A program made the position numbers and the translations under genes. A model generated the notes under the pieces. That model did no database searches. It was not told where the DNA came from and saw only the letters and a program-made list of their open reading frames with translations. Positions 1-46,153 of a stretch of 46,153 nucleotides of DNA are shown here, in pieces (within the stretch, counting starts at the first letter, position 1; every line of letters starts with the position of its first letter). The DNA lies in the IMG/VR virus record IMGVR_UViG_3300049460_000147, positions 1-46,153 of that record. One strand, given 5' to 3'. Source of the DNA: a virus.

Positions 1-330
1 GCGTTCGCGGTTCGTTGCGTTTGCTTATAGCGGCGGCGCAATCTAGTGAGCCACATCACATGCGGCAATGCGCTCGACCCTGGAATTTGGGCCCCGGTTG
101 GCGCATCAATGGTCGATTGCGGCTGTCGCCCTCGTGAATGACCACGCTGCTTGCAAGTCGCCCTCCGGGTTCTCCCAGATCGACCAGCATGGCCATACAT
201 GAAAGCGCTTTATTCCGCCTTTCCCAGGAACTATTGCCGCCTATGCCTGAGATAGTGGAAATGTTCTGGGTTTGGCGGAATTATTAGCCGCCCGGATGTA
301 CTCTGCGGCGCCGACCGCCGCGTGACGGCT
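1..330. other. Gene-free left edge with structured DNA
   Basis: I see no convincing gene here. Short open frames exist on both strands, but none has a good ribosome site or a recognisable product. The segment lies downstream of the leftward early operon, where a lambda-like phage would place late-promoter and antitermination signals. It contains a long imperfect hairpin, listed separately. A gene starting beyond the left edge cannot be excluded. Confidence 0.4.
212..281. other. Long imperfect hairpin
   Basis: An 8-bp arm ATTCCGCC (212-219) pairs with GGCGGAAT (274-281). A symmetrical TTT/TTT internal loop follows, then CCCAG (223-227) pairs with CTGGG (266-270), and GAAC with GTTC continues inward. 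No T-run follows on either strand, so it is not a simple intrinsic terminator. It may be an RNA structure in the late leader; its function is unknown. Confidence 0.4.
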
Positions 331-432
331 TTATTCTTCGCTTTCCAACTGATCCGCCAGGTTCAGCAGTGTCTGTGTCGCGCCCATCGAGACCGTCGCC
401 CAGAACATCGCCCATGCTGTCCAAGGGTTCAT
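331..432 (-). CDS. Small hydrophobic protein (33 aa)
   Basis: A 33-residue frame starts MNPWTAWAMFWATVSMG and ends in an acidic tail (ADQLESEE). The first 25 residues could form one membrane helix. Its ATG shares one base with the TAA of the upstream gene (TAATG), which suggests translational coupling and supports the start. I do not recognise a family. It is the last gene of the leftward series before the left edge, and could be a holin-like or other small membrane protein. Confidence 0.5.
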   Translation of the reverse strand: MNPWTAWAMFWATVSMGATQTLLNLADQLESEE

Positions 433-650
433 TAATGATGCACCTCAAATAGCGCCATCGCCGCCTCAGACGGGCTCAGCCCGACCTCGTGATACCCACG
501 CAGGCGGCACAGCGTCGAATCGCTTGGCGCCCATCTCCGCGTGATGTAGCCAGCGTCAAAAGCCGAGTCGACCGTTGAGCGCGTCCATTCGAACAGAATC
601 GCCTGTTCGCGCTCGCTCATGTCATCCGCTGCTATCAAACCGATGTGCAT
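432..650 (-). CDS. Hypothetical phage protein (72 aa)
   Basis: A 72-residue acidic-to-neutral protein with no domain I recognise. It overlaps the end of the upstream gene by 16 bases and is coupled to the next gene by TAATG. An internal ATG (MSEREQ, at base 620) is an alternative start; neither site has a strong Shine-Dalgarno sequence. The position downstream of the Q-like gene suggests expression late in the early transcript. Confidence 0.55.
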   Translation of the reverse strand: MHIGLIAADDMSEREQAILFEWTRSTVDSAFDAGYITRRWAPSDSTLCRLRGYHEVGLSPSEAAMALFEVHH

Positions 651-913
651 GGCATCTCGAACAGGGATTCAGCAGCTTTTCGTGCGGCGCTCCAGCGCTT
701 TGGCTGGGACTCTTCAGCCAAAAATTCTTCGAGCGGCTTGTGTTTCTTCGGTGTCTCTACTGCGCGCGGCAACTCAGGCACGGGCCGATTTCCGATCGAA
801 GACAACTCTCGCCTCGTCATCCTCTTGCCGGACGCCTCTGCGCGCTTCTTCTCCAAAGCGGCCAAAGGATCACCGTAACAGTAATCCGCGTCATGGACAT
901 TGGGGAAGCGCAT
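635..913 (-). CDS. Hypothetical basic protein (92 aa)
   Basis: A charged protein (MRFPNVHDADYCYGDP...) rich in Lys, Arg and Glu, with no recognised domain. A longer frame upstream would run through the terminator hairpin at 925-950, so I chose the ATG at 913, just after that terminator. The gene would therefore be read only when transcription passes the terminator, as expected if the nearby Q-like protein is an antiterminator. Confidence 0.55.
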   Translation of the reverse strand: MRFPNVHDADYCYGDPLAALEKKRAEASGKRMTRRELSSIGNRPVPELPRAVETPKKHKPLEEFLAEESQPKRWSAARKAAESLFEMPCTSV

Positions 914-924
914 GGGAGACTCGG

Positions 925-950
925 AAAAAAGAAAACCCGCTCTAGGCGGG
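925..950 (-). terminator. Intrinsic terminator, leftward
   Basis: Read on the minus strand, CCCGC - CTAGA - GCGGG is followed directly by TTTTCTTTTTT. The hairpin overlaps the TAG stop of the gene ending at 942. It separates that gene from the three small genes to its left and is a natural candidate for a Q-dependent terminator. Confidence 0.8.
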
Positions 951-1259
951 CTCGGCTTGCGTTTCGTGCGGACGCAACTTCTCTGCCCCAATTGTCGCAG
1001 GATTCGTCGCACTATCAAGTTTCTCTTGTCGCACTTTCCATGTGTACAGCGTCGACTCACCGCGGACCGCGTGCGGCGGATAGCGATTCACGGTCCCCAT
1101 TGCCACGAGTTCATCCATTACGCGAAGCACGCCACGTCTGATGGCATGCCGTGTGCGACCGATCGCATCCGGTGCGACGTAATTGATGACTTCTCGCATC
1201 TTGAAGCCGCGACCAGGGTATGCCGCCATCAGGTCAAGAACCTCTTTCGCGTATTTCAT
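942..1259 (-). CDS. Small winged-helix-like protein (105 aa)
   Basis: Starts MKYAKEVLDLMAAYPGRGF and continues with a helix-rich stretch (REVINYVAP, RHAIRRGVLRVMDELVAMGTV) that reads like a small winged-helix DNA-binding fold. The ATG at 1259 overlaps the upstream TGA (ATGA) and has AAAGGTG 5 to 7 bases before it, so the longer upstream extension is unlikely. It follows the Q-like gene directly and may be a co-regulator. No named family assigned. Confidence 0.6.
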   Translation of the reverse strand: MKYAKEVLDLMAAYPGRGFKMREVINYVAPDAIGRTRHAIRRGVLRVMDELVAMGTVNRYPPHAVRGESTLYTWKVRQEKLDSATNPATIGAEKLRPHETQAEPA

Positions 1260-1591
1260 CGGAACACCTTTTCTACTCGACGCTTCACGCACGCCAACAC
1301 AGTTTCGTAAGCGGCGGTCGATATTTCGAGCTTGCTTGCTGCGGTGGGGACGCCCTTAGTTCGCCCGTATTGATGCGGTGACAGGTATTCGGCCTGCAAC
1401 ACTTTTCGCTCAATGCGGATAGCGGTATCGAACACTTTCTGAACGCGCTTGGCGTTTTCCTCGTGAATAGGGACCGGCGCCACGTCCTCGTCGAATAGCA
1501 CGATTGCGCTCACGCCCCAAGGCAGAATTGCACCGCCCTGGTTACACCAGCGGCTCCAGTTCTTAAGCTCGTGATCCACCCAATCATTCAT
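1256..1591 (-). CDS. Q-like antitermination protein
   Basis: An 111-residue protein whose layout fits the phage antitermination Q family (PF06530). It has an N-terminal segment LKNWSRWCNQGG near residue 7, then an acidic stretch (DEDVAPVPIHEENAKRV) and a helical half ending in an HTH-like region (TAASKLEISTAAYETVLACVKRRVEKVF). In lambdoid phages Q lets RNA polymerase pass the late terminator. Here the gene lies near the end of the leftward early operon, one gene before a strong terminator, which matches that role. The start is the ATG of MNDWVD; an upstream in-frame ATG lies within the likely promoter. Confidence 0.65.
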   Translation of the reverse strand: MNDWVDHELKNWSRWCNQGGAILPWGVSAIVLFDEDVAPVPIHEENAKRVQKVFDTAIRIERKVLQAEYLSPHQYGRTKGVPTAASKLEISTAAYETVLACVKRRVEKVFR

Positions 1592-1630
1592 GGCAACCCC
1601 GCACAAAGTTATTGGAATGAAACTGCGACA

Positions 1631-1659
1631 ATTATAAAGCAAAGTTCAGTAGTCCTCAC
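1631..1659 (-). promoter_or_regulatory. Possible promoter for the Q-like gene
   Basis: On the minus strand a perfect TATAAT lies at 1636-1631, about 40 bases before the Q-like start. The matching -35 position (TGAGGA at 1658-1653) is poor. The 105-base gap between genes, unusual in this tightly packed operon, supports a regulatory role. This is a weak call. Confidence 0.3.
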
Positions 1660-1696
1660 GGCGTAGATGTGATAAACGCGCGTGAGGGCAACACTT

Positions 1697-1915
1697 TCAG
1701 TCCTTCTCAAATCCCGTCACGCCATACATGTGAATCGGCTCGACTACCTCAGCCTCTCTACGCCCCGGCGCATCTCGATACTTCCTCTCGTGGCATGGGA
1801 CGTCTACTGGCTTGCGTGCGTTCATGGTGATGCCGGGCGGCTTGCGCCTCGTCATCCACAGGGCGAATAGCAGGGCGACGATTGCTCCGGCGCAGAAGCT
1901 TGCTATGTGGGTCAT
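1697..1915 (-). CDS. Small membrane protein (72 aa)
   Basis: An N-terminal hydrophobic helix (IASFCAGAIVALLFALWM, residues 4-21) is followed by RRK and a hydrophilic tail of about 50 residues. This predicts an inner-membrane protein with its tail in the cytoplasm. The start overlaps the stop of the upstream gene. The family is unknown to me; small proteins of this form are common in phage early operons. Confidence 0.6.
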   Translation of the reverse strand: MTHIASFCAGAIVALLFALWMTRRKPPGITMNARKPVDVPCHERKYRDAPGRREAEVVEPIHMYGVTGFEKD

Positions 1916-2319
1916 TTGGTGCCTCGTACGGCGTCGATAGCGGCATCCGCATCGGCTTTTTCATTCGTGTATCCGCACAATTGCTCTTCTTCGAGGAAGT
2001 AGCCGTTTCCATCGCATAGCCAGCGATACCGCTCCGCGTCATCCTCCGCCGCATTGCACCGGCCCAGCATCGTTCCGAAGAATTCCCGCGCTTCCGGGTA
2101 ATCCATCCCCTCAAATCCCGCCGCATCAAGCGCAGCGACGAGCGGATAGACGTGCTCCGACCAATTCAACGTCTGCAACCCGATGATGCTATTGCGGATT
2201 ACGTTGATTGATCCAAGCGCCTCCCGCAACGCTCGCACCTCGGCGATAAGGGCTTTGACTTCTGATAGGTGAGTGACGCCGGCATTAGCCAGTCGTTCCA
2301 TTGCGTCGATGTCGATCAT
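1912..2319 (-). CDS. Hypothetical protein with AERYRWL module
   Basis: A 135-residue acidic protein. The first half is helical (coiled-coil-like LIAEVRALREAL). The second half has the signature DDAERYRWLCDG and ends ADADAAIDAVRG. A similar AERYRWL ... ASIDAA arrangement occurs in the plus-strand gene at 25648-26064, so the two probably share a module. GGAGGCAGC directly precedes the ATG. Function unknown. Confidence 0.65.
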   Translation of the reverse strand: MIDIDAMERLANAGVTHLSEVKALIAEVRALREALGSINVIRNSIIGLQTLNWSEHVYPLVAALDAAGFEGMDYPEAREFFGTMLGRCNAAEDDAERYRWLCDGNGYFLEEEQLCGYTNEKADADAAIDAVRGTK

Positions 2320-2501
2320 GCTGCCTCCAGGATGCCCATGTTGATTAGCGCGGCATCCGATAGATGCGACAGGTCTTGATACCCGCGCGCCTTAAAATCC
2401 GATACCTGATCGCGATTCACCCATTGCACGTCGATGCGATCAAAGGAACACATCAGGATCTTCCCGGATGCCTTAATGGCAGTGAGTTGTTCTATCGTCA
2501 T
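2316..2501 (-). CDS. Hypothetical small protein (61 aa)
   Basis: A 61-residue protein (MTIEQLTAIKASGKIL...) ending ILEAA. Its last codons form the ribosome-binding site GGAGGCAGC of the next gene, with an ATGA overlap. Its own start is preceded by AAGGAGG within the end of the methyltransferase region. No family recognised. Confidence 0.55.
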   Translation of the reverse strand: MTIEQLTAIKASGKILMCSFDRIDVQWVNRDQVSDFKARGYQDLSHLSDAALINMGILEAA

Positions 2502-2503
2502 GG

Positions 2504-3709
2504 TTATGCAGCCTCCTTAAAAGATTCCGGCTCGCCGAGCAAGCGTGACAATTGCGACTGCAGCTTGGAGCGCCACAACTCCGTTTCCGGCTTGACGGAG
2601 CTGGTGATTCCGGGATTCGTCCACCAGATAGGCCATCCCATCAGCCAGCATGTGAACGCCGGGTTCAGTCGCCGGCGCAAGGTCCGGGCGGTCGGCGACA
2701 ATTCCTTGCCATCGATCGTCGAGTGGACCGGGTGCAAAGATGTCGTCAACACCTGGCGTCCCAGCAGCCCATTCACTTCCACGTTGTCCAGTGTCGTCGC
2801 GCCGTCCTTGTAATCCCGCACCGTCGGCGTGGCCCATGAGCAAGCTTGACCCGCCAGCACCAGCCCATGACCATTCCCGTGGGTGGGCGCCATCTTCGTC
2901 GTGCGATTGCTGTTCTCGCTGCTCGTCGGTGTCGCCCATTGCGCCGCGGCAAGTGCCAGCGTCGGCCGCACTGCTGCATTTGGCGAATCGCTCCGGTTCG
3001 TGCGCTCCATTGCATTCGCATCCGGAGTCGCCCACATTTCCGACATCTCGTTGAGATTCGATACACCGTGCCCGCGGGCTCGCATCACCGCAATCTGTTC
3101 CGGCGTCTTGCCGCCCACTGCATCGTGAGCCTGGGGCGTCGCCCACGCGCCAGGCAAGACAGAACCATCGTTCCCGCTGGTGACTTGCACCGACGTCGGA
3201 CGCGCGAATATGCGTCCACTCCGCATTCCACCCGCGGTCGGCCAATTCTCCCAGGACTCGGGAGGCCGCGCGTTCGTCGAGCTCGCCTTCGGTTTCGTCC
3301 ACAACGGAGGCGGTGGCAGAAGCGATGCCTGAGACGTTCTCCAGAATGAGGAACCGCGCACCGCAAGCATCGGCGATGTCTGCGACGTTGAAGAAGAGAC
3401 CTGACCGCCTACCGTTGAGTCCTGCACGCTTGCCGGCGACTGAAAGGTCTTGACACGGAAATCCCGCAATGACGCAATCCACGCGTCCGCGCCATGCTGC
3501 GCCGTCGAACGTGACAAGGTCAGACCAGACAGGCGCTTCATCGAGCGCTCCCGTTTCCATAAGCGCGACAAGTTGGCCGGCTGCACTGGCTTCCCGCTCC
3601 ACGTAACAAACGGTTCGATGCTCGAATCCGATGTGCTTGAATGCGGCGCGGACACCTTCTCCGAGCATTCCGATGCCGGCACACAATTCGATGGAATGTA
3701 AAGCCACAT
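2504..3709 (-). CDS. Overlapping frame: WATP-repeat / LNP..WLMGWP protein
   Basis: A 401-codon frame offset by one base from the methyltransferase, starting at an ATG four bases after the methyltransferase GTG and sharing its AGGAGG. Its product has SSFWRTSQASL, WPTAGGMRSGRI, four WATP units followed by a short variable stretch, and LNPAFTCWLMGWPIWWT near the C-terminus. From memory this combination is a recurring phage protein family found next to C5 methyltransferases; that recollection needs checking. The WATP units are the same DNA as the GDA units of the methyltransferase. It may be a true overlapping gene or a conserved shadow. Confidence 0.35.
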   Translation of the reverse strand: MWLYIPSNCVPASECSEKVSAPHSSTSDSSIEPFVTWSGKPVQPANLSRLWKRERSMKRLSGLTLSRSTAQHGADAWIASLRDFRVKTFQSPASVQDSTVGGQVSSSTSQTSPMLAVRGSSFWRTSQASLLPPPPLWTKPKASSTNARPPESWENWPTAGGMRSGRIFARPTSVQVTSGNDGSVLPGAWATPQAHDAVGGKTPEQIAVMRARGHGVSNLNEMSEMWATPDANAMERTNRSDSPNAAVRPTLALAAAQWATPTSSENSNRTTKMAPTHGNGHGLVLAGQACSWATPTVRDYKDGATTLDNVEVNGLLGRQVLTTSLHPVHSTIDGKELSPTARTLRRRLNPAFTCWLMGWPIWWTNPGITSSVKPETELWRSKLQSQLSRLLGEPESFKEAA

Positions 3710-3713
3710 TCAC
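2517..3713 (-). CDS. C5-cytosine DNA methyltransferase
   Basis: A 398-residue member of the Dcm family. Motif I is ELCAGIGMLGEG (residues 9-20). Motif IV is GFPCQDLSVAGK, with the catalytic Cys in PCQ. Motif VI is ENVSG, motif VIII QRERWF, and motif X GNGVVALQAAVAI near the C-terminus. Between VIII and X lies a Gly/Asp/Ala-rich segment with repeated GDA/GDT/GHAD units in the target-recognition position. It would methylate cytosines in phage DNA and protect it from host restriction. Translation seems to begin at a GTG overlapping the previous stop, after AGGAGG. A second long frame covers the same DNA. Confidence 0.9.
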   Translation of the reverse strand: MNVALHSIELCAGIGMLGEGVRAAFKHIGFEHRTVCYVEREASAAGQLVALMETGALDEAPVWSDLVTFDGAAWRGRVDCVIAGFPCQDLSVAGKRAGLNGRRSGLFFNVADIADACGARFLILENVSGIASATASVVDETEGELDERAASRVLGELADRGWNAEWTHIRASDVGASHQRERWFCLAWRVGDAPGSRCSGRQDAGTDCGDASPRARCIESQRDVGNVGDSGCECNGAHEPERFAKCSSAADAGTCRGAMGDTDEQREQQSHDEDGAHPREWSWAGAGGSSLLMGHADGAGLQGRRDDTGQRGSEWAAGTPGVDDIFAPGPLDDRWQGIVADRPDLAPATEPGVHMLADGMAYLVDESRNHQLRQAGNGVVALQAAVAIVTLARRAGIF

Positions 3714-4147
3714 ACTACCTCCTCTTCTTGTTCTTCAATCCCAAGCTCGCGCTTCGTCTGCGCAAGCAAATCGGCTTCTGTGCCGTACCGCCGTTCAAAC
3801 TCTTCCGGGCCCGCGTGGTACGCAATTCCCCATGAACCGAGGCGATGATGCAAGGCGCACAGCGGGATCACGTCCATATGACTAGAGCGCTGCCCGCCGC
3901 CAGCCAGGAACCGCGGGTGATGCAGTTCGGCCGGCGACTCGCCTAATCCCTCGTTGCGGCAAACAACACAAGTCAGCGCCGCCGTCGCCGCCATATGCGC
4001 CTTCTCAGCCTTGTTCGCAGCGGGGCGCCCCTTCCGCTTAATCCCCCCCGACCTCAACTCTGATCGCCAGTCGGGTTGGTCGGTCGGTGAGCTTTTCCAG
4101 GAGCCGCGCGACATGGGCGTCTTTCGTTGCAATGGCGTCCTTTTCAC
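3710..4147 (-). CDS. Ref-like RecA-dependent nuclease (HNH type)
   Basis: A 145-residue protein with a basic N-terminus (KRTPLQRKTPMSRG), a CVVC zinc pair near residue 75, AELHHP, then IPLCALHHR and YHAGPEEFERRYGTEADLL. This order matches the P1 Ref family (RecA-dependent nuclease), which cuts DNA at RecA-made displacement loops. The GTG at 4147 overlaps the upstream TGA (GTGA) and has GGGTGG before it, so I prefer it to the longer frame. The C-terminus is very acidic. Confidence 0.75.
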   Translation of the reverse strand: MKRTPLQRKTPMSRGSWKSSPTDQPDWRSELRSGGIKRKGRPAANKAEKAHMAATAALTCVVCRNEGLGESPAELHHPRFLAGGGQRSSHMDVIPLCALHHRLGSWGIAYHAGPEEFERRYGTEADLLAQTKRELGIEEQEEEVV

Positions 4148-4275
4148 AGCCACCCCAGCTTGCTTGCGACTGCCAGCCCAATGAACACAACCCACATGCC
4201 GAACGCCACATGTTTAGAGGCGCATCGCATAAAGCAGATCGTCGCAAGGATTGAGAAGTACATTCCGCTGGTCAT
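4144..4275 (-). CDS. Small membrane protein (43 aa)
   Basis: A 43-residue frame with two hydrophobic stretches (MYFSILATICFM and HVAFGMWVVFIGLAVAS). It starts at an ATG that overlaps the upstream stop (ATGA) and ends in GTGA with the Ref-like gene, so it sits exactly in the coupled chain. No family recognised. Confidence 0.55.
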   Translation of the reverse strand: MTSGMYFSILATICFMRCASKHVAFGMWVVFIGLAVASKLGWL

Positions 4276-4718
4276 TTCAGTCCCCGCGCAACACGCCACT
4301 TGATCCACGGTCCGCGAATCTGTGCATGGAACCGATCGGCGGCATCCGTATGCCAATCCAGTTCCGACCGGCTTTCGATCTCGCAGACTTCGCGGATGAC
4401 CGTTGCCGCGGTCTCATCGCTCTCGCAAGCATCCTCAAGCGAGAATTGATGCGTCAGAAACTTCCAGAATTCCGGGTCGGCGCAAAGCATCCCCGCCAGC
4501 TTCGCCAGCGCACCGCCTTTCGGCTTCTCCGGTTCCGGCTCGCGTTTCTCGAAGTCGGCAACAAGCGGGGCGATTGCGACGGGCATGTCGATCTGCCCGA
4601 ACATTTCGAAGAACTGCGCACGGAAACGCGGATCGATGTCGATCTGGACGCGCAGCGTGCCATCGGCCATTTCCTTCATCGCGCGTCTCGTGCCGCTGAT
4701 TGCGATTACGTCACTCAT
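4272..4718 (-). CDS. Hypothetical phage protein (148 aa)
   Basis: A 148-residue soluble protein beginning MSDVIAISGTRRAMKEMADG, with PRFRAQFFEMFGQIDMPVAI in the middle and acidic stretches after it. The ATG at 4718 overlaps the upstream stop (ATGA), which rules out the slightly longer frame. It resembles hypothetical proteins I associate with Burkholderia phages; no function can be given. Confidence 0.65.
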   Translation of the reverse strand: MSDVIAISGTRRAMKEMADGTLRVQIDIDPRFRAQFFEMFGQIDMPVAIAPLVADFEKREPEPEKPKGGALAKLAGMLCADPEFWKFLTHQFSLEDACESDETAATVIREVCEIESRSELDWHTDAADRFHAQIRGPWIKWRVARGLK

Positions 4719-4945
4719 TCCATGCACTCCGTTAAACCGCGCCACTTAATGTTTTGATCGACCAGCATCATCCCGAACTTGTCGCGCCAGTGACGCCCAT
4801 CCCAGATCACGAACCAGTCATACGTGAACCCACCGTCGTATATCTCGCTTTCGTAAGTTCCGACGCGAACCGGCCTTGTTTCTGGCGGATACCAGTCGGT
4901 GAGGGCTACCCACTCACCGTCGATGATTCGGACGTCGTTGATCAC
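4715..4945 (-). CDS. Hypothetical protein, DUF551-like (76 aa)
   Basis: A short Trp/Tyr-rich protein with DWYPPETRPVRVGTYE and VIWDGRHWRDKF, a pattern like DUF551-type phage proteins (W-x-P ... P-V ... W-x-G). It begins at a GTG that overlaps the previous TGA (GTGA), preceded by AAAGGTCAA. The frame can be extended upstream, but that would double-cover the neighbouring gene. Function unknown. Confidence 0.6.
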   Translation of the reverse strand: MINDVRIIDGEWVALTDWYPPETRPVRVGTYESEIYDGGFTYDWFVIWDGRHWRDKFGMMLVDQNIKWRGLTECME

Positions 4946-5277
4946 TTGACCTTTCCTCCAGCCGCCACAATTGCAGCGCGCACCGCATCTGCCTTTTCCT
5001 TCGGCACCTCGACGGAAAGAAACTCGGTCGTTTGTTGCTTGCGCCACTTGCTGAAAAATGCGCTCAGGGGGCTCGTCTTCTCGGACCCTTCCGCTTGATC
5101 CCACACGTAACCGCCGTCGACCTTCACTGCGTCCGTGTCGGCGAACGTGTCTTCATGAGCGTCCATGCCGAGCGAATTCCCATTAACGATGTAGCATTGG
5201 TCTTCGAACGCCCACTCACCCCAGTACGCATCGTCATGAAGGAAGGCCTTCCATTCCGCCCCAGTGGTCTTGATCAC
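4942..5277 (-). CDS. Hypothetical protein (111 aa)
   Basis: A 111-residue protein (MIKTTGAEWKAFLHDDAYWG...) with an acidic middle and a C-terminal helix (VPKEKADAVRAAIVAAGGKVK). It begins at a GTG overlapping the upstream TGA, with AAGGCAGC before it. Two-gene coupling on both sides makes the assignment firm as a coding region; I recognise no domain. Confidence 0.6.
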   Translation of the reverse strand: MIKTTGAEWKAFLHDDAYWGEWAFEDQCYIVNGNSLGMDAHEDTFADTDAVKVDGGYVWDQAEGSEKTSPLSAFFSKWRKQQTTEFLSVEVPKEKADAVRAAIVAAGGKVK

Positions 5278-5684
5278 GCTGCCTTCTCCGTGTTGTTTTT
5301 CGTGTAGACCGAGCCAGGCTGACCGGGCTCGTTGCTATTGGTGCAAGCCAGATCGTGGTTGCTCGCCTTCGGACAACGCTTGTTTCCGCATTTCGGGCAG
5401 AGAATCATTCGAGTGCCGCTTAGTGGGAATCCGCCGCGCGTCGTTTTGCCTTTGATGCACTCATGGCACCAACAAGGCGGCTCGTCATACAGCCCAAGTT
5501 CCTCGGCGTTCTGCGTCATCCGTTCAAGCGCTTGTGCCGCCAGAGCGCGGCGCTGTGCGTCTTGCAGGATGCGAGCGAATTTGTCGGTTCCGCAGAAAAT
5601 CCCAGACGACTGCATGATGTCGACCATTTCACGGTGACTCATGCCAGTGACGAGTTGAGTGGGTTCTTTGGGTTGGGTTTTCAT
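5274..5684 (-). CDS. Zinc-binding hypothetical protein (136 aa)
   Basis: The N-terminal half is helical (HREMVDIMQSSGIFCGTDKFARI). The C-terminal half has two cysteine sets, CWCHEC and CPKCGNKRCPKA followed by NHDLACTNSNEPGQPGS, which should bind zinc. The CPKCGNKRCPxA...CTxSNEPGQ signature is one I associate with a widespread phage family of unknown function. Coupled at both ends by overlapping start/stop codons. Confidence 0.7.
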   Translation of the reverse strand: MKTQPKEPTQLVTGMSHREMVDIMQSSGIFCGTDKFARILQDAQRRALAAQALERMTQNAEELGLYDEPPCWCHECIKGKTTRGGFPLSGTRMILCPKCGNKRCPKASNHDLACTNSNEPGQPGSVYTKNNTEKAA

Positions 5685-5944
5685 GCCGTCACCTCGTCTT
5701 TCACTTCGTCATGCAGCGGAGCGCCATTGATCGGGCGGAGATACCGATCTTCAATGCAGATTTCCGTCGTCCACACTTCCTTCCCCGAAAGCTGCATCGT
5801 GCAATGGATGGGCGTCTTGCTTTTGCAGTGCCACGTCGGGCTATCAATTCCGACAATGGCGCCCGCGCGCAGCACTTCGACAATGACGCCTTCATTGACG
5901 CAATCCGATGAGAGATATGCCAAATCACCAGGTTTGCAGTTCAT
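5681..5944 (-). CDS. Hypothetical phage protein (87 aa)
   Basis: An 87-residue protein beginning MNCKPGDLAYLSSDCVNEG and continuing with alternating hydrophobic residues, suggestive of a small beta-rich (SH3-like) fold. The PGDLAY...G.IVEVL pattern is frequent in phage hypothetical proteins. GGAGGCTGC precedes the ATG, which overlaps the upstream TGA. Function unknown. Confidence 0.65.
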   Translation of the reverse strand: MNCKPGDLAYLSSDCVNEGVIVEVLRAGAIVGIDSPTWHCKSKTPIHCTMQLSGKEVWTTEICIEDRYLRPINGAPLHDEVKDEVTA

Positions 5945-6471
5945 GCAGCCTCCTTGTCATCCCAAAGATGGTTGTAGACGCGTCCCTTCATCGTCGGGAC
6001 TTCTATCGGCTTCACTTCACCAGCAGCTATGGAAAACGGATTTGAGGTCTTTGATTTGCGCTGTCGAATCTTCTTCGGGTACGACGCATTTTCGCCCGCT
6101 CCAAGACCTAAAATTGGCGTCATGGCGGCGTAATGGCCGCTCGGTCGATAGCCCGCGATATGCCAGTGAGACCGCATGCGAGACATGATTTGACGTACAT
6201 TGGAACGAGTGCACCCGAGAGCGTCCGCTATCTCCTGGCAGGACATGGGTTTGCGCTGAAGAACCGACACTATGGACGCCCAGCCAGGCTTTTGATGCTT
6301 TGCGCCTTCGGGACGACGAAGTCCGAGTTCTACCCATTTAGTGTCGATTGACTTGCGCGTGTGCATCGGGAGAAGCTTGCAGAGTTCGGCGGAAGAAACA
6401 TTGGCGTCTCGCGCGAATGCTTCGCGCAAGATTCTGTATTCGCAAGTGGTCCACGGGTTCTGTTGCTTCAT
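5941..6471 (-). CDS. Predicted DNA-binding protein (176 aa)
   Basis: Two DNA-binding-like parts. Residues 5-55 read as a SANT/Myb-like segment (WTTCEYRILREAF ... TRKSIDTKWVELGLRR). Residues 75-115 are a helix-turn-helix with a wing (MSCQEIADALGCTRSNVRQIMSRM). The C-terminus is basic and disordered. GGAGGCAGC precedes the ATG at 6471, which overlaps the upstream stop; the longer start at 6492 is unlikely. It probably regulates phage or host genes. Confidence 0.65.
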   Translation of the reverse strand: MKQQNPWTTCEYRILREAFARDANVSSAELCKLLPMHTRKSIDTKWVELGLRRPEGAKHQKPGWASIVSVLQRKPMSCQEIADALGCTRSNVRQIMSRMRSHWHIAGYRPSGHYAAMTPILGLGAGENASYPKKIRQRKSKTSNPFSIAAGEVKPIEVPTMKGRVYNHLWDDKEAA

Positions 6472-6935
6472 GCTGCCTCCGGCGTTTTCCAAAAGTGCTT
6501 ATCAGCTACCTCGCCAGCCGCGTGAACCTCGCCAACTGAGCAGAGCAAAAGTTGATGAGACCAAATCTCCACGACGCGTCGCACGGCCTCGAGTCCCAAT
6601 CCGTCGAACGCGAATTTCTCCGTTTCCTTGAAACGCTTCGCCATCCGCTTCATGGCGTCCTGCGCGACCAGCAGATAGGGCTTAGCCTCTTCGCCAATGC
6701 CGCGTTCAGTGCTCAAAATCCATGACTGATTTATGGCGTGGGCAATTTCGTTCCAGTGCGATACCGTTCCGTGGCCCTTGGAGATGCACTCGATAGCGAC
6801 GAGAACGGTCAATTCCATTTCCTCGACGTCGCTTTCCGTCACTTCCTGCCGTGATACCTGCGCAGTCATCAGCCGGTTAATGCCCGCGAACCTATGGCGA
6901 GGGTCTTTGTTGCGGTCGTAGCGTTGCTTCTTCAT
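6468..6935 (-). CDS. Hypothetical helical protein (155 aa)
   Basis: A largely helical 155-residue protein with a basic start (MKKQRYDRNKDPRHRF) and long amphipathic helices (EEMELTVLVAIECISKG; PYLLVAQDAMKRMAKRF). It ends PEAA, where the codons form the next gene's ribosome site. I do not recognise the family; the organisation suggests an early, non-structural role. Confidence 0.6.
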   Translation of the reverse strand: MKKQRYDRNKDPRHRFAGINRLMTAQVSRQEVTESDVEEMELTVLVAIECISKGHGTVSHWNEIAHAINQSWILSTERGIGEEAKPYLLVAQDAMKRMAKRFKETEKFAFDGLGLEAVRRVVEIWSHQLLLCSVGEVHAAGEVADKHFWKTPEAA

Positions 6936-6936
6936 G

Positions 6937-7284
6937 TCATTCCCCCTTCAGTGCGGCGATAACGGTTTCAATTGCAACGCCGCTCTTAACCATCGAGCCA
7001 GTGAATCGCAGTACGCGAAAACCCAGCACGGTTGCGGCGTTGTACTTCTCGACATCCTTTTCAAACCCGGAACCTCGCGTATGGCGGCCTCCGGTCCAGA
7101 TACCGCCTTCGATTTCGACCAGCAGCTTCTGGGCGACGAAAGCGAAATCGGCACGCCATTTCCGAGGCGGGGCGAATCGAAATTCGCGCTCGTGCTCAGG
7201 CAAGTTGGAAACGCGGCAGTGCAGGGCGAACTGTTCTTCGAGTGCGCTAGATTTCTTCGGCGCTTTCATGGCGGCTGGCTTCAT
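6937..7284 (-). CDS. PD-(D/E)XK nuclease-like protein (115 aa)
   Basis: A small DUF559/Vsr-like nuclease fold. RKWRADFAF supplies the metal-binding Asp, KLLVEIEGG supplies the E-x-E pair, and GGRHTRGSGFEKDVEKYNAA and GFRVLRFTG continue the core. Such proteins cleave or nick DNA, sometimes at branched structures. It lies between the N6/N4 methyltransferase and helical proteins, so an association with modification or recombination is possible but not shown. ATGA overlap fixes the start. Confidence 0.7.
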   Translation of the reverse strand: MKPAAMKAPKKSSALEEQFALHCRVSNLPEHEREFRFAPPRKWRADFAFVAQKLLVEIEGGIWTGGRHTRGSGFEKDVEKYNAATVLGFRVLRFTGSMVKSGVAIETVIAALKGE

Positions 7285-8021
7285 AGCGAGAACCCCATCT
7301 GTTCCGCCTTCGGCGCTTCTGGCTCGAATAGCGATTCCTGACGCTGGGCGTCTTCGATGCGGCGGCAGGCGATTTCGAAGTAGCGCTCATCGCGTTCTAT
7401 GCCGATGAAGGAGCGCCCCTGCTGCACGGCGGCTACGCCCGTAGTACCGCTTCCCATGTATGGGTCGCAGATGATCTGGGCGTCCGGCATGAACGCCACG
7501 CACCACGCCATGAGCGAAAGTGGCTTTTGCGTCGGATGCACCTTGTTCGGCGTTCCGCGCGTCGCGCTTTCCTTGAAGATGGCTGCCGGTCTCGACAGGT
7601 TTGACCAAGCGAGCTCAACCTGAGAGAAGTTCTCCCAAGGCTGCTCTTTGTCCCACACCAGGATTGCGCGCGCGGGCGGCAGGGGGAAGTAATTGCCGCC
7701 CCATATGATTTGCCAGCGCGACATGCTGCGCAGAAGGTCGAAGGTTTCGGCGGCGGGCGCAATGTCCCACTGCACATCCGACACGTTCAACAGCCGGTTC
7801 TTCAGCGTTCCGGAGCCCATCTGCCGGGGCGACTTACGCACGACCGCACCGGCCACATCGCCAGCGAGATTCAGAATCCCATATGGCGGATCAGTAATCA
7901 CCGCATCCACGCGCTCGAGCGTCGGCAGAATGCTGCGGCAATCGCCCAGATACAGCGTCGCATCGCCGATCACCACGCGGTGAGGACTACTACCCGTCGT
8001 ACCTTGCGTTTCTCTTTCCAT
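7281..8021 (-). CDS. DNA adenine-N6 / cytosine-N4 methyltransferase
   Basis: A 246-residue amino-methyltransferase. Motif IV, TDPPYG, comes at about residue 45, and motif I, DPYMGSGTTGVAA, comes late (about residue 190), with a target domain between them. That order is typical of the beta class. TQKPLSLM before motif I and FIGIERDERYF after it are also conserved in this family. It transfers methyl from S-adenosylmethionine to DNA and probably protects phage DNA from restriction. With the C5 enzyme it gives the phage two modification activities. Not accompanied by a visible restriction enzyme. Confidence 0.9.
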   Translation of the reverse strand: MERETQGTTGSSPHRVVIGDATLYLGDCRSILPTLERVDAVITDPPYGILNLAGDVAGAVVRKSPRQMGSGTLKNRLLNVSDVQWDIAPAAETFDLLRSMSRWQIIWGGNYFPLPPARAILVWDKEQPWENFSQVELAWSNLSRPAAIFKESATRGTPNKVHPTQKPLSLMAWCVAFMPDAQIICDPYMGSGTTGVAAVQQGRSFIGIERDERYFEIACRRIEDAQRQESLFEPEAPKAEQMGFSL

Positions 8022-8034
8022 TTTCCCGTCTCTC

Positions 8035-8190
8035 TTACGTTCTCTCAGCCCACAGCGCCAGAAGCGCCTGCTTGATCTGCTCTACTGCTGATTCATCTGT
8101 CTTTGCCAGATCGGCTAGATATGCGCGTCTGGCGTCTAGCGACAAGTCGGCGAGTTCTTCGGCGACGTCTTTTGCTTCGGTGGGAGTCAT
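8035..8190 (-). CDS. Small helical protein (51 aa)
   Basis: A 51-residue acidic frame (MTPTEAKDVAEELADLSLDARR...) filling the gap between two coupled genes. Its ATG overlaps the upstream TGA (ATGA) and it ends 13 bases before the methyltransferase start. The whole sequence is predicted helical. No family recognised, but the exact fit in the chain supports it. Confidence 0.6.
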   Translation of the reverse strand: MTPTEAKDVAEELADLSLDARRAYLADLAKTDESAVEQIKQALLALWAERT

Positions 8191-8459
8191 GCAATCCTCC
8201 GCGCATGCTCCTGCATCGCTAAAAGCGTCTCAGCGGCTTTGAACACTGGCGGGGTTATCTCGGTATTCGCCAAGGTCCACGGAGCCGACAGTCGCGCTCC
8301 TGTGCCGCGCAAAACCGATCCGCGAGATTCGAGCAACTGCATGGATGCGTGCGCGTTCTCGTCGGTCGTGTTCAGGAACCGGGCAACCTCGCGCGTCGAT
8401 GCGCCGAAAGGGCGGTTTCTGAGGTACTCGACGATGATGTTTCCGTTAGGGGCGCTCAT
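8187..8459 (-). CDS. Small winged-helix protein (90 aa)
   Basis: A 90-residue protein with a helix-turn-helix (TREVARFLNTTDENAHASMQLLESRG) and a following wing (SVLRGTGARLSAPWTL), the usual form of a small winged-helix DNA-binding domain. It follows the replication genes and overlaps the upstream stop by ATGA. Target unknown. Confidence 0.65.
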   Translation of the reverse strand: MSAPNGNIIVEYLRNRPFGASTREVARFLNTTDENAHASMQLLESRGSVLRGTGARLSAPWTLANTEITPPVFKAAETLLAMQEHARRIA

Positions 8460-9196
8460 GCTTCTTTTCCCGTCGCATTGAAGATCGCCTGGCGAGCGAT
8501 GTTCAGCTTGTTCAACGGAACTTTGCCCGTCGCCTTGTCGTCAGCGATGATCCGGTGTGCCCACGCCAGTCCCGGTCCTCGCGGCGCACGCTTGAATGCG
8601 TCCGTCGCGCCAAGCTCATGCAGACGCTGCGCGCCGTACTCACGCGTCGACTCGGCTGCACCAGGCGCAGCGAGCGCCGGCACGCGCTCCGGGACGGGAC
8701 GAATCTCGCCAGCCAGAACGGCTTTCAGCGCCGCCTCGAATCGCGGCTTCAGGCTCGTAAAGGACTGGCTGATGATGTCGAACTCACCAACCTTCGATGC
8801 CGCCCAGTAGATCGCCGGGTTCGTCCACTTGTCCTTGCCGTGCTGACGCTTGCGCATCTGCTCGATGGCCTCGTAGATCGCGGCGTCAACGTTGATCTGC
8901 GGCCTGCACGCCTTCAGGAACTCCGTGATCGACGGCGGCCAGTCGTAAGTCTTGCGGCAGACCTTCAGTCCATCCGAAATCATCTGCGGCGTCAGACCTT
9001 CCTCGTCAAATGCTTCGGCCCACGATTCGCGCCAATTCGAAATCGCCTGCTCGCTTGCGAATGCTGCACGCCAGCGGTTCGGATAGGCGCCGTCGAAACG
9101 GTTGAACAGGTGGTCCATGAGCGAGATCCCGAGCTTCGGGTGCTGCTCAAGCCACGCACTTTGCTTAAACGTCGATGTAGTCGTTGGGGCGTTCAT
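8456..9196 (-). CDS. Lambda P-like replication protein (helicase loader)
   Basis: A 246-residue protein with the P-family core: LMDHLFNRFDGAYPNRWRA, WRESWAEAF, then DGLKVCRKTYDWPPSITEFLKACRP. In lambda, P brings the host DnaB helicase to the O-bound origin. Its first 32 bases overlap the end of the O-type gene upstream, an arrangement like O/P in lambda. The C-terminal third is Ala-rich and less conserved. Confidence 0.75.
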   Translation of the reverse strand: MNAPTTTSTFKQSAWLEQHPKLGISLMDHLFNRFDGAYPNRWRAAFASEQAISNWRESWAEAFDEEGLTPQMISDGLKVCRKTYDWPPSITEFLKACRPQINVDAAIYEAIEQMRKRQHGKDKWTNPAIYWAASKVGEFDIISQSFTSLKPRFEAALKAVLAGEIRPVPERVPALAAPGAAESTREYGAQRLHELGATDAFKRAPRGPGLAWAHRIIADDKATGKVPLNKLNIARQAIFNATGKEA

Positions 9197-10040
9197 GGTT
9201 CTCGCTCACACGGTTACGGTTCACATACGCCACTGGATCGAACTTTGCCGAAGGTCTTCGCGGCGGCGATGCGGCCTTAGGGTTCAGCAAATCGGCAATG
9301 ATCGCTTGCAGGTAATTCGGGCCAGGCATTCTGGCGAGCGCGCCCGAAGACACTCGCGCAGCAACGACCGAAAGGGCGGCATCCAGAATCTCGTTCGTTA
9401 CTCTCACGTCGTCACCCCATGCCGAGATATTCGGGTTTGCGGAGTTCGAACCGACGATGCCCCGTTGTCTCAGGTACACGGCGATTTCGACAGACCGGCT
9501 CGCAGGAGAAGCGACGTTCGGCTTTTCTTCAGGCCCCGGCGTTTGAACAGCCGCCGCCGCCTTCTCTTCTTCAGACAATCCGCAATCAGAGAATCTGTCT
9601 ATCAGACAATCAGGGCCAAGTGCTTGCGTTTCCGGTTCGCAGTCCTCATCGCCTTGGCCAAAACTACTTTCGTCGTAGGTCGGAAGAACTTCAGCCATTG
9701 GTCGAAGTTCTTCAGCCATTTTCGGAATTACGCTCGGAACCTCGTTCTTGTGCGGCTTCTGATGCTTTTCAAACGTGTTGATCTGGATATACTTGTTGCC
9801 GTCCAGCGAGTATCTGGTGATGAACCCAGACTTATGCAGGTCTTGCAGCATCGAGTCCACGTCAGCAGACAGATCGTAAGGAAGCGCCTTCGCCTTGATT
9901 CTCAATGGACGATCCTCAAAGCGGCCCTCACGATCTGCCAGCATCCACGAATAGATGAACAAGAGACGGTGCAACGGCGGAAGTGAGGCGAGATCCTCGT
10001 TTTCCATCGTTCCAGGCTTAATGTTTCTCGCTCTTGCCAC
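9165..10040 (-). CDS. Phage replisome organizer (O-type)
   Basis: A 291-residue replication initiator. The N-terminal 100 residues carry the family pattern (ARARNIKPGTMENEDLASL, LLFIYSWMLADREGRFEDRP, GFITRYSLDGNKYIQI), a winged-helix origin-binding domain. A low-complexity linker follows, then a conserved C-terminal region (NYLQAIIADLLNPK). Starts at GTG after AGGAG. The middle of the gene contains short direct repeats that could be the origin, as in lambda O. Confidence 0.75.
   Translation of the reverse strand: MARARNIKPGTMENEDLASLPPLHRLLFIYSWMLADREGRFEDRPLRIKAKALPYDLSADVDSMLQDLHKSGFITRYSLDGNKYIQINTFEKHQKPHKNEVPSVIPKMAEELRPMAEVLPTYDESSFGQGDEDCEPETQALGPDCLIDRFSDCGLSEEEKAAAAVQTPGPEEKPNVASPASRSVEIAVYLRQRGIVGSNSANPNISAWGDDVRVTNEILDAALSVVAARVSSGALARMPGPNYLQAIIADLLNPKAASPPRRPSAKFDPVAYVNRNRVSENHERPNDYIDV
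9571..9720. repeat. Iteron-like repeats inside the O-type gene
   Basis: Two adjacent copies of a 21-22 base unit (9678-9699 and 9700-9720), both ending TTCAGCCATT, and two copies of TCAGACAATC (9571-9580, 9602-9611). Lambda keeps its origin iterons inside O, so this position fits a replication origin. The copy number is low and the repeats also encode a repeated MAE peptide, so chance duplication is possible. Confidence 0.4.
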
Positions 10041-10060
10041 GTATTACTCCTAGACCGCAA

Positions 10061-10936
10061 TCAGATAACGAAAGAGGCCGATTTGTTGCGCTCTGCTGTA
10101 GAATTGAGCTTTGGTTTAGCGACCTTCGACCCGGCGACAGTCGGGTTTTTTTTCGCCTCAATCATCAATCCCAGCGTCGTCCTAACCTCCAGCAGCGTTG
10201 CAGACATATCGTTGATCTGGATTCTCGTGGCACCGGCCTTCTTTGCATCGAATACCTTGAGCGAACGGACGAACAGATCGAGGCTGCGCGCGCTCATCAC
10301 GACGCCGCTAACGTGCTGCTTGTAGAGCGATTGCGCAATCGGGCTCATCGCCTGAAAGTCCGCGACCACGAGCGCGCGATACGTAGCTTTCACGAAATCA
10401 GCATCCTCTCCGACGATCATCCTGTAGACCGCTGCAGCCTGAACAGGTGCTGCACTCCAAATCTTTACAAACGTCGGGCAGAAGTCGGTCAATTCCGTAT
10501 GAAGCGGCTCAACAAGTTCAATGAACGGCGCGACGAGCGCATCAGTCAACCCGGATGCCTGACTTGCGTTATGCACCCTCGCGAGCAGCTTCCCGACAGC
10601 GACAAGCTTTGTCGACTTGCCAAGCGTATCTGCCGTGCTGCGACCGACCCCTTTGTCGATTACCATGAAAGTCGCGTCATCCATACCCGTCGTGACATTC
10701 ATCATCACGATTTCGTCGTCGGGTAGTTGGCTGATAAAAGTAAGGCGATGCTGCCCGTCCAGCAAACGACCGGAAGTAGAAAAGGCGACGCCCTGGTGAG
10801 TCGTCTTCCATTCGCCGCGATCCCATGCCGCGCGCAGACCTTCGACAACCATCGGTCGAAGGCGACGGTTATCAGTGTTCTGCTCCAGCCACTTGCGAGC
10901 TTGAGCGGGCGTAACGGCGAGCAATTGCGTTTTCAT
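10061..10936 (-). CDS. ParB-fold protein (DGQHRL type)
   Basis: A 291-residue protein. The N-terminal part has RRLRPMVVEGLRAAWDRGEW and the hallmark LLDGQHRLTF, the ParB/sulfiredoxin-fold loop. GMDDATFMVIDKGVGRSTAD follows. The remaining 180 residues are helical. Proteins of this type in phages are not partition ParBs and their role is open; nucleotide-binding or nuclease roles have been proposed for the fold. It follows a second ParB-fold gene. Confidence 0.65.
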   Translation of the reverse strand: MKTQLLAVTPAQARKWLEQNTDNRRLRPMVVEGLRAAWDRGEWKTTHQGVAFSTSGRLLDGQHRLTFISQLPDDEIVMMNVTTGMDDATFMVIDKGVGRSTADTLGKSTKLVAVGKLLARVHNASQASGLTDALVAPFIELVEPLHTELTDFCPTFVKIWSAAPVQAAAVYRMIVGEDADFVKATYRALVVADFQAMSPIAQSLYKQHVSGVVMSARSLDLFVRSLKVFDAKKAGATRIQINDMSATLLEVRTTLGLMIEAKKNPTVAGSKVAKPKLNSTAERNKSASFVI

Positions 10937-10953
10937 AAGGCTTAGCTTCCTTC

Positions 10954-11712
10954 TTAGGATATGATCGACAGCCGGTCGATCGCGGTTCGCAGGTCTTCGA
11001 TGACCTGTCGTTCTTCATGAGAGAATGAATCCTGTGATGCGAGTGCCTTGATGGTGAGGCGTCCATAGGAGCACAGCATGGAGACGCCGCGCTCCTGGGC
11101 TTGCTTCAGTTCCTCGCGGATGGCGTCGGCTTTCGGGCCAACCTTTGGTCTTGCGGCGGGCCGATGCTGAATGGCCGCTTGCGGAACAGGCTTTGCGCGC
11201 TCGATTTCCTTCACTGCTGCCGGAAGGCTCACTTCGCCATGCGCGACCCTCTTCGCGAGTTCGGGAGACTCCTTTGCGACCTTGTCAGCCATTTCCTGGG
11301 TACGAAGGCTGGCGCCGGATTGGGCGGCTCTCTCCTTTGCCGTCGATAATCCCGCAACGTTGCGGGATTTATCTGCGTTACTAGAGTTAGGTCTGCCAAC
11401 CGTCTGCGCCCTTGCCCAGTCCTGGGCGCTGGCAACAATCGCTGCCTGCTGACCCGGAGACAGATGGCGGCGATGCAGATTGGCCGACAACACGAATGAC
11501 ACGAGATTTCCGCCGTCAAACTTGACCGTCTTCGGCGTGATGCCAATTTCTATGCATGCGCGATACCGGTTGCCGCCGTCGAGAATCATCCCTTCGTGAG
11601 TGACGATCGGGTTGCGCAAGCCATTGGCCCGGATGTCATCTTTCAGGGATTCAAACTCTGCACCCGAAAGTCTGGGGAACAGAGTGCAAAGCGGATGAAG
11701 CTCAAGATTCAC
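10954..11712 (-). CDS. ParB-like nuclease-domain protein
   Basis: A 252-residue protein with a canonical ParB N-domain: FESLKDDIRANGLRNPIVTHEG, ILDGGNRYRACIE and NLHRRHLSPGQQA. It is followed by a helical region (ADKVAKESPELAKRVAHGEVSL) like the ParB KorB-type HTH. It begins at a GTG that overlaps the stop of the small membrane-protein gene. Candidate roles are DNA binding and regulation or anti-host activity; no partner ParA is visible in the window. Confidence 0.7.
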   Translation of the reverse strand: MNLELHPLCTLFPRLSGAEFESLKDDIRANGLRNPIVTHEGMILDGGNRYRACIEIGITPKTVKFDGGNLVSFVLSANLHRRHLSPGQQAAIVASAQDWARAQTVGRPNSSNADKSRNVAGLSTAKERAAQSGASLRTQEMADKVAKESPELAKRVAHGEVSLPAAVKEIERAKPVPQAAIQHRPAARPKVGPKADAIREELKQAQERGVSMLCSYGRLTIKALASQDSFSHEERQVIEDLRTAIDRLSIIS

Positions 11713-11807
11713 GAATACCTCGCCAGTTCGATCAACAGTTCGGCCGCAGCCCAGAGAATCCCCATCGAAACGAGGATCAGGCTGCTAATCACGATAAAAA
11801 CCTTCAC
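11709..11807 (-). CDS. Single-pass membrane peptide (32 aa)
   Basis: A 32-residue peptide, almost all one membrane helix (VFIVISSLILVSMGILWAAAELLIELA). GGAGGCGAT directly precedes a GTG start, and the stop overlaps the start of the ParB-like gene (GTGA). A longer frame upstream would cross an inverted repeat and is less likely. Small membrane peptides early in lambdoid operons can be toxic or exclusion factors; nothing specific can be said. Confidence 0.55.
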   Translation of the reverse strand: MKVFIVISSLILVSMGILWAAAELLIELARYS

Positions 11808-11837
11808 ATCGCCTCCAGATACGGAATCAGAGTAGGG

Positions 11838-11874
11838 GTTGACGGACGTACAATCCAAGTCAACGTCCGTCAAC
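11838..11874. repeat. 12-bp inverted repeat with GTTGAC iterations
   Basis: GTTGACGGACGT (11838-11849) is perfectly inverted at ACGTCCGTCAAC (11863-11874) around 13 bases. Two more GTCAAC copies lie at 11859-11864 and near 11890. No T-run follows on the minus strand. It lies in the gap between the CII-like gene and the membrane peptide, so it may be an operator, an RNA stem-loop or a protein-bound element. Confidence 0.5.
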
Positions 11875-11896
11875 CTGCTGCAACCAAAGTCAACTT

Positions 11897-12247
11897 TCAC
11901 GCTGCAGCCCTCTGCGCTATAACTTCTTCCATGATCGTCAGCCGCGACTGTCGATTCAGCCATTGCTGGACGCCGAAATTGCCCACAGCACACGCCCACA
12001 GATCGAGAGCATCGGCCGGCAGATTGCGCCGATGTGGCTCATCGTCCTGCGCGAGGTAATCGGAAACGTGCTGCGCCTTCCGATCGATTCTTTCTGCCAG
12101 CGTGCAACGGTGCATCTGCTTGATCCTTCGGTATTCCCACGAGACCCGCACCGCATCGCGGTAGGTCCTGCAGGCTTCAATCACTCCGTCAGGCAGGAAA
12201 TCAGGCCGCTTCACCATCCCGCCCACCATCGCCAGTTCGTCGTCCAT
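11897..12247 (-). CDS. CII-like regulatory protein
   Basis: A 116-residue protein in the lambda cII position, the first gene after cro. Residues 45-65 (TLAERIDRKAQHVSDYLAQDD) form a divergent helix-turn-helix. The C-terminal part (NLPADALDLWACAVGNFGVQQWLNRQ) matches a pattern I associate with CII-like or regulatory proteins of Burkholderia and Ralstonia phages. It probably binds DNA and helps set the lysis/lysogeny decision. The family assignment is by position and general pattern, not by a strong motif. Confidence 0.55.
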   Translation of the reverse strand: MDDELAMVGGMVKRPDFLPDGVIEACRTYRDAVRVSWEYRRIKQMHRCTLAERIDRKAQHVSDYLAQDDEPHRRNLPADALDLWACAVGNFGVQQWLNRQSRLTIMEEVIAQRAAA

Positions 12248-12270
12248 AAGTGCCTCGTATCGAAAATTTT

Positions 12271-12289
12271 GCTAACCCATCCGCTAACC
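12271..12289. promoter_or_regulatory. Direct repeats GCTAACC, operator-like
   Basis: GCTAACC occurs at 12271-12277 and 12283-12289, a 12-base repeat unit, just upstream of the CII-like gene. Direct repeats about one helical turn apart are the form of CII-type binding sites. No clear promoter was found beside them. Confidence 0.35.
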
Positions 12290-12368
12290 GATCGGATGCA
12301 ACGTAAAATTTTTTCAACTACTTCTAGCCCTATGAACCCCACATGCTCCTGGTGAATCCTGTTGTTGC

Positions 12369-12387
12369 ACCCCTCGCCGCGAGGGGT
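12369..12387. other. Perfect 19-bp palindrome
   Basis: ACCCCTCGC - C - GCGAGGGGT lies between cro and the CII-like gene. It would form a strong RNA hairpin after cro but has no T-run on the minus strand, so it may be a rho-dependent or antitermination-related structure, or a protein site. Confidence 0.45.
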
Positions 12388-12396
12388 GACGGCCTG

Positions 12397-12681
12397 TTAT
12401 TGGCTGTTGTGCAGCCTTTGTTGTTTCGGTTTTCTTTCCGACCTCCCGCCCGTCGGTACCTGAGCGTCGTCCGTTGTGTTGTTGCTTTCCGCCGCAATCT
12501 CAACCCGCTTTTTTTCGAGCAGTTCATTGAGACGCGCTACCATCCGATACGACGGGCCGCGTTTTTGCCGGCCGTTCTCGATATCAGAGATGGTTGCTTG
12601 TGAGCACTGCGCGGCAGACGCGATTTCAACCTGCGTCATGCCGAGGCGCTTGAGTTCGAGGACGATGTCTTGAGGTTCCAT
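12397..12681 (-). CDS. cro: Cro-like XRE repressor
   Basis: A 94-residue DNA-binding protein with an XRE helix-turn-helix (MTQVEIASAAQCSQATISDIENG) at residues 15-37. It ends in a long basic, low-complexity tail. It is divergent from cI and first in the leftward early operon, the position of cro. The likely promoter -10 (12690-12695) lies so close that transcription would begin near 12683. The ATG at 12681 (MEPQD) is therefore more likely than the one at 12687, and the mRNA would be essentially leaderless. Confidence 0.75.
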   Translation of the reverse strand: MEPQDIVLELKRLGMTQVEIASAAQCSQATISDIENGRQKRGPSYRMVARLNELLEKKRVEIAAESNNTTDDAQVPTGGRSERKPKQQRLHNSQ

Positions 12682-12689
12682 GAACATCG

Positions 12690-12717
12690 ATTATAGGCGT
12701 TCCGATACATAAAGCAA
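12690..12717 (-). promoter_or_regulatory. Early leftward promoter (P-cro)
   Basis: On the minus strand, TTGCTT (12717-12712), 16 bases, TATAAT (12695-12690). It lies directly upstream of cro and is covered by two of the three operators. Its core is nearly the same as that of the rightward promoter at 13635-13663, sharing the string TATCGGAACGCCTATA. Confidence 0.7.
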
Positions 12718-12755
12718 TAGGCAAACCGATCCTGATTTACATCAGAATTCCGATA
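12692..12755. promoter_or_regulatory. Three repressor operators between cro and cI
   Basis: Three 16-base partly dyadic sites start exactly 24 bases apart. They are TATAGG-CGTT-CCGATA (12692-12707), AATAGG-CAAA-CCGATC (12716-12731) and CATCAG-AATT-CCGATA (12740-12755). The half-site is close to TATCGG. The first two cover the cro promoter and the third abuts the cI start codon, the same logic as lambda OR1-OR3. Binding by CI and Cro is inferred. Confidence 0.7.
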
Positions 12756-12757
12756 TT

Positions 12758-13147
12758 ATGAAAACTACGTTCGGAAAGCGCCTTAAACTGGCGCGCAAGG
12801 AAGCGGGGCTAACCCAGAAGGCCCTGGCGACGAAGGCTGGCATCAAGCAGGCGACAGTATCGGAACTCGAAAACGACAAGTACCACGGCTCCGCCTATGC
12901 TCCGCAGCTTGCCGCCGCTTTGGGGGTCAATGCGCTTTGGCTGGCAAACGAGAGGGGTCTTAAGCACATACTGGGAAATGGCGATGCGCCGATCACCGCC
13001 CCAAAAGAGGGCGTAATTGTCAAATCGGCGGAAACCAGCAGGCATACGATTACGGAAAAGAAGCCCTCGGCGTACGGCAATGTAGAGCGCATTGCTATGG
13101 GGCACCGAGAGATCCCCGTGATTAGCTACGTGCAGGGGCCGGCATGA
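12758..13147 (+). CDS. cI: CI-type repressor, N-terminal part (broken gene)
   Basis: A 129-residue N-terminal half of a lambda-type repressor. An XRE helix-turn-helix (LTQKALATKAGIKQATVSELEND) lies at residues 18-40, followed by a linker and REIPVISYVQ. The frame then reads GPA and stops. In intact relatives the next residues are AG, the self-cleavage site. Here they appear in the next frame (AGMMTEALDPFSLGEGFETIT). No Shine-Dalgarno sequence precedes the ATG, as in lambda cI transcribed from PRM. The fragment could still bind operators, but lacks the dimerising domain. Confidence 0.8.
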   Translation: MKTTFGKRLKLARKEAGLTQKALATKAGIKQATVSELENDKYHGSAYAPQLAAALGVNALWLANERGLKHILGNGDAPITAPKEGVIVKSAETSRHTITEKKPSAYGNVERIAMGHREIPVISYVQGPA

Positions 13148-13186
13148 TGACAGAAGCGCTAGACCCATTCTCATTGGGCGAAGGAT

Positions 13187-13516
13187 TTGAGACGATCACT
13201 CGTAGACATCCCGTGCTCCGAGCACACGTTTGGCCTACGGATAAAAGGGAAGTCTATGCTTCCTCGCTTCGAGGAAGATGACGTAGTTATCATCGACCCG
13301 ATGCAGCAGCCGATACCAGGCTCCTTCGTGGTGGCGAAAAACACCGACGAGGAAGCGACGTTCAAGAAGTACCGAGCGCTGGGCGTCGACGAATACGGCA
13401 ACGACGTCTTCGAGCTCGTCCCGCTCAACGACGACTTCGCGACGCTTCATAGTGAGCGCGACCACCTCCGCATCGTTGGCGTTGCCATCGAACACCGCAA
13501 GGCTCTGCTGAAATAG
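13187..13516 (+). CDS. CI-type repressor, C-terminal S24 domain (broken gene)
   Basis: A LexA-like S24 peptidase domain: CSEHTFGLRIKGKSMLPRFEEDDVVIIDP carries the catalytic Ser in GKSM, and ATFKKY the catalytic Lys. It is in the same frame as the N-terminal part. It is separated from it by about 55 bases in which the family sequence continues in another frame and this frame has stops. The first possible start is a TTG with poor ribosome-site spacing. Either the gene is disrupted by two compensating indels, or two polypeptides are made, or the sequence has errors. Confidence 0.7.
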   Translation: MRRSLVDIPCSEHTFGLRIKGKSMLPRFEEDDVVIIDPMQQPIPGSFVVAKNTDEEATFKKYRALGVDEYGNDVFELVPLNDDFATLHSERDHLRIVGVAIEHRKALLK

Positions 13517-13545
13517 CGGGGCCAGTACCAGCACTCTGATTTGGC

Positions 13546-13570
13546 AAGCCACCTTCGCGGTGGCTTTTTT
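13546..13570 (+). terminator. Intrinsic terminator after cI
   Basis: AGCCACC - TTCGC - GGTGGCT followed by TTTTT, 30 bases after the cI stop. It should end cI transcription before the rightward early promoter. Confidence 0.85.
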
Positions 13571-13597
13571 GCGTTCCATACAACACCCATACAAGAT

Positions 13598-13661
13598 CAT
13601 CGGAAACCCCGATAAAAAAATATCGGCAAGCCTATTGCGCCACAGTATCGGAACGCCTATA
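13598..13661. promoter_or_regulatory. Second set of three repressor operators
   Basis: Sites with the same half-site as those beside cro are CATCGG-N5-CCGATA (13598-13614), TATCGG-CAAG-CCTATT (13621-13636) and TATCGG-AACG-CCTATA (13646-13661). Spacing is 23-25 bases. The last is the exact inverse of the first cro operator. They cover the rightward early promoter, as OL does in lambda. Confidence 0.7.
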
Positions 13662-13663
13662 CT
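13635..13663 (+). promoter_or_regulatory. Early rightward promoter (PL-like)
   Basis: TTGCGC (13635-13640), 17 bases, TATACT (13658-13663), 41 bases before the KilA-N gene. Two operators overlap the -35 and -10. It should start the long rightward operon of recombination and accessory genes. Confidence 0.7.
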
Positions 13664-13703
13664 TATTTCCATCAGCAGCACACACCGCCCGATGGAGCGA
13701 CGA

Positions 13704-14423
13704 ATGAATCTGATCAAGATCAACGGCCAGGAAGTGAAGGTCGATGCCGATGAAAGAATTAGCCTTACGGACATGTTCGCAGCAGCTCAAGCGGCTGGCA
13801 TGACGGAAGGGAAAGTTGATCCGCGCGAATGGAAGCGCCGCGACGGAGAGCAATTCATTGATTTCGTTGCGAAAAATCTTAATGTGGCAGAGCGCCACAT
13901 TTACGCAGCGAAGCGCGGCAAGGGCGGCGGCACCTTCGCCCACTGGCAGATCGCCTTGGCCTATGCCAAGTACCTGTCGCCAGAACTGCACATGCAGGTC
14001 AACGAGATCTACGCCCGCGCTCAATCCGGCGACGTAACGCTCGCTGATGAAATCGCAGACAAGGCAACGCCCGAGAAACAAGAGTGGCTTGCGAGGCGCG
14101 TGCAAGGCAAGGTGGCTCGCGGAAAGTTCACCGGCGTTCTTCAGGATCACGGCGTGACTGGGCGGGGCTTTGGCGACTGCACCAACGCTGTGTACAAGAA
14201 TGTTCTGGGCGGCACGAAGCGCGATGTCTGTGTAGCCAACAACATCCCATACAAGCCCGGCCTCAGCCTTCGTGACGTGATGACGGTCGAGCAACTGACG
14301 GCGACCGCAATGGCCGAACTTGTCTCTGCCAAGCGAATCGAGAAATTCAATGTTCGCGGCAATGCCCGTTGCGAGCAGGAATGCGATATCGCAGCCCGTA
14401 GCGTAGCGGCCCTCCTGTACTAA
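13704..14423 (+). CDS. KilA-N domain protein (possible antirepressor)
   Basis: A 239-residue protein with an N-terminal KilA-N domain: KINGQEVKVDADERISLTDM, REWKRRDGEQFIDFVAKNLN, IYAAKRGKGGGTFAHWQIAL and YAKYLSPELHMQVNEIYAR. KilA-N proteins bind DNA, and in phages they often act as antirepressors or early regulators. The C-terminal part (residues 115-239) is a conserved-looking helical region ending in a Cys pair. It starts at the ATG preceded by GGAG. As the first gene after the operator-controlled promoter, it occupies the position of lambda N. Confidence 0.8.
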   Translation: MNLIKINGQEVKVDADERISLTDMFAAAQAAGMTEGKVDPREWKRRDGEQFIDFVAKNLNVAERHIYAAKRGKGGGTFAHWQIALAYAKYLSPELHMQVNEIYARAQSGDVTLADEIADKATPEKQEWLARRVQGKVARGKFTGVLQDHGVTGRGFGDCTNAVYKNVLGGTKRDVCVANNIPYKPGLSLRDVMTVEQLTATAMAELVSAKRIEKFNVRGNARCEQECDIAARSVAALLY

Positions 14424-14516
14424 ACCAAGGTCGAAACCGCTCCGGCGGTCTGCGGATTGTGTCCGCACTGACGAGACCAGTAAATCTCCGCACCCGGCAG
14501 AGCCGGAATTGCGAAT

Positions 14517-14528
14517 GGTTCTTTAACA
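14517..14528 (+). promoter_or_regulatory. rrn-like boxA antitermination element
   Basis: GGTTCTTTAACA matches the bacterial rRNA-leader boxA TGCTCTTTAACA at 10 of 12 positions. A hairpin (14494-14506) lies just upstream, where boxB lies in rRNA leaders. BoxA RNA binds NusB/NusE and helps polymerase resist termination. Function here is inferred. Confidence 0.45.
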
Positions 14529-14887
14529 ACGTGGTTTCGAGTGTTAGTCAGTGCTGGCGACTGATTGCCGGTCACGCAAGCCAATGCTCCTCCGATATAG
14601 GGTATTGGGACTGCGCGGGGAGCCGCCAGCCCTGACGACATTCGAGACCATTCATAGCGCACGACACGTAAGGCCGGAACACCGGAGATATCTGTCGAGC
14701 CGTTGTCCTCATGGTGGACACGAGATACAGAACATCGAACCATTCCCCGCAAGGGGCACCGAACAAAGCAGCCGCTGGTGTAGAAAGCGGAGCGCCCGTG
14801 ATTGCCTAGCAGACAGGATCTGCGAAACATCGCGGTAGGCGTGCGGGACCGGGAATACAGACTGGTCTCGCACGTGAGCAGTTTTTC

Positions 14888-15058
14888 GTGAATGGCGTTG
14901 TGCGGCGTGGAGTGACACGCACAGTAGGCGTAGAAGGCAACCGCGTAGTGCGGAAGCTGGAGCCCAAGACGCCCTGGTGGAGCTTAAGTGCGATGAAGCC
15001 GAGGGACATTCAGAACTGGACTAGCAAACCAGACATAGCGCCATTCACGAAGATCTGA
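14888..15058 (+). CDS. Possible small protein (56 aa) or gene remnant
   Basis: A GTG-initiated frame, basic and protein-like (GVTRTVGVEGNRVVRKLEPK, then TPWWSLSAMKPRDIQNWTSK), with third-position GC of about two thirds. The same frame is open further upstream except for an amber codon at 14807-14809, so it may be the tail of a broken gene. There is no good ribosome site. It competes with the structured-RNA reading of this segment. Confidence 0.3.
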   Translation: MNGVVRRGVTRTVGVEGNRVVRKLEPKTPWWSLSAMKPRDIQNWTSKPDIAPFTKI

Positions 15059-15156
15059 ACACCAAGAGCCCTGAATTGTGCGGATTGATCCAGTCCGCAC
15101 CGCTGAGTGCTTCTGATTTAGGACAACTATGCGCTGCGGCGCACAAGGAAGAGAAA

Positions 15157-15414
15157 ATGGAACAGTTTCCGAAAGCAGGTGATTTTTTCGGCGTCACTCA
15201 TGCGGCCGGCAAAGACGGTTCGTACCGAAGCGATGTCTTTGAATGCCTCGCCAGTGACGAGTACCGAATCGTGGCGAAGCCAATCGTGCCTTGTTTCTAC
15301 AAGGAAGGCATCACGTTCTACCGCTCGGACTGGATTATCCAAAGCGTCTCGGATGCCGTTGTTGCCACGCTGCAAGTGGTAGCGGAACAGCGCGCCAAGG
15401 CTGATGCCGCCTAG
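15157..15414 (+). CDS. Hypothetical protein (85 aa)
   Basis: An 85-residue protein (MEQFPKAGDFFGVTHAAGKDG...) with mixed strands and a C-terminal helix (DAVVATLQVVAEQRAKADAA). AAGGA lies 6 bases before the ATG, so the longer frame starting at 15076 is unlikely. First clear gene after the 733-base gap. Family unknown. Confidence 0.65.
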   Translation: MEQFPKAGDFFGVTHAAGKDGSYRSDVFECLASDEYRIVAKPIVPCFYKEGITFYRSDWIIQSVSDAVVATLQVVAEQRAKADAA

Positions 15415-15423
15415 GAGCCAACC

Positions 15424-15579
15424 ATGATCCCCCAACGCGCAGTCCACCGCCTGATGACGGTGGCAAGAGAAAAGATGCAGCACCTTGGCTTCGTCTACCG
15501 CATTGATCGCGTGACGCGGACGGGCAGGGTGCTGGATTCGCAGTATGTCGATTACGCACACGACGTGTGCTGGTGCTGA
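15424..15579 (+). CDS. Small hypothetical protein (51 aa)
   Basis: A 51-residue basic protein (MIPQRAVHRLMTVAREKMQH...) ending in DVCWC. The start follows AGGAGCCAACC shortly after the previous stop, and it fills the space before the HNH gene. No family recognised. Confidence 0.5.
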   Translation: MIPQRAVHRLMTVAREKMQHLGFVYRIDRVTRTGRVLDSQYVDYAHDVCWC

Positions 15580-15587
15580 GGGAGGGC

Positions 15588-16244
15588 ATGAGCAGAGTAA
15601 AAGATTTGACTGGCAAGGTGTTCTCGCGCTTAACCGTGATCCGACTTGACCACATCGACAAAAAGCAGAATGCCCAATGGCTGTGCAGTTGCTCTTGCGG
15701 CGCTGAGACAGTGGTTCGCGGATTCCAGCTTACCGGAGGAACAACGCGATCCTGCGGGTGCATGCAAAGGGATGTTGTGAGCCAGATTGCCTTGAAGCAT
15801 GGCGACGCGAAAAAGGGGAGGCGAGCAAAGGAATATGCGATTTGGTCTGGCATGGTTGCGCGATGCACAAATCCCAAAACGCCCAACTACGACGACTATG
15901 GAGCCAGAGGCATAAAGGTTTCAGATGAGTGGATGGATTACGCCAACTTCATCCGAGACATGGGTTATAGGCCCGGCCCTGGATATTCAATCGAGCGCAT
16001 TAATAACGATCTCGGCTATAGCAAGGAGAACTGCAAATGGGCGACTCGCGCTGAGCAGTCGAGAAATACGCGTCGCAATCGCTATATAGATACGCCAGCG
16101 GGGCGAATGCTTTTATGGGATGCAGCGGCCCTTGCGGGACTTTCGCCATATTGCCTCCGGTCACGAGTTGAGGCTGGATGGAAGACGGAAGATCTTTTCA
16201 AGCCGTCCGCCGGTTACCGGAGACCTAAGAATGCAAACCTTTGA
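15588..16244 (+). CDS. HNH homing-type endonuclease
   Basis: A 218-residue protein. The N-terminal part has a Cys pair set (WLCSCSCG ... SCGCM) that should bind zinc. The core YDDYGARGIKVSDEWMDYANF, YSIERINNDLGYSKENCKWATRAEQSRN is characteristic of a phage HNH/homing family (ERINN...GY...NCKWAT). Such free-standing nucleases cut intron-less sites and spread within phage populations. Starts at the ATG after GGGAGGGC. The GC content and spacing suggest it was inserted into the small-gene operon. Confidence 0.75.
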   Translation: MSRVKDLTGKVFSRLTVIRLDHIDKKQNAQWLCSCSCGAETVVRGFQLTGGTTRSCGCMQRDVVSQIALKHGDAKKGRRAKEYAIWSGMVARCTNPKTPNYDDYGARGIKVSDEWMDYANFIRDMGYRPGPGYSIERINNDLGYSKENCKWATRAEQSRNTRRNRYIDTPAGRMLLWDAAALAGLSPYCLRSRVEAGWKTEDLFKPSAGYRRPKNANL

Positions 16245-16265
16245 TCTGATAGCGTGGTGCTGACT

Positions 16266-16421
16266 ATGAACCCCTTCCTCTTCTGGCTTGCTCCTTTCGC
16301 CCTCCTGCGCCCGACACACGATCAGCGCGTGGCGTTCTACAGCCAGCACGTCGATGCCCAATCGTTCCTACTGGCGCTACCCGCGACGATTGAGGGTGTC
16401 GCGAACACGTCGGGATGCTAG
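16266..16421 (+). CDS. Small hypothetical protein (51 aa)
   Basis: A 51-residue frame with a hydrophobic N-terminus (MNPFLFWLAPFALL) that could be a signal-anchor or a short membrane segment. The ribosome site is weak. It fills the space between the HNH gene and a zinc-binding protein. Confidence 0.4.
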   Translation: MNPFLFWLAPFALLRPTHDQRVAFYSQHVDAQSFLLALPATIEGVANTSGC

Positions 16422-16423
16422 CC

Positions 16424-16621
16424 ATGAACGCACTAGACGCATGGCGCTCGCGCCCGATGCAAGTCCGCGTCCTCGAGCCTTGCCCACGTTGTAAGCAGTT
16501 AGCCGAGGGCGTCGAGGAACGAATCATCTACGGTGCATGGCTTCAGAAGTTCAAGGAAACCTGTTGCGCTGCATGTGCTCCTGCGGTGCAGCGCGAATAT
16601 CTTGAGGGGTGTGTGGGATGA
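16424..16621 (+). CDS. Small zinc-binding protein (65 aa)
   Basis: A 65-residue protein with CPRC and CCAAC, which could form a zinc ribbon. Its stop overlaps the next start (ATGA). An ATG nine bases upstream (16415) is an equal alternative. Function unknown; small zinc proteins are common in this part of phage early operons. Confidence 0.55.
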   Translation: MNALDAWRSRPMQVRVLEPCPRCKQLAEGVEERIIYGAWLQKFKETCCAACAPAVQREYLEGCVG

Positions 16622-16941
16622 CCGACAAGGCAGATAACCGGTTCTATCGCGAGGCGGGCGGGCACGAGGCATGGCGCGCCGCTTTCGACGAGCGTCATGA
16701 GTTCGACGTTTATCCCGATCACTTCATGACGGGAATGCGCAACGAGTTCTGTGCTGGTTGGCATGCTGCGCTGAAGGGCCAAGCCGCCAGCCAGCCGAAA
16801 GTGCTGACGGACGAACAAGTGAATCGCGCTCTAGCTGCATGGTTTGACGTCAACAACGATCCGCGCGACGCAGAGGTCGAGGATCGATTCCGCGCCCGCT
16901 TTCGCGCCGCATATGCCGCACTTCTGGAGGCCGCCAAATGA
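16618..16941 (+). CDS. Hypothetical protein (107 aa)
   Basis: A 107-residue protein (MTDKADNRFYREAGGHEAWRAAF...) with EFCAGWHAALKGQ and a C-terminal helical region of Arg/Ala (DRFRARFRAAYAALLEAAK). The AGW.A pattern before an Ala/Gln linker recalls small phage 'Ea-type' proteins. Coupled at both ends by ATGA. Confidence 0.6.
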   Translation: MTDKADNRFYREAGGHEAWRAAFDERHEFDVYPDHFMTGMRNEFCAGWHAALKGQAASQPKVLTDEQVNRALAAWFDVNNDPRDAEVEDRFRARFRAAYAALLEAAK

Positions 16942-17072
16942 CCACCCTACAAACCATCGGCGCTATCTGGGCCTTCGTCGCAGCGTGCAGTGTTTTATTC
17001 ATCCGTGGCGCCACCAGCCGTCCATCCTCGCGCGAGGAAAGGCGGATGCAGGAAGAACTGGAGGAAGTGTAA
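16938..17072 (+). CDS. Small membrane protein (44 aa)
   Basis: One membrane helix (TIGAIWAFVAACSVLFI, residues 6-22) and a charged tail rich in Arg and Glu (REERRMQEELEEV). The ATG overlaps the upstream stop (ATGA) and the TAA shares its last base with the next ATG (TAATG), so it lies in the coupled chain. Orientation N-out is likely from the positive residues after the helix. Confidence 0.55.
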   Translation: MTTLQTIGAIWAFVAACSVLFIRGATSRPSSREERRMQEELEEV

Positions 17073-17446
17073 TGGCTGCAATCACTGGACCGATCAGCAC
17101 TCTGCCGGGTGCGCATCATTCCGTACCGACTGGGATCACGTGTGACGCCCATCCCGACCGCCCGGCAACGCATCGCGTGCAAGGTGAAACGGACTCGTTC
17201 GGGTGTGAGATGGCCGACATGTGCGACGAGTGCTACGCCGAACACAAGGCGGCAATGGCTGCGACGGCAGCTGAGCGCGCGACGGGAACGTGCGAATGGT
17301 GCGGCAAGCATGCCACGGACTTGCGCTCGATGCGCGACTACGAAGAAGGCTCGTATGGGCGTCTGTATGACGTCTGCTTCGCCTGCCGTAAGCGTGCCAA
17401 CGACGAGGCACAGGAAGAACTGGACCGATACGGGTACTACGACTGA
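17072..17446 (+). CDS. Zinc-finger-like hypothetical protein (124 aa)
   Basis: Cys/His pairs in order: CDAHPDRPATH, MCDECYAEH, CEWCGKH and CFACRKR. They predict two zinc sites, with an acidic C-terminus (DEAQEELDRYGYYD). It is coupled to the upstream membrane protein by TAATG. The family is not recognised, but the pattern is common in phage early proteins. Confidence 0.6.
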   Translation: MAAITGPISTLPGAHHSVPTGITCDAHPDRPATHRVQGETDSFGCEMADMCDECYAEHKAAMAATAAERATGTCEWCGKHATDLRSMRDYEEGSYGRLYDVCFACRKRANDEAQEELDRYGYYD

Positions 17447-17528
17447 GCACCACCGCTGGCGCTGATCGAACGCGACGTGAAGCCGAACGAGGGAACTAGC
17501 GGCCCTCAACCTAACAACTGAGGGTGAT

Positions 17529-17765
17529 ATGCAAACAAACATCGAAGAACGCGTCAGAACGATTCTGGCGGCGCAATTCTGCGTAGACGCCGAGGAAATC
17601 GACCTGTCGGCAGATTTGAAAGAGCGGTACGCCGGCGACTCGCTCGATCAGGTCGAAATCGTGATGACCGCCGAGGACGAGTTCGGGTGCGAAATCCCGG
17701 ATGACGAGATGTTCTCAATGGTGACCGGACAGCAGTTGGTTGATCTTGTCACGGCGAGGGTTTGA
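17529..17765 (+). CDS. Acyl carrier protein
   Basis: A 78-residue acidic protein with the full ACP pattern: helix 1 (IEERVRTILAAQF), the phosphopantetheine site GDSLDQVEIVM with its Ser at about residue 38, EFGCEIPDDEMF, and a final helix (TGQQLVDLVTARV). Host ACP carries acyl chains on 4'-phosphopantetheine for fatty-acid and lipid A synthesis. The serine is intact, so a host transferase could activate it. The role for the phage is unknown. GAGGGTGAT before the ATG fixes the start. Unusual in a phage of this size. Confidence 0.85.
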   Translation: MQTNIEERVRTILAAQFCVDAEEIDLSADLKERYAGDSLDQVEIVMTAEDEFGCEIPDDEMFSMVTGQQLVDLVTARV

Positions 17766-17841
17766 GCATTCTAAGCGACGGCCGCTCTGAGCAGCTAGAT
17801 TGCCGGGGTCCGTGGAATTCGGGCCAAGAATTGGAGAGAAC

Positions 17842-18447
17842 ATGGGCGCTTGCATCGAATTTGAGGGCGGAAAGTCGCCGTTGGGTTACGGCGTCGCACA
17901 CCTGAACGGGAAAACAGTTCGCGCGCACCGCGTCGCCTACTGTGGGCATCACGGCATCACGCTGGAATCAATCAAGGGATTGTCGGTCCGCCACAGATGC
18001 GATAACCCGCCGTGCATCAACCCGAATCACCTTTTGCTTGGTACACATACCGACAACATGCAAGACAAGGTGCTAAGGGGTAGGCAGAGCAGGGGCGAGA
18101 CGATGGGGACGTCCAAGTTGACTGACGATGCCGTGAAATACATACGGCAAAACCACAAACCTTTCTGCAAGGAAAACGGGACGATAGCCTTGGCTAGGCG
18201 GTTTGGCGTGACTAAATCGACGATCTGGCGAGCCTTGTCTAGTGACCTTTGGAAGCACGTAGAAACTGAAGCGAATAGCCGAAAGGGTGGCGCTCATAGG
18301 AGTGCCGGCGTTTCCCTGCATAAACCCAGCGGAAAATGGCAGGTTCGATTGAGGGTGAACGGGAAGAGCCATTACATAGGACTTTTCGCAACAGAAGACG
18401 AAGGTCGCCGCGCTTATGCAGCAGCGGCTGCCAGATTAAGAATCTAA
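17842..18447 (+). CDS. HNH endonuclease with AP2 domain
   Basis: A 201-residue homing-type nuclease. The N-terminal HNH part has LNGKTVRAHRVAY, VRHRCDNPPCINPNHLLLGT and NMQDKV (metal-binding His residues). A middle helix-turn-helix is IALARRFGVTKSTIWRAL. The C-terminal AP2-like DNA-binding domain is GVSLHKPSGKWQVRLRVNGK, HYIGLFATEDEGRRAYAAAA. GGAGA precedes the ATG at 17842. Probably a selfish insertion between the ACP gene and the next small gene. Confidence 0.8.
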   Translation: MGACIEFEGGKSPLGYGVAHLNGKTVRAHRVAYCGHHGITLESIKGLSVRHRCDNPPCINPNHLLLGTHTDNMQDKVLRGRQSRGETMGTSKLTDDAVKYIRQNHKPFCKENGTIALARRFGVTKSTIWRALSSDLWKHVETEANSRKGGAHRSAGVSLHKPSGKWQVRLRVNGKSHYIGLFATEDEGRRAYAAAAARLRI

Positions 18448-18554
18448 GCCGCAGCCCGTGGGAAGCGGGCACCTGACGATTGCCGGTTGAACGCAGCCGT
18501 CACCCGCCAGGGAAACCACCTAGACACGCAGTACTCCTACATACGGAGACCGAA

Positions 18555-18761
18555 ATGGGAAAGCATGCAAACAGTGCCGCTTACCGCGATTGGGAGCGCC
18601 AGCAAAGCCGGAAGGCTGACGAGTATTTCGAGCCGGTTGAGGCGCTAACTGACGACGAGATCGAGCAGCAGTACAGCGACTGGCATTGGGACAAGCAGGA
18701 CACAGCGCCGCGATCGGTGCGGTTGTGGGACGAAATGGAGACGATGCGATGTGCGACATGA
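18555..18761 (+). CDS. Hypothetical acidic protein (68 aa)
   Basis: A 68-residue hydrophilic, acidic protein (MGKHANSAAYRDWERQQSRK...) with Trp-rich segments. GGAG precedes the ATG. It overlaps the start of the DUF3268 gene. Family unknown. Confidence 0.55.
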   Translation: MGKHANSAAYRDWERQQSRKADEYFEPVEALTDDEIEQQYSDWHWDKQDTAPRSVRLWDEMETMRCAT

Positions 18762-19225
18762 AATCAGCGTTTGACGCCGCGAGCGGCGAAAAGACGCCGT
18801 GGAATCCGTCGCGTACTGCAACGGCGCGCGTGACCAATCCGCTCCCGGCACCGACGACATGCCCGAACTGCGGATCGCCCGTCAGCCTAGTGAATAACGA
18901 GGAAATCTACGGCATGCCCTACGGGGACTGGCCGTGGGCGTATCGCTGTGACGATCTGGAATGCAACAGCTATGTCGGACTGCACCCGTTCACCGGCATC
19001 CCACTCGGCACACTGGCAGACGCACCGACGCGTGAGGCACGCAAAAAAGCGAAGGCTGCATTCAATCCGCTATGGCAGAGCCGCCGCATGAGCCGCGGGG
19101 AGGCTTACGCGTGGCTAGCGAAGGCACTCGGTATCAATAGCGTGGGCGATTGTCACATCGGTTGGTTCGGGATTGAGATGTGTGAGCGCGTCGTCAAAGC
19201 CATAGCTGCGAGGAAATCAAAATGA
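18749..19225 (+). CDS. DUF3268 zinc-finger protein
   Basis: A 158-residue protein with the DUF3268 pattern: CPNCGSPVSLV, EIYGMPYGDWPWAYRC, YVGLHPFTGIPLGTLAD, and a C-terminal AYAWLAKALGI ... CHIGWF. The Cys residues should bind zinc. This family is common in phages and prophages; its function is unknown. I start it at 18749, where GGAG is 8 bases upstream; an ATG at 18758 that overlaps the previous stop is also possible. Confidence 0.75.
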   Translation: MCDMKSAFDAASGEKTPWNPSRTATARVTNPLPAPTTCPNCGSPVSLVNNEEIYGMPYGDWPWAYRCDDLECNSYVGLHPFTGIPLGTLADAPTREARKKAKAAFNPLWQSRRMSRGEAYAWLAKALGINSVGDCHIGWFGIEMCERVVKAIAARKSK

Positions 19226-19428
19226 GTCTGACAATCGAATATCACGACGGCGCGGTGACGTACATCAGCGACCGCGGCTACGGACTTTTGCGAGCCGAAC
19301 AGGACAACGCATTGCTTGCTGCAGCCCGCAAGGAAAAGCGGCAAGCAAATATCACCATCGCATCCGGCGCTGGTCTGATCGCCGCCTTTGGCTTGCTGGT
19401 TGCCGAAGCGCTTATCCGTAACTCGTGA
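19222..19428 (+). CDS. Small membrane protein (68 aa)
   Basis: The first 40 residues are hydrophilic; a C-terminal membrane helix follows (ITIASGAGLIAAFGLLVAEAL, residues 44-64). This is the form of a tail-anchored inner-membrane protein. ATGA overlap with the DUF3268 gene. Confidence 0.55.
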   Translation: MSLTIEYHDGAVTYISDRGYGLLRAEQDNALLAAARKEKRQANITIASGAGLIAAFGLLVAEALIRNS

Positions 19429-19435
19429 GGGGACT

Positions 19436-19624
19436 ATGACAACGCCAATGAGCCTTCGCAAATCGATGCGGGCATACACGTCGCATCTAAATCGTGAGCA
19501 GCGCCGACAGTGGCTAATCCAGCGCCTTCGGCTGACGCCAAAGGTCAATATTAGCGGATCGTACCTGCCGCCCAGCGTAGCGCGTCAGTACGTGCAGATT
19601 GAGTGGTTGAGGGGGGCGGCATGA
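19436..19624 (+). CDS. Small basic protein (62 aa)
   Basis: A 62-residue strongly basic protein (SLRKSMRAYTSHLNREQRRQ, later LPPSVARQYVQIEWLRGAA). It could bind nucleic acid, but there is no clear motif. GAGGGG lies just before the ATG, and its stop overlaps the next start. Confidence 0.55.
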   Translation: MTTPMSLRKSMRAYTSHLNREQRRQWLIQRLRLTPKVNISGSYLPPSVARQYVQIEWLRGAA

Positions 19625-19935
19625 AGAAGCGCTATCAACTCGAATACTCCGGCGCTAGTCGAATGGTCGTTGAGATCGACCACGACGTTTTCACCGACGC
19701 GCACTTCAAGGAATGCAGCGAGTTCTGGTACCAGCCGACGTTCGAAGAGTGGCTGAAGATGGTCTATCGCGTTGCGCTGCGCGACAGCATCGCTACCTGG
19801 AGTTCGCTGCGCAGTCTGCGAGAAGGAACCGAGGAAGGGTTCCCGAAGATGGATGGGAGCGCGGGCATCACGATCATCGACTTTGATGACTTCGAGTTCG
19901 ACGACTTCGAGATTGATATCAGGGAGGGCGCATGA
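19621..19935 (+). CDS. DUF2528 family protein
   Basis: A 104-residue acidic protein with the DUF2528 pattern: YSGASRMVVEIDHDVFT, HFKECSEFW, and a C-terminal FPKMDGSAGITIIDFDDFEFD. The family is limited to phages and prophages and has no known function. ATGA overlap with the gene upstream fixes the start. Confidence 0.75.
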   Translation: MKKRYQLEYSGASRMVVEIDHDVFTDAHFKECSEFWYQPTFEEWLKMVYRVALRDSIATWSSLRSLREGTEEGFPKMDGSAGITIIDFDDFEFDDFEIDIREGA

Positions 19936-20138
19936 CCGATCTACAGACACTCAGTAACGACGCCCTTCTATCCGAACTAGCCCGCAAAGGCCGCGCCCTC
20001 GAATGCTTCGAGCGGGCAGATGGACCCGCCTGGTACGAAGAGCGTCAGGCGCGCGAGGCTTGCAAAAGGGCTTACACCGCACTCATTGATGAATGGGTGC
20101 GGCGCGGACAACCTAAACAAGGAGAAAAAGGTGAGTGA
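19932..20138 (+). CDS. Small hypothetical protein (68 aa)
   Basis: A 68-residue helical protein (MTDLQTLSNDALLSELARKG...) with a basic tail. It is coupled by ATGA to the DUF2528 gene, and its last codons contain the AAGGAG ribosome site and GTG start of the next gene. Confidence 0.55.
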   Translation: MTDLQTLSNDALLSELARKGRALECFERADGPAWYEERQAREACKRAYTALIDEWVRRGQPKQGEKGE

Positions 20139-21291
20139 AACGACAGCATTGACTCTGCCCGAGCGCGCATCGGTCGCGCTTGGCGCACCGAAGTACGAGC
20201 AGGAAATCCGCGATCTGGTCGCCAAGACGGTGACGATCACCGAGGTCAAGAACAAAGACGGCCGCGAGCAGTGCCACGGCGCAATGATGACCCTGAAGAA
20301 CACACGTGTCGCCATTGAAAAGGCAGCAAAGGCAGCGCGCGAGGATGCAACGGCGTTTTCCAAGGCCGTGATTGCAGAAGAAAAGCGGCTCGTTGCGCTG
20401 GCCGAACCGGAGGAAGCGCGGTTGCAAGGTCTCCGCGACGCGTGGGACGCAGAGATCGAACGCGAGAAAGCCGCCAAGTCTGCGGTCGAGAAGGCTCGAG
20501 TCGACGCCATCCGCGCCAAGATCGACGAGATCAAAGATTGCGTAGTGGTGGGCATGGGCCGGTCATCCGACGAGCTCGAATCAGCCATCAGCGAATTGGA
20601 ATCGACAGAAATCACGCTCGAAGAGTACGGCGAGTTGTCTGGAGAAGCCCAGGCCGCTCAGGTTGATACGGTCGCCAAGCTCAAGGGGATGCTGGTCGCT
20701 CAGTTGGCCCTCGAAGTCGAACAAGCGCGACTAGCAGCCGAGCGTGAAGCGATCGAGCGTCAACGCGCAGAACTCGCCGAGCGGGAACGTCAAGCAGCTG
20801 CGGCACGCGCAGAGCAGGAAGCCAAGGACCGGGCTGAACGTGATCGCGTCGAGGCTGAACAGCGGGCAGCGCAAGAGCGTGCTGCCGAAGCGATGCGACA
20901 GCAGCAGGCTGAGCACGAAGCACGGATGGCAGCGCAGCAGGCTGAGATTGATCGGCAACAGGCAGAAATCGCCGCCCAGCGTACCGAGGCCGAACGAATC
21001 GAGCGGGAGCGGCAAGAGGCGATTGAAGCGGAAGCACGCGCCAAGCGCGAGGCAGAGGAAGCGGCAGAGCGCGCCGAAGCCGCGCGAATCCGCGCCGAAC
21101 AGGATGCGGCAATTGCTGAGCAGAAGCGCCGTGAGCGCGTGCAATTCATCCTAAACGGCCCTGGCGATGCTGAGATTGTCGGTGTGCTGGCTGAGCACTA
21201 CGGCGTAGAACAGGAAGCCGTGGCCGAGTGGCTTGCCAAGTTTAATGCGGCGCCGTTTCTCGCGCCCGAGTTTAAGGAGATTGCAGCGTGA
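20131..21291 (+). CDS. Coiled-coil recombination-associated protein (DUF1351-like)
   Basis: A 386-residue protein. Residues 1-140 are a compact region (EIRDLVAKTVTITEVKNKDG, KNTRVAIEKAAKAAREDATA). Residues 195-345 are an almost uninterrupted coiled coil of Glu, Ala, Arg and Gln (AEREAIERQRAELAERERQA and similar). The end is a small globular region (QFILNGPGDAEIVGVLAEHY). Genes of this kind commonly precede recT and the YqaJ exonuclease in phages and may help ssDNA handling. The GTG after AAGGAG is the start; it overlaps recT by GTGA. Confidence 0.65.
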   Translation: MSETTALTLPERASVALGAPKYEQEIRDLVAKTVTITEVKNKDGREQCHGAMMTLKNTRVAIEKAAKAAREDATAFSKAVIAEEKRLVALAEPEEARLQGLRDAWDAEIEREKAAKSAVEKARVDAIRAKIDEIKDCVVVGMGRSSDELESAISELESTEITLEEYGELSGEAQAAQVDTVAKLKGMLVAQLALEVEQARLAAEREAIERQRAELAERERQAAAARAEQEAKDRAERDRVEAEQRAAQERAAEAMRQQQAEHEARMAAQQAEIDRQQAEIAAQRTEAERIERERQEAIEAEARAKREAEEAAERAEAARIRAEQDAAIAEQKRRERVQFILNGPGDAEIVGVLAEHYGVEQEAVAEWLAKFNAAPFLAPEFKEIAA

Positions 21292-22307
21292 GCAACGCAA
21301 TTGCACTCATCACCGATGAGATTTACGGCGTCCGCGCCAGTTTCGAGGCTGTGAGCGTCGACCGATCGATTAACTTTGAACGAGAGGCAGGGTTCGCGAT
21401 TCAGATGATCACGGCCAGCGACTACGCACTTGGCGTAGCGATGGGTAACAAGCAGTCGGTCATCGATGCAGTCACGAACGTGGCGGCTATCGGGATCAGC
21501 CTGAACCCGGCCAAGAAACAAGCGTATCTGGTTCCGCGCAAGAACAAGATCTGTCTTGACCTTAGCTACATGGGGCTGATCGACCTAGCGGTGCAGGAAG
21601 GCGGCATCAAGTGGGCTCAGGCGCAACTGGTCTACGAGAAAGACACGTTCGCGCTGAACGGCATGGACAAGATGCCGCTGCACCAGTTCAACCCGTTCGG
21701 TAAGGAGCGCGGTGAGATTGTCGGCGTCTATGTGGTCGTGAAAACTGCGGACGGCGAATACCTGACTCACACGATGACCATTGCTGACGCATATGCAATC
21801 CGTGACCGGTCGGACTCCTGGAAGAAGCAGCAGCCGGGTAAGCGCGGGCCGTGGGAAAGTGACCCGGGTGAGATGATCAAAAAGACGTGCGTCAAGCAGG
21901 CGTCGAAGTACTGGCCGAAAACAGATCGGCTGGATAAGGCGATTCATTACCTCAATACGGACGGCGGCGAAGGTCTGGCGGAACTGCGCCCGCAGGCACC
22001 GGCAGGTTGCGCTGCTGACGTGTTGACCGCATGGTGCAGCAAGGCCAAAGAGGCCGCCAGCGAGGCTGCGCTCCAGACGGTATGGGAGGGTGGATTGGCG
22101 ATCATCAACGCAAGCGGCGATCGCACGGCTTACAACACGTTCAAGGCTACCGTGAAGAACCGCAAGGAAGAGTTGACCAAGGTTCCAAACGACGGCAAGA
22201 CGATCGACATGCCGGCCGCCACACCGCAGCGTGAACCGGGTTCCGATGATGTCGATCTGCAAGCGGATTTTCAGCGCCAGATGGCTAAAGAAGGAGCGAC
22301 GCAATGA
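21288..22307 (+). CDS. recT: RecT-family ssDNA annealing protein
   Basis: A 339-residue RecT. Conserved stretches are [85 protein letters not shown], and [19 protein letters not shown]. RecT anneals complementary single strands exposed by its partner exonuclease. It begins at a GTG overlapping the coiled-coil gene and ends in an ATGA overlap with the exonuclease, the usual recT/exonuclease operon. The C-terminal 90 residues are variable. Confidence 0.9.
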
Positions 22308-22951
22308 TTCCGTACATTCTGTCTGAACATGCCCAAGGGACCGCCGAATGGAAGGCTGATCGTGCTGGCAGGGCTAGCGGATCGAAAGCATCAGCCGTTC
22401 AGGCGAAGGGTAAGGGCAACGCAGAAGCTTCAACGCGCGCCGATTATCGAATCCAGCTTGCGCTTGAGCGATTGCTAGGCGAGCCGTGCGACGACGACTT
22501 TACGTCTCGGGATATTCAGAACGGCATCGAACGCGAGCCATTTGCCCGGATGGCTTTCGAAGCCAGGACCGGTCTGTTCGTCCAGGAGGCCGGATTCGCC
22601 TACTGGGAAAAGTTGATGATCGGCTGCAGCGTCGATGGATTCACGGAGGAAAACCGGCGCAATGGGTTTGTCGAGATCAAGTGCCCAAAGAGCAAAACGC
22701 ATCTTGAGTACCTGACGGACAAACGCCTGCCGCCAACATACCGGCATCAGGTTCTGCATAACTTCCTTGTGACCGGATGCGATTTTGCGGACTTCATTTC
22801 CTTCGATCCGAAGATGCCCGAGAAATTGCAACTGTTCGTGTTTCGGGTGGAGCGCAACGAAGAAGAGATCCGCGAGTACGAAATTCAGTTGCGCCAGTTC
22901 CTGATGGAAGTCGATGCGACGCATCAGCAACTTGCCCTGATGGCCGCCTGA
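22304..22951 (+). CDS. YqaJ/lambda-Exo-type exonuclease
   Basis: A 215-residue nuclease of the lambda-exonuclease fold: QGTAEWKADRAGRASGSKAS, GIEREPFARMAFEARTG, MIGCSVDGF and GFVEIKCPKSKTHLEYL supply the metal-binding Asp and Glu-x-Lys core. YRHQVLHNFLVTGCDFADFISFD follows. It degrades double-stranded DNA from its ends, making 3' single strands for RecT. A strong terminator follows about 110 bases downstream. Confidence 0.88.
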   Translation: MIPYILSEHAQGTAEWKADRAGRASGSKASAVQAKGKGNAEASTRADYRIQLALERLLGEPCDDDFTSRDIQNGIEREPFARMAFEARTGLFVQEAGFAYWEKLMIGCSVDGFTEENRRNGFVEIKCPKSKTHLEYLTDKRLPPTYRHQVLHNFLVTGCDFADFISFDPKMPEKLQLFVFRVERNEEEIREYEIQLRQFLMEVDATHQQLALMAA

Positions 22952-23061
22952 CTACCGCCGCAGCGCGCACGGATTGGCTACGGCGTTTTCCCGGTAAGCC
23001 ACGCAGCGGCCCCCATTCCCCGAGTACGTCGCCAGTCGGTCCACTGGAGACGCGCGTGTTT

Positions 23062-23091
23062 GAGGGCGGCTTCGGTCGCCCTCTCTTTTTT
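23062..23091 (+). terminator. Intrinsic terminator after the recombination genes
   Basis: GAGGGCG (23062-23068) pairs with CGCCCTC (23077-23083); the loop contains C-TTCG-G, and TCTTTTTT follows. It should end the recT-exonuclease transcript unless polymerase is antiterminated. Confidence 0.85.
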
Positions 23092-23101
23092 CGACACTGA
23101 C

Positions 23102-23536
23102 ATGGGCTTCGAATACATCCGGAAGTACTACGGCGTACCAGCGGAACGCGGACGCCAGGTGACGTGTTACGGCGAGCGCGGCGTGATCGTTGGAACTCAC
23201 GCTGCCTACATCACAGTCGTGATTGACGGCGACAAAAGCGAGCGGAAACGCAATTACCACCCGACCGATCAGGTTGTGTATGGCGGCGTCATCGATGCGT
23301 CAGCGTTGCGTGAATGGAAATGCTTGGCCCCATGGCGCGATGAATGGGAGTCGGACGCGTGGTTCTCCGTGACCGCGAGCTCGCGCAGCAAGGCTCGATA
23401 TGAGGCCTTCCGATACCTCGGCGATATAGCTGACCTGGATGGCAAAGACCTGATCCGAATTCGCGTCAAGGCGGTGCCGCGAATCAAGGCCTGCGCCGTT
23501 GCTGAAGACGCCGACGATTGCGATATTCCCTTCTAA
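23102..23536 (+). CDS. Hypothetical protein (144 aa)
   Basis: A 144-residue protein beginning MGFEYIRKYYGVPAERGRQV, then GERGVIVGTHAAYITVVIDG and a basic middle, likely a beta-rich (SH3-like) start. The C-terminal half has RIRVKAVPRI. It begins only 11 bases after the terminator T-run and lacks a good ribosome site, so it may depend on antitermination or an unseen promoter. Family unknown. Confidence 0.6.
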   Translation: MGFEYIRKYYGVPAERGRQVTCYGERGVIVGTHAAYITVVIDGDKSERKRNYHPTDQVVYGGVIDASALREWKCLAPWRDEWESDAWFSVTASSRSKARYEAFRYLGDIADLDGKDLIRIRVKAVPRIKACAVAEDADDCDIPF

Positions 23537-23588
23537 CCCCCTCCGCGCATCCCCGATAGGAGGGGCGCGGAAACAATGAGGTCGGCGT

Positions 23589-25139
23589 ATGCCGGCGAGT
23601 GAGATGAGCGAATCTATTGAGCAAGCATGCCCCGAGTGCGGCGCATTGTGTCTGGTCGACGATGGAAGCTATGTCGCGATCGAATCTCTACCCATTGCGC
23701 CGGCAGCAGATGCGCAGCCTGTGGCGATAGTCGAGTCGTGGACGAACGGTAGCTATCACCGAAACTACAAGCTTCGGTGGCTGCGTGACGTCGACTCTGG
23801 AGTGCAGCTTTACGCCGCCCCCACCGAAAAGGTGACAGCCGATGCGGGAGCGCGTGACGCGCTGCTGGGCGAGCTTTACTACATCGCACGCGAGAAGTCG
23901 AAGCGTGAGTTTATAGATGTGGCCCGCGCCGCTCTGGCCGCCCAGCCGTCTGACGCCGCACTGGTTGATGCGCTCATGTTGGAGGCTGAGAAATTCTGGT
24001 GGAATGACGGTCCCGAAAGGAAGTCGACAGATGCGATGAATGCCGCAAAGCAGGCGTTGCTCGCACGTCTGTCCGCCCAGCCGTCTGACGCCGCTGCGGA
24101 GCCGGTGGCGTATACGACTGCCGAACGCCTGAAGAAAATCGCAGAGCGGAACCGCCACGTCGATACGATGTGGCCCGCGTCAATGCGCAATGAGGGCGAT
24201 ATTCCGCTCTACACCGCCCCGCAAGCACCGTCAGCGCCAGCCGTCGATGCGCTGACTACCGGAGCGGTGGAAGGCGTTGAATACCTTGGACGTGGTATTG
24301 AGCCGCCGGATGGCGACAAAGAACATTGGCGGCGTCTTTACCTGGCCGAACGTGAGTGCCGCCAGCAATGGCAAGCAAGCGCGATGCTCGCCGCCCACCC
24401 CGCCACCTCGCCTAAAGCGCAAGCACCGTCAGCGCCAGCCGTCGATGCGCTGACTACCGGAGCGGTGGGAGAGGCGGGGGACGCCGAGTTTCTCCATCCC
24501 GCGACGCAAGTCTATTTCCGCGCGGGTCTGCTGGCCTGCCGCGAATACATGGCGCGGTTCGTCGAATGCGACAGCCCAATCCATGCGGCGTCGATCCGCG
24601 CTAACTGGTGGCCTAGCCTTGGGCAAGACTTCGGCGCGCCGCGTCAACTACGGTGGGACGAGATGACCGTAGGCGAGTACGGAGAAGACGATTTCCGCGC
24701 CAAGACCGCTGACGAGGTTTCGCCGACGCAAGAGGCGTTGCCGATCGCGCTGCAGTTCCTTCTGTCGCTTGATCCGGGTAACAGGCGCAAAAGCGTCACG
24801 ATCGACATGGGGCTAGAGCAATCATTAATGAGGGGCCTGTCCAACCCCGCCAGCGAGCCTCAATCGGAAGCGATTAAGAGCGCGTATCGGCGAGGCTTCA
24901 TGGCCGGATGGAACGGAGAAGGAGAGGCGCTATCAGCCAGCGAGCCGAAAGCGCCAGCACCGTCAGTCGAGCAGCCGCTGAGCGATGAGCAGATTGAAAC
25001 TCTCATCCGCATGCACTTTATCACCATGAAAGATGACGAAGGCCAAGGGTTGCATCCGTACTACAAAGACGCGTTCCGCGATGGTGCCAAGTTCGCCCGT
25101 GCACTGCAACCCGCCCATACCGCAGGCGGTCAGTCATGA
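23589..25139 (+). CDS. Mosaic Ea22-like protein with repeated PVA..LYxAP modules
   Basis: A 516-residue low-complexity mosaic. It opens with CPECGALC. Two modules of the form PVAxxx...LYxAP follow (QPVAIVES...VQLYAAP and EPVAYTTA...IPLYTAP), a theme of Ea22/Ead-type phage proteins. Linkers AAQPSDAA and APSAPAVDALTTGAV are each repeated; the latter is an exact 50-base direct repeat. The last 200 residues hold separate helical pieces such as IKSAYRRGFMAGWNGEGE and LSDEQIETLIRMHF. Probably built by repeated recombination of short cassettes; function unknown. Confidence 0.6.
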   Translation: MPASEMSESIEQACPECGALCLVDDGSYVAIESLPIAPAADAQPVAIVESWTNGSYHRNYKLRWLRDVDSGVQLYAAPTEKVTADAGARDALLGELYYIAREKSKREFIDVARAALAAQPSDAALVDALMLEAEKFWWNDGPERKSTDAMNAAKQALLARLSAQPSDAAAEPVAYTTAERLKKIAERNRHVDTMWPASMRNEGDIPLYTAPQAPSAPAVDALTTGAVEGVEYLGRGIEPPDGDKEHWRRLYLAERECRQQWQASAMLAAHPATSPKAQAPSAPAVDALTTGAVGEAGDAEFLHPATQVYFRAGLLACREYMARFVECDSPIHAASIRANWWPSLGQDFGAPRQLRWDEMTVGEYGEDDFRAKTADEVSPTQEALPIALQFLLSLDPGNRRKSVTIDMGLEQSLMRGLSNPASEPQSEAIKSAYRRGFMAGWNGEGEALSASEPKAPAPSVEQPLSDEQIETLIRMHFITMKDDEGQGLHPYYKDAFRDGAKFARALQPAHTAGGQS

Positions 25140-25651
25140 GCGCAATCATCAGCCCATGCGGCAAGTTCCGCTTTCGACTCGATCGCAATGTGATGTTCAC
25201 GGGCGGCCCCACGTATGCATTCTTCGGTGTGAATCCAAGCACCGCTGACGCCGCGTTGGACGACGCGACCGTGCGCAAATGGATAGGGTTCGTCAAGCGA
25301 TGGGGCGGCCGGCGTTTCATCGTGGGTAATGTGTCGGCTTACCGAGCTACGGACGTCAAGAAGCTCGCCGACGCGCTGATCACGACACCGCAATGGCGCG
25401 AGAACCTGGATCACATCGCCGACATCGTTGCCGAGGCCGATGTGCTAGTCCCGTGCTGGGGCAATCGGTCGAAGGCGCCGCGGCACCTGCATGGCGACTT
25501 CGACATGGTGCTAGCCATGCTGCAGACCAGCGGAAAGCCTGTCCGCCATTTCGGTTTGACAGCCAGCGGCGATCCCAAGCACCCGTTAATGCTCGGCTAC
25601 AGCACACCGTTGGTCGAGTTCCGCGCCCTTAAGGATGGACAAGAAAAATGA
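25136..25651 (+). CDS. DUF1643 family protein
   Basis: A 171-residue protein with the DUF1643 signature: RFRLDRNV, YAFFGVNPSTADAALDDATV, GFVKRWGGRRFIVGNVSAYR and ATDVKKLADAL, then CWGNRSKAPRH and HPLMLGYSTPL. The fold is thought related to uracil-DNA-glycosylase-like or nucleotide-handling enzymes, but the function is not settled. ATGA overlap with the mosaic protein. Confidence 0.8.
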   Translation: MSAIISPCGKFRFRLDRNVMFTGGPTYAFFGVNPSTADAALDDATVRKWIGFVKRWGGRRFIVGNVSAYRATDVKKLADALITTPQWRENLDHIADIVAEADVLVPCWGNRSKAPRHLHGDFDMVLAMLQTSGKPVRHFGLTASGDPKHPLMLGYSTPLVEFRALKDGQEK

Positions 25652-26064
25652 GTGACCTGATCAAACGCCTGCGATCGGAGGCTGACTACGCCATCGCACG
25701 CGTGGCCGCGATACAAAACCGTGGATACCTCGGCGACGCTAAGGCGTTGCAGGACCTCGGCGATGCAGCACTTGAGGCCGCCGACGCCCTCGAAGCCGCC
25801 AACGCTCGCATCGCGGAGTTGGAGGCGCTGCTGGTCAAGGCAAACGATTCGTGGCTTGCCATGTCGAGTATCGCTGCCAATGGCTCTGACAGCGCGAGGC
25901 ATGCGGAGCGGTATCGGTGGCTCGCCTCGCGCTTCGTCGGTGCTGACTTCGACTGGAATGAACAGGGAGTCAAGGTTCTGTGCTTTGAGATAGACGGCGA
26001 TTTCCGCGTGAGCGCCGACGTCGGAGCATCTATTGATGCCGCCAAGGAGAAAACGAATGTCTGA
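25648..26064 (+). CDS. Hypothetical coiled-coil protein with AERYRWL module
   Basis: A 138-residue protein: an Ala/Glu-rich coiled coil (ALEAADALEAANARIAELEA) and a C-terminal module HAERYRWLASRF ... ASIDAAKEK. That module also occurs in the minus-strand gene at 1912-2319. ATGA overlap upstream; its end overlaps the next gene by eight bases. Confidence 0.6.
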   Translation: MSDLIKRLRSEADYAIARVAAIQNRGYLGDAKALQDLGDAALEAADALEAANARIAELEALLVKANDSWLAMSSIAANGSDSARHAERYRWLASRFVGADFDWNEQGVKVLCFEIDGDFRVSADVGASIDAAKEKTNV

Positions 26065-26254
26065 ATGGCAACCGATTGAGACGGCACCGAAAGATCGCGA
26101 GATCTGGGCCTACAACGGCGAGCAGGCCCGCATGATATGGAGCGAAGGCGATGATTGGGCATTGTGGATCTGGGCGGACGAACTGCTGAGTGAGGTCGAC
26201 CCATCGCCTGAGCAGCCCACGCATTGGATGGTGCTACCAAGGAACCCGATATGA
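26057..26254 (+). CDS. DUF551 family protein
   Basis: A 65-residue protein with the DUF551 pattern: EWQPIETAPKDREIWAYN, then W-rich middle (DDWALWIWADEL) and PTHWMVLPRNP at the end. Widespread in phages, function unknown. The ATG at 26057 lies within the end of the upstream gene. Confidence 0.75.
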   Translation: MSEWQPIETAPKDREIWAYNGEQARMIWSEGDDWALWIWADELLSEVDPSPEQPTHWMVLPRNPI

Positions 26255-26559
26255 AACCCTATGCCCTCACTATCAGCTTAACTACCGTTGTTATGGCTGA
26301 TAACGAACAACATGCCCGAATCGTTGCCGAGCATGAGAAGCGCGAGATATTCGGCGACGTCTATGGCGACCAGATCAAATATTCGCCAGCCACGGAAATG
26401 ACCTGCGAGGCCGACCTTAACAAGGTTGGTTGGGATGGCCTGAGTCTACCCTATGGCGGGGATGGAAATACCCGCATGAAAGACATTCTCGCAGCGCTCG
26501 AAGCCGAACCAGAGAGGGATACAAGGACGATGGATATGTTTCAGGAGCAGGCGGGATGA
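26251..26559 (+). CDS. Hypothetical protein (102 aa)
   Basis: A 102-residue acidic protein (MKPYALTISLTTVVMADNEQ...) likely alpha/beta. Coupled by ATGA to the DUF551 gene and to the next gene. No family recognised. Confidence 0.6.
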   Translation: MKPYALTISLTTVVMADNEQHARIVAEHEKREIFGDVYGDQIKYSPATEMTCEADLNKVGWDGLSLPYGGDGNTRMKDILAALEAEPERDTRTMDMFQEQAG

Positions 26560-26801
26560 TTCAAGCACGATTCCATGTGAACGCGGAAGACCCGCGCCCG
26601 GTCAACTGGCCGATCAAGCATCCGTACTGGGTGACTGGCTATGGCGACGGCCACGCGATCATTGTTGCGTATGCCGATGATGAGGATGAGATCTATCGAA
26701 ACTGGCCGGATGCCGAAGTGTTCACGTTCGTGCACGGCGTGACAGGCTACACGTTCACCGATCGGTTCGCGAAGCCAGATTGGTTCAAGGGGGCGCAATG
26801 A
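26556..26801 (+). CDS. Hypothetical protein (81 aa)
   Basis: An 81-residue aromatic-rich protein with PYWVTGYGDGHAIIVAYADD, EIYRNWPDAEVF and TFTDRFAKPDWF. A compact alpha/beta domain is likely. ATGA overlaps at both ends. Function unknown. Confidence 0.6.
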   Translation: MIQARFHVNAEDPRPVNWPIKHPYWVTGYGDGHAIIVAYADDEDEIYRNWPDAEVFTFVHGVTGYTFTDRFAKPDWFKGAQ

Positions 26802-26986
26802 ACAGCCGCCAGCGACGCAAGGCGCGACGCGAGGAAGAGAGGTTCATTGCCACACCAGAAGGCTCGCAGCTTGTAAAGACACTGGACGAGTTCCATGAAT
26901 ACGTTGCCGGATACCGTCGACAGCGCACGTCAACGGGATGGCCATTCAACAGCAGGATGCAGAACGTGGCTAAGGGTGGGCGATGA
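26798..26986 (+). CDS. Small basic protein (62 aa)
   Basis: A 62-residue protein with a very basic start (MNSRQRRKARREEERF) and a helical middle. It is coupled by ATGA on both sides. No family recognised; nucleic-acid binding is possible from charge only. Confidence 0.5.
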   Translation: MNSRQRRKARREEERFIATPEGSQLVKTLDEFHEYVAGYRRQRTSTGWPFNSRMQNVAKGGR

Positions 26987-27153
26987 CCGATGACGCCTAC
27001 CAAGCGCTTCGAGACGCCGTGAATCTGGCGCGCAGCCAGTACATTCGACGGGTGGGCGCTCTGCGCGCTGCACTACTGCAGCGCGGATGGTCCGAACAAA
27101 CCGTCAACGAGGCTATACAGGCATGGGCGAATTACGAGAGGTCGAAAGAATGA
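26983..27153 (+). CDS. Small helical protein (56 aa)
   Basis: A 56-residue frame (MTDDAYQALRDAVNLARSQY...) that starts on the upstream ATGA and ends on the ATGA of the next gene. Two amphipathic helices are likely (NLARSQYIRRVGALRAALLQRG; EQTVNEAIQAWANYE). Its exact place in the coupled chain supports it. Confidence 0.55.
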   Translation: MTDDAYQALRDAVNLARSQYIRRVGALRAALLQRGWSEQTVNEAIQAWANYERSKE

Positions 27154-27377
27154 GCATCAAGATCGCAGAGCCGATGACTTATACGTGGATTTGCAGCCAT
27201 GGCAAGACGTTAGGTGAACCGTGCCGACAGTGCGATATCGCCCGCGCGAAGGACGTCATCAATCAGTGGGGTGATGAGGTCGACCGAGCGCGGCGAATCG
27301 TCGGAAGTCGTCATCTATATGACGAACTGATCGAGGGAATCGACGCCCTGCAAGGCATTTTGAGGGATAGGAAATGA
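27150..27377 (+). CDS. Hypothetical small protein with Cys/His pair (75 aa)
   Basis: A 75-residue protein with WICSHGKTLGEPCRQCDIAR, a plausible zinc site, and a helical C-terminus (YDELIEGIDALQGILRDRK). ATGA overlaps upstream and downstream. Family unknown. Confidence 0.55.
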   Translation: MSIKIAEPMTYTWICSHGKTLGEPCRQCDIARAKDVINQWGDEVDRARRIVGSRHLYDELIEGIDALQGILRDRK

Positions 27378-27646
27378 GCACGAGCTACGTCGTCTTTTGC
27401 GACGTCTACAACGATCCAGTTTGGGGCCCGCAGTTCATCGAGCATCCAAATTCGGGGCTGGTCCGCGTATTCAGGAATCGCCTGCGCAAGGCGGTTTTCG
27501 AGTACGTCGGCTGCCCGGCCATCAAGTTCGATCTTGATGCGGTCCGCAAGCGATATCCGGTGTGCAAGTACGCGGACGAGAATGCGGAGCCGATTTCATA
27601 CGGGCACAGGCGGGCGCCATTGCCGGACAGGAAGCAGGCGGCATGA
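27374..27646 (+). CDS. Hypothetical protein (90 aa)
   Basis: A 90-residue basic protein (MSTSYVVFCDVYNDPVWGPQ...) with a helical middle (VRVFRNRLRKAVFEYVG). Coupled at both ends by ATGA. No family recognised. Confidence 0.55.
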   Translation: MSTSYVVFCDVYNDPVWGPQFIEHPNSGLVRVFRNRLRKAVFEYVGCPAIKFDLDAVRKRYPVCKYADENAEPISYGHRRAPLPDRKQAA

Positions 27647-27789
27647 TCGAACGCAACCTATTCCGCGAGTTGGCCGATGGACTGGACGCACTAAATCGCG
27701 AGCGCGAAGGCCACGGCTTGCCACGAAAGATCAAGATCACTCGATTTCGCTTCCGAAAGATGCGCAAGACATATGGCGAAAGTTGCTGA
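27643..27789 (+). CDS. Small protein resembling an antitoxin N-terminus (48 aa)
   Basis: The first 30 residues (NLFRELADGLDALNREREGH) resemble the conserved opening of HigA/YiaG-type antitoxins (R-N-x-F-x-E-L-x-x-G-x-x-A-L), but the helix-turn-helix that should follow is missing. The rest is a basic tail. It may be a truncated antitoxin or an unrelated small protein. ATGA overlap upstream. Confidence 0.4.
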   Translation: MIERNLFRELADGLDALNREREGHGLPRKIKITRFRFRKMRKTYGESC

Positions 27790-27856
27790 TTCCGGTTCGA
27801 CACAGGTTCCGCACTTCAATGGTTGTGCGGCGTTATGGACTCGTAGGGAGGTTGCG

Positions 27857-27976
27857 ATGACTGGCCGTTGGAAGGCATTCGGTCGAGGGGTGTGGACCGG
27901 CTACTGGCTATCGTGCAAATGGCTGTCGCCAGCATGGTTCGCGCTGGTGGCGTACCTGATATGGAAGCACGTGTAG
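27857..27976 (+). CDS. Small membrane protein (39 aa)
   Basis: Basic N-terminus (TGRWKAFGRG) and a Trp-rich hydrophobic stretch (VWTGYWLSCKWLSPAWFALV, AYLIW) that should insert in the membrane. AGGGAGG precedes this ATG at good spacing; a longer frame from 27773 has no such site. Confidence 0.5.
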   Translation: MTGRWKAFGRGVWTGYWLSCKWLSPAWFALVAYLIWKHV

Positions 27977-28042
27977 ATGGATGCGGCGTTTGAACGAATC
28001 CGGGCTGTCACGGCCCGTGAATGGTTTGGGAGAGGAAGATGA
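27977..28042 (+). CDS. Possible leader peptide (21 aa) before the excisionase
   Basis: A 21-codon frame (MDAAFERIRAVTAREWFGRG) starts right after the previous stop (TAGATG), and its TGA overlaps the excisionase ATG. This could couple translation of the excisionase. The GGGAGAGG site within it serves the excisionase. It may not be a functional protein. Confidence 0.3.
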   Translation: MDAAFERIRAVTAREWFGRGR

Positions 28043-28251
28043 ATACAGTGTTTTATCTCGACCTGCAGAGTGTTGCAGAGTCGTTGTCGCTCTCGACGGC
28101 GACCGTGAAACGGTTGGTCGCCGCGGGGGATTTGCCGAAACCACGCGCGCTGACCGGAAAGCGTGTCGGCTGGCTGGCCCGCGAGATTGAAGCGTGGGCC
28201 GAAGCGCGCCCGACGTCAACCATGCTCCCGCCGCCCAGCAAGGCGGCATAG
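28039..28251 (+). CDS. AlpA/MerR-type excisionase-like DNA-binding protein
   Basis: A 70-residue protein with a winged helix-turn-helix (LDLQSVAESLSLSTATVKRLVAAGDLPKP) and GKRVGWLAREIEAWAEAR, the form of AlpA/HTH_17 excisionases. It is convergent with the integrase gene and overlaps its 3' end by 36 bases. It probably directs the integrase to excision. GGGAGAGG before the ATG gives the start. Confidence 0.75.
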   Translation: MNTVFYLDLQSVAESLSLSTATVKRLVAAGDLPKPRALTGKRVGWLAREIEAWAEARPTSTMLPPPSKAA

Positions 28252-29487
28252 TTCGGCATCCACCTTGGATAGCCATTCGCGTCGCTCGTTGTCGTAGCGG
28301 TGCCTGTTATATACGCCGGCGACCCCGCCGAGCACGTGCCCAATGATCGCCTCTGCGACTTCATGCGGGCATCCCAATCTAGCCAGCATCGTCCGGATCG
28401 TCCGGCGTAGGTCGTGAAGCGCCCAGTGCGTCACGGTGAGCGTCGGTGCGCCATAGGCATGCTTGACGTTGCTGTACGGCTGGCATCGGTAAATCATCTC
28501 CTGGACGGTTTTCTGGATCGTATGCGATTTGACCCGCTTCGCCGGGAATAGATAGCCCGAGCCGAGTTCATCCCGACGCCGCTGGACAATCTCCAGCGCA
28601 CGTCCGACCAGGGGCACGCGATGATCGGTCGCGCTCTCGACGTTGGCGTTCTTCGTCTTCGCCTTTGGGATCGTCCACCAGACGCCATCGCGCTCTTTGG
28701 TGATCTCTGACCCTTCCATCGCCATGATTTCAGCGCCGCGCGTGCCCGTCCACAGGTAGAGCGTCACGGCATCCTGAAGCAGGGTAGGGGACAGCGGAAG
28801 CCACGCTAGCAGTTCGGCGAGTTCATCATCGCTGAGAACGCGCTTGTCCTTGGTGCGCTCCCCGGCGCGGAGTCTGCCGGTCGTCTTCAAGCGGCCTTGC
28901 ATGATCTGCCGCCACCAGTTCGGAGTCGAGCTGGGAAGCTTTTCGGCGTCCATGGCGTATTCCCACGCCGCGCCCATTTCACTCCGGAGTCGGCCAGCCA
29001 TGGTGGGGGCTGTCTTGCCCTTGTCGTCGATCAGCTTGAACGCCTGTTGTCGGGTGATGGATTCGGGAGCAAGGTCGGCGATTGGCTTGATGCCGGCGCG
29101 GATCAGGCGTATGGCGTTTGCGCTGGCGGTCGCGCCGCGGTGACGCTCGATATGACCGGCGATGTAGTCCTCGCACAGCGTCCGGACGTTGTAGGGCTGC
29201 CTTACCTCAGATTCGCCCTGTCTTTTCCTACGCTTTTCGGCGGAAATATCTACGCCGGCGCTGCGGGTTGTTCTCGCAGATTCCCACGCCGCGATCGCAG
29301 AGGCGTAGGTCATCGCCGGCCACTCGCCGAGTTTCGTTTGCTTCATGCGCCCGTCAATGGGCGACTTGTAGCGGTACGTCCAGCTTCGTTTTGCGGTCGT
29401 TGCCTCGATTCGGAGGCCGGGGAAACCGTCAATGCTGACGTGGGTTCCCGGAGCCATGAGCTTTATTTTTCGGGCGTCGAAGGCCAT
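28216..29487 (-). CDS. int: Tyrosine integrase
   Basis: A 423-residue integrase of the P4/DUF4102 type. The N-terminal arm-binding domain begins MAFDARKIKLMAPGTHVSID with YRYKSPIDGRMKQTKLGEWP. The catalytic domain has Arg in WTGTRGAEIMAM, Lys in PKAKTKN, the HxxR box in HDLRRTIRTML, His in IIGHVLGG and the nucleophile Tyr in VYNRHRYDNER. It recombines attP with a host attB. A cluster of repeated heptamers lies directly upstream. Confidence 0.92.
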   Translation of the reverse strand: MAFDARKIKLMAPGTHVSIDGFPGLRIEATTAKRSWTYRYKSPIDGRMKQTKLGEWPAMTYASAIAAWESARTTRSAGVDISAEKRRKRQGESEVRQPYNVRTLCEDYIAGHIERHRGATASANAIRLIRAGIKPIADLAPESITRQQAFKLIDDKGKTAPTMAGRLRSEMGAAWEYAMDAEKLPSSTPNWWRQIMQGRLKTTGRLRAGERTKDKRVLSDDELAELLAWLPLSPTLLQDAVTLYLWTGTRGAEIMAMEGSEITKERDGVWWTIPKAKTKNANVESATDHRVPLVGRALEIVQRRRDELGSGYLFPAKRVKSHTIQKTVQEMIYRCQPYSNVKHAYGAPTLTVTHWALHDLRRTIRTMLARLGCPHEVAEAIIGHVLGGVAGVYNRHRYDNERREWLSKVDAELCRLAGRREHG

Positions 29488-29837
29488 CGGCGTAGGTTTG
29501 GCGTAGGGAAAGCGGAAATCCTACGCTGCCGCATAACCTTTGTCGATGGATCATGATCTGACATGAGCCGATATAATTTTGAGGTAGAATGACATGCAGC
29601 CGCTACAGAAAAGGCTCTCAGGACGAAAATCCAATGCTGGCGTAGGTTTGCGGGGCAACCAAAAAACCACGCCGTAATTTGATGATGAAATGACTGAAGC
29701 CTTTTCTGGTGCGGCTCTGTGGTGAAACCTACGCTCTAACCTACGCCGCGTAGGCGAACCGCAGCGAGCGGGACAAAGGGGTGTTCGCGCGCCCCGATGT
29801 CCCTTACCACAACCGATCCTTATTGGAGAATCGGCAG
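29488..29837. other. Probable attP region
   Basis: A 350-base gap between the integrase start and an HNH gene. It has seven copies of GCGTAGG/CCTACGC: direct at 29490, 29501, 29640 and 29748, inverse at 29520, 29728 and 29740. The last two form a perfect palindrome. An 11-base inverted repeat CAGAAAAGGCT (29606-29616) / AGCCTTTTCTG (29698-29708) lies between them. This arrangement fits integrase arm sites around a core. The core sequence itself cannot be identified without a host attB. Confidence 0.6.
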
Positions 29838-30557
29838 ATGGCTGACGCCAATCATATCGCATTGACCAGCGAGACCGCTCTGCGCCGCTGCTATAAGTGT
29901 TGCACAAGCAAACCGATCATTGATTTTTCAGTATGCAATGGCAAGCCGACAACCCTATGCAAGCCATGCAAGAGGGTGCAGGGCCGGGAATATAGCGCCA
30001 GGAACCGCGAAAAAATACGGGAGCAGCGCAAATCAAGGTGGCTAGATAAGAAGGCGGCCGCCGTACCGAAGCGACCGTTGACGCTTGACCGGTTGAAGGA
30101 ACTGATGAGCTACGATCCGGAAACCGGCGCCTTTACCGTCGTCGCTACAAGATTTGGACCGCGCAGCAAGGGAGATTCTGTTGGCCATCCAAACGGGAAA
30201 GGATACCTTGCGACGATTATCGACGATCATTCAATTCTGCTGCATCGCCTCGCATGGTTCTATGTTCATGGCAAATGGCCCGATTTCCATATCGACCATA
30301 TTGACGGGAACAAGTCCAACAACGGGATTTCTAACCTAAGAGACGTGCCAGCGTCTATTAATCTACAGAATCAGAGGCGCGCCCACAAAGGGAACAAGAG
30401 TGGTTTCCTTGGGGTGACTGTGCACTACGGTAAATTTGTCGCTCAAATACGGGTGGAGAATAAGGTGATTAATCTAGGGCGATACCCGACCCCGGAGTTA
30501 GCGCACGAAGCCTACTTGGATGCCAAACGTAAAATGCACGAAGGCAATACACTATGA
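29838..30557 (+). CDS. HNH endonuclease with zinc finger and AP2 domain
   Basis: A 239-residue nuclease. The N-terminal zinc part is CYKCCTSKPIIDFS and LCKPCKRVQGREY. The HNH core has LHRLAWFYVHGKWPDFHIDH, IDGNKSNNGISNLRDV and NLQNQ. The C-terminal AP2-like domain is GFLGVTVHYGKFVAQIRV ... GRYPTPELAHEAYLDAKRK. Homing-type nucleases of this form spread between phages. It lies at the attachment region, with lower GC than its neighbours, suggesting recent entry. Confidence 0.82.
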   Translation: MADANHIALTSETALRRCYKCCTSKPIIDFSVCNGKPTTLCKPCKRVQGREYSARNREKIREQRKSRWLDKKAAAVPKRPLTLDRLKELMSYDPETGAFTVVATRFGPRSKGDSVGHPNGKGYLATIIDDHSILLHRLAWFYVHGKWPDFHIDHIDGNKSNNGISNLRDVPASINLQNQRRAHKGNKSGFLGVTVHYGKFVAQIRVENKVINLGRYPTPELAHEAYLDAKRKMHEGNTL

Positions 30558-30619
30558 CTGGCTGCCCGGCGGATGACGTCTGGGCGAAACTGGCCTATGT
30601 GTTCGCATCGCGGAAATGA
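30554..30619 (+). CDS. Possible coupling peptide (21 aa)
   Basis: A 21-codon frame (MTGCPADDVWAKLAYVFASR) that starts on the HNH stop (ATGA) and stops on the ligase ATG (ATGA). It may be a remnant of the gene that stood before the HNH insertion, or a coupling leader. Confidence 0.3.
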   Translation: MTGCPADDVWAKLAYVFASRK

Positions 30620-31245
30620 TCGAAGCGACGGATTTGATGCACGCGACGCTTCAGAAGCGTCCGTTTTCAAGTGCCGACTGGCTGTTCGAATGGAAGTACG
30701 ACGGGTTCCGCTGTCTCGTGCGCAAGCAGGGCGATCAGGTCGATTTGATCAGCCGCGAGGGCAAGCCGTTCAACCTATCGTTTCCCGATGTCGTGAAGGC
30801 TGTTTCTGCGGTGCCAGGCGATTTCGTGTGGGATTCGGAGCTAGCCATAGGCAGTGGCCGCGGTGCCGTCGAGTTCGCCAGTCTCCAGCAGCGTGCCCGA
30901 ACCGTATCGCCTAGAAGCGTCCCCGCCGCCGTCAGGAATTGCCCTGCGCGACTGTACGTCTTCGACATGCTCAAGCAGGGAAGGCAGGACATACGCGATC
31001 GGCTATTGGTCGAGCGCAAGGCGGCGCTGCGTGATACCTTCGACGACACGCCGACGCTGGTCTATGTGACGGATGTTGAGACGGTTGGTGAGCTCGTTTT
31101 CGAGCAGGTGACGAAGCACGACTTCGAAGGGATGGTCTGCAAGCGGAAGGATTCGCTCTACGTGCGCGGTCGGTCGCTGCAGTGGATAAAGGTCAAGAAT
31201 CCGGGGTATAGCAGACCGGCTGCGTTGGGGTTTGGAAGAAAATAG
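30616..31245 (+). CDS. Minimal ATP-dependent DNA ligase (adenylation domain)
   Basis: A 209-residue nucleotidyltransferase domain of the ATP-ligase family. Motif I is FEWKYDGFR with the adenylated Lys; motif III is RLYVFDML; motif IV FEGMVCKR; motif V WIKVKNPGY. ISREGKPFN and WDSEL are also typical. The protein ends after motif V, so the usual OB-fold domain and motif VI are missing. It may work with another protein, have reduced activity, or use the bare domain. It lies in the accessory region after the HNH gene. Confidence 0.82.
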   Translation: MIEATDLMHATLQKRPFSSADWLFEWKYDGFRCLVRKQGDQVDLISREGKPFNLSFPDVVKAVSAVPGDFVWDSELAIGSGRGAVEFASLQQRARTVSPRSVPAAVRNCPARLYVFDMLKQGRQDIRDRLLVERKAALRDTFDDTPTLVYVTDVETVGELVFEQVTKHDFEGMVCKRKDSLYVRGRSLQWIKVKNPGYSRPAALGFGRK

Positions 31246-31253
31246 GAGAAGCG

Positions 31254-31709
31254 ATGAACGAAGCAGCAACAAAGGCTGGCGAGTATCACCTGTTCTTCTG
31301 GGGTAGCGTCAACAACGATGGGCTGGCAACGGCGAAGTTTGGCCCAGATCGAGATTACTGGTTTGCGGCGCCCGAGCAACGCGCCATATTCAAGGCCAAC
31401 GTTTCACTGTTCGCCAAAGCAGCCGGCCAGATCGTCTGCTTCGCCGAGCACGATGGCCCGATGGCCCTGAAGCGCACCATAGCCAAAATGACGATGGTTC
31501 ACGACGGCAAGCGCTACCCATATGAATATGACTTCGGATATGGCCACGATGCGGATGGGGCTGACTTCATGTTTCACGAAGGCAACTATGCATGCGACTG
31601 CAACTTGAGCATGTTCCTTCAGCAGACATATCCAGATGCGGGGATTGCCGAACTTGAATGCGGAGACTCGATCGACATCGAGGACTTCGAGATTGAGTAT
31701 CGGGACTAA
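31254..31709 (+). CDS. Hypothetical protein (151 aa)
   Basis: A 151-residue acidic, aromatic-rich protein (EYHLFFWGSVNNDGLATAKF...). It ends IDIEDFEIEYRD, an acidic DFE motif like that at the C-terminus of the DUF2528 protein. AGGAGAAG precedes the ATG. No family recognised. Confidence 0.6.
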   Translation: MNEAATKAGEYHLFFWGSVNNDGLATAKFGPDRDYWFAAPEQRAIFKANVSLFAKAAGQIVCFAEHDGPMALKRTIAKMTMVHDGKRYPYEYDFGYGHDADGADFMFHEGNYACDCNLSMFLQQTYPDAGIAELECGDSIDIEDFEIEYRD

Positions 31710-31718
31710 GGAGAAACG

Positions 31719-32063
31719 ATGAGCAACGACAGGGAGTTGTTGGAGTTGGCGGCGAAGGCTGCGGGGGTTGTCGGCAACCGGGATTCAGACGGCGGCTACG
31801 TCTATATGGCCGGCAGCGGTCCGAGTCTGCACGTGGTGAAGTGGCATCCATTGAAGGATGATGAAGATGCTTTCCGCCTAGCCGTGAAGCTCGACATCAG
31901 CCTACGGCAGCAGTTCGCGATGGTGGTTGCCGAGTACCCATGCGTCGATGCGGAGTTCAACGAGCGGAACACGATCTGCGAGGGCGTCCTTGACGATCAC
32001 TGCGCATCGTCGCGCCGGGTGATCGTGCGTGCCGCCGCCGCGATGGCGAAGACAACCGCTTGA
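31719..32063 (+). CDS. Hypothetical protein (114 aa)
   Basis: A 114-residue protein (MSNDRELLELAAKAAGVVGN...) with a DDEDAFRLAVKLDISLR segment, a form common in phage hypothetical proteins. AAGGAG precedes the ATG. Function unknown. Confidence 0.65.
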   Translation: MSNDRELLELAAKAAGVVGNRDSDGGYVYMAGSGPSLHVVKWHPLKDDEDAFRLAVKLDISLRQQFAMVVAEYPCVDAEFNERNTICEGVLDDHCASSRRVIVRAAAAMAKTTA

Positions 32064-32103
32064 CCGATTTCGAGCGGGATTGATGGATTTCGAGGGAGGA
32101 AGT

Positions 32104-32406
32104 GTGAAGGTATCGGAACTGGAAGGCGCGTTGTTGGACTACTGGGTGGCGAGGGCTGAAGGATTCACGAACACGTTCGAAGCGTTCAAAGATTCGCCGA
32201 CGCCGTATTCGTCGAAATGGGAATATGGCGGCCTGATCATTGAACGAGAACGCATCGACATCAACACAACAGTCGACGGATGGGGGGCATACTGCGACAT
32301 CAATACTCGCATGCCTGGATCGACAGCATTGGAAGCTGCAATGCGTGCCTACGTGGCTTGGAAGTTTGATGATGAAGTAGAAGGCGCGCCGCACGAAGCG
32401 GGCTGA
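32104..32406 (+). CDS. DUF2591 family protein
   Basis: A 100-residue protein with the DUF2591 pattern: MKVSELEGALLDYWVARAEG, SSKWEYGGLIIERERI and ALEAAMRAYVAWKFDDEVE. It begins at a GTG after GGGAGGAA, not at the upstream ATGs. The family is phage- and prophage-linked and has no known function. Confidence 0.75.
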   Translation: MKVSELEGALLDYWVARAEGFTNTFEAFKDSPTPYSSKWEYGGLIIERERIDINTTVDGWGAYCDINTRMPGSTALEAAMRAYVAWKFDDEVEGAPHEAG

Positions 32407-32443
32407 TTGATGCGCTGCCGAGTGGCAGGCTGGAGGATGGATT

Positions 32444-32632
32444 ATGAGGATTTCAATGGCGACTTACGCTCCGCCACCGCCGACGCGGATCGGCGATGAG
32501 GAGGTTATCGAGGCATGGGCGACTGGTCGGTATCGTTTCTACCAGTCGGCACCCGTCTGCATCCCGGTCACGCAGTTCCAGTACTGGATGCGTACGCAGA
32601 GCGGAGAAGGATTTGTGTGGCTGTCTGAGTGA
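32444..32632 (+). CDS. Small hypothetical protein (62 aa)
   Basis: A 62-residue protein (MRISMATYAPPPPTRIGDEE...) rich in Tyr and Trp. GGAGG lies before the first ATG; a second ATG 12 bases later is possible. Family unknown. Confidence 0.5.
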   Translation: MRISMATYAPPPPTRIGDEEVIEAWATGRYRFYQSAPVCIPVTQFQYWMRTQSGEGFVWLSE

Positions 32633-32681
32633 TCCAAAACCTGCGGGCAATGGATTTGCGCTCAAGGGCGCGGGAGGAAGG

Positions 32682-32843
32682 ATGACGTTAAAGCGCGCAA
32701 TAAAGACGACTTACGCGGGCATCGGACTATCGGCTATGACGTTGCTTGCCATAAAGGAGCCAGCGTTGCTGGGCATTCTTGTTGCGGGTACGGTCTCGTT
32801 CCTGCTGCTGATCGTCTTTGGACTTTGGGTGACAGAGGATTGA
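32682..32843 (+). CDS. Small membrane protein (53 aa)
   Basis: Two hydrophobic stretches (TYAGIGLSAMTLLAI and ALLGILVAGTVSFLLLIVFGLWV) predict two membrane passes with a basic N-terminus. GGGAGGAAGG precedes the ATG. No family recognised. Confidence 0.55.
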   Translation: MTLKRAIKTTYAGIGLSAMTLLAIKEPALLGILVAGTVSFLLLIVFGLWVTED

Positions 32844-32963
32844 TCGTCGCCAATGGCGAGAGGGAGGGGTGCGGCCAATGCCGGATCGCTGTTTATGGCG
32901 ATTAGAGCGGTGTAACGGTGGGTTTATGAATAATGCAGCCGAACAACACACAAGGACAACGCT

Positions 32964-33428
32964 ATGGGTTACACGTTCAGGGTCGGCAACGCTGTGCCGT
33001 CGCACAACAAGGATGACTTTCCGTATCTGAGCGCACGATGGGAAGTCGAGGGCGCAACGAGCGACGAAGCGCCGGTCTTCGAAGGCGACGAAATGACCGG
33101 CAACACTAACGAGCGGTCGCCGTCTTATACGGTATGGAGCGACTTCTGCAAGGCAACCGGCCTGTACGAATTCTTCTACGATGAGCGCGGGCACCTGCAT
33201 GCTAGTCATCCAGGATGTGTCGGCATCACAAAGGAAGACGCCAATTTCGTGACAGCAGCGCTTAACCGCTACCGAGCGAAATCGACGCTTCCGCCTGGTT
33301 TCGAGAAGGAATGGGATTATGCCGGGCCAGCCAACTTCGACTACAACTTGGCGCGCCTCATGTGGCTCGAATATTGGATGCAGTGGGCGGTGAATAACTG
33401 CGAGACGCCAGCCATCCAGAACACCTGA
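32964..33428 (+). CDS. Hypothetical protein (154 aa)
   Basis: A 154-residue protein (MGYTFRVGNAVPSHNKDDFP...) with a conserved-looking core YTVWSDFCKATGLYEFFYDE and DANFVTAALNRYRAK. It reads as a small alpha/beta protein. AAGGACAAC before the ATG is a fair ribosome site. It is the last plus-strand gene before the late operon and is followed by a terminator. Confidence 0.65.
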   Translation: MGYTFRVGNAVPSHNKDDFPYLSARWEVEGATSDEAPVFEGDEMTGNTNERSPSYTVWSDFCKATGLYEFFYDERGHLHASHPGCVGITKEDANFVTAALNRYRAKSTLPPGFEKEWDYAGPANFDYNLARLMWLEYWMQWAVNNCETPAIQNT

Positions 33429-33429
33429 C

Positions 33430-33476
33430 ACAGTCCGTGGGCTGTTAAACGCGAATACAACCCACAGACTGTTTTA
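33430..33476 (+). terminator. Terminator at the convergent junction
   Basis: ACAGTCCGTGGG (33430-33441) pairs with CCCACAGACTGT (33461-33472) at 11 of 12 positions, followed by a short T-run (TTTTA including the last stem base). It separates the plus-strand accessory genes from the end of the late operon. Confidence 0.65.
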
Positions 33477-34055
33477 TGCCAGCGCCTCAATCACCCGGGC
33501 GATAGCATGATCCCGCACATTGCCAAGCGGCAAGTCTGGCTTTCCAATGTGCGTCAGATAGGCTGCGTGATACCAGCCAAGCGGAACGTCAGGCACGATA
33601 TCGTTGCCGTTCTTGTACAGATGAACCGGCACCCGGGCGAGCAGCGTCCGCACGCCGAGATCGGGACTCACGCGCGGCGGTTCGAAGCCGTACGCGGCAA
33701 CCGGAGGGTTTCCCGATGCAGTCATCTCGACTGCGGCTGCGATTGCGATGGCCGCGCCAAGAGAGTGACCGACAAGCGTTACCGGTTGCCCCTTGATCGC
33801 GGCGAGAACCGGAATGGAGATAGCCTGCCACGCTTGCCAGAATCCTCGATGAAACTTGCCAGCACCAGGCACCGACACAGGCATGACGTCTAAGTCGGCA
33901 CCCCAGCAATCGAGGTTGTCCGTGCCCGGGAAGGCAATGACCAGCCCCGCCGCAGTGTGCCGCACGATGGCCCGGGAAGCGCTGTCCTCGTCGCCGATGT
34001 CTGGCTTCGCGCTGTACGCTTCTTGGGCCAGCAGAGCGTAGTCGCGGGGGCTCAT
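33474..34055 (-). CDS. Class 3 lipase-like alpha/beta hydrolase
   Basis: A 193-residue hydrolase: IAFPGTDNLDCWGADLDVMP (oxyanion-loop region), LVGHSLGAAIAIAAA (nucleophile elbow with Ser in GHSLG), an Asp in NGNDIVPDVP and a His near YHAAYLTHIG. No signal peptide is seen. It is the last gene of the leftward late operon, after three lipoproteins and a holin-like gene. It may therefore act on the envelope during lysis or be part of the virion; both are inferences. The ATG at 34055 follows the previous stop closely. Confidence 0.8.
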   Translation of the reverse strand: MSPRDYALLAQEAYSAKPDIGDEDSASRAIVRHTAAGLVIAFPGTDNLDCWGADLDVMPVSVPGAGKFHRGFWQAWQAISIPVLAAIKGQPVTLVGHSLGAAIAIAAAVEMTASGNPPVAAYGFEPPRVSPDLGVRTLLARVPVHLYKNGNDIVPDVPLGWYHAAYLTHIGKPDLPLGNVRDHAIARVIEALA

Positions 34056-34056
34056 C

Positions 34057-34515
34057 TTACTGGCTCGCCGCGACAGGAGCCGAAGCGGCTTGTGATGCAG
34101 CAGCATTCTGAACCGCCGTCACCGTCCCAACGCCAAGCTCAGCCAGAAGGATCGCGCCTTGAATCTGCGCCTTCTTGTTCTGGTCGAGCACCGCATCAGG
34201 AGCCGCACCGACGATCGCGCTGACAGCCGGGAACACCGTCGCAACGAACTTGGCGGGCGTATCCGTCGAGATGGTCGCTCCGGCAGCGCACGATGCATCG
34301 GCGATCGGCTTGGCGTCGGCGATCTTCGATTGCGCGTCTGCCGGGATGAGCGCGGTCAAAGTCGGGGCGAGCGCGAATGCTTGTTGCACAGACGGGCAGA
34401 CCGCAGCGACAAACTGGGCGGGCGTGAGTTTGACGACAGGTGCCGAGCCATTGCAAGCGGCGAGAGCGATAGACGCGACAAGTCCTGCCGCGACAGCAGC
34501 ATATTTGCGAAGCAT
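34057..34515 (-). CDS. Phage lipoprotein (152 aa)
   Basis: A signal peptide with lipobox (AAGLVASIALAAC, Cys at residue 21) followed by an Ala/Val-rich helical domain with a second Cys pair (VCPSV; DASCAAG). Predicted to be lipidated and membrane-bound. It lies two bases from the lipase gene. Role unknown; lysis or host-envelope change is possible. Confidence 0.7.
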   Translation of the reverse strand: MLRKYAAVAAGLVASIALAACNGSAPVVKLTPAQFVAAVCPSVQQAFALAPTLTALIPADAQSKIADAKPIADASCAAGATISTDTPAKFVATVFPAVSAIVGAAPDAVLDQNKKAQIQGAILLAELGVGTVTAVQNAAASQAASAPVAASQ

Positions 34516-34525
34516 GGTTTTTCCT

Positions 34526-34840
34526 TTATGGGGCGAGCTTGATTGCGGCAGCAGCAGCGCTTGAGACGGCGCCAGCTATGGCCGTGGTGGCTTGGGACTG
34601 AGCGGTGATAGGTGCGGTAGCGCCGACGCCGAGTTCGGAGAAGTGAACGGTGATCGTGTTGCCGGGAGTCATCGAAAGATCGAACGTCAGCGAACTGATG
34701 TCCTTTCCGTTTTGGGCTGACGCACGGCAGCACACCATCTGCTTCAGGTCGGGCTGGTAGAACGGTTCGACGCTATACGTCGCGGTCCCCGCACACCCAG
34801 CCAGCGCGCAGCAGAGCAGGGCGACGGCGAGCTTATTCAT
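34526..34840 (-). CDS. Phage lipoprotein (104 aa)
   Basis: Lipobox near the start (ALLCCALAGC, mature Cys about residue 16). The mature part has YSVEPFYQPDLKQMVCC and a Ser/Ala-rich C-terminus (AIAGAVSSAAAAAIK). A small outer- or inner-membrane lipoprotein is likely. It belongs to the run of three lipoprotein genes. Confidence 0.7.
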   Translation of the reverse strand: MNKLAVALLCCALAGCAGTATYSVEPFYQPDLKQMVCCRASAQNGKDISSLTFDLSMTPGNTITVHFSELGVGATAPITAQSQATTAIAGAVSSAAAAAIKLAP

Positions 34841-34844
34841 TCGG

Positions 34845-34961
34845 CTATTCGGTGTAGAAGTGAACCGGCACGATGCGACAGTTCATGACGCCTGCACTAC
34901 CAGTGCAAACAGAGACGCAGCCGGAAAGAAGCAGGGCGGCGATGAGGGTTAGGCGGATCAT
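34845..34961 (-). CDS. Very small lipoprotein (38 aa), o-spanin-like
   Basis: A 38-residue frame with signal and lipobox (LIAALLLSGC, Cys at 15), then a short tail with three more Cys. The ATG overlaps the stop of the holin-like gene (ATGA). Size and position recall Rz1-type outer-membrane spanins, which fuse membranes at the end of lysis, but an Rz partner is not evident. Confidence 0.55.
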   Translation of the reverse strand: MIRLTLIAALLLSGCVSVCTGSAGVMNCRIVPVHFYTE

Positions 34962-35167
34962 TGCGGAGTGGCTGGTGCAGCCTTGGCGGAACGCGATGCG
35001 AACCAGTTGTAGCCAGCATGCAGAACCAGAACGATGCCGCCAGCGATCAGGGCAGACAGATTAGACGGCGCTGCGCCGTGGAAGCCACTAAGCGCCCAGT
35101 TGACGGTTGGAACGAGATCAGCCGCACCGATGGTCAGGCCAGATGTGACTAGGGGATTGCTGTTCAT
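34958..35167 (-). CDS. Holin-like membrane protein (69 aa)
   Basis: A 69-residue protein with one clear membrane helix (SALIAGGIVLVLHAGYNWF) and a weaker N-terminal one, and a short basic tail. In its setting (next to small lipoproteins in the late operon) a holin or similar lysis role is likely. ATGA overlaps on both sides. Confidence 0.55.
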   Translation of the reverse strand: MNSNPLVTSGLTIGAADLVPTVNWALSGFHGAAPSNLSALIAGGIVLVLHAGYNWFASRSAKAAPATPQ

Positions 35168-35661
35168 AGATGCTCCGGATCGTGGTGAATGACTTCATCG
35201 GGCGTGAATTGCTCGCCGTCTGCCAGATACCGCTGCATGATCCAAAGGCTGAACGGAATCGTATGGATGCCCGTGCCTTTCGCGGTATGGTGGGTTTTGC
35301 AAAGCAGGACGCCTTGCGCTTCCATGTTGTCGACGAACGAGTAGGGATTCGTTTCGTCGAACTGAGACCAGTCCCAGTGAGGAAAATCGGCCTTGATGCG
35401 GTCCCATCGCAACTTGCCTTCGGCGAAGCTTCTCTCGACGCCGAAGTGATGGGCTTCCAATGGCGCGCCGAGTTCGTCTTCCGCCTGACCGCAAATCCAG
35501 CAGCAACCAGGCTGATCGCGTGGCAGGGTGAATGCGGGCTCGACCTTGCCGAAGAGGGCTTGCTTCGTGCGGCGAAACAACGGAGTCGTCACGCGATCGG
35601 CATGCGCCGGTGTGAGGACGTCCACCGCGAGCGTTTCACGGAGTTCGTGTGCTTGGGTCAT
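35164..35661 (-). CDS. HNH-like zinc protein (165 aa)
   Basis: A 165-residue protein with CCWICGQ, PLEAHHFGVE and LLCKTHHTAK, a Cys/His order like zinc-bound HNH folds. The rest is Trp/Asp-rich (FPHWDWSQFDETNPYSFVDN). Whether it cuts DNA is unknown; no clear catalytic Asn is seen. It lies among late structural and lysis genes. Confidence 0.6.
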   Translation of the reverse strand: MTQAHELRETLAVDVLTPAHADRVTTPLFRRTKQALFGKVEPAFTLPRDQPGCCWICGQAEDELGAPLEAHHFGVERSFAEGKLRWDRIKADFPHWDWSQFDETNPYSFVDNMEAQGVLLCKTHHTAKGTGIHTIPFSLWIMQRYLADGEQFTPDEVIHHDPEHL

Positions 35662-35664
35662 AGG

Positions 35665-36003
35665 TCAACGTGAAACGCATTGAACGGACAGCGATCTGCA
35701 ATCCGTGCGGGGAGGGGTGGAGTTGGTGGTGAAGGTGAAGGTCACGTTGTATGTCGTGTTCGCGACCCCGCCCGACAGCCAGGCGATGAGCAGTGCACCG
35801 GCGACGCCACTCGCATTCGCGCTGATGCTCGAGCTATTCACGGTCAGACCGGAGTCGGCCGCCACGGTGAGCGACACGACTTGCTCGCCAGGTGCGAGCC
35901 ATGGCTGATAGATCTGCGTGACTGGGGCGCTGAGATCAAAGCCGTAGTCGAGAACTGCGCTTACGCGTTTTTCAATCGTCGGCGTGATTACTGGGACCGC
36001 CAT
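35665..36003 (-). CDS. Fibre-tail adaptor-like structural protein
   Basis: A 112-residue beta-rich protein: YGFDLSAPVTQIYQPWLAPG, VSLTVAADSGLTVNSSS and IAWLSGGVANTTYNVTFTFT, ending DCRSLSVQCV. The D-(W/Y)-S/x ... WLSGG ... TYNVT pattern matches small adaptor proteins that link fibres to the tail. It follows the glycine-rich fibre gene after a terminator. Confidence 0.65.
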   Translation of the reverse strand: MAVPVITPTIEKRVSAVLDYGFDLSAPVTQIYQPWLAPGEQVVSLTVAADSGLTVNSSSISANASGVAGALLIAWLSGGVANTTYNVTFTFTTNSTPPRTDCRSLSVQCVSR

Positions 36004-36013
36004 GGGCCCTCCA

Positions 36014-36041
36014 GAAAAGAAAAACCCCGCACTTGGCGGGG
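36014..36041 (-). terminator. Intrinsic terminator after the glycine-rich fibre gene
   Basis: On the minus strand CCCCGC - CAAGT - GCGGGG followed by TTTTTCTTTTC. It abuts the TAG stop of the fibre gene and would limit transcription of the lysis/lipoprotein genes unless polymerase is modified. Confidence 0.8.
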
Positions 36042-37667
36042 CTAGGCTGCGACTTTGATAATTCGCCTTTCGGCTGGGATGGTTGCGAATCGCGGTTCAG
36101 ATGTAACGTTGAAGACGCGACGCTCGCCATAGACGGGGTACGTGTCGACAGGGGCGGCGATGATTGGCCCCGCAACACCAGATGCCGCACTCACATTCGG
36201 CGCCTGGACATCACTCGCAGAACCGCTGATGACGACGAGCCCGACAGCCAGCGAGACGTTTTGCGCCTGCGTCGATGCGCCGGCACCCGTTATCGGAGCG
36301 CTGCCCGTCGAGCCGGATGCCGTGGAGACATTGACTACCTGGATCGAAGCAGCTGATCCCGATACGAGGGCCGAACCCGATGCAGCAGCAACGTTCTTAC
36401 CCTGCGCCGATGCGGACGAGCCCGCGACAATGACGCCGCCAGAAGCAGCGGAGACGTTAGGCGCCTGTGTGCTCGCGCCAGCGCCTTGCGAGACATTGCC
36501 GATAGCGCCAGATGCATTCGAAGTGTTCGGCGCTTGCGTGCTCGAAGCCGATCCGCTGATGCTTGCCGACCCGCTTGCAGCGCTGGCGTTCTTCTGTTGC
36601 GTCGACGAGCTCGAACCGGAGACTAGCGCGGATCCGGAAGCAGACGATGTGCTGGACGCCTGACTCGACGACGAAGCACCGCTGATTGAAACCGCGCCGA
36701 CAGCGGTGGAGACGTTCGTCGCCTGCGCGGATACTGACGAGCCAGAGACGACTGCCGATCCTGATGCAGCCGAGGCGTTCTTCTGTTGTGTGCTGGCTGC
36801 TGCGCCGGAGACAGTGACGGATCCAGAGGCCGCCGATGTGTTGGCCGATTGCGTTGATGCGCCAGTGCCGGTGACTACGATCTGAGTATAGGTAATGCGG
36901 ATCTGGCCGCGACCGGCCTGGCCGCCGACGCCGCCATTGCCCGCGCCGTTCGCACCACCGCCACCGCCACCGGTATCGCCGCCAGCGCCGCCCGGCTGCT
37001 GCGTGGCGCCGCCTGTATCGCCTGTGCCGCCACCGCCGCCTGCGCCGTTCGCGCTGGCCGTACCTGCACCGCCAGCGCCTGCGCCACCCGTTCCACCCGC
37101 ACCACCTGAACTGTTATCCCCGGCACCGCCTGCGCCAGCGTTGGCTCCCGATCCGTTCGAACCCGCGACGCCAGCACCATGGGGACCCGCAGAGCCACCG
37201 CCGCCACCAGCTGCCCCCGCGGCTGCACCGTTACCGCCCTTGCCGCCACTGAATCGGGTCGTACCGATACCGACAGTCGAGTCGCCGCCTGCGCCACCCG
37301 TGAGCGTGCTGCCGTTGCCGCCACCCTTGCCACCCTTGGCTGCAACCGTCGAGGCCGCGAAGGTGGGCGCACCGAAAAACGTGTCGTCACCATCGGTACC
37401 CGCGACACCAACAGTACCCGTGGCCGCGCCACCTGCTGCATTGCCTGCAATGTGATACGAATTGCTGGCCGAGATCGTGACGTTAGCCGATGCCGAATAC
37501 GCAGCGCCGCCACCACCGCCCGATGAACCCGATGCGCTGTTACCACAACCGCCGCCGCCTCCCGCGCCCGACCAGACCTCAACGAGATCGACGACAGTCG
37601 GACAGTCAGCGGGACGAGGCCATGTACCGTCTCCTGCAGTCGTGAGAAGGACGGTCTTTTGAGCCAT
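36042..37667 (-). CDS. Glycine-rich repeat tail-fibre protein
   Basis: A 541-residue protein in three parts. Residues 1-35 are an N-terminal domain (VVDLVEVWSGAGGGGGCG). Residues 33-255 are extremely Gly-rich, of the type that can form polyglycine-II sandwiches in phage adhesins. Residues 262-498 hold eleven copies of a 21-residue repeat, consensus VSGSxxSTQxxNxSAASGSA. A small C-terminal domain follows. It is predicted to be an extended fibre or adhesin binding the cell surface. The repeats may vary in number by recombination. Confidence 0.75.
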   Translation of the reverse strand: MAQKTVLLTTAGDGTWPRPADCPTVVDLVEVWSGAGGGGGCGNSASGSSGGGGGAAYSASANVTISASNSYHIAGNAAGGAATGTVGVAGTDGDDTFFGAPTFAASTVAAKGGKGGGNGSTLTGGAGGDSTVGIGTTRFSGGKGGNGAAAGAAGGGGGSAGPHGAGVAGSNGSGANAGAGGAGDNSSGGAGGTGGAGAGGAGTASANGAGGGGGTGDTGGATQQPGGAGGDTGGGGGGANGAGNGGVGGQAGRGQIRITYTQIVVTGTGASTQSANTSAASGSVTVSGAAASTQQKNASAASGSAVVSGSSVSAQATNVSTAVGAVSISGASSSSQASSTSSASGSALVSGSSSSTQQKNASAASGSASISGSASSTQAPNTSNASGAIGNVSQGAGASTQAPNVSAASGGVIVAGSSASAQGKNVAAASGSALVSGSAASIQVVNVSTASGSTGSAPITGAGASTQAQNVSLAVGLVVISGSASDVQAPNVSAASGVAGPIIAAPVDTYPVYGERRVFNVTSEPRFATIPAERRIIKVAA

Positions 37668-37669
37668 GG

Positions 37670-38080
37670 CTAGTTGCCGTTAGTGAGGGTCCAACTCGTG
37701 ATCTGCACCGTCTGCCCGGTCGCGATGCTCGTGTTGTTGATGTTCAGATCTGCGCCAGAAATTGCGACCGTTCCATCAACCAGTGCCGTGCCACCCGACG
37801 TCGTGAGGCGATACCACGTTGCCGTCGTGCCGCCAGCCGCGCCGGCCGTTCCCGTGCCATTGCCAATTGCGCCAACGGTCAACACGCCAGCGGAAGCCGT
37901 ACCGAAAGTGGCGGCGCATGTGTGCGTCGAGAGCGCGATTTGCGAAGTGATCGCCGTGTCAGGGCTGGCAGGCTGCGATCCGCTATAGAGCGTCAAAACT
38001 GCGCTCGCGCCGGCAGCCGTGCTAATTGCCGCTTGCTGATTGTTTTTCAGTGCCGTGCTGTACTTGAGATTGGAGGCCAT
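37670..38080 (-). CDS. Phage structural protein (136 aa)
   Basis: A 136-residue beta-rich protein: LKYSTALKNNQQAAISTAAG, VLTLYSGSQPASPDTAI and IATGQTVQITSWTLTNGN at the end. The form (small N-terminal helix, then Gly/Ser/Thr-rich strands ending in TLTNGN) matches a common phage virion protein near tail fibres. Adjacent to the glycine-rich fibre. Function not assigned. Confidence 0.65.
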   Translation of the reverse strand: MASNLKYSTALKNNQQAAISTAAGASAVLTLYSGSQPASPDTAITSQIALSTHTCAATFGTASAGVLTVGAIGNGTGTAGAAGGTTATWYRLTTSGGTALVDGTVAISGADLNINNTSIATGQTVQITSWTLTNGN

Positions 38081-38233
38081 GTAATTCCTGTGAGATGAGG
38101 TCTAGATGGCCCATCCGGCCTATGGGCGTGTTTGGATAGCCGATACGTTGTCGGCGTTTTATGTATGTGAGAGGTAAACCAATGAATACGCGTCAGACAG
38201 TTATCCACGCGGATTCGATGCAGAGGGATAAGG

Positions 38234-38848
38234 TCAGAGGCTTAGCGACTTCTTTCCGGCACCGTATAAGGCGAGGCGCTCGGAGTAGCCTGCGAGGCCG
38301 CCATTGATCGCCCGCGTGATGCCATCGAGCCTTCCCGCATCCGCCAGCTTGTTCAGATCGCGCGAGTCCCAGAACCAGCCAGCGGCAAGCGCCGCATTGC
38401 ACGGCTGTTCAAGCAACTCAGGATGTGAGTCGAGAGGCAGCGCAATCGCCTTACCGCATGAGGCGTAGTTGTCGCGAAAAGTTATTTGCAGCAACGCTCT
38501 TCCTCGAAATCTGAAGCCGTCTCCGCTCGCCTCGTCACCGTTCCCATACCGGTTTGCATAGACGCGATTCGCGATGCGCTGCGGCTGATGCTCGTACTGC
38601 GCCGCCTGGACAGCGTTGAAATATTTCGGGAACGTGGTGAGCAGACCGGTCGCGCTGTAGTTCAGGTTCTCGACGACGGCGGTTAGGCGGGCGGATTCGA
38701 CGCCTACGTTGGCGAGGAAGGCGGCCACGCGGAGGGGCGTGTTGATGGAGTAACGGTCGCAGGTGGATTGGAGCGGGGCGACCCATTGCGCCGAGCGCAG
38801 AACGGTAGCGCCGCATGCGGCAGCAACAATGGATGCGCTCAAGTTCAT
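38234..38848 (-). CDS. GH19 chitinase-like endolysin
   Basis: A 204-residue glycoside hydrolase of family 19: VAAFLANVGVESARLTAVVE (catalytic Glu in ESARL), ANRYGNGDEASGDGFRFRGR (catalytic/structural region), LLQITFRDNYASCGKAI. It cleaves cell-wall glycan during lysis. The ATG at 38848 overlaps the upstream stop (ATGA). No signal peptide, so it needs a holin; the gene before it encodes a membrane protein. Confidence 0.85.
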   Translation of the reverse strand: MNLSASIVAAACGATVLRSAQWVAPLQSTCDRYSINTPLRVAAFLANVGVESARLTAVVENLNYSATGLLTTFPKYFNAVQAAQYEHQPQRIANRVYANRYGNGDEASGDGFRFRGRALLQITFRDNYASCGKAIALPLDSHPELLEQPCNAALAAGWFWDSRDLNKLADAGRLDGITRAINGGLAGYSERLALYGAGKKSLSL

Positions 38849-39147
38849 GTTTGCCCCGGAAATTTCCCATGCATAAGACCCCAGACCGCAGCAGCAAACG
38901 CGATGAACGGGCCGAACCACACGACCAGCTTGCGAAGAACGCGACCGGTCGCAGTGAAGAAGCCGATACCGCCCTTGGCGAGCTTTAGCAACTCGACCAG
39001 CTCTTTCGTGTTCGACTCGACGCGCAGTGTTGCTTCGGTGTTTGTCGATAACTCAGCGCGCCAATCTCCGACTTGCTGCTCGATCGTGCTCATGCGTTGC
39101 TCCAGGGCGGTGATGCGTTCATCGCCATGCGTGTGTGAATGGTTCAA
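38845..39147 (-). CDS. Membrane-anchored coiled-coil protein, holin-like
   Basis: A 100-residue protein with a coiled coil (ITALEQRMSTIEQQVGDWRA ... TKELVELLKLAKGG) and a C-terminal membrane helix (VVWFGPFIAFAAAVWGLM). Phage proteins of this form (XhlA-like) work with endolysins. The apparent start is TTG, with a weak ribosome site. It directly precedes the GH19 endolysin. Confidence 0.6.
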   Translation of the reverse strand: MNHSHTHGDERITALEQRMSTIEQQVGDWRAELSTNTEATLRVESNTKELVELLKLAKGGIGFFTATGRVLRKLVVWFGPFIAFAAAVWGLMHGKFPGQT

Positions 39148-39485
39148 AGGGGAGCCCCGAATGGAAAAGCCGCACTCGGGCGGCTGGTTGGTCGTGTTTT
39201 GATTGAAATCTGGGCCGGTCGTCGAAGTGAACCGCCCGCCGCCGACAGATCCTTGCTAGACAAGGGAATCAACGATTTTTGATGCCAAAAATGGACATTT
39301 GCTCGCCATGGTGGATGCGCATTGCGCCGCTCGCCGTGGAACCCTTGATGGACAAGGCTCTGCGGGATTCAGAGACGGGAAAATGGTGGTTTTGCGCGCT
39401 CCCGCTGCTCGCCGCGTCGTCGAAGCCGGGACAGACGTAAAAAAGCCGCCTCGTGGGCGGCTTGATGGCTGGGCGATGGGTTATT
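39148..39485. other. Gene-free spacer with stem-loops
   Basis: No convincing gene. It holds the terminator at 39438-39462, a second hairpin AGCCGC-N6-GCGGCT (about 39169-39186) with four T on the minus strand, and CCTTG-CTAGA-CAAGG (39251-39265). A promoter for the lysis genes may be here, but none is clear. Confidence 0.5.
39438..39462 (-). terminator. Intrinsic terminator after the antitoxin-like gene
   Basis: On the minus strand AGCCGCC - CACGA - GGCGGCT followed by TTTTT. It lies 24 bases after the stop of the antitoxin-like gene and closes that two-gene unit. Confidence 0.8.
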
Positions 39486-39920
39486 TCAGGCGGCTTTCTG
39501 AAACCAGCCCGCATCTGTATCCTGGAAGACCATTTTCTCTTCCTCTTGGCGGTCAAGATCCGCGGCTCGCTCAATCATTTCCTTGAGCTTGATGTTGCCA
39601 TCCACAGTCTCAAGATAGATGGCCCGAAACATTCTGTCAGCAGTCTTGGGAATCTTCCCGCGTCGCTCCCAAAGCGCAATAGTTTGCTCGGTAGTTCCAA
39701 GAAGATCGGCAAGGCGATGCTGGGACAGGTCAAGCTCCTTGCGAAGGAACCGGAATTCCGCTCCTGTCAGATGGCTTTTCCTTGCTAGCCGACGGCCAAT
39801 GGCGAGGTGCAGTCCGTCAGCATCTTCGATGGACACCGCGTTGCCGTACTTTGTTTCCTTGACGTGATAGCCGTTGGCCAGCCACACGTTTTGCAGCCCA
39901 ACTTCGGTGTAGTGGTACAT
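39486..39920 (-). CDS. MqsA-like HTH antitoxin
   Basis: A 144-residue protein: an N-terminal beta-like part (MYHYTEVGLQNVWLANGYHV), then an XRE helix-turn-helix (LTGAEFRFLRKELDLSQHRL, ADLLGTTEQTIALWERRG). This is the layout of MqsA/YgiT-type antitoxins without the zinc cysteines. It lies 10 bases downstream of a DUF4258-like gene, a likely toxin partner. It would neutralise the toxin and repress the pair. Confidence 0.7.
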   Translation of the reverse strand: MYHYTEVGLQNVWLANGYHVKETKYGNAVSIEDADGLHLAIGRRLARKSHLTGAEFRFLRKELDLSQHRLADLLGTTEQTIALWERRGKIPKTADRMFRAIYLETVDGNIKLKEMIERAADLDRQEEEKMVFQDTDAGWFQKAA

Positions 39921-39930
39921 GGCTTACCCC

Positions 39931-40251
39931 TTAAAACGCTGTAACTACGATGACCCAATCGCCGCCATCATCTCGCTCCAAAGCCGCCGCCACGCTTACA
40001 TCATCCCCGGCATGGCGCCACGTCAACGTGCATTGCCAATTTCCTTTGATGTTGATGCGCGCCGGCTCTGATACGTAGCCCTTTCTCAGGCACTCATATA
40101 CCTGCCTAGGAGCAATCTGCCTTTCCCGCATCTTTTGCTTTGCGTGCGGCGTCATATAGACGCGCGCTGTCTCGGCGGCAGCCTCGCGGATCAACCGTTG
40201 AAGATTGGTGTCGTTCAGCTTTAGCGGTAGGGGCTGGATCGGCATACCCAT
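39931..40251 (-). CDS. DUF4258-like toxin of a TA pair
   Basis: A 106-residue protein: RVYMTPHAKQKMRERQIAPR (H...R-M-x-E-R), QVYECLRKGYV and WVIVVTAF at the end. The form is a RelE-like/DUF4258 fold found in type II toxins. The start is the ATG at 40251 or the one six bases later. A perfect palindrome covers the first ATG, fitting autoregulation by the antitoxin. Confidence 0.65.
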   Translation of the reverse strand: MGMPIQPLPLKLNDTNLQRLIREAAAETARVYMTPHAKQKMRERQIAPRQVYECLRKGYVSEPARINIKGNWQCTLTWRHAGDDVSVAAALERDDGGDWVIVVTAF

Positions 40252-40263
40252 AATTATTATGGG
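40247..40263. promoter_or_regulatory. 17-bp palindrome at the toxin start
   Basis: CCCATAAT-T-ATTATGGG, a perfect palindrome overlapping the first codon of the toxin-like gene. Probably the operator for the antitoxin. A TATAAA-like -10 lies about 28 bases upstream on the minus strand. Confidence 0.55.
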
Positions 40264-40371
40264 TGTCGTTGGGGAAAGCAAGGAGAATTTATAGCAGTTG
40301 CAAAATGGACGACGTACCACCGTAAGCTCGGCGGCTTTTTCACTTGTCCCGAAAATTTCACACGTGGACAC

Positions 40372-40400
40372 TTGACACGTAGGCGGAATCCGCCTAAATT
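40372..40400 (+). promoter_or_regulatory. Promoter of the plus-strand moron with palindromic operator
   Basis: TTGACA (40372-40377), 17 bases, TAAATT (40395-40400). The spacer contains AGGCGGA-A-TCCGCCT (40381-40395), a perfect 15-bp palindrome. A dimer bound there would block the promoter. The first gene downstream encodes a small DNA-binding-like protein, a candidate autorepressor. Confidence 0.65.
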
Positions 40401-40498
40401 ACGGTCCATAGGAAGCGCACACCGCGCGGCCGCCATCCGAAAGGAACCCACCATGAAGCATTGCTTTCGCGCCACCGTGCGCATTGGATATCCCAGAA

Positions 40499-40807
40499 AT
40501 GTTCTTCCGATCGCCCAGCGTGACTCAACTCAAGCAGTGGAAGGAGAGGCTCGGCTTTTCGGGGACGAAGATGGCGAACATCTTGGGGCTGAAGACCAGC
40601 CGTCGCTGGCGGGATTACGCGGACGAGAACAAGCCGCAAGGAATTCCACCCGCCAATCTATTCATGGGCGCTGCGATGGTGACGCTACGGTCAGAAGAGA
40701 TCGAGCGCGTCTTGGCGGCGATGCGGGAAATCGGCGCAGCCATCGATTTGAACGCAACTCCGGACTCGCCGGAGCCCGATGGAGAAGATCGCTCGTCGCA
40801 GGACTGA
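40499..40807 (+). CDS. Small phage DNA-binding-like protein (102 aa)
   Basis: A 102-residue protein with VTQLKQWKERLGFSGTKMAN, ILGLKTSRRWRDYADENKPQ and NLFMGAAMVTL. It reads like a short XRE-type regulator. The C-terminus is acidic. The ATG at 40499 has a weak ribosome site; a TTG at 40484 is an alternative. Under the operator-bearing promoter, it may repress the cassette. Its 3' end overlaps the next gene. Confidence 0.55.
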   Translation: MFFRSPSVTQLKQWKERLGFSGTKMANILGLKTSRRWRDYADENKPQGIPPANLFMGAAMVTLRSEEIERVLAAMREIGAAIDLNATPDSPEPDGEDRSSQD

Positions 40808-41610
40808 CGGTCTGCCTGACCGCTTGTGGCGGCAACGATAAGCCTGTCACGACTGCGACTGCGAAGCCCGTACTTACCGCAACGCCGATTCCGGCGGCCT
40901 CTGAGGCATCAGCTCCGGTTGCTGCGTCTGCACCAGCAGCATCAGCGCCTGTTGCTTCGGAGCCGTCCGGTAATCCGGATACGCCTGCCAAGCCAGTTAC
41001 TCCTGTCGTGGTCGAGACTCACGGTGATGACGCAATGTTCGGCTCTTCGCCGCCGTTCTACGCGTTCAATCCGCAGAGTGAGCCCGCAGACACGCAGACC
41101 ATCCTGCAAGCGCAGTTTGGCAGCACGGTGACGATCGACAATCGCGCAGAAGGCGGAACTGCCAGCACGCTCGTGAACATGATGAACGGCGTCGACGGCG
41201 GCGGGCCTCCGTTCGCTGAACGCGTCAAGTCGTCGAAGGCACAGATCGTTCTCGACGCGCACGCGGTCAATGATGACCTGTCGCAATCGCTTGGACCGTA
41301 CACGGATGCGCTTGTGGCATGGGTTCAGGCCGTCAGAGCGGCTGACAAGGTTGCAGTTCTGGAGGAGCCGGGCCCGGTCTGCGATGACAGTCGACCGTAT
41401 CTGGCGAATTACGTGTCAGTGATGGATAGCGTGGCCGCTCAGTACAACATTCCGATCGTCAAACAGTACGACTACCTGATGACGATCCCGAACCTGTGCT
41501 CGCACTACACGGCAGGCATCTATCCGGACAACGCCATTTACGCAATCAAGGCCCAGCGGCAGGCCGCCATTCTTGCGCCGCTCGTTCAGAACATCGTTGG
41601 AGCACAATAA
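40779..41610 (+). CDS. SGNH-type hydrolase lipoprotein (start unresolved)
   Basis: From the lipobox (VAGLTVCLTACGG) onward the frame is clear: a Pro/Ala/Ser linker, then an SGNH-like domain with FGSSPPFYAF, NRAEGGTAS (block II Gly), VLDAHAVNDDLSQ (block III Asn) and YPDNAIYAIKA near the end. It should be an exported, lipid-anchored esterase-like enzyme. This frame has no ATG, GTG or TTG near the lipobox. The ATG at 40779 (MEKIA) is in another frame and would need a one-base shift near 40794. This may be an indel, sequence error or frameshift. Confidence 0.6.
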
Positions 41611-42428
41611 TGCAAACCAATCACAATCGGGTGGTTCAATCGTCGCGCATTCGTCGCGCTGTCCGTCAACCTGTCGCTGTCACGCGGGCGAATCGTAAGC
41701 CGGGTTCGCGCTGGCGTGCGGCGGCCGTGGCGGGCATGCTTGGATGCGCTGCGGCGTCGGCTCGGGCCGATATCATCGACGATTATGTCGCGCATCCATT
41801 CGGCATACACGTACAGGCTGGTATCGGCGCGGCAAAATACGCGACTGTCGATGGGCGCTGGCAGCAGCAAGGCATTCCTGGCGGATCGAACCTGACCAGC
41901 AAGCCGCCTGCGTTCTCACTCGGCCTCGCAGGCCCCGTCATCTCGCGCGGCAAATGGGGCGTCGACTGGCACGCAGAATACGTCAATCTAGGCCGCGCGG
42001 CGGCGGACTGCTCGTGCACGCCGGATGACCGAAACTATGACCCGAACTCGCACACCTACACGCATAAGGTCGACGTGCCTACTGCGTTTTTCACGGGTGA
42101 GGGACGATCGCAGGGCGCAGCGCTGACTCTGGAACCGTACTACTGGACGCATGGAGTTCGCCTCGGCGTCGAGGCTGGCGCGTACATTCACCGCGATAGC
42201 TGGTCTGAGGACGTCGCAGGATGGTACGCGCCCGGCAGCAACACGCCTCAGAATTTCCATCTGGACGACGCTTACTGGTCAGTCGCTCCGGTCGTCGGGC
42301 TGTCCGTGGGAAACGGGCGCTTCACGCTGAGCTATCGGCATTACTTCATGAGCATAAACAGCAAGTCGCGCAATGTGCCGCCGTTGTGGAATGACGCCGA
42401 CGCATTGGAGATCAAGGTGAAGTTTTAA
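41610..42428 (+). CDS. Outer-membrane beta-barrel protein
   Basis: A 272-residue exported protein. A long basic n-region precedes a signal core and cleavage site (AAAVAGMLGCAAASARA). The mature part has alternating strands rich in Gly, Tyr, Trp (FGIHVQAGIGAAKYATVDG, LGVEAGAYIHRDSW, GNGRFTLSYRHYFM) and ends in KVKF. The C-terminal Phe is the BAM recognition signal of outer-membrane barrels. The ATG overlaps the previous stop (TAATG). Its role may be superinfection exclusion or lipid A/surface change; it weakly recalls PagL-like barrels but lacks a clear catalytic motif. Confidence 0.7.
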   Translation: MQTNHNRVVQSSRIRRAVRQPVAVTRANRKPGSRWRAAAVAGMLGCAAASARADIIDDYVAHPFGIHVQAGIGAAKYATVDGRWQQQGIPGGSNLTSKPPAFSLGLAGPVISRGKWGVDWHAEYVNLGRAAADCSCTPDDRNYDPNSHTYTHKVDVPTAFFTGEGRSQGAALTLEPYYWTHGVRLGVEAGAYIHRDSWSEDVAGWYAPGSNTPQNFHLDDAYWSVAPVVGLSVGNGRFTLSYRHYFMSINSKSRNVPPLWNDADALEIKVKF

Positions 42429-42482
42429 GCCGGTCGGCATTGATGTAAGATTCCGCTGCCGACAAAAACATCCGAGGAAAGC

Positions 42483-43808
42483 ATGATTAGCAAGGACGTC
42501 TTGGAGCGCAGCGGAGATTTTGCGCCCCGATTTCAGTCAGCAAAACCTTTCAAATACCTATGCATCGACGATTTTTTAGATGTCGATCATGCTGAAAGGT
42601 TGTTGGCTGACTTCCCGGTTTTTGACCCGTCTAAAGCTATCAATGAGTTCGGCGAGGTAGGTCGGAAGGCCGTTCACACCGCTCTCAAAGACGTGAGCCA
42701 GTACTATTCGACGGTCTACGACTATCTGCTTTCTCGGGAATTCCTGAGCGCCATGTCGGCAATCACGGGCATCCCGGACTTGTTGCCTGACCCAAGGATG
42801 TACGGAGGCGGCACGCATGAGAACGCCAACGGCCAGGAAATGGACCCTCACGTCGATTTCAACTACGACCAGGATCATGGCTATCACCGTCGCCTGAATC
42901 TGATTGTCTACCTGAACAAGGACTGGCAAGAGTCATGGGGCGGCGCTATCGAATTGCACTCGAATCCCCGCAAGCCCGAGACCAACGAGATCAGCGCGTT
43001 CAATTGCATCTTCAACCGCGCGATCATCTTTGAGACCAACGAATACAGTTGGCATGGTTTCAAGCGTGTTGTACTGCCTGACACCGAAAAGAACCGGTCG
43101 CGAAAATCGCTTTCAATCTATCTATACACGCGCACTCGCCCACAAGAAGAAATCGCCCCCTCGCATGGAACCTTCTATGTTCCGCGCCCCTTGCCTTTTG
43201 ACGTCACGCCAGACAGTCCGCTGACCAAGAACGAAATAATCGAACTGAATGCGGCTATCCGGCATCGCGACAATTGGATCGAGCACTATCAGAAGTTGGA
43301 GATCCAGCTCGGCAAGCAACTGGCTGAGCAGGCGAACCATATCAAGCAACTGCTGAGCGAAACGAAGCCGGTCGTGAGCGGGCCGGCGCGCCCCCAAGGG
43401 CAAAGCAGTGGGCTGTATCCAGATGGCTGGGCATCCGCCAAAGCTGAATTTTCCGTGATGGAAAAGACGCGCCTATCGGGCATCATCATCAATGGATGGA
43501 TTCCAGACCATTTCCCGGTGCCAATGCGCGTCGAGGTTACCGTCGATAGGATCGCCCGCTCAGTTATAGTCGAACAGCCGGGCGAATTCTCCGTGCCGAT
43601 CGATCGGGTTTCTGGAGAAGTCATGCACAGCGTGACGATTACTGCCGATCGATCATTTAACTCCGCCAAGCAGAATGGCGAGGGGGATTCACGCGATCTT
43701 TCGTACGTGCTGATGGACGTCGAATGTATAGCGGCAACAGGTCAACAGGGTCAAGGCGCGGAGTCGAGGCGAGCTAGATTTTTGCGCTTCGGACGCTCTG
43801 CCGGATGA
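42483..43808 (+). CDS. 2-oxoglutarate/Fe(II)-dependent oxygenase
   Basis: A 441-residue protein. Residues 15-230 form a 2OG-Fe(II) oxygenase like the prolyl-4-hydroxylase group. The metal pair is in MDPHVDFNYD (H-x-D), the distal His in EYSWHGFKRV, and the 2OG-binding Arg in RSRKSLSIYLYTR. A linker with a helix follows, then a C-terminal beta-rich domain (about 300-425; LSGIIINGWIPDHFPVPMRV). Related proteins are found in surface-polysaccharide clusters. GAGGAAAGC before the ATG is a strong start. A bidirectional terminator follows. Confidence 0.8.
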   Translation: MISKDVLERSGDFAPRFQSAKPFKYLCIDDFLDVDHAERLLADFPVFDPSKAINEFGEVGRKAVHTALKDVSQYYSTVYDYLLSREFLSAMSAITGIPDLLPDPRMYGGGTHENANGQEMDPHVDFNYDQDHGYHRRLNLIVYLNKDWQESWGGAIELHSNPRKPETNEISAFNCIFNRAIIFETNEYSWHGFKRVVLPDTEKNRSRKSLSIYLYTRTRPQEEIAPSHGTFYVPRPLPFDVTPDSPLTKNEIIELNAAIRHRDNWIEHYQKLEIQLGKQLAEQANHIKQLLSETKPVVSGPARPQGQSSGLYPDGWASAKAEFSVMEKTRLSGIIINGWIPDHFPVPMRVEVTVDRIARSVIVEQPGEFSVPIDRVSGEVMHSVTITADRSFNSAKQNGEGDSRDLSYVLMDVECIAATGQQGQGAESRRARFLRFGRSAG

Positions 43809-43814
43809 TTCAAT

Positions 43815-43847
43815 AAAAAGCCACCTAGGTGTTACCGGTGGCTTTTT
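43815..43847. terminator. Bidirectional terminator
   Basis: AAAAAGCCACC (43815-43825) and GGTGGCTTTTT (43837-43847) form a hairpin with A and T runs on both sides. It closes the plus-strand moron and the minus-strand tail-fibre transcript. Confidence 0.88.
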
Positions 43848-43851
43848 AGTT

Positions 43852-44034
43852 TCATGTCGGCACTGGCAATCCGTCACGCATTTCTTTCGGGAGACTATTG
43901 TAATAAGTCTCCCATAGCGGATCGGAAGTATCAATTTGACCTTCATTGGGCCATGCCTCGGGGTCTTGTGGAGACCCAAAATACCCCTGCACAACGGTTT
44001 TTGTGCTGTCTGTAAATAAGACATTGATGAGCAT
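43852..44034 (-). CDS. Small tail-fibre-associated protein (60 aa)
   Basis: A 60-residue protein: MLINVLFTDSTKTVVQGYFG, SPQDPEAWPNEG and DPLWETYYNSLPKEMRDGLP. This form (small protein after a tail fibre, with F.SPQDP and W..YYN.LP) is one I associate with fibre assembly or tip proteins in Burkholderia phages. Followed by the bidirectional terminator. Confidence 0.6.
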   Translation of the reverse strand: MLINVLFTDSTKTVVQGYFGSPQDPEAWPNEGQIDTSDPLWETYYNSLPKEMRDGLPVPT

Positions 44035-44045
44035 TTATTGACCCA

Positions 44046-45386
44046 TTAGATGGTGAATGATTGAATGATGATGTTAGCGCCCGGCGTTCCAGTACCTGCA
44101 CCTACCGCTATATAGAGCGTTTGCGGGGTAACGATAGGGACGGCAGGGAATGGTGCCGTGGCGGTCTGGCCGGCCGAAATGATGACCATGTTGAATGGCC
44201 TTGCCCCAAGGCCTCCAGTTGATCCCGCAACTGCTCCTGATCCAGTCGCATTCGACGCGGTATTTGATACCACTATCTGGCCGTCGCACATTCTCGCGTT
44301 TAGCGGAACAGCACCGGCAGCAGACACTAAAGTGTATGAAGCGACCGCACCGTTTGCGTTATAGATCGATACGGCGGTAGTGTAAAAGAATGTTCGATCG
44401 AGTTGCGCTCCAATCACAAACTGGCTACTCGCGGTTGTCGGCCATACAGCCAGCAGCGCGCTAGCCGTGTATCCGGCTGGCATGTTCGCACCGCCGTACA
44501 CGTTCGGCTGGGCTGAGCTCGTCGCATTCTTGGCCAGCAGCGCACTCGTCCCCGTCGTCGGGTTGTAGATCGCATACAGCGCGACATAGCCCGACACCGG
44601 AGCCGCGCCCGTATCCATCCCTCCCGCGCCAGTCGTCGCAAGGTTGATCGTCTTGCTGAAGCTCGGCAGGCAGTAACGAACTCCGCCCAGCGCGGTTTCA
44701 ACGATGATCTCGTCGGCCGTAAGCGTAGCCGTGGCAGACGCCGCAGTGACGCTCATCGACAAGTTACGCGTCGATCCAACAACACCCGCAGCCTGCCCCA
44801 TCTGCACCGCATGCTGGCTCTGCGTGGCGGAGGCGATTTGCTGAGCACCGCCGGCGCATTCCATGAGGACCGCAATCGGATTGCCGCTGTTCACGCCGGG
44901 GATGGTCGCGCGCATCAGCACTGCGGTGCCGTTCAGCGCGAGTTCGCCACCTTGCAGAGGCTGAAGTCCAAGGCCGTAGATCGGAATCGCGGTCAGGCCG
45001 TCCGGAGCGTAGGTCGATGCGCCCGTGTTGGCGTGGGCGATCTTTACCTGCTGGACGACGCCGTCAACCCAGGTGCCTGCGACGAGCGGGGGAGAATTGA
45101 CAGCCGTGTACGCGTTTGCCGCGCCGGTATCGGCAAGGATGATGGTGCTCTGTCCGAGCCGCTTGATGGCCGCGAGAACCTGGTTATACGTCGGCTTGCT
45201 AAGTGTTAGGCCGGCAGCCGTGACGACGTTGGACAGCTCCATCATCACGGCATTCAGCCACTCAGCCGGTACGATCGTCGCGGGCGTGCTCGTGGCGGGA
45301 TTGCCGTCGGTGAAGAAGCCTGCCGTACCGGCAGCAGTAGCCGCCGGCTGCGTCGTTGCCGCAGTCGAGTTATCGATTTGATACAT
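44046..45386 (-). CDS. Tail fibre protein
   Basis: A 446-residue fibre. The N-terminal 70 residues (MYQIDNSTAATTQPAATAAG, FFTDGNP, PATIVPAEWLNAVMMELSNV) are the standard baseplate-attachment part of phage tail fibres. The rest is Ala/Thr/Ser/Gly-rich beta structure ending FNMVIISAGQTA and IIIQSFTI. It probably binds the host surface. It follows the DUF2313 tail protein gene by seven bases. Confidence 0.82.
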   Translation of the reverse strand: MYQIDNSTAATTQPAATAAGTAGFFTDGNPATSTPATIVPAEWLNAVMMELSNVVTAAGLTLSKPTYNQVLAAIKRLGQSTIILADTGAANAYTAVNSPPLVAGTWVDGVVQQVKIAHANTGASTYAPDGLTAIPIYGLGLQPLQGGELALNGTAVLMRATIPGVNSGNPIAVLMECAGGAQQIASATQSQHAVQMGQAAGVVGSTRNLSMSVTAASATATLTADEIIVETALGGVRYCLPSFSKTINLATTGAGGMDTGAAPVSGYVALYAIYNPTTGTSALLAKNATSSAQPNVYGGANMPAGYTASALLAVWPTTASSQFVIGAQLDRTFFYTTAVSIYNANGAVASYTLVSAAGAVPLNARMCDGQIVVSNTASNATGSGAVAGSTGGLGARPFNMVIISAGQTATAPFPAVPIVTPQTLYIAVGAGTGTPGANIIIQSFTI

Positions 45387-45393
45387 TCAAACC

Positions 45394-45990
45394 TCAGGAA
45401 TAATGGAATTGCAGAACCGTGTGCGCGGGGGCAATGGCGTTCAATTCGCACTGAAGAACGGTATTGCCCCAACTGCCAAGGGGCTCGCCCGCCGTTGATT
45501 GACCGGCCGCAAAGTGCGTAACCGTGTTAAGCGGAGCGTTGGCGGCCCAAGTAAAGAACCAGTCCGTATTTCCCAGCTGCTGCCCGCATGTGCTTTGCCC
45601 ACATCGGAACGGCGCGTAGTTCGTGATCGTGATTCCGTATCCAAGCTTTGCCGCGAACCCGATGTAATACGCCGCGGACTGGCCGCCACTATTGGCGAGC
45701 CGCGCCACGACCTGAGCGCGTCTCTGTTGGACTGTTGGCGATTCGCCTGCGCATGGGTCAGGAAGGCCGAGCGTCAGTTCCCATTCGGGCAGCAAATCAT
45801 AGGTCGTCGCGGGGAAGGCATCGACGAGTAGGTAATTAGCTCGAGCGGTCGTCCGTCCGTAGATCTGCGTGAGGCCGGTAAAAACTTGCGTTTGAACTGC
45901 ATCCGGATCTCGTGGCCATACGCGCCCGCGCGGCATGAGCGCCTGAAAAGCGCGGAGAAAGTCCGCGCCAGTGAGGTTTGGTGCTGGCAT
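45394..45990 (-). CDS. DUF2313/YmfQ-like tail protein
   Basis: A 198-residue baseplate protein: FLRAFQALMPRGRVWPRDPD, a helical region, EWELTLGLPDPCAGESPTVQ, QRRAQVVARLANSGGQS and YIGFAAKLGY near the middle. The PRGRAWPR...LLPEWE.TLGLPDPC pattern is the YmfQ (gp48 of Mu-like) family of baseplate proteins. Its place between a BaseplateJ gene and a fibre gene is the usual one in Mu/P2-like tails. Confidence 0.85.
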   Translation of the reverse strand: MPAPNLTGADFLRAFQALMPRGRVWPRDPDAVQTQVFTGLTQIYGRTTARANYLLVDAFPATTYDLLPEWELTLGLPDPCAGESPTVQQRRAQVVARLANSGGQSAAYYIGFAAKLGYGITITNYAPFRCGQSTCGQQLGNTDWFFTWAANAPLNTVTHFAAGQSTAGEPLGSWGNTVLQCELNAIAPAHTVLQFHYS

Positions 45991-45998
45991 CAGTCACC

Positions 45999-46153
45999 TC
46001 ACGGATAGTTGATGCTGCCGAGGACCGGCAGATTGCCGGTCGCATTCGTGATGTTTCCGGATGGAGACGTGATCACGAATCCGGCTGTGCCGGAGACCGC
46101 ACCGATGGCTGATTCAATATCAGACAGGTTGATCGTCCCGCCCGGTGCGCCAT
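45999..46153 (-). CDS. BaseplateJ-like protein, C-terminus (cut by window edge)
   Basis: The last 51 codons of a baseplate J/gp47-like gene: [20 protein letters not shown] and [20 protein letters not shown] before the stop. The gene continues beyond the right edge. Baseplate J forms the wedge of contractile or long tails. It ends 9 bases before the DUF2313 gene. Confidence 0.75.

Follow-up and report, generated by a model that had tools for sequence, protein, structure and literature searches.

Two long open reading frames lie on top of one another on the minus strand of a contig from a temperate phage, which also carries integrase, RecT, endolysin and tail fibre genes. One of them, frame A, encodes a C5 methyltransferase, and the locus raises the question of whether the other, frame B, is a gene as well and, if it is, what part its product plays. 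We analysed the whole stretch of 46,153 nucleotides (the window) together with related loci. The earlier note on this DNA had described frames of 398 and 401 codons that start four bases apart behind one AGGAGG, and the coordinates agree: the overlap of the two frames is complete, and the AGGAGG precedes the A start (GTG) by 4 nt and the B start (ATG) by 8 nt. The methyltransferase motifs that had been read in frame A were likewise all located.

2517..3713, minus strand: frame A, C5 methyltransferase, proposed alpha subunit, with motifs I-VIII and X; GTG start, 398 aa
2504..3709, minus strand: frame B, proposed beta subunit, +1 of A; ATG start, 401 aa
3718..3723, minus strand: AGGAGG Shine-Dalgarno, common to the starts of A and B, identified from sequence
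3654..3692, minus strand: A motif I, IELCAGIGMLGEG
3441..3482, minus strand: A motif IV, VDCVIAGFPCQDLS
3327..3353, minus strand: A motif VI, FLILENVSG
3162..3188, minus strand: A motif VIII, ASHQRERWF
2559..2609, minus strand: A motif X, NHQLRQAGNGVVALQAA; wA 0.32 in this region (wA and wB are defined below)

The stop codon TGA of the upstream gene (3712-3710) overlaps the start codon of A, and this gene (window 3710-4195, minus strand) is likely to be translationally coupled to A and B. It resembles phrog_1588 (7.4e-34) and has a weak match to a Ref-like RecA-filament endonuclease family (2.5e-06).

Frame A carries motifs I, IV (PCQ), VI (ENV), VIII and X of a C5 methyltransferase and matches phrog_29583 (1.9e-159) and PF00145 (E 3.8e-25). 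The Pfam match covers profile positions 3-163 of 324, the front half, and stops after motif VIII; no motif IX is visible in frame A upstream of motif X. Frame A thus does not make a complete single chain with a recognition region and motif IX (codons 195-320 are neutral, as described below). Frame B matches phrog_1008, named 'DNA methyltransferase' (5.6e-14), and phrog_27243 (3.7e-10), and searches of Pfam and NCBIfam with frame B gave no match. All four of the WATP units that the earlier note had seen in B are present. The DNA units behind them (TGGGCGACGCCC, TGGGCGACTCCG, TGGGCGACACCG and TGGGCCACGCCG) differ, and frame A therefore reads GDA, GDS, GDT and GHA there; the note was right that this DNA yields WATP in B, but not that it yields GDA throughout in A.

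We asked whether frame B is coding by counting stop codons. The window gene has 1 stop in the +1 frame of A, where neighbouring codon usage predicts 8.6 (the lowest of 500 draws gave 3), and a stricter within-gene synonymous shuffle gave P=0.027. By itself, this avoidance is suggestive; the relatives are decisive. When the synonymous codons of A were resampled in about 30 relatives, several +1 stops were expected per gene and mostly none was found, apart from three exceptions with 3-6 stops (L029, L035 and L048); ordinary methyltransferases (L060 and L061) had as many +1 stops as chance predicts. Identity of B exceeded that in shuffles preserving the A protein, with z values of 6.6-16.5 in 22 group-1 relatives sharing B by similarity and only 1.1-2.6 in the remote loci L053-L056. 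Synonymous sites of A are also conserved: between L001 and L026, four-fold differences were 0.11, against 0.41-0.54 in flanking genes.

Selection on the two frames was estimated with an OLGenie-like count, giving dNN/dNS for B (wB) and dNN/dSN for A (wA). In the closest pairs wB was 0.06-0.35, and wA was also below 1. Changes at first and second positions are not equally severe, and for this reason the baseline for dNN/dNS without overlap is about 0.77 (39 flanking gene pairs, groups 2 and 3) and not 1; the flanking-gene control of group 1 was set aside, as its gene pairs numbered just 3 and gave odd values (four-fold 0.07, wA 0.87). In group 4, dNN/dNS outside the B open reading frame was 0.73-1.06, and the B signal was confined to the inside of that frame. 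The B start, M(T)WLYIPS, is kept in nearly all group-1 relatives, and in group 3 the B start often adjoins the A start, with a Shine-Dalgarno. Purifying selection thus acts on both frames. We conclude that frame B is a real protein-coding frame and no shadow. The large overlapping gene pair that the earlier note had put forward is borne out by stop avoidance, the conserved start and purifying selection on A and B in relatives.

The strength of selection on the two frames changes along the overlap. We divided it into regions using ten disjoint pairs. Over A codons 1-188 (motifs I-VIII), wA was 0.19 [0.16-0.23] and wB 0.51 [0.42-0.62]. Over codons 195-320, between motifs VIII and X, wA was 1.00 [0.85-1.19] and wB 0.41 [0.34-0.49], and, per site, substitutions that alter A but are silent in B outnumbered the opposite kind 2.45-fold. 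For codons 335-366 (LNPAFTCWLMGWP in frame B), wA was 0.83 [0.52-1.32] and wB 0.37 [0.23-0.55], and codons 366-398 (motif X) gave wA 0.32 [0.22-0.45] and wB 0.59 [0.43-0.84]. B lies below the baseline everywhere in the window group, except for its last 28 codons (0.80) in one analysis. A second group, with different sequences, repeats the division between motif VIII and the C-terminal block (wA 0.97-1.09, wB 0.28-0.54). Since A is neutral and B is constrained past motif VIII, the stretch in which C5 methyltransferases have their target-recognition region is kept as protein by frame B. Each frame stays open even where most of the constraint is on the other. Across 72 group-2 loci, A had 0 stops where its residues are neutral (223-388 expected) and B had 0 stops upstream of motif VIII (65-120 expected); the loci were picked by B, which somewhat biases the B-stop count but not the A-stop count. 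The segments of B are as follows.

3146..3709, minus strand: B N-terminal part, over motifs I-VIII; wB 0.51 against about 0.77 without overlap; conserved start codon
3317-3352, minus strand: SSFWRTSQASLL in the B N-terminal part
3206-3244, minus strand: WPTAGGMRSGRIF in the B N-terminal part
2675..3145, minus strand: putative B target-recognition region, where A is a neutral linker; wA 1.00, wB 0.41
3134-3145, 3023-3034, 2927-2938 and 2825-2836, minus strand: the four WATP units of B
2618..2674, minus strand: putative B motif IX, RRLNPAFTCWLMGWPIWWT, placed by hhalign via in-frame actinophage C termini

Actinophage relatives connect the C-terminal part of B to motif IX. In prophiT46-2 (gp23) and MelBins (gp5), LPTP/WATP units and RLxxxFxEWMMGxPxGxVT, followed by motif X, stand in frame with motifs I-VIII. 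In the Streptomyces phage Sebastisaurus, gp34 holds motifs I-VIII and gp35, a separate annotated methylase gene in +1, holds LPTP units, LSPEFAEWLMGLDPGWVT and IGNGVVPHQA. A profile of 160 B segments aligned by hhalign with the in-frame actinophage C termini at probability 96.7 (E 4.2e-10), and these aligned with canonical C termini at E 7e-4 and probability 26.6, with motifs IX and X in register; all of these E-values are pairwise rather than from a database search. Compared directly with canonical motif IX, B gave a weak match (E 0.11) in an unchanged register. Profile comparison, linked through the in-frame actinophage relatives, thus places LNPAFTCWLMGWP of B as a putative motif IX. The idea that B is an unrelated overprinted protein was given up after the actinophage loci. 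B is not unrelated to the enzyme beneath it; it holds the target recognition and motif IX that are missing from A, a function that the earlier note had not recognised. W[PA]TP-like units number from 0 to 5 per B protein within one group, which might fit a recognition region.

We think it probable, with good confidence, that A is the catalytic (alpha) subunit and B the target-recognition and motif IX (beta) subunit of one C5 methyltransferase. This assignment is based on the regional constraint, the profile placement of motif IX and the in-frame and second-gene forms in actinophages. One Shine-Dalgarno would serve two starts four bases apart, with ribosomes beginning either on GTG to make A or on ATG to make B. 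Alpha would give cofactor binding, catalysis (motifs I-VIII) and motif X, and beta the target-recognition region with its WATP units and motif IX. A would be read through the recognition region solely to reach motif X, its residues there being nearly free to vary, and the constrained N-terminal part of B, over the catalytic region, would possibly dock on alpha. The two subunits would then assemble and methylate cytosines at sites set by B, which presumably shields phage DNA from host restriction. What computation shows is the overlap, the selection on A and B, the way constraint is shared out by region and the motifs that each frame holds; the translation of B, its assembly with A, and the activity and purpose of the pair are what we infer from these data.

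Other explanations account for parts of the same evidence. B might be made but work independently of the methyltransferase, perhaps as a regulator or an anti-defence protein, as might be expected of an N-terminal half that is constrained over motifs I-VIII and has no known homologue. AlphaFold2 models of the window B and of a deeper group-2 alignment were of low confidence (mean pLDDT 54 and 63) and show no methyltransferase domain, which also fits a separate job; Foldseek with these models matched nothing in PDB, and PDB sequence searches with B and B profiles returned nothing credible. Against this, no motif IX can be seen in A and its recognition region evolves neutrally, so these parts must have another source. 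Moreover, some actinophages have the C-terminal units of B in one frame with the catalytic motifs, and in Streptomyces phages these units form an annotated second methylase gene. We regard a separate job for B as unlikely.

The regional alternation, with A constrained over motifs I-VIII, B over the target-recognition region and motif IX and A over motif X, is also what a single enzyme would produce if ribosomes shifted from A to B after motif VIII and back before motif X, yielding one chain and neither full frame. Natural chimeras in a single frame also occur, such as locus L368 described below. The double shift is disfavoured because A and B remain open where the shifted chain would not require it, A over the recognition region and motif IX and B before motif VIII in the 72 loci. 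B is also constrained over motifs I-VIII (wB 0.51) and X (0.59), compared with about 0.77, and its start codon is conserved, and a single frameshifted enzyme is very unlikely. Finally, the earlier note had allowed for a conserved shadow, in which case B would never be made and its family would be out-of-frame readings that are alike only through conservation of the enzyme. The consistent +1 position of B relative to a methyltransferase, in 319 of 320 loci, and the lack of a free-standing homologue are as such a shadow predicts. However, stops are avoided in +1 only, A-silent sites are conserved, wB is below the baseline and the neutral part of A coincides with constraint on B. We reject the shadow on the strength of stop avoidance and the regional pattern of selection, and give it next to no probability.

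The pair is widespread. Translated searches found B-like frames in at least 234 records from phages of Klebsiella, Escherichia, Salmonella, Pseudomonas, Xanthomonas, Paenibacillus and Rhodobacter, in at least 209 from Streptococcus, Lactobacillus and Clostridioides phages, and in at least 40 from Vibrio, Acinetobacter and Mycobacterium phages. In the nine records compared by coordinates, the B match is +1 of the annotated methylase: Haboob, RcKeef, KpV2811, N133, K1G, Javan159, phiCD27, ABMM1 and Lenus. The gene of phiCD27 has 34% G+C, yet B is open there for more than 100 codons. There are at least 320 further loci (240 viral and 80 from bacterial genomes). Among the matches listed, B is +1 of a methyltransferase in 319 of 320; the exception, L368 (1183-1776), is a Firmicutes-type methyltransferase whose front, through a frameshift, continues in frame into the back part of B. 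Free-standing B genes were sought among the same 320 and none was found, and no B homologue (0/320) lies away from a methyltransferase frame, as the earlier note had foreseen for a shadow; its other two signs of a shadow, stops in the B frame of relatives and a lack of purifying selection on B, do not hold, as such stops are strongly avoided and B is under purifying selection. B never occurs apart from A in the loci examined, a point against the two-subunit reading in so far as a subunit might come to stand alone. In Pseudodesulfovibrio (L304, 2435-4251), two C5 methyltransferase genes stand in tandem, the first with an intact overlapping B frame.

Databases name B 'hypothetical', 'DNA methyltransferase' or 'Mte8-like'. 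In four records the annotated gene is frame B and A is unannotated: Acidovorax phage Alfacinha3 gp46 (L001, 2501-3667), where frame B carries the name cytosine-specific methyltransferase, phiKX1 (L002, 2591-3199), Synechococcus phage Ssp-JY39 (L074, 1406-2521) and Vibrio phage 1.291.O (L066, 1501-2199). Two loci carry a single frameshift, L018 (2473-3824), with the front of B and the back of A within one long frame, and L053 (2475-3242), with motif X now in frame B; these exchanges of parts between the frames may be sequencing errors, decay or real recombined forms. In Klebsiella virus KpV2811 (L005, 2072-3430), no stop separates the B frame from a following endonuclease VII domain (PF02945, E 6.3e-24) that is annotated as its own gene, a possible fusion or read-on. 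A further locus (L057, 2814-3353; IMGVR_UViG_3300025679_000110) has an HNH endonuclease open reading frame of 180 codons (PF01844, E 5.1e-13) in another frame within a C5 methyltransferase frame open for 527 codons.

Firmicutes-type genes (group 4) are arranged differently. Their B closes with SLxDILEDEVPEKYFLS shortly past motif VIII, and canonical motifs IX and X are retained in A; the role of B there therefore differs, and our only claim for this group is that B is coding. In its low-G+C members (L315-L394, L059, L063, L064 and L068), B ends in LxDILEDEVPEKYFLSxxK, a segment absent from their frame A and presumably similar to the one that follows motif VIII when a canonical C5 methyltransferase is a single chain.

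We looked in the literature, with subscription papers mostly out of reach, for an overlapping methyltransferase pair found across phages; the only enzymes of two polypeptides that came up were M.EcoHK31I and M.AquI. The small gene of M.EcoHK31I is nested inside the large one in another frame. Its large polypeptide holds motifs I-VIII and X and its small one IX only, and its recognition domain is described in the large subunit (PMC3404938). Compared by description, the window pair resembles M.EcoHK31I (YGGCCR) in having I-VIII and X in A and, through the hhalign chain (4.2e-10 and 7e-4; direct E 0.11), a putative IX in B. It differs in that its recognition region lies in B (wA 1.00, wB 0.41) and not in the large subunit, and in that B has 401 aa and spans all of A. 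M.EcoHK31I is thus the nearest known case, save that the recognition region here lies in beta. M.AquI (CYCGRG) is a natural C5 methyltransferase split after motif VIII, its beta subunit holding IX and X (PMC3404938). The window pair would be split at the same point but has X in A (2559-2609), and no beta holding both IX and X is seen; Sebastisaurus gp34/gp35 resembles M.AquI more closely. The single-chain actinophage enzymes (prophiT46-2 gp23 and MelBins gp5) have the B-like units, IX and then X in one frame with I-VIII, unlike the two frames of the window. B-frame proteins match PHROG 1008, 27243, 26627, 31772 and 16143 and the 'Mte8-like' protein of E. coli phage K1G, in which A and B are both annotated and B begins 88 bases into A, in +1. 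Their annotations go no further than methyltransferase, unknown or Mte8-like and assign them no part in an enzyme made from two frames.

We give about even chances to a reading in which these loci represent a very large unrecognised class of phage C5 methyltransferases, each split over two frames, whose +1 frame makes the recognition subunit and whose A is a neutral linker in that region. In this reading, frameshifts take lineages from the two-frame to the single-chain form and back, and the N-terminal half of B is a protein overprinted on catalytic sequence. Overlapping gene pairs that are long and deeply conserved are seldom recognised in double-stranded DNA phages, and annotation pipelines reject such pairs. 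The A/B pair is found again in hundreds of phages and prophages from Proteobacteria, Firmicutes and Actinobacteria, annotated inconsistently as A alone, B alone or both. If B is the recognition subunit, phage methyltransferases cloned as A alone may be inactive or misassigned, and specificity predictions from A would use a neutral region. The pair would then also be a natural split-enzyme scaffold whose halves are under separate constraint in one DNA.
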